A DNA stretch of 20,635 nucleotides, taken from IMG/VR virus record IMGVR_UViG_3300023110_000208, positions 1-20,635 of that record; one strand, given 5' to 3'. Source of the DNA: a virus. Position numbers and translations under genes: made by a program. The notes beneath the pieces were generated by a model, which was given only the letters and a program-made list of their open reading frames with translations, searched no databases and was not told where the DNA came from. Positions within the stretch are counted from its first letter, which is position 1, and each line of letters opens with the position of its first letter. Below, piece after piece: positions 1-20,635 of the stretch.

Positions 1-2601
1 AAATAAAGCGCTGAAATCAACTGTAAACGTGCTTGAGTCATCTCTACTGAATGTAGCAATACCTGTGTTTGAATCTAATGTACCACTAGTAAGTCTAGCT
101 AGGTTAGTATCATCTAAGTATAATGAAAGATCTAATTCTGTTACAGTACCCGTTTCATCACGGTATGATAAAATATTACTAGCAAGAGATAACTCTGTTA
201 GTGTTTCTGAAGTTAAATATCTTCCATCAAGGTCTACGGTAAGATCCGTTAATCCTTGACGTGTAGCAGTAAGAACACCATTACCCGTATTAAAGGATAG
301 CCCAGTAAGATAATTATTAGTAGTTGATATTGTTCCGGGAACCCAGTTAGTACCATCCCATACAAGAGCTTCACCATTAGATGGAGTGCTTGTTACAGTA
401 TCTACATCTGAAAGCTCATTTATACCTCCTACTGAAGATTTAATTTGTTGTGTAGGATCAGAGGCATAAACAATAAAACTAAACTCAGAAAAGCTGCTTG
501 GTGTTCTACTTTGAGAATTATCATAAAATTCAGCTCTAAATCCTGTTGTAGTTTTATTTGAAATACCAACAAAGAAATCATCAAATACCTCTGAATCTGT
601 AATTATTATATAATTAGTATCTGGCTGAGCAGTAGTAAATGTAAAATCTAATGAAGAATTAGAAGAGTTCCAGTTTGACCAACTTATTCCTATGCCAGAA
701 CCATTATTAGTAGTATTAACACTTGCAATTGCAAACGGTACAATAGCCGCTGCTGTTGCATTAGCTGTGTCGTTGCTTGTTGATACAACCCACTCTTGAT
801 TTATAGAATCGTATTTAAGAACGGCGTTATTAGTTAATCCTGTAAGATCTACATCTGTTAAGTCTGATATAGCTGATACAGTATTAAGAGATGATAGATC
901 TATGCTACCAGCAAAAGCATTACCCGTTCCTGTAAAATCTAAACTATTACCATTAAGATTAATATCAGAAATATAATCAATAGATCCGGTAGCTGTAGAG
1001 TTAATGGTAACTATTCCTCCTGCACCATAACTTACGCTAATATCGGTGCCAGCAACAATATCTAAGTTACCACCAGATTGTACAGTAGTACGCTGTACAC
1101 CGTTAGTCTTTAAGTTCCAGCTAACATAATTATCATAAGTTGCAGAACTATATGCTAATGATCCTAGTAATGTAGGAGTAGCTACTCCATTTGCATTACC
1201 TACCCAAGCATGTCCTTGAGGAATATTAGGTACATCATTAGATCTACCTACACCCGTTACAATACCTCCACCATTAGTATTATGTTGTTTAGTAACAACA
1301 CCTAAGTTTTGAATTAGATCCGTTCCAGTAGGTTTAATATCAGTCCAACCACCACCAGGTGCTACATATACTGTAGTTCCTGAAGGGTATAAAGAGGTGT
1401 CTATTCCTGTTATTTCACCATATGCTACAGCGCGGCCTTCTGCTTCTTCTGCTATATCCTCATCTGCAATAAATAAGGCAGGCATAAGAGCAGGGTCAGA
1501 AGCATCTGCAGGAATAACATCAGAAACATTACCTGCTGTTTGCCCAATAACAACAGCAAGAGGTGTACCTTTAAGGATTAAAACTCCGCTTACGTTTCTT
1601 ACACTAGCATATACTGTTTCAACATCCGTAAGTTGTGTTTGTAGTGAGGATAAATCTAAGGATCCTGCAAACCCACTACCTACCGCAGTAAAGTCTAAAC
1701 TGTTACCGTTAAGTGTTACATCAGATACATAACCGTCTGTATCTGTATTTATATCTGTCCAAGAAGCAGTAATAGTACTACCGTCTCCTTGTGTCAATGT
1801 CAATGTTTTTGTTGATGTACCTGAAACCGCTGCTGCAGTAATTCTATCATTAAATGCAGTATTCCAGTTACTATCATTATACCCACTAGCAGTAATAGTA
1901 CCAGGGATAACAATATTAGCAGAACTATCAATCTCTATAGGATTAGCAAAGTTCCCTAACTTAATGGTATTATCTGCAAAGACTTCAATAACTGGTAAAC
2001 CTGCAATAGTGTTTACACTAAATAAAGAATCCGACAGATCATCTGTTACAGTAAATAGTCTACCATTAGTACCATCTACTGTTAAAAGTTCTTGACCAGC
2101 TGTAGTACCAATTACATTAACTGTACCTACACCAATCGTGTTTGTTGTTACTCCATCTCTGGAAGTAACTGTGTCTAAAGTATCTGACTCGCTAGTCAAA
2201 TATCTGTTATCAAGATCTACTGTAATATTAGATAGACCTTCTCTCCCTAGTGTAAGAACACCAGTTGAAGTACTAAAACTAGCTGAGTTTAAATAGTTAT
2301 TAGTACCTGTAAGTCTAATCTCAGAATCAGAAACTCTTGATACAGCAACAGATCCTGTAGCAGAAATTGCAACATCTTCTGTAGCACTACTGGATGCTAA
2401 TCTAATAGTAGTTGTACCAACTGGTACTCTTAAACTGTATATGCTGTTAGTAGATACATGCGTTGTAACCCATTCTGTAGTAGCTAAAGCTGTTGAGTTA
2501 TCTTCTGCACTTACTGTAACCCCAGTGGCGGTCCCCAATGTTGAGGAACCGCTCACTGTTAAGTTACAATCTACTAAAACATCACTAAGAAACTTCTTCA
2601 T
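1..2601 (-). CDS. Large tail fibre protein, C-terminus beyond window edge
   Basis: The frame is open from ATG at 2601 to the left edge without a stop, giving at least 867 residues; the C-terminus is missing. The protein is rich in Ser, Thr, Gly, Asn and Asp with short beta-type repeats, as expected for a trimeric phage fibre that binds the host surface. The start (MKKFLSDVLVDCNL) resembles the start of the next fibre at 4550, suggesting a shared attachment module. Residues about 335-480 carry a module with GTPLAVV, DPALMPALFI, YPSGTTVYVAPGGG and AWVGNANG, a pattern I know from fibre-like proteins of marine phages. Two kinds of internal repeat are listed separately. The gene follows the 634-residue fibre after a 44-base gap with no terminator, so the two are probably co-transcribed. 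Fibre assignment is firm; the receptor is unknown. Confidence 0.85.
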   Translation of the reverse strand, partial: MKKFLSDVLVDCNLTVSGSSTLGTATGVTVSAEDNSTALATTEWVTTHVSTNSIYSLRVPVGTTTIRLASSSATEDVAISATGSVAVSRVSDSEIRLTGTNNYLNSASFSTSTGVLTLGREGLSNITVDLDNRYLTSESDTLDTVTSRDGVTTNTIGVGTVNVIGTTAGQELLTVDGTNGRLFTVTDDLSDSLFSVNTIAGLPVIEVFADNTIKLGNFANPIEIDSSANIVIPGTITASGYNDSNWNTAFNDRITAAAVSGTSTKTLTLTQGDGSTITASWTDINTDTDGYVSDVTLNGNSLDFTAVGSGFAGSLDLSSLQTQLTDVETVYASVRNVSGVLILKGTPLAVVIGQTAGNVSDVIPADASDPALMPALFIADEDIAEEAEGRAVAYGEITGIDTSLYPSGTTVYVAPGGGWTDIKPTGTDLIQNLGVVTKQHNTNGGGIVTGVGRSNDVPNIPQGHAWVGNANGVATPTLLGSLAYSSATYDNYVSWNLKTNGVQRTTVQSGGNLDIVAGTDISVSYGAGGIVTINSTATGSIDYISDINLNGNSLDFTGTGNAFAGSIDLSSLNTVSAISDLTDVDLTGLTNNAVLKYDSINQEWVVSTSNDTANATAAAIVPFAIASVNTTNNGSGIGISWSNWNSSNSSLDFTFTTAQPDTNYIIITDSEVFDDFFVGISNKTTTGFRAEFYDNSQSRTPSSFSEFSFIVYASDPTQQIKSSVGGINELSDVDTVTSTPSNGEALVWDGTNWVPGTISTTNNYLTGLSFNTGNGVLTATRQGLTDLTVDLDGRYLTSETLTELSLASNILSYRDETGTVTELDLSLYLDDTNLARLTSGTLDSNTGIATFSRDDSSTFTVDFSALF
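205..318 (-). repeat. Fibre repeat unit A, copy 2
   Basis: This is the second copy of the 38-residue unit, again beginning NNYL and ending in TVDLD-RYLTSE. It is over 600 residues away from copy 1, with unrelated modules in between, so the fibre is modular rather than a simple tandem array. Confidence 0.75.
886..957 (-). repeat. Fibre repeat unit B, copy 2
   Basis: This is the second copy of the 24-residue LNGNSLDFT...GSIDLSSL unit, with the same length as copy 1. The two B copies flank the GTPLAVV/AWVGNANG module, as if that module were inserted between shaft repeats. Confidence 0.75.
1642..1713 (-). repeat. Fibre repeat unit B, copy 1
   Basis: This 24-residue unit begins LNGNSLDFT and ends GSLDLSSL. 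It matches 886-957 over its full length with a few substitutions, and part of the similarity persists at the DNA level. Confidence 0.75.
2188..2301 (-). repeat. Fibre repeat unit A, copy 1
   Basis: This 38-residue unit within the left-edge fibre starts NNYL, has GVLT in the middle and ends TVDLDNRYLTSE. The second copy at 205-318 has exactly the same length and ends TVDLDGRYLTSE. A third, degenerate copy may follow near the window edge (SNTGIATFSRDDSSTFTVDF). It is a protein-level repeat of the fibre shaft. Confidence 0.75.
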
Positions 2602-2645
2602 CTTAAGATATTTGTATAGTAGTAAAATTAATAATTATGCAGGTA

Positions 2646-4550
2646 TTATGCTACCTTCATAACCATTACTTGCAATGCACCTTCTTCAGGAGCAACGCAG
2701 AAATCAAGTTCTACAGTATCTGGATCTACTCTACGTACATCACATTCAACTGTAGCACCTGTTGCAAGTTCCATAACCTGTACAATACAGAATACAGAGT
2801 TTAATGCATGGTTAATAGGCACAGTTGTACCGCCACCTGGTACAGGAGCTGTGTAGCGTAGTTTAGCAAGACTTGCTGGAGTTACTGCTCTAGCAGTATC
2901 TGTCATTGCATTAGTCTCACCAGCTGTAGCTAGTTCTACAATACCTTTATTAGATGCAGTTGCATCTTCACCACTAATAGTAATACTTGTTCCAGAACCT
3001 GAAGCATTAAGACCTTCACCAGCATTGATAGTAAGTTCTGAAGTTGCAGCAAGTGCAGTTGCAGTACCACCATCATCAGAGTATTTAAAGGTCATACCTG
3101 CAGCAACAATAGATGCAGTACTTCTTGTAGTAATAAGACCATTGCTGTCAATACCGACTAGAGATGCAGTGTTATCTTCTGATACATTACCAATTGTAAG
3201 AGTACCAGTGATTTCAGCATCACGGTCTGCAGTAAAGGCTCCTACATGCAAATCTACTGTGCTAGCAATAGCAACGTTTGCTGGATCTACAGTACCATCT
3301 TCATCACCTACATTAGCAAGATAGAATTTAGAATCTTCTTCTTTCCATACAACAGATACGTTACCTTGAGTAGCTCCACGTACAACAACCCAACCAGCAT
3401 CATTAACAGCATCAAGACCTCTGTCCCAATCTTTGTTAAGAGTCAAGTAAGAATCACCAAGTTGTACAGTAGTTGATTCAATAGCAACATTAGTTTGAGA
3501 ACCTACAACTGTAAGATCACCATTAACTGTCAAGTTACCACCAACTTCAGTGTTGTAACCAAGAGTTACTTTTTCTGAACCGTTACTTGTTGTAATATCA
3601 AGAATGCTATTAGAACCTTCTTTAATAGCAAACGCACTAGCAGTATCATCTAAAACACTTAGAGTACGTGCAGCAGTTGTTTCAAGATCGTGTGTACCAA
3701 TGTTTTTAAGAGTACCGTCTTCTCCAAGACCTGTCAACACTCTGTACTCAAGAACACCATCGTCAGTAATAGTAACCAACTTAGACTCAGTAGTAGTCTC
3801 AAGCATTCCTTCCAAACGTGCAGGACCTGCAGCACCAGCATTACCAGTAACGTCAAGAGCATATTCACTTGAAATAAGTGATCCCTTGTTTACTTTAATA
3901 CCCGCATTACCTGCAGTTGCATCAATTTGCAAGTAAGTAGAATCTGAAATACGGAATTGGAAATCACCTACATTGTGTGCAAAACGAATCTCACCAACAG
4001 GAGCTGTACCATCTTCAAACAAGATTTGACTTGAAGAACCATCCGATGTAGCACCCAAGTGAAGAGTACCTGTAGTAGAACCAGCAGTACCTAAGTAAAG
4101 GTCTTTTTCAATTTTTACACTACCAGCACCAGTTGCGTCAAATGTAAGATTGTGAGCACCTAATGTTACTGTACGAGCAGAAGTTAAACTTCCGTTAGTG
4201 TTGTAGAATGTTTCAAGGTACTCTGAGTCTTTAACAACGTAAAGAGAATCTTCACCGTTAACAGCAATTGTAGCACCATCTACATTTACATCAAGGGTAG
4301 TAGAGAATGCACCTCTTGTTACAGAAGCACTACCACTAAGAGCTGCACCAGCAGTAATCTCAACAGCAGTAATATCACCACCCATTGCTTGCCAGCTACT
4401 ACCATTGTAGAAGTACATTTGACCATCACTCGTGTCAAAGTACACCTGACCATCAGCAGGAGCTGAAGGAGCAGTAGCTAAGTTGTGGATTGAAGCATTA
4501 ATCAACTCACATTTTGAGAGATCAATACTAGTTAGAAATTTTTTAGCCAT
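2646..4550 (-). CDS. Tail fibre protein, 634 aa
   Basis: This is a complete fibre-like protein. It starts with a short module (MAKKFLTSIDLSKCELINAS) shared in outline with the neighbouring fibre genes, followed by a PADGQVYFDTSDGQMYFYNG segment typical of fibre N-termini. The middle is Gly/Thr/Ser-rich beta repeat, including LTVNGDLTVVGSQ and VQLGDSYLTLN, patterns common in marine phage fibres. Near residues 535-570, SNKGIVELATAGE and ARAVTPASLAKL match the tail-fibre repeat seen in Phage_fiber_2-type proteins. The last 65 residues (PINHALN to the end) resemble the C-terminal domain of the 174- and 208-residue proteins upstream. It lies 23 bases after the 174-residue gene. Role: part of the adsorption apparatus; the exact position on the virion is not visible. 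Confidence 0.85.
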   Translation of the reverse strand: MAKKFLTSIDLSKCELINASIHNLATAPSAPADGQVYFDTSDGQMYFYNGSSWQAMGGDITAVEITAGAALSGSASVTRGAFSTTLDVNVDGATIAVNGEDSLYVVKDSEYLETFYNTNGSLTSARTVTLGAHNLTFDATGAGSVKIEKDLYLGTAGSTTGTLHLGATSDGSSSQILFEDGTAPVGEIRFAHNVGDFQFRISDSTYLQIDATAGNAGIKVNKGSLISSEYALDVTGNAGAAGPARLEGMLETTTESKLVTITDDGVLEYRVLTGLGEDGTLKNIGTHDLETTAARTLSVLDDTASAFAIKEGSNSILDITTSNGSEKVTLGYNTEVGGNLTVNGDLTVVGSQTNVAIESTTVQLGDSYLTLNKDWDRGLDAVNDAGWVVVRGATQGNVSVVWKEEDSKFYLANVGDEDGTVDPANVAIASTVDLHVGAFTADRDAEITGTLTIGNVSEDNTASLVGIDSNGLITTRSTASIVAAGMTFKYSDDGGTATALAATSELTINAGEGLNASGSGTSITISGEDATASNKGIVELATAGETNAMTDTARAVTPASLAKLRYTAPVPGGGTTVPINHALNSVFCIVQVMELATGATVECDVRRVDPDTVELDFCVAPEEGALQVMVMKVA

Positions 4551-4573
4551 GACTAAACTTTATTTAATATATA

Positions 4574-5098
4574 TTAATTTAACAATGCCTTCCCGGAAAA
4601 GGCTGAACAAAAAACAATCGTAATTTGGTTTAAAGAGTCTACTGTAACAGCACCCTCTACTTCTGTACCTCCTGAATCTATTACAGTTACAGAAGGTCTT
4701 TTATTTAAATTGTGATTAATTACCCAAGTATTAGAAGGTACATTCTGATTATGCTCATAACCACTTCTATATACTGCGGTAAGATTCTCACTATTTCTTC
4801 TTTGTATGGTAAACGTAGTATCTGTACCCTGATCAATAGTAATACCCACTACTGAATCATCATACGCTGCATTCCATCTTAAAACATCAGCAGGATCTGC
4901 TTCAGCTCTTACCCAATGATCATACTGCCATACATATAAAGCTGCTTGATCTAAATCCCATACAGCTAAACCAGAATGAGTAGCACCCAAAGACATAGCA
5001 AGTCTACCCTCAGTAGTCTTGTTCTGTATCCTTGCGTCTAGTAACTCATTCTTAGCAAGACTGATATTACTATAAAATATCTTTTTATTTTGTGCCAT
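4574..5098 (-). CDS. Short tail fibre-like protein, 174 aa
   Basis: The N-terminus (MAQNKKIFYSNISLAKNELL) resembles those of the two large fibres downstream, so it probably docks to the same virion site. The C-terminal 60 residues contain WVINHNLNKRPSVTVIDSGG and end in a hydrophobic strand (SGKALLN). This W-x-I-x-H domain is common at the ends of phage fibre and tail proteins and is also present in the 208- and 634-residue neighbours. There is a single base between this ATG and the stop of the 208-residue gene, which suggests coupled translation. I infer a small fibre or fibre-network subunit; no enzymatic motif is visible. Confidence 0.7.
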   Translation of the reverse strand: MAQNKKIFYSNISLAKNELLDARIQNKTTEGRLAMSLGATHSGLAVWDLDQAALYVWQYDHWVRAEADPADVLRWNAAYDDSVVGITIDQGTDTTFTIQRRNSENLTAVYRSGYEHNQNVPSNTWVINHNLNKRPSVTVIDSGGTEVEGAVTVDSLNQITIVFCSAFSGKALLN

Positions 5099-5099
5099 C

Positions 5100-5726
5100 T
5101 TAACTCAAGTAAGCGTAACCTGCAACAGGCTCACTAAATTCAACTTGAATAGTATTAATATCTACTACTCTAGTTACACCTTCAATTTCATTACCCTCCA
5201 AATCTGTTAGCAATTCATTACCAGGTACAAACTCTAATCCATGTTCAATAACCCAAATTGTAGCAGGAGTTTCTTGTGTAAATACAAACTTGTCTACAGC
5301 AGTGTTATCAATATTAATAATAGGATTCAAGTTGATTCTTGTAACTGCGCCCCCAGCATTAATCTCTATAATATTTTCATTTCCATCTACACCTGTATTA
5401 TACACAACTCTTGCTGTTTTAGAAGAACTAGATGCAGCGTAACGATAATGAGAGTCATTAGATGAAATACCAGTCTTACCATCTACATAAACAGGAAGAT
5501 TAGCAAAGTATCTAATTTGACTATCAGTTAACTCATCAGATCCTTTCATGTTATTCCATTCACATAGCATAAGCTCAGCTTCTAATAACTCAGCAGGTTT
5601 TACTTCACAACAAGGCTCAATACCATATCTCTCTTCTAAAAAGATATTGTATATAGAATCAGAGTACTTACTATATAATTTAGTAGTACTCTCTTTAAAA
5701 CTTACAACCTTGCTTTTATTAGCCAT
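5100..5726 (-). CDS. Fibre-like structural protein, 208 aa
   Basis: The C-terminal 65 residues carry IWVIEHGLEFVPGNELL, then a DLEGNEIEGV turn and end in VAGYAYLS, which lines up with the C-termini of the 174- and 634-residue proteins. The N-terminal two thirds are different: a charged helical region containing YGIEPCCEVKPAELLEAELM followed by beta-rich sequence. The start codon is one base from the stop of the 43-residue zinc-ribbon gene. It is probably a structural protein of the tail or fibre network. The N-terminal part is not recognised. Confidence 0.65.
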   Translation of the reverse strand: MANKSKVVSFKESTTKLYSKYSDSIYNIFLEERYGIEPCCEVKPAELLEAELMLCEWNNMKGSDELTDSQIRYFANLPVYVDGKTGISSNDSHYRYAASSSSKTARVVYNTGVDGNENIIEINAGGAVTRINLNPIINIDNTAVDKFVFTQETPATIWVIEHGLEFVPGNELLTDLEGNEIEGVTRVVDINTIQVEFSEPVAGYAYLS

Positions 5727-5727
5727 C

Positions 5728-5859
5728 TTACTTTTGTTTGTTAAGTATCGTCTTTTGGTATGCTGCCATACAATTAGAACATACTTGTTTACCGTCTGAT
5801 GCAGTTCTTTTTTGACAACCGCAACTAAGTTTTGATTTACAATTAGGACAAATAGCCAT
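5728..5859 (-). CDS. Small zinc-ribbon protein, 43 aa
   Basis: ATG at 5859 and TAA at 5728 enclose a 43-residue frame that fills the gap between the 178- and 208-residue genes. It begins MAICPNCKSK, has CGC at residues 13-15 and CSNC at 27-30, so two CxxC knuckles are set up to bind one zinc ion. The rest is basic (QKR, NKQK). The ATG is preceded by TAAAACCAAA, a leader shared with other genes here, and the stop is one base from the next start. The Cys spacing, leader and packing together argue for a real gene. Function is unknown; binding of nucleic acid or a structural role in tail assembly are both possible. Confidence 0.8.
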   Translation of the reverse strand: MAICPNCKSKLSCGCQKRTASDGKQVCSNCMAAYQKTILNKQK

Positions 5860-5878
5860 TTTGGTTTTAGCTTTTAAA

Positions 5879-6415
5879 TTAAACACAAACTTTCTCTAAT
5901 CTCTTTAGAGCATATATAAACAACTCATAACCTTCTTTAGGTTGATGCGTATATTCTACTTTAGCTTTTGCTGCATCAAACATTGACTTAATCAATCTCA
6001 TTTCAGCAAGAAGCTCTAGTTGAGTATCTGTAGGATCATAAGCACCTAGATCAATTTCACCTAGCTTATCATAGTAAAGATTCAAAGCTTGAGTCATTCT
6101 CAAGTGATTATATTCTACGTATACATATTCATTTGGAGATACACTATAGCGTACTACGTAAATACCATCACCTATTTCAGCTGAGGTTGTATCACAGCCA
6201 ATCTTTTGTACACCTAGGGTACAAGCATTAAGTACGTAGTTAAATCCAGCTACAGCGTCAATGTCCTGGGTTGAATTAAAACCAGGAGAAAGTATCTGTA
6301 AGGTAGGACACTCAATGCTTAAGTCTTTGCTGTAAGCACTAGTATCTACTACCCTAAAAAGTTTAGGATTAGTTGTTTCTAACACCTCTAAACTTAATTC
6401 ATGTTTTGTGGCCAT
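5879..6415 (-). CDS. Conserved phage structural protein, 178 aa
   Basis: The protein starts MATKHELSLEVLET, contains YVYVEYNHLRMTQALNLYY near residues 95-115 and ends in an amphipathic helical part with AAKAKVEYTH. I recall proteins of this type as conserved neighbours of structural genes in phages of Bacteroidota, without a defined role. It is the first gene after the terminator of the 368-residue gene and the head of the fibre cluster. The 5' region has TTTGATATAAA just after the terminator, a weak relative of the promoter-like motif here. A neck or tail-completion role is possible but is inference only. Confidence 0.6.
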   Translation of the reverse strand: MATKHELSLEVLETTNPKLFRVVDTSAYSKDLSIECPTLQILSPGFNSTQDIDAVAGFNYVLNACTLGVQKIGCDTTSAEIGDGIYVVRYSVSPNEYVYVEYNHLRMTQALNLYYDKLGEIDLGAYDPTDTQLELLAEMRLIKSMFDAAKAKVEYTHQPKEGYELFIYALKRLEKVCV

Positions 6416-6469
6416 AATAGTTATATTAATTAAGCAACTGGGCTCATAAATAATTTACTAAAAAATAAG

Positions 6470-6480
6470 TTTATATCAAA
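6470..6480 (-). promoter_or_regulatory. Weak promoter-like site ahead of fibre cluster
   Basis: On the minus strand this reads TTTGATATAAA, differing at several places from the TTTGTATATTA found three times elsewhere. It directly follows the T-run of the terminator at 6484-6516 and lies upstream of the 178-residue gene. Position is its main support; the tail genes may instead be reached by read-through. Confidence 0.25.
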
Positions 6481-6483
6481 GAA

Positions 6484-6516
6484 AAAGGGGAGTAGAGATA
6501 AACCCCACTCCCCTTT
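6484..6516 (-). terminator. Intrinsic terminator after 368-aa gene
   Basis: A perfect 10-base-pair stem (AAAGGGGAGT paired with ACTCCCCTTT) with a 13-base loop is followed in the minus direction by TTTTTCTTTG. It lies 22 bases past the stop of the 368-residue gene, in a 122-base gap. The GC-rich stem and T tail make it the strongest terminator in the window. Confidence 0.85.
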
Positions 6517-6537
6517 AAATGAATTATATACTAATTA

Positions 6538-7644
6538 TTAGTATACTTCTTTAACAATACCAGCTGCAGCAGCAAGAGCATCCATGTAAAGCTCTACATC
6601 AGAAGCTTGACCTGAACCTGCAGGAGCATAAATAGTCAACAAATATTGATCACTGTTGTGCATACCTGATGGATTGTAAGAACGTGGGATGCTGTGAAGA
6701 ATATTGAAAGCTTTGTAAGAAGCAGTACGATCTACTTCAAGAGCAATGCTATCAGTAATTTCACGCATACGTGGGTCACTGTTCCATGGTTCTTGTGCAT
6801 ATCTGTTAGAAAGAATAAACTCACGGATAACAGACTCACCAAAACCTTCACCTTGTGTTCCAGCAACTAGTACTGCATCATCAAAGTTGTTTACACAGAT
6901 ATCACCACTTTCATTCAATTCAGAAAGAAGAATCTGTACAGGCTCTTTTTCAAAGTGATCTTTAGGATCAAATGAACAGTCACCAAATTTAGTGTCAACG
7001 TAAGCACCTTTAAGTACCAAACGTGCAGAAGCATGAGCACCAGGAGCAGATCCTGCAGGAGCAGTTACTTTGTTCCATGCAGCACCATCAAATGTTTCTA
7101 CACTAGCTTCAACAAATGGTCCTACTAGAGGCTCATTCTCAATTTGAGAAGCCATCTCCAACAATACTTTAGCTGGCTCAACAGTAGCACCGTCAGCACA
7201 CTGTACAGTGTAATCAGCAACAAAGTAAGAGTTACGTCCTAAGAAACGTAGAGCAGGAGAACCTTTAATGTCTACACGCAAGAAAACAGTTTCACCTTTA
7301 GTAAATGTTTCTGGATCAGCTACTTCAATAACAGCAGAAGAAGAAGTAGCAACTTTAGATTCAACTTCCCAAATTTTAGAAATAAATTTAGGGTTGATAC
7401 CTTTAGACTTTACAGACTCTTGGTAACCACCATGGTGAGGACCAATTTTGTCTACACTGTGCAAGCTACCTTGCGCCAATGTGTAAAGACCTCCAGCTGC
7501 TACAGCACCAGGTGCTACAGAAACATAAGTTTTATCTAGAAGGGTCACTTGACCAGCACCTAGATCTTCAGAAGCTACACCACCCTGAACATCAGTGTCA
7601 CGGGCAATGAAGACTTTTTTGTAAGCATGGGGAAAATAAGCCAT
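6538..7644 (-). CDS. Abundant virion protein, possibly major tail protein, 368 aa
   Basis: The protein begins MAYFPHAYKKVFIARDTD and has a beta-rich, Gly/Ala-rich middle (LRFLGRNSYFVADYTVQC; NKVTAPAGSAPGAHASARL) with alpha/beta sequence at the end (YMDALAAAAGIVKEVY). No enzymatic motif is seen. It has its own promoter-like site, a 5' leader with a hairpin, and a strong terminator, so it forms a single-gene unit between the connector and the fibre genes. That arrangement suits a protein made in large amounts. A major tail tube or sheath-like subunit is my first guess from position. If the phage has a short tail, a decoration or other virion protein is the alternative. I do not recognise the fold from sequence. 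Confidence 0.5.
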   Translation of the reverse strand: MAYFPHAYKKVFIARDTDVQGGVASEDLGAGQVTLLDKTYVSVAPGAVAAGGLYTLAQGSLHSVDKIGPHHGGYQESVKSKGINPKFISKIWEVESKVATSSSAVIEVADPETFTKGETVFLRVDIKGSPALRFLGRNSYFVADYTVQCADGATVEPAKVLLEMASQIENEPLVGPFVEASVETFDGAAWNKVTAPAGSAPGAHASARLVLKGAYVDTKFGDCSFDPKDHFEKEPVQILLSELNESGDICVNNFDDAVLVAGTQGEGFGESVIREFILSNRYAQEPWNSDPRMREITDSIALEVDRTASYKAFNILHSIPRSYNPSGMHNSDQYLLTIYAPAGSGQASDVELYMDALAAAAGIVKEVY

Positions 7645-7680
7645 GATTTAAAAAAATATTTAATTAATAAAAAACACAAT

Positions 7681-7700
7681 TGTAAAGCATTTGCCTTACA
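7681..7700 (-). promoter_or_regulatory. Hairpin in 5' leader of 368-aa gene
   Basis: On the minus strand TGTAAGGC and GCTTTACA form an 8-base-pair stem (one G-U pair) closing a 4-base loop, AAAT. It lies immediately downstream of the promoter-like site, so it would be at or near the 5' end of the mRNA. About 37 AT-rich bases then separate it from the ATG. A stabilising 5' stem is the simplest reading. Confidence 0.5.
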
Positions 7701-7716
7701 CTATAATATACAAAAA
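7699..7716 (-). promoter_or_regulatory. Promoter-like site P3 (368-aa gene)
   Basis: The minus strand reads TTTTTGTATATTATAGTG. The core TTTGTATATTA is identical at 12638-12654 and 20236-20250, and TAGTG follows here as at 12638. It starts a few bases past the stop of the connector gene. The TTTG recalls the 3' half of the Bacteroidota -7 element (TAnnTTTG), but no clear -33 TTG is visible, so a phage-specific motif is possible. Confidence 0.6.
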
Positions 7717-7719
7717 TTA

Positions 7720-8421
7720 TTATGTATTACGCTGTCCTGCAGCAATTTCTCTTTGGTAATTAGTTACATCCATAATATCACCAGCAATGATTGCTACAGC
7801 TTCATCAATAATGATTTCAGTAATATCGTCCTTAAACTCACAGGGTACATCTCCAGATGAGATGCTGCCAGTATAAGGATCTTTACATCCAGCAATTTCA
7901 ATGTTTCTAGGAGATCTGTAGTAAGTAAGTGTAGGTTTGTAGATCGTAAAATCAGAATTACTGAAGATTTTAATTCTTCCTCCACTAATAGTACAAATAG
8001 TTTCTCCCCAATCATAATCTGGCCGTTTTAAAGGATCTCTTAAAATGAGATCAATGTTAGCTTCTTCTACTAAATATGTAGTCATATCTCTAGGAGGGCA
8101 ACACTCAGTTTTAGCTAAAGTGCTGACCCTCTTAAAGGAGAGATAGTTATTGGGAAGAGAATTACTTACGTAAACATTATCAGACTCAATGCCTTGTAAA
8201 CCAGTTGTTTCTAACAGTTCTTGAAGATCATCAATAAGCATTTTACTTTGCTCATCCCCTTCTTTAAAAACATTGTTTCCATGAAGCTGACGTCTACACC
8301 ACTCAATCTGAGCTTTATTAAACGCTTCTACAATCTGCCAGCATTCTATATTATCATAGTCGTTACTAGCAAGCTTATTCAGCCTTTGCTTAAACTTAAT
8401 TTGTAGTGTAGTATTATTCAT
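7720..8421 (-). CDS. Probable head-tail connector (adaptor) protein, 233 aa
   Basis: The N-terminal half is helical (FKQRLNKLASNDYDNIECWQ; FNKAQIEWCRRQLHG), followed by a beta-rich part (GRIKIFSNSDFTIY; LTYYRSPRNIEIAGC) and a closing helix with EFKDDITEIIIDEAVAIIAG. Helical proteins of this length with an acidic final helix, encoded a few genes after the capsid gene, are typical of adaptor proteins that sit under the portal. I recall closely similar sequences in marine Bacteroidota phages, annotated only as structural. It starts five bases after the 41-residue gene and ends next to the promoter-like site of the 368-residue gene. The role is inferred from position and general layout. Confidence 0.6.
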   Translation of the reverse strand: MNNTTLQIKFKQRLNKLASNDYDNIECWQIVEAFNKAQIEWCRRQLHGNNVFKEGDEQSKMLIDDLQELLETTGLQGIESDNVYVSNSLPNNYLSFKRVSTLAKTECCPPRDMTTYLVEEANIDLILRDPLKRPDYDWGETICTISGGRIKIFSNSDFTIYKPTLTYYRSPRNIEIAGCKDPYTGSISSGDVPCEFKDDITEIIIDEAVAIIAGDIMDVTNYQREIAAGQRNT

Positions 8422-8426
8422 AGCTG

Positions 8427-8552
8427 TTAGCTACCACAAGCTTCACAATCTTCTGGATTTTCTAAATTACAACTAGGTTGCTCTTTGTTCGTTAATTCAT
8501 CTACAAAATCTGCAAATGAATCATCCAATTGAAAATCATCTTTTTCACTCAT
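8427..8552 (-). CDS. Small acidic protein with Cys-rich C-terminus, 41 aa
   Basis: ATG at 8552 to TAA at 8427 gives 41 residues; an upstream in-frame ATG at 8558 would add two (MTM). The first 30 residues are acidic (MSEKDDFQLDDSFADFVDEL) and the end carries three cysteines, CNLENPEDCEAC, followed by GS. It fills the gap between the 337-residue gene (stop 8566) and the connector gene (start 8421), with short spacers on both sides. Packing, composition and a sensible start support a real gene, though no family is recognised. The cysteines could bind metal or form a disulphide in the virion. Confidence 0.65.
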   Translation of the reverse strand: MSEKDDFQLDDSFADFVDELTNKEQPSCNLENPEDCEACGS

Positions 8553-8565
8553 GGTCATTTTATAT

Positions 8566-9579
8566 TTAGGAGTTCCACATTCCTTCTACATTACTCATCA
8601 GCTTCATCATCACCTCTTCATTGAGAGGGTTCTTTAAGAATGCTACTACATCTGAAGGAGTACGTCCTAAAGCTGTACCACTGTCTAGATCATAAATCAT
8701 ACCATCAGACTTAGTAGTAATCATTCTATACTGAGTTGCATCCTTAACAATAGCTTTCAACTTTAATGTCTCCATATCTAGTCTTGCAGCGTCTAAGAAT
8801 GTTTGAGCACTCTTTTTCTTATTTCTATCAACACCTAAACCGTTTACATAATTATCCATGTTTTCATAGATAATGTCATTAGGTGTTGTCTTAGTGTATT
8901 GTGTGCTATTAGCATCAACAACCTTAGCAACTAAGAACATTTTATTAGCTTGCTTATCGTACATTTTCTGTAACTCAGCTAATGCTTTGTTACGTAACTT
9001 AGAAATCTCTGTACGATTTGCAGCCGTTGTTTCCAATTTGTCAAGGAAGAATTTAGGTGGCGTTGGTTTACTCCTTGCATCTTCCAAACTTTTTGATACA
9101 ATTGAAAACCCTCCAGCTTCAATTGCATACAACTTAACCAAATCATAAGGATCTTTTACAGGATCCAAGAATACTGGGTCATTACCACACTTAAGTGAGA
9201 TTCTGCTCCAGAAATCATCATTATCTGGTCTTAGTAATTTTACTTCCTTCCAGAAATCTTTACTTTCAGGATCAATTACATTTGCTGCTAAGTCTTGCTC
9301 TAGTGAAGCAACTACTTCACGTATCTCACGAATCTTAGCTTCTCTTTCATCTGCAGGCAGAGTTTTAACTTCTGGTGCAAATTCATTTAGTCCAGTAACA
9401 TATCTCTTGATACCATTAATCTCTAAACAAGCAAGTTGCTCTTCATGGTATACACCATCCATTAGAGACATCTGATAATTCTCAAGACCCATGTTACCTA
9501 CACTAGGGTCAAAATAAGGTCTGATAGCAATTTTACCAGACTTACCAATTTGGTACTTTTCAATAATAGTCACACTCAT
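8566..9579 (-). CDS. Structural-cluster protein of unknown function, 337 aa
   Basis: The protein is largely helical and charged, with long Lys/Glu/Asp-rich stretches (ADEREAKIREIREVVASLEQ; RNKALAELQKMYDKQANKMF). It opens with a beta-like segment (MSVTIIEKYQIGKSGKIAIR). There is no transmembrane segment and no catalytic motif I recognise. It is the first gene after the terminator that follows the capsid gene, and its ATG is preceded by TTAAAACCAAAAAA. The position between capsid and connector points to an internal head, head-completion or assembly protein, but this is inference. A clear sign of a dedicated promoter is missing, so expression may depend on read-through from the capsid unit. Confidence 0.65.
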   Translation of the reverse strand: MSVTIIEKYQIGKSGKIAIRPYFDPSVGNMGLENYQMSLMDGVYHEEQLACLEINGIKRYVTGLNEFAPEVKTLPADEREAKIREIREVVASLEQDLAANVIDPESKDFWKEVKLLRPDNDDFWSRISLKCGNDPVFLDPVKDPYDLVKLYAIEAGGFSIVSKSLEDARSKPTPPKFFLDKLETTAANRTEISKLRNKALAELQKMYDKQANKMFLVAKVVDANSTQYTKTTPNDIIYENMDNYVNGLGVDRNKKKSAQTFLDAARLDMETLKLKAIVKDATQYRMITTKSDGMIYDLDSGTALGRTPSDVVAFLKNPLNEEVMMKLMSNVEGMWNS

Positions 9580-9671
9580 TTTTTTGGTTTTAAGTTAGTG
9601 TAATCTTGATGCTTGCCAGGGTTACCAGTCCTGATAAAGTAAGGTGTACAACAAGCAAATTAAAGAAGATT

Positions 9672-9693
9672 GGGAGAGGTTTTACCCTCTCCC
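9672..9693 (-). terminator. Terminator after major capsid gene
   Basis: GGGAGAGG and CCTCTCCC form a perfect 8-base-pair stem around a 6-base loop, 14 bases past the capsid stop. In the minus direction it is followed by AATCTTCTTTAATTTG, a broken T-rich stretch, so termination may be partial. Partial termination would let some transcripts reach the 337-residue gene. Confidence 0.75.
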
Positions 9694-9707
9694 TTCTACT
9701 ATTCTTC

Positions 9708-11327
9708 TTAGAATGATCCTCCTGTTACAGGGTTTCTCATTACAATCTTCAACACCTTAGTTGCATCTTTAACCCAGATAGCAGGCATTGTTTGTGTCAT
9801 GAATACACGGTATCCGTTAAAGTTACCAGAAGACTGGAATCCTTGTGAACGTCCCATGTAATCCATAGTACCATTTTGGTAGAACCACTTCAATTGGTTA
9901 TCCCAAGACAATTTCAACAAGTAAATATTGTCATTACCGTTTTCAGTAACATCAAATACTACAAAGCTGTAAGAGCTTAGTGGGTGACCATCTACTAGAG
10001 GGTTCTCAATGTCATTAGTATGCAAGTTATCAAACGCAGGGTTCAATACAAACTTAACGTTAGCCAAGAAAGGAATAACGTAAGAAGTGTAAGCAAAACC
10101 AAAGTTCAAGTCCATGTTGCTACCAGATACAGCACCAATGTCTGTAGCACGTACCAAAAGACCAGAAGCATTAGCTTCAGCTTTAATAGCTTCATTTACA
10201 AGCTTCATACCACCCATACCAGTTTGAACAATGATCTGACGCTGTGGATCTGGTCCAGCAAGCTCTACACGTCCTTGGTAGAAGTTCATCAATTCTGCTT
10301 TAAACATATCTAGAGAGAATCCAGACTTGTTGTATACACGCTTGAATGAGTTATCCAACTGCTTCCACAAACCTACAGATAGACGTACATCATCTGGTCC
10401 ATCCTGACGTACACGTCCACCATGACCCCACATTAAGTAAGTCTCAATATCTTTAGCAATCTTAGACAAGTGAGCAGCTTCCAAGTTAGTAACAAAAGTA
10501 CGGCTCAATGAACCATTCTCCATGCTACGCTTAACTGCATCTTTACCCATCTTAGAAACCATATCTTCCAAGCTAGTAATAGAAGGATCCATACTCTGAT
10601 CCATGTTACGCCAGATCTCAGTTACAGGAACTGTACCATCTGCACGCATACCACCTTTCATCATCATATCTGCACGTGAAGAAATGCTGTAGTGTACGTG
10701 AGCTTCTGCACCACCTACGTAGTTGTAGAACTCACGGAAACCAGTTGATACATCACCAATGTCAGAGAAACGCTCACCGTATTCACCTCTAGCAGAACCT
10801 TTACGGAAGAACTTAGTACCTGCAGCCAAGTACTTGTTGTCCAAGAATTTCAAGTTGTCATTGTTAACCAACTGTACAGTGTAGATGAATCCGTCACCTG
10901 AAGGAAGAATATCTTCTGCAGTTACGTATAATTCAGCTCCGTTGTACTTGTCGTAAGTAATGATGTCACCGTGACCAAATGCACGCTTGTTTACCTTAAT
11001 TTTAAAGGTAGTGCCATCAACACCTTTACGCTCATTGCTTGCTTCAATGTCTTCAGTGATGTAAGGAAGATCCTGTACTACAGGTACTTGCCATTTGTAC
11101 TCACCACGAGCATTATCAACAGTGATGGTATTTTTACCACCAAAAGATGCCATTTGGTATAGTGGCATTTCAACCTTTTGAGCCATAGCCCAAAGGTCTA
11201 CAGGGCCCATATCAGTTGGTTCTGCACTACCTAGCATATTTGCCAAGTGATAAGAATCAACATGAGATGACGCCTTGTAAGAAGTATCTCTCAAAAAGAT
11301 ACCATTGTTCAAAACAGGAGTTGCCAT
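9708..11327 (-). CDS. Probable major capsid protein, 539 aa
   Basis: It encodes a 539-residue protein starting MATPVLNNGIFLRDTSYKAS, without hydrophobic membrane segments and with mixed alpha/beta character. An extended region near residues 60-85 (FGGKNTITVDNARGEYKWQV) could be part of an HK97-type extended loop, and a long helical part with repeated MMMKGG/MEN/MVSKMG segments lies mid-protein. The case rests on position: directly after an acidic scaffold-like gene, two genes after the portal, and closed by a terminator as for a highly expressed gene. Length is within the range for large-phage HK97-fold capsid proteins. The fold cannot be proved from sequence by eye. Confidence 0.75.
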   Translation of the reverse strand: MATPVLNNGIFLRDTSYKASSHVDSYHLANMLGSAEPTDMGPVDLWAMAQKVEMPLYQMASFGGKNTITVDNARGEYKWQVPVVQDLPYITEDIEASNERKGVDGTTFKIKVNKRAFGHGDIITYDKYNGAELYVTAEDILPSGDGFIYTVQLVNNDNLKFLDNKYLAAGTKFFRKGSARGEYGERFSDIGDVSTGFREFYNYVGGAEAHVHYSISSRADMMMKGGMRADGTVPVTEIWRNMDQSMDPSITSLEDMVSKMGKDAVKRSMENGSLSRTFVTNLEAAHLSKIAKDIETYLMWGHGGRVRQDGPDDVRLSVGLWKQLDNSFKRVYNKSGFSLDMFKAELMNFYQGRVELAGPDPQRQIIVQTGMGGMKLVNEAIKAEANASGLLVRATDIGAVSGSNMDLNFGFAYTSYVIPFLANVKFVLNPAFDNLHTNDIENPLVDGHPLSSYSFVVFDVTENGNDNIYLLKLSWDNQLKWFYQNGTMDYMGRSQGFQSSGNFNGYRVFMTQTMPAIWVKDATKVLKIVMRNPVTGGSF

Positions 11328-11358
11328 GTTTATCTAAATTTAGGATTAGTAATTATTG

Positions 11359-12618
11359 TTAAAATCTTTTAAATATGTTAGTTGGTCTAGGAATACCTCT
11401 AGACTTTCTAATTTCTTTTTCTTCAGCTACACTTGAAGATTGACGTTTGCTTTGTTCAGTCTTCAATTGTCTTACAGTCTTCTCAACAGTTTCTGCTTTA
11501 GCTCCTTCTTTAATCTTACTATGGTAACCATCTCTATCAGATAGCAACCAAAGAGCTTCAGCAATTAACTCATGATTAGGCTCTACGTATTGATACTTTT
11601 CTAGCAAGTGACCCAGCATGTTAGTCTGTCTACCAGATACTGACTGATAATTAGGCTCTACTAGACCTTGGTATAATGTTGCTTGAGTTTTCTTATCAAG
11701 TTTAATACCGCCAAGCTCACCAGCTTTTAAAGTCTCATATACATTCTCCATATAGTTATTAGCGGCTTCAGCTTGTCTTTGCTTACGCTCCTCTTGTTCA
11801 GCAACTCTCTGCTGTACAATTTTTTCTTGCATTCTGTCCAACTTAGGTTTGAACTTATTTGCAAGCTGTTCTAGCCTACCAATATCTTTATAGGATTCAA
11901 TCTCTTCTTGAATTTCTTCTGCATCACCAAAACCAGTAGCTGAAAGATATTCTCTTACAATTACCTCTTGATCTTGTTCTACAGTAGGGTCTAATGATCT
12001 GGATTGTTCTACCTGCGCTAGTGCACTAAATAGTCCTTTAAGATCTTGACCGCCATTTGCTACATATTTAGCAGCATACTGAAGTTCTTCTGGCAATGAT
12101 TGAAAAAATTCTTGAGGTGTTTCTTCTCTTAGCTTACGTTCTCTTTCTTGAAAGTTAGCTTCAATTAGTTCTTGAAAGTCTTTAGCTGTATATTCTTCAA
12201 TTGGCTTATCATCTTCAAATGGAATTAACTTCTCATCTTCAATAAGCTTTGTAAATACATCAGCTACACCTTCAATCTTTTTACGACCTCTTTTCTTTTT
12301 AGGCTCATTATCTTCATCATCTTCATCAGATGACTCAACTTCATTTACTAAATCATCAAAAGATTCTTTTGACTCTTTAGCTTCAGGCTCTTCAGAAGAG
12401 TCTTCTACAGCTTCTGCTACAGGCTCATCTTCATCTTCACCATCAAGAAAAGACAAATCTGTCTTCTTATTTGAAAGAACGTTTGCAGTTTTATCTGCCT
12501 CTTCAGTAGGTACTGTTACAGACTCTGCACCAGGCATACCAAAGATTTCATCTAAGTCTACATCTACTTGCGTAACATTTGTAGACTCCTCTACGGGTGT
12601 GGTTTTTTCTTCACTCAT
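11359..12618 (-). CDS. Putative scaffolding protein, 419 aa
   Basis: The first 115 residues are very acidic and low in complexity (SFLDGEDEDEPVAEAVEDSS; SSDEDDEDNEP), followed by a basic patch KKKRGRKK. The middle and end are helical and coiled-coil-like (EKIVQQRVAEQEERKQRQAE), and the C-terminus is basic (RGIPRPTNIFKRF). Acidic, helical proteins with a basic tail encoded between portal and capsid genes are typical phage scaffolds, which fill the procapsid and leave on maturation. Its ATG is preceded by AAAACCAACAAAATT and by promoter-like site P2. The capsid gene follows after 31 bases with no terminator, so the two share an mRNA. Confidence 0.75.
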   Translation of the reverse strand: MSEEKTTPVEESTNVTQVDVDLDEIFGMPGAESVTVPTEEADKTANVLSNKKTDLSFLDGEDEDEPVAEAVEDSSEEPEAKESKESFDDLVNEVESSDEDDEDNEPKKKRGRKKIEGVADVFTKLIEDEKLIPFEDDKPIEEYTAKDFQELIEANFQERERKLREETPQEFFQSLPEELQYAAKYVANGGQDLKGLFSALAQVEQSRSLDPTVEQDQEVIVREYLSATGFGDAEEIQEEIESYKDIGRLEQLANKFKPKLDRMQEKIVQQRVAEQEERKQRQAEAANNYMENVYETLKAGELGGIKLDKKTQATLYQGLVEPNYQSVSGRQTNMLGHLLEKYQYVEPNHELIAEALWLLSDRDGYHSKIKEGAKAETVEKTVRQLKTEQSKRQSSSVAEEKEIRKSRGIPRPTNIFKRF

Positions 12619-12637
12619 AATTTTGTTGGTTTTCTCT

Positions 12638-12654
12638 CACTATTAATATACAAA
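12638..12654 (-). promoter_or_regulatory. Promoter-like site P2 (scaffold-capsid unit)
   Basis: The minus strand reads TTTGTATATTAATAGTG, containing the exact TTTGTATATTA core also found at 7699-7716 and 20236-20250. The distance from the core to the scaffold ATG is short, so the leader would be only about 25 bases. The upstream part of the site lies inside an inverted repeat. Confidence 0.6.
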
Positions 12655-12684
12655 TCTCCTTGGAATAAACCTTGGAGATTTGTA
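12649..12684. repeat. Inverted repeat overlapping promoter-like site P2
   Basis: Two perfect 11-base arms (TACAAATCTCC and GGAGATTTGTA) are separated by 14 bases. It lies in the 113-base gap between the portal stop and the scaffold start. The left arm includes the TTTG of the promoter core. It could be a terminator for the portal transcript, although no T-run follows, or a binding site for a protein that controls P2. Confidence 0.6.
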
Positions 12685-12731
12685 AAAACGTTATATAAAA
12701 AATGTGATTTTGAACAGTATATAGCTAAGAC

Positions 12732-15497
12732 CTATTCTTCTTTCTTATTAGATTTTCTGTTTGCAGAAAGATCATACTTATTTTTATTCTCTCTAGCAAT
12801 CTCTAACTGGGTATTTGCAATACGTTCTTTAGATTGAAACTCTTCTCTTTTCAAAGCAATATTCTGTTGCTGTATTGCTTTTTTATTGTTTTCAGCTTCT
12901 CTCTTTAATTCTGTCTGAGCTTGATATCTTTCAGTTTCTCTGATTTCTTTCAAAGCATCTTGATAATCTGAAACTTCATTTTTATTGATATCTTGCATTG
13001 CACCATATCCAGCTGCTCTAATTTCAGCTTGAATCAATCTGTTTTGACGATCCTTATCATTTTGATCAGCCTCAAACTGTCTAGCCATTTCTTTTTCTTG
13101 AGCTTCTGCTTGAAGTCTTTGTTGCTCCATTTGCATAGCTTGCTGCTGTTGCTCTTGACGTTGTTGAATTTGCTTTTGCTCAGCATCTTTCATAATATCA
13201 GTAACTTCAGCAATACTATCTGATTTAATAATATTACCAAGGTCATAAATACTAGCACCAGTAGTATTATTAGTAAGAGCCATTTGCTTAAGCTGTTCAA
13301 GAATTCTTCTATGATTAGCTTTAGTAGTACAGAAAATGTTAAAGTCTCTTAGCAATAAATCTCTACCATTAATACTAAAGTTTATTTTTTCATCATTAGA
13401 TGTAATATACTGAAGTCTAACAGAAGGATTATTACTATGATAATATTGAGCCAAGTCTGTACGCATTTGATGTACTCTAGGCATTAGATGATCAGAATGC
13501 TGAATAAAGTATGATTCAGTCTGAGCATAAGAACTCTCTAAGGATGCTTGTACACCTGTAGCAGTTTGTTGTTCCATAGCACCACCTAAACGCTGTGCAT
13601 TTACACCAATAGATTCAAATGCTTGATTCTTAAAGTAGTTAGCAAGTTGAGTTCTAGAAAGCAATCTATTAGTCTGCTCTAGATTTAACACCTGATAGTG
13701 CTGGAAGTTAAGAGCATTCTCTGTATTAGTAATAGATGTATCAAGAGGAAGCATTTGGAAGTCCTTCATTGCTACATATGCTTTAGCCAAATTATTCTTA
13801 CCCCAGTCTTCCCCTAGTGAGTGACGAGGAATAGCATTTTGGTCAAGCATAATTACTGTACCTAATTCATCTACAAGAATATCAGCAATCTGATTGTTTA
13901 CAATATTATATCCAATTTGATATGGCTTCATCAAATCTACTAGAGATACAGATTTTGTATTTCTATCAGAGAATACAGCTCCTTCTACAGGTAGCTTACA
14001 ACCATATAATGTTTGATCTCCTTTAAATTGGAATTTAAGTCTTCCTGGTTCGGGTCTATCAATACCTAAGTAGATAGCTTCAATACCATCTGGTGAAGTC
14101 ATACCCCAATATGTAGGATGATTAGGTCCAATTTTAACACCACCCCAAACTTCATTAATCCAAATCCAATCAATATGATCACCAAAGATTACACTCTCTT
14201 TAGTTTTCTGCTTAGATGATGTAGTATTATATAAAGGTTTATCAACTACAGTATAGTTATCAGTAACAATATCTTGAATAACAGTACCATCTTCTAAAAC
14301 CTTTGTAAGATGACCCACACGTCTTTGAGTTTTCCAATATACAGTAGAAACTCTTAACATGAATGTATTACCAAAATCAAACAAGTCTTCTGACTCACCA
14401 AGAATCCAATCTACAATATCACCACCAGCACCTAAACCTAGTTCAGTATGTGCCATAAATTGACGGTAACCTAAAGAACCGTTTTCAATACTATTCCATT
14501 CTGGAGATCTAGTACCATCATAAAAAGATCCATCATTAGGAATACCTGGAATAGCATAACCTGCAGAACGTGCAGGATAAACTTCTTCTAGTTCTTTAAT
14601 TTGATCCTCTGTCATTAAGTAACCATACTTATCAATGACATCAGCAACCGTCATCATATCTGATTTACCAACCCAGTTAGCTTGTGAGATATAACGCACA
14701 TCTGGAGACTTATGATAGAATGTAAGAACAGGATTCCACAGTTCAATATCATAATCATCTTCTCCCATACGGAAATGCCAGAACTCTCTATCTGTAATGA
14801 GCATATCTTTAAATGCACGTTCTTCAAGCTCATACATTTTAAAACGCTCTTCATCTACTTTAGTCTGATGCATTGCCCATTCTTCAACCATAGATCTATA
14901 ATCTTTACGGAAGAAGTCTTCAATTTCTGGAAGAGTTTTAAGATTTTGTTTAGAAAGCATTTGCTGAATTTCAGGATTCTGAAAATCTGCACCCTGCTGA
15001 GCTAACTTAGTAAGAATCTTAGAAGCTGCATCAGCTAATAAAGTTTCTTCTATCATTGCTCTTTTCTGCTCTAAGAGCTCATTATAAGAAGTATCATCTA
15101 CTGCACGAAAAGTAACTCTTGCATACTTAGATGCAAACTCCCCCATAAGAACATTGATAACATTTGGGATAATTGGGTAGAATTTGAGTTCTAATGCAGA
15201 TACATCTTCTTGGGTCAATTGGTCTACTAAATCAGCATAAAGGTTATCTTCTTCTACAATGTAGTCAGTTTTATCAATGATACCTTTAGCCAGCTTATAG
15301 TTCTTAAGCAAACGTCTAGAGTTTCTCTTAAGTTGCTTCTGACCTTGTACTTCAATCCAGTCTATGTTCCATGCAGCCCACTCCTTATCTTTCTTCTTTT
15401 CTGGAAGAAATTGTGTAGGCTGTTCAAGGGTGCCCATTTTATTTTTCTCTACCCTTGCACCGGCCTTAGCCTGCATTGCATTTATAATCTTAGGCAT
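12732..15497 (-). CDS. Portal protein, 921 aa
   Basis: The position directly after the large terminase and before scaffold and capsid genes marks this as the portal, the 12-subunit ring through which DNA enters the head. The N-terminal 500 residues are alpha/beta (YPIIPNVINVLMGEFASKYA; FWHFRMGEDDYDIELWNPVL). A long helical part follows (VDLMKPYQIGYNIVNNQIAD; LARTQ-like segments near residue 620). The last 150 residues are Gln/Glu/Lys-rich coiled coil (QQRQEQQQQAMQMEQQR near 775). At 921 residues it is long for a portal; such length with a Gln-rich end is known in crAss-like phages, where the C-terminal helices form the barrel. The ATG lies one base after the terminase stop. Confidence 0.85.
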   Translation of the reverse strand: MPKIINAMQAKAGARVEKNKMGTLEQPTQFLPEKKKDKEWAAWNIDWIEVQGQKQLKRNSRRLLKNYKLAKGIIDKTDYIVEEDNLYADLVDQLTQEDVSALELKFYPIIPNVINVLMGEFASKYARVTFRAVDDTSYNELLEQKRAMIEETLLADAASKILTKLAQQGADFQNPEIQQMLSKQNLKTLPEIEDFFRKDYRSMVEEWAMHQTKVDEERFKMYELEERAFKDMLITDREFWHFRMGEDDYDIELWNPVLTFYHKSPDVRYISQANWVGKSDMMTVADVIDKYGYLMTEDQIKELEEVYPARSAGYAIPGIPNDGSFYDGTRSPEWNSIENGSLGYRQFMAHTELGLGAGGDIVDWILGESEDLFDFGNTFMLRVSTVYWKTQRRVGHLTKVLEDGTVIQDIVTDNYTVVDKPLYNTTSSKQKTKESVIFGDHIDWIWINEVWGGVKIGPNHPTYWGMTSPDGIEAIYLGIDRPEPGRLKFQFKGDQTLYGCKLPVEGAVFSDRNTKSVSLVDLMKPYQIGYNIVNNQIADILVDELGTVIMLDQNAIPRHSLGEDWGKNNLAKAYVAMKDFQMLPLDTSITNTENALNFQHYQVLNLEQTNRLLSRTQLANYFKNQAFESIGVNAQRLGGAMEQQTATGVQASLESSYAQTESYFIQHSDHLMPRVHQMRTDLAQYYHSNNPSVRLQYITSNDEKINFSINGRDLLLRDFNIFCTTKANHRRILEQLKQMALTNNTTGASIYDLGNIIKSDSIAEVTDIMKDAEQKQIQQRQEQQQQAMQMEQQRLQAEAQEKEMARQFEADQNDKDRQNRLIQAEIRAAGYGAMQDINKNEVSDYQDALKEIRETERYQAQTELKREAENNKKAIQQQNIALKREEFQSKERIANTQLEIARENKNKYDLSANRKSNKKEE

Positions 15498-15498
15498 G

Positions 15499-17703
15499 TT
15501 ATCTTATATTTTTAAAAGCGGAACGCTTTCCTTTACCTCCCATAATACCTTTACCTTTCCCTCCAATATGTCTAAAGGGACTCATATTTAATTTAGTCAT
15601 TTTCTGCGTATTATCCAATTTTACAGATGACTCATTATCAACTCTTTTAGCGTAACCTCTATTAGCTTGCTGTACTTTTGCAAATCCTATCAATGCTGCA
15701 AATGATACAAGTCTATCCACGTTAACACCAGGCTGATATGCCTGCATCTCTTTCATAAGCATGATGTCAGGTATACGTTCAACACCAAAGGTTCTTTTTA
15801 ATATAGTACCATCGGTGTCAGTTTCAATATCTATTTCTTCTTTTAAATACTCAATTGCATAGTTAATTAAGTGAGACTTAAACAGTGTACCAGTATTTTT
15901 CCAACCATACTCAGCATATACACTTCTATTACTACCTAAGTCTTTAAGAAACAGAACCTGATCTTTAGGTACTAACCATTTTTGTTTACGCTTTGCAATC
16001 ATGTATTGAATAAATAAAGATACGTTATTCTCTACTAGTGTCCAGGCTTTATAATATTCAATAATTTTTTCTAACTGCTCGTGTGTCTTATTAATATCAT
16101 CATATCTACCACACCATGCAGCCACAATGCCATCACCTTCTACAAAGCTCTTAGGTCCCTCGTCAGTAATCTTTGTTACCTCTACTGGATTCTTATATAC
16201 ATAGATACTACAAAGTGACTCAGAAGTGGTTGTTTTACCTTCTCCAACAGGATCCACACTTGCATAGTACATTCCAAACTCAGGCTTATCTACAGGTCTT
16301 TCATAAACACATAGTACACCTGTTTTATCTTCTTGACGTTTATCTACAGGAAATGTATTAATAGGCTGCTTTCTGCTTTTATGAGCTATAACATCTGTAC
16401 CATTCTCTGCCCACTCTAGTTCTAAGTATTCTACTGGATACTCTTTATCTTCAATACGTTGTGTTTGTGAAGATATAAGGTTTTGAGGGAAGAGTGACTC
16501 TTTACGATAAGCAAACGCCTCTGCAATATTTGTTGGTTTTTGAGAAATTCTCAATTGATATTGCTCAGGACTTAAATCTCTTTTCCATGTTGCTCTCTCT
16601 TCCTGAATAGCTTTCAATGATTCTTCTACTAATGAGTTACCCCACTCATCAATAAAAGGCGGCATTGACCACTGTTCAGGTATAAAGAGTCCCACTTCAC
16701 CTCTACTACCTTTTTCATCTAGCAGGTTGGTTTGTACTGCGTAGATGTCATTTGATTTTGGATTAAGTACCATTTGTTTCAGCGGCTCACACTGATCCAA
16801 ATCACCCACTGATCCTGCTGCAATGAACATACCAGTAGTTATTTGACCTGACGACATTGCAGGTCTTATGTATTCATATGTCTGATCCATCTTAGGAGCA
16901 ATACCTGCTTCCTCATGAAAGAAATAAGTTACAGGACCCCCTACACCTTTGGTTGCATTCTTTTCAAAAGACATACCCTGTATCTTAGACATCAGACCTT
17001 TATTAGTCTTTCTACCATTTATAGATACTTCAATTTTTTGCTCCCAAAGTAGCGTCTTATCTGGGTTTGCTGGTCTATACCAAGCAGTATGTTCATTCAA
17101 AAAGTTCTTATATTCATCTAAGAATTTCCAAGTACCTTCATCATTCACATAAGATTTCAAAGAAGCTCCCATCTTAAGGATGGCACCCTCTTCAAACCAA
17201 TAAGTATTTATTAGTTTACCTGCATGAAAATATGACGATGCTATCTGACGTTTTTTCAGAATAGCAGAATGTTTGTAATTAGCTTCTGCCAACCATTCAT
17301 ATAAGGCCATGTGATACTGAGCATCTCTAACCTTAGCAAAGCCATACTTCTTTTCTTCTTTATCATAGATTGGTAAGAAATTTAACCACATGTAATAGTC
17401 TCTAGTAAGATACCATGTGTCATTTGTCCCCTTTACTATAATACCATTTCTGCATTTATTTTTCTGATCATCCCAATATGCAATAAATTCTTTTGACATA
17501 AACGGAGCAGTACAATAAACTCCATATTTATTGAATTTACTGGCTTCAGAGTTAAACACTTCAGTCTCTTCAGTAAAATTATATAGCCCAGGTTCTTTAA
17601 AAAGTTCAGTTATAAACTTGACAAGTTCATTTTTATGTCCGAACTTTACCTCAGACCAGCTTTGGTCCTTACTATTATAACAAGGGATTAAGATATCAGA
17701 CAT
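15499..17703 (-). CDS. Terminase large subunit (TerL), packaging ATPase and nuclease
   Basis: ATG at 17703 overlaps the preceding stop as TGATG; a GTG at 17706 would add one residue. In 734-residue numbering the ATPase part has KKRQIASS at 150-157, a Walker A of the deviant type in which Lys opens the motif, as in lambda terminase. A Walker B segment YFFHEE lies at 260-265, with His before the catalytic Glu, and the coupling segment IAAGSVG follows near 294-300. The nuclease part shows SVDPVGEG (Asp near 484), LVENN (Glu near 558) and NVDRLVSFAA (Asp near 663), matching the acidic triad of RNase H-like terminase nucleases. It motors DNA into the head through the portal encoded next door and cuts it. 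Confidence 0.93.
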   Translation of the reverse strand: MSDILIPCYNSKDQSWSEVKFGHKNELVKFITELFKEPGLYNFTEETEVFNSEASKFNKYGVYCTAPFMSKEFIAYWDDQKNKCRNGIIVKGTNDTWYLTRDYYMWLNFLPIYDKEEKKYGFAKVRDAQYHMALYEWLAEANYKHSAILKKRQIASSYFHAGKLINTYWFEEGAILKMGASLKSYVNDEGTWKFLDEYKNFLNEHTAWYRPANPDKTLLWEQKIEVSINGRKTNKGLMSKIQGMSFEKNATKGVGGPVTYFFHEEAGIAPKMDQTYEYIRPAMSSGQITTGMFIAAGSVGDLDQCEPLKQMVLNPKSNDIYAVQTNLLDEKGSRGEVGLFIPEQWSMPPFIDEWGNSLVEESLKAIQEERATWKRDLSPEQYQLRISQKPTNIAEAFAYRKESLFPQNLISSQTQRIEDKEYPVEYLELEWAENGTDVIAHKSRKQPINTFPVDKRQEDKTGVLCVYERPVDKPEFGMYYASVDPVGEGKTTTSESLCSIYVYKNPVEVTKITDEGPKSFVEGDGIVAAWCGRYDDINKTHEQLEKIIEYYKAWTLVENNVSLFIQYMIAKRKQKWLVPKDQVLFLKDLGSNRSVYAEYGWKNTGTLFKSHLINYAIEYLKEEIDIETDTDGTILKRTFGVERIPDIMLMKEMQAYQPGVNVDRLVSFAALIGFAKVQQANRGYAKRVDNESSVKLDNTQKMTKLNMSPFRHIGGKGKGIMGGKGKRSAFKNIR

Positions 17704-18236
17704 CACATTTGATCATATGATAGATTTTGACCACCTCTAACAGATGACTTCTGCTCTTCTTGAAGATCTGAATAAGCTCCTTTAAAAGAATTTCTAATCT
17801 GTTCAAATTTAGCAGCTGCATTTACTATCTGATTAATATTCCCATCCCTTCCATGTTCTATAGGAGTTTTGATCATATAATCCGCTAGACGATCTAGCAT
17901 AGAAGCAATACCTTTATAAGCTCTATAGGTAGGTGTCTCATACATAAGGGCACAATTCTTAACCGCCTCTTTTATAGAGAGATCTTCAGGATCAAATTCA
18001 GAAAACTCTTCTCCTGTCCGTAACTCCCTAAGAATCAGTTCCTCCTTATCCCTATCAGGAATATTAAAGAAAGGATTCATATCAGGATTAGGACAAGTCA
18101 TATAAAATATATAAGCATATACATCCAGATGATCTTCAGGATATTCTTCTCTAATCACTTTTAAGAAGTTAAGAGTATAAGAATGTTCTGACGGAATAAC
18201 TGTCCCATTCTGAATATCAAATAGTTTTACTAGCAT
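17703..18236 (-). CDS. Conserved protein ahead of TerL, possible small terminase, 177 aa
   Basis: The protein starts MLVKLFDIQNG, contains YMTCPNPDMNPFFNIP near residues 49-64, and ends in a charged helical part with SVRGGQNLSYDQM. The stop overlaps the TerL start by one base and its own start overlaps the nuclease gene by seven bases, so all three are translationally linked. Small terminase subunits usually sit just before TerL and are of this length and largely helical, which makes the role plausible. However, I see no clear DNA-binding helix-turn-helix at the N-terminus. The family looks conserved in related phages, without established function that I can name. Confidence 0.5.
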   Translation of the reverse strand: MLVKLFDIQNGTVIPSEHSYTLNFLKVIREEYPEDHLDVYAYIFYMTCPNPDMNPFFNIPDRDKEELILRELRTGEEFSEFDPEDLSIKEAVKNCALMYETPTYRAYKGIASMLDRLADYMIKTPIEHGRDGNINQIVNAAAKFEQIRNSFKGAYSDLQEEQKSSVRGGQNLSYDQM

Positions 18237-19048
18237 TCTTGATTTTCTTTTAAATGTTTCAAAATGTTTGCCACCTCTTCTTTTAGATATGGTAGTTCGT
18301 AGTAAACTATATCTTCAATAACAGGATCTCCTTGAGGAGTACGGGCATAAATAGGGTACCCATTTGCGTCTTCCTCTTCTTTCTTAAACTTGACATGCTG
18401 TATAACTAGATTGCCAGGTTTAAGACGTCTATTATGCTTTAAGATAATATACATGTAAAGGGATAACTGTAAATTATAATGGTTTAAATTACAATCATCA
18501 AGGTGTGCTACAGGGGCTAACATCTTTTTAGATACACCTTCCCAGTTTACATAAGACTTGCTCTTAATCTCTTTGTTTGTTTTGTAATCTGTAATATGTA
18601 CATACCCATTTACAACTTCTACTAAATCTGACTGACCTGAAACGCCTGCAGATTTAAGATATACAAGTAGCTCTGGATATACACCATCTGTTAGTTTTTG
18701 AGATGGAGCAAACTTTTTATGACCTTCTATAATAGGTCTTACTATAGGTACTTCCTTGCCGTAACGTTCAATAGTACTGAACTCAAGGAGATCACTTTCA
18801 CGTTGGTTATGGTACCAATTACCTAATTCCATAGCTCTTTCTCCTTCTGCATCCCAGATTGATTTAATCTGATCAGGAGTTTTACCAAACCATTTAGACT
18901 TAGGACTTTTAGATACCTTTTCTGCAACACCGTCTCTATCAAAAGGTTGCTTAAATTTAGAAATGACAGATGTAGTGCTAGTCCAAATGATTGGCTCGCC
19001 ATCTATACTTTCATATTTGTGGTTCTCTTCTGTAAATACTACAGACAT
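18230..19048 (-). CDS. PD-(D/E)XK nuclease, RecB/Cas4-like, 272 aa
   Basis: The motif order matches RecB-type nucleases: His80 (GNWYH), Glu126 (YPE), Asp141 in SGQSDLVE, Asp154 and Lys156 in HITDYKTNK, and a QLSLY motif at 194-198 fitting QxxxY. These residues form the metal-binding active site of the PD-(D/E)XK superfamily, with exonuclease activity in many relatives. No cysteines are placed to hold an iron-sulphur cluster as in Cas4. It lies in the packaging operon just before the putative small terminase and TerL, so it could process replicated DNA before packaging or act in recombination. The fold call is strong; the substrate is inference. Confidence 0.8.
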   Translation of the reverse strand: MSVVFTEENHKYESIDGEPIIWTSTTSVISKFKQPFDRDGVAEKVSKSPKSKWFGKTPDQIKSIWDAEGERAMELGNWYHNQRESDLLEFSTIERYGKEVPIVRPIIEGHKKFAPSQKLTDGVYPELLVYLKSAGVSGQSDLVEVVNGYVHITDYKTNKEIKSKSYVNWEGVSKKMLAPVAHLDDCNLNHYNLQLSLYMYIILKHNRRLKPGNLVIQHVKFKKEEEDANGYPIYARTPQGDPVIEDIVYYELPYLKEEVANILKHLKENQEC

Positions 19049-19051
19049 AAC

Positions 19052-19327
19052 TTACCATTTTCCTTCTGGACACGTGTCCCCAACGCTGCGTGTCTTAAAT
19101 TCTAATGAGCATCCACAGCTACCGCAACAGGGTTGGGTACCAGGAGCAAAGCATTTAGTACCCTTTAAGTCTATAAGAGGACACTCCTTGCAAATACTCA
19201 TTCTTACTTCAGCTATCTTTTCTACATGATCAGTTTTAACCATATAGTTTTTAATACCTTCTAAGATTCTATGTCTTTTAGACCAAACCTCTTTAAGAAT
19301 CCTTACTGTTTTCTTTATTGAATTCAT
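19052..19327 (-). CDS. Cys-rich zinc-binding protein, 91 aa
   Basis: ATG at 19327 is preferred; a TTG at 19351 would add eight residues. The N-terminal 40 residues are basic and helical. The C-terminal half holds eight cysteines: CKECP, then TKCFAPG, QPCCGSCGCSL and DTCPEGKW. The spacing suits one or two zinc sites. I recall similar Cys patterns with PGTQPCCG and KTRS in proteins of Bacteroidota phages, with unknown role. It overlaps the end of the HU-like gene by 35 bases and ends three bases before the nuclease gene. A DNA-binding or partner role in the nuclease/packaging module is possible but not shown. Confidence 0.7.
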   Translation of the reverse strand: MNSIKKTVRILKEVWSKRHRILEGIKNYMVKTDHVEKIAEVRMSICKECPLIDLKGTKCFAPGTQPCCGSCGCSLEFKTRSVGDTCPEGKW

Positions 19328-19670
19328 TCTTATTGGTATTAAGTTTTTCAAACTTTTCTTCTAGTGCTTTGAGCTTAACTAAATCTGTACTATTTTTTCT
19401 AAAAGAGTCATACTTAGTAAACTCATGAGGATTAAGCTTAGTCAAAAGATTTTCCTTATCCTGGATCAACTTTCTAACTTTCGCTCTCCTGGCTTTAAAA
19501 GTACCTAGCTTAGGTATTAGTATACTTGTATCCTCTAATGACGACAGAGCCCTTCTAACACGGCTGTAAAAGAAGCTTATTGCGTCTGATACAAGTTCTT
19601 CATTCCAGTTATTCTCTTCTACAAGCTTACTGGTTATCTCTTTGTACTTCTTCGGCTTCAACTGCAACAA
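19293..19670 (-). CDS. HU/IHF-like DNA-binding protein, up to 125 aa
   Basis: The first 48 residues form two helices (YKEITSKLVEENNW; VSDAISFFYSRVRRALSSL) followed by a strand-turn-strand with TSILIPKLGTFKARRAKVRK. The LGTF followed by a basic strand is the hallmark of the HU/IHF dimer body. The usual long beta-arm is replaced by a charged helical tail of about 55 residues. No ATG exists in the frame; TTG codons at 19670, 19667 and 19661 are possible starts, and the start overlaps the upstream gene by 35-44 bases. HU/IHF-like genes are known in the structural region of crAss-like phages. Here it may bend or compact DNA for packaging. Confidence 0.6.
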   Translation of the reverse strand: MLQLKPKKYKEITSKLVEENNWNEELVSDAISFFYSRVRRALSSLEDTSILIPKLGTFKARRAKVRKLIQDKENLLTKLNPHEFTKYDSFRKNSTDLVKLKALEEKFEKLNTNKNEFNKENSKDS

Positions 19671-20019
19671 ATTTAAAATCTAATAATACAGTTCCGTTGA
19701 CCTGTATATTCAGCGTATCATTCAAACGAATGGTTTTACGACCTTTTCCTTGTTTAACAAGCAGGTTCTTCTTCTCTGCTTTATTAATAGCGTTACGTGC
19801 TGACTGAGGAGTCTTAAATATCTTAAGCTCTGCAACTCTATTACAAAAAGAAGTAAGCTCTTCTTGCTCTGATAAACCTAATTCAGTAAGACATCTAAGA
19901 TCTGACTCACTAACTTGGATGTTATTCAGAAAGCAATGAGTCAAAATTTGGTATTTAACCACATCTCTCTTATCAAGCTTTACCCTTTTATCTACCTTAT
20001 TCACTAGCATTTTCAACAT
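19627..20019 (-). CDS. Winged-helix-like DNA-binding protein, 130 aa
   Basis: ATG at 20019, with a second ATG at 20010, opens a 130-residue frame that overlaps the preceding gene slightly. The N-terminal third is basic (KVDKRVKLDKRDVVKYQIL). The region FKTPQSARNAINKAEKKNLL followed by VKQGKGRKTIRLND has the helix-turn-wing pattern of winged-helix proteins, with a basic hairpin as the wing. The end is beta-rich and acidic. I do not recognise the exact family. Candidate roles are a regulator of the structural genes or a DNA-recognition factor for packaging. Confidence 0.55.
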   Translation of the reverse strand: MLKMLVNKVDKRVKLDKRDVVKYQILTHCFLNNIQVSESDLRCLTELGLSEQEELTSFCNRVAELKIFKTPQSARNAINKAEKKNLLVKQGKGRKTIRLNDTLNIQVNGTVLLDFKFVAVEAEEVQRDNQ

Positions 20020-20212
20020 CTTCCTCTGATTGGGTCATTTGCAATACATATGCATCAGCTTGCAGTCTTTCTGCACGAGCTTTTGATATATCTCTAAGCA
20101 ATTGTTCATATTCTAACTGCTTTGTTAGATACTCTACTTCTGTAGTATAAAACGCATGTAATTTTTCTTTACGTTCTGCGTATTCTTCTTCTGACATATT
20201 ATTATCTGCCAT
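19997..20212 (-). CDS. Small coiled-coil protein, 71 aa
   Basis: The start is ATG at 20212 (MADNNMSEEEYAERKEKL); a further-upstream TTG at 20248 falls inside the promoter-like motif and is unlikely. Nearly the whole chain is a charged helix (VEYLTKQLEYEQLLRDISKA) with an acidic end (SEEDVENASE). It is the first gene of the packaging unit, and the leader AAAACCAACAATC precedes its ATG. Small proteins of this kind recur at this place in related phages to my recollection, without defined function. Oligomerisation through the coiled coil is likely. Confidence 0.7.
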   Translation of the reverse strand: MADNNMSEEEYAERKEKLHAFYTTEVEYLTKQLEYEQLLRDISKARAERLQADAYVLQMTQSEEDVENASE

Positions 20213-20235
20213 GATTGTTGGTTTTAAGTTTACAA

Positions 20236-20250
20236 TACTAATATACAAAA
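20236..20250 (-). promoter_or_regulatory. Promoter-like site P1 (packaging unit)
   Basis: The minus strand reads TTTTGTATATTAGTA, sharing the TTTGTATATTA core with the sites ahead of the scaffold and 368-residue genes. About 24 bases separate it from the ATG of the first gene. It sits in the divergent region between the minus-strand cluster and the two plus-strand ORFs. Confidence 0.6.
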
Positions 20251-20290
20251 TAAGTTTAAATATTTAAAATTTATTTATTACCTTGGTGGT

Positions 20291-20437
20291 ATGGAAGAGA
20301 TCTATACAGTTATTCAATCTACAGGAGTATATCCAGAATGGTTTACTACAACCACAGCTCCATTGAACCTAACACTCAACTATTATACAAAAGATGAAGT
20401 ATCTTTTTATACTGATTACTTTAGTCAGCACATATAG
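20291..20437 (+). CDS. Hypothetical small ORF, 48 aa
   Basis: ATG at 20291 to TAG at 20435-20437 encodes 48 residues starting MEEIYTVIQSTGVYPEW. It is rich in Thr and Tyr with no recognised motif. It reads away from the structural cluster, and its end overlaps the signal-peptide ORF by 44 bases. That long overlap and the lack of a family make it uncertain; the stretch could instead be leader sequence for the next ORF. Confidence 0.35.
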   Translation: MEEIYTVIQSTGVYPEWFTTTTAPLNLTLNYYTKDEVSFYTDYFSQHI

Positions 20438-20630
20438 TATAAAAGCACAAGAGTGTAGCCCATATTTTGATATTCCTAAGTATGAGCTGTCTAATAAAAA
20501 ATCTGGTGGCATTGGCTATATATCATGTTTTCACGCTAGAGGTGTAGTTGCAGAAGCAGGTTATGACAAACTTTTTATAGGGTTACTTGCAATGGGTGAA
20601 GGTCATCATGGTGCTGTCTATACCTTTTAA
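20394..20630 (+). CDS. Small secreted protein with signal peptide, 78 aa
   Basis: The first 18 residues (MKYLFILITLVSTYSIKA) form a signal peptide with a Lys, a hydrophobic core and an Ala before the likely cleavage point ahead of QECSPYF. The mature part is about 60 residues with beta-like, Gly-rich sequence (GGIGYISCFHARGVV; LFIGLLAMGEGHHGAVYTF). Such an ending looks like the middle of an outer-membrane or periplasmic beta protein, and the stop follows a run of four Ts, so a frameshift is possible. It could modify the host envelope, for example in exclusion of other phages, but that is only a guess. It is on the opposite strand to the structural genes and may begin another gene block. Confidence 0.5.
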   Translation: MKYLFILITLVSTYSIKAQECSPYFDIPKYELSNKKSGGIGYISCFHARGVVAEAGYDKLFIGLLAMGEGHHGAVYTF

Positions 20631-20635
20631 CAGTA

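Follow-up and report, generated by a model that had tools for sequence, protein, structure and literature searches.

The stretch of DNA analysed here (the window, 20,635 bp) is the entire IMG/VR record IMGVR_UViG_3300023110_000208, and no additional genome sequence belongs to it. It represents part of a crAss-like phage genome: a crAss-type major capsid protein (Crass_capsid match PF23898, E 2e-31), terminase and portal (phrog_6681 and phrog_6547) are present in the usual Crassvirales order. Compared with phage records, the terminase found its best relatives at 23–25% identity, mostly in crAss-like phages, and it is 22–24% identical to those of the cultured crAss-like phages phi14:2 and crAss001; the phage collection searched included no isolate from this clade. 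The closest near-full-length relative, of 103.8 kb and with 90% identity in the terminase, encodes a giant virion RNA polymerase (vRNAP) of 2929 aa, with the catalytic DxDxD motif as GSDFDIDK; this enzyme was seen in relatives only, the window ending short of the vRNAP region. A late-arm protein of the same relative (L163:12593-13954) matches DUF5872 and DUF5754. Among GTDB genomes, the sole match was one contig with a terminase relative (71%; L216) that was binned into a Campylobacteraceae MAG, probably in error, and it was not taken as indicating the host.

The genes and putative control elements discussed below all lie on the minus strand (Table 1). Between the HU-like gene and an exonuclease gene there is in addition a small Cys-rich protein (window 19052-19327, minus strand; C..CP...CC..CGC.L...CP.GKW), about 45–60% conserved across the clade and without a Pfam match. 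Directly upstream of promoter 2 we observed an inverted repeat, CAAATCTCC...GGAGATTTG (window 12651-12682, minus strand; TTTG is common to both), whose arms show compensatory changes in close relatives (L081-L089), namely CTCCAAGG/CCTTGGAG, CTCTGAGG/CCTCAGAG and CTTCAAGG/CCTTGAAG; it is a putative operator, terminator or processing hairpin.

Table 1. Predicted promoters, RNA elements and genes of the window, with window coordinates.
Feature	Position	Strand	Sequence	Details
Promoter 1, ahead of g83 operon	20233..20250	-	TTTTGTATATTAGTATTG	11-mer 20239-20249; 25.4 bits; predicted +1 G 20233; ATG 20212; leader about 21 nt
Promoter 2, ahead of scaffold-position and capsid genes	12638..12655	-	ATTTGTATATTAATAGTG	11-mer 12644-12654; 17.4 bits; predicted +1 G 12638; ATG 12618; leader about 20 nt
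Promoter 3, ahead of 368-aa gene	7698..7715	-	TTTTGTATATTATAGTGT	11-mer 7704-7714; 14.8 bits; predicted start about 7700-7698; ATG 7644
Promoter 4, ahead of 178-aa gene	6445..6462	-	TTTAGTAAATTATTTATG	not caught by exact word; 17.6 bits; predicted +1 G 6445; ATG 6415
Hairpin	7681..7700	-	TGTAAGGC-AAAT-GCTTTACA	predicted 5' end of 368-aa gene mRNA
Intrinsic terminator	6484..6516	-		after 368-aa gene; immediately precedes promoter 4
g83, small coiled-coil gene	19997..20212	-		71 aa from ATG; first behind promoter 1
g130, candidate regulator	19627..20010	-		clade-conserved; predicted winged-helix fold (Zur/Fur-like DNA-binding domain)
HU/IHF-like protein	19293..19670	-		g83/g130 operon; weak PF00216
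Scaffold-position gene	11359..12618	-		419 aa; first behind promoter 2
Major capsid gene	9708-11327	-		after scaffold-position gene
368-aa gene	6538..7644	-		behind promoter 3; without family match
178-aa virion structural gene	5879..6415	-		behind promoter 4; marginal PHROG match

An initial annotation of this DNA had reported three exact minus-strand copies of an 11-mer, TTTGTATATTA, in gaps between genes, and this held, with coordinates shifted by a few bases. The word is expected 0.04 times per window, and three copies were reached in none of 100 dinucleotide-preserving shuffles; each copy is intergenic and precedes a minus-strand gene (the 368-aa, scaffold-position and coiled-coil genes). 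TAGTG does follow two of the copies, at spacings one base apart (TTTGTATATTA-TAGTG at 7704, TTTGTATATTA-A-TAGTG at 12644). The statement that there was no further copy was right for the exact word and missed a degenerate fourth member, TTAGTAAATTA (6451-6462, minus strand, with TATGAG downstream), which scored 17.6 bits with a profile built from relatives and precedes the 178-aa gene, where relatives likewise have the motif. One-mismatch words at 20381 (minus strand, 7.5 bits, within a plus-strand gene region) and 2611 (plus strand) look like chance occurrences.

Relatives were represented by 160 listed loci, out of a larger number that exist, with capsid or terminase relatives in two IMG/VR scans. 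In these loci exact TTTGTATATTA occurred 70 times on the coding strand vs. 4 times on the opposite strand, never inside homologous genes and mostly 34–85 bp ahead of orthologues of the same four genes, and with at most one mismatch it was found within 160 bp upstream of 15 of 55 g83, 38 of 131 scaffold-position, 19 of 56 368-aa and 21 of 46 178-aa orthologues, all of these counts being inflated by the relatedness of the phages. Best matches within 160 bp upstream of terminase, portal, capsid and other orthologues showed no enrichment. The closest near-full-length relative had 13 sites above 12 bits, all on the virion-gene strand and none on the opposite one. Across eight near-full-length relatives, TTNGTATATTA preceded 38 of the 185 late-arm genes, where 0.5 were expected, and none of the 144 early-arm genes. 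De novo motif discovery returned the same motif in 43% of late-arm regions, an unrelated seed included, and when directed at a separate early-arm promoter motif yielded intrinsic terminators only. Many intergenic gaps in the early arms of the L161-L211 genomes carry GC-rich hairpins with T runs (intrinsic terminators), very near the next start codon. An exact scan of 2.9 million IMG/VR viral contigs found the 19-base consensus TTTTGTATATTATNAATGTA in 60 places, 57 of them in contigs carrying clade proteins; 51 of these 57 had a same-strand gene within 150 bp. The open-access literature that we searched contained no description of crAss-like promoter motifs.

The family consensus, from 136 deduplicated sites, is TTnG-TATATT-AT-n3-T[G/A]TA, with each base of TATATT at 95–100%, the preceding G at 85%, T at position 16 at 89% and a purine at position 17 at 93%. 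Taking that purine as +1 places TATATT at -12 to -7, and the likely start is the G that lies six bases beyond the 11-mer. This assignment is supported by the leaders of two genes, where stems begin at motif positions 15–18 in 14 of 23 (368-aa) and 13 of 28 (178-aa) loci, compared with 5.7 +/- 2.1 and 4.6 +/- 1.9, respectively, in shuffles (maximum 11 in 200 for both); the stem sequences vary between phages and their start position stays the same. Stems starting at the predicted +1 were not found in the scaffold or g83 leaders. Shine-Dalgarno sequences are absent, like in Bacteroidota. A -33 element (TTG/TTTG) was entertained as a further part of the motif and rejected: the 136 sites owe most of their TTG enrichment at -35 to the terminator tail in front of the 178-aa gene, and the enrichment is not general, in agreement with the earlier remark that a host-type element is not evident there.

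The Bacteroidota/Flavobacterium sigma-A promoter has a -7 box TAnnTTTG at -12 to -5 (PMC9723704). The predicted virion promoters share with it TA at -12/-11 and TT at -8/-7, in identical register, and differ from the host box in carrying AT or similar at -6/-5, never TG, and in having no general -33; their G(-13) and T[G/A]TA initiator are additions to the published host consensus. Counted with the relevant positions excluded from scoring, TG at -6/-5 was present in 8 of 10 sites of g83-operon promoters, which have the host-type TATATTTG corresponding to TAnnTTTG, and in 0 of 112 promoters of the three virion genes. The three copies first taken as one family thus stand as predicted promoters but fall into two classes, the operon at 20239 being host-type in relatives and the other two copies belonging to the virion class. 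In the window itself the box of promoter 1 is a hybrid, TATATTAG, where the orthologous promoters of relatives have TATATTTG, and the boxes of promoters 1–4 (TATATTAG, TATATTAA, TATATTAT and TAAATTAT) all depart from TAnnTTTG. The gene that precedes the vRNAP genes likewise shows both types: depending on the phage, it has TTTAGTATCTTTGTAAT just before its ATG or TATATT with the initiator. In several phages (L217-L231) TTTAGTAT[CT]TTTGTAAT lies immediately 5' of the ATG of this gene, and leaderless mRNAs from a host-type box would be implied. Upstream of early-arm genes TAnnTTTG occurs at about twice expectation. In g83 operons (e.g., L145, L100, L154) the host-type box is closely preceded by one or two copies, about 16 bp apart, of TAAACTTT, a possible regulator binding site; upstream regions of the late arm hold TAAACTT at about three times its genome-wide density.

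The 11-mer family is real and in all likelihood functional, as a phage late promoter. The proposal of a phage promoter family, made originally from the window alone, is backed by conservation, strand bias, placement at operon heads, a lack of sites in the early arm and the starts of leader hairpins; that these are promoters is very probable, and that they act late is probable. Oriented intergenic elements of other kinds, be they operators or RNA-processing or packaging elements, would look alike by comparative evidence alone, and we consider them highly improbable here: the sites point toward their genes, a pyrimidine-purine step follows the -10-like TATATT at a set distance, a terminator lies directly upstream, and hairpins start at the predicted +1. 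The 11-mer would form the upstream half of late promoters in an environmental crAss-like clade, with TATATT in the -10 position, a T-purine step at -1/+1, and G(-13) plus the preceding Ts making an extended -10. Such promoters would launch separate transcripts of the virion operons (scaffold-position and capsid genes, the 368-aa gene, the 178-aa gene and, further on, tail and vRNAP genes) at a stage distinct from that of the replication genes, and the 5'-terminal hairpins of two of the four transcripts would probably protect the mRNA.

As to what reads them, our best explanation, to which we give a probability of roughly 0.6, is a -10-type late promoter used by host RNA polymerase (RNAP) with phage-altered specificity. 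Late crAss genes are expected to use host RNAP (PMC10136315; PMC8375218), and this expectation, the register, the way the motif interchanges with host boxes and the lack of Shine-Dalgarno sequences together make the host enzyme the favoured reader; the register matches that of a sigma-A-type holoenzyme. With moderate confidence we propose a host core RNAP with phage-supplied or phage-modified specificity, which would have been moved off TAnnTTTG by an earlier-made phage factor or by phage modification of sigma. Altered specificity is favoured by a virion class devoid of the host TG and of a general -33, and the involvement of an extra phage factor has close to an even chance. Ordinary host sigma-A promoters, a lineage variant of TAnnTTTG for the unmodified holoenzyme, timed by an activator (e.g., g130) or by replication, would account as well for the common register, for the fact that orthologous g83 promoters and the gene preceding the vRNAP genes can have host-type boxes, and for the excess of TAnnTTTG upstream of early-arm genes; we nonetheless regard them as unlikely, given 0 of 112 for the host TG in virion-gene promoters, the missing general -33, and a G(-13) and TGTA initiator that are outside the published host consensus (PMC9723704).

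Reading by a phage RNAP, either the crAss vRNAP made in the cell or an unrecognised second enzyme, as at the TATATTAC- or TATATTAT-type promoters of the phiKZ group, seems quite unlikely to us. The motif is close to 201phi2-1 TATATTAC-DWHD-GTG and AR9 early AAATATATATTAT-6N-G (PMC7058600; PMC5312081), the closest relative encodes a protein in which the catalytic motif of crAss RNAPs, DFDID, is present, and newly made RNAP subunits possibly serve late genes (PMC8375218). Yet the motif is missing from the early arm, although the phi14:2 vRNAP serves early genes (PMC10136315), the vRNAP genes of the closest relative themselves lie behind such a site, the motif interconverts with host boxes, and a cellular-type beta-prime domain was not found: PF00623 had no match in 13 genomes and matched in 14 of 14 control genomes, a test that divergent phage subunits could escape. 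A search for T7-type RNAP matched neither the genomes nor its controls and carries no weight here. Evidence against altered host RNAP itself comes from the likeness to phiKZ-group promoters, the absence of the motif from phi14:2 and crAss001, and the lack of a match to a sigma-like protein. In the 13 genomes Sigma70_r2 had no match and Sigma70_r4 only two, both below threshold, which counts against a simple phage sigma, although a diverged gp55-like protein could escape this search.

The operon of promoter 1 encodes a candidate regulator, g130. AlphaFold2 predicted it (pLDDT 83.8) to be a winged helix, and structural comparison aligned the model with Zur/Fur DNA-binding domains at Z 12.0 and an rmsd of 2.5 over 89 residues; the best Foldseek E was only 0.009, and a Pfam search gave no confident match. 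Of 19 members of the HU/IHF-like protein from the same operon, 10 have a weak PF00216 match. Only position ties either protein to the late promoters. Further clade-conserved candidate factors are early-arm proteins of the closest relative, at 84230-84709, 84715-85254, 98262-98651 and 101385-101645. The switch of crAss phages from early transcription by an injected polymerase to transcription of virion genes is known, in the literature searched, only from broad time courses of two isolates. Comparative data now indicate a promoter class placed before virion-building genes and absent before replication genes in a large uncultured crAss-like group, and a clade-wide promoter with a predicted start, a host-type sister class and candidate factors makes the question of host vs. 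phage polymerase directly testable. In uncultured genomes the motif can also be used to mark late operons.

The clade resembles phi14:2 and crAss001 in its genome plan of a replication arm and a virion arm, in its vRNAP genes and in late genes thought to use host RNAP, and differs from these two cultured phages in the motif, which they have at control level only. T4 late promoters have a -10-only form, and like those described here they are a -10-type class for virion genes, separate from host promoters. Their sequence is different, and whereas T4 has gp55, a highly diverged promoter recognition subunit (PMC2988020), no sigma-family protein (Sigma70_r2/r4) was found in the 13 clade genomes. 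Early promoters of the phiKZ group (TATATTAC in phiKZ, and those of 201phi2-1 and AR9 given above; PMC7058600; PMC5312081) serve early genes through multisubunit phage RNAPs, unlike the sites in this clade, which serve virion genes, are upstream of none of the 144 early-arm genes and occur in 13 genomes in which no cellular-type beta-prime domain was found. Common to both are a near-identical TATATTA(T/C) core, the absence of a -35 and a fixed downstream G start. We tentatively suggest, at somewhat less than even odds, that this uncultured clade has its virion genes on -10-only promoters read by a phage-specific specificity, be it through a crAss-type phage RNAP or through an as yet undescribed protein that resembles or modifies sigma, in convergence with the phiKZ group, with the regulatory operon kept host-type.
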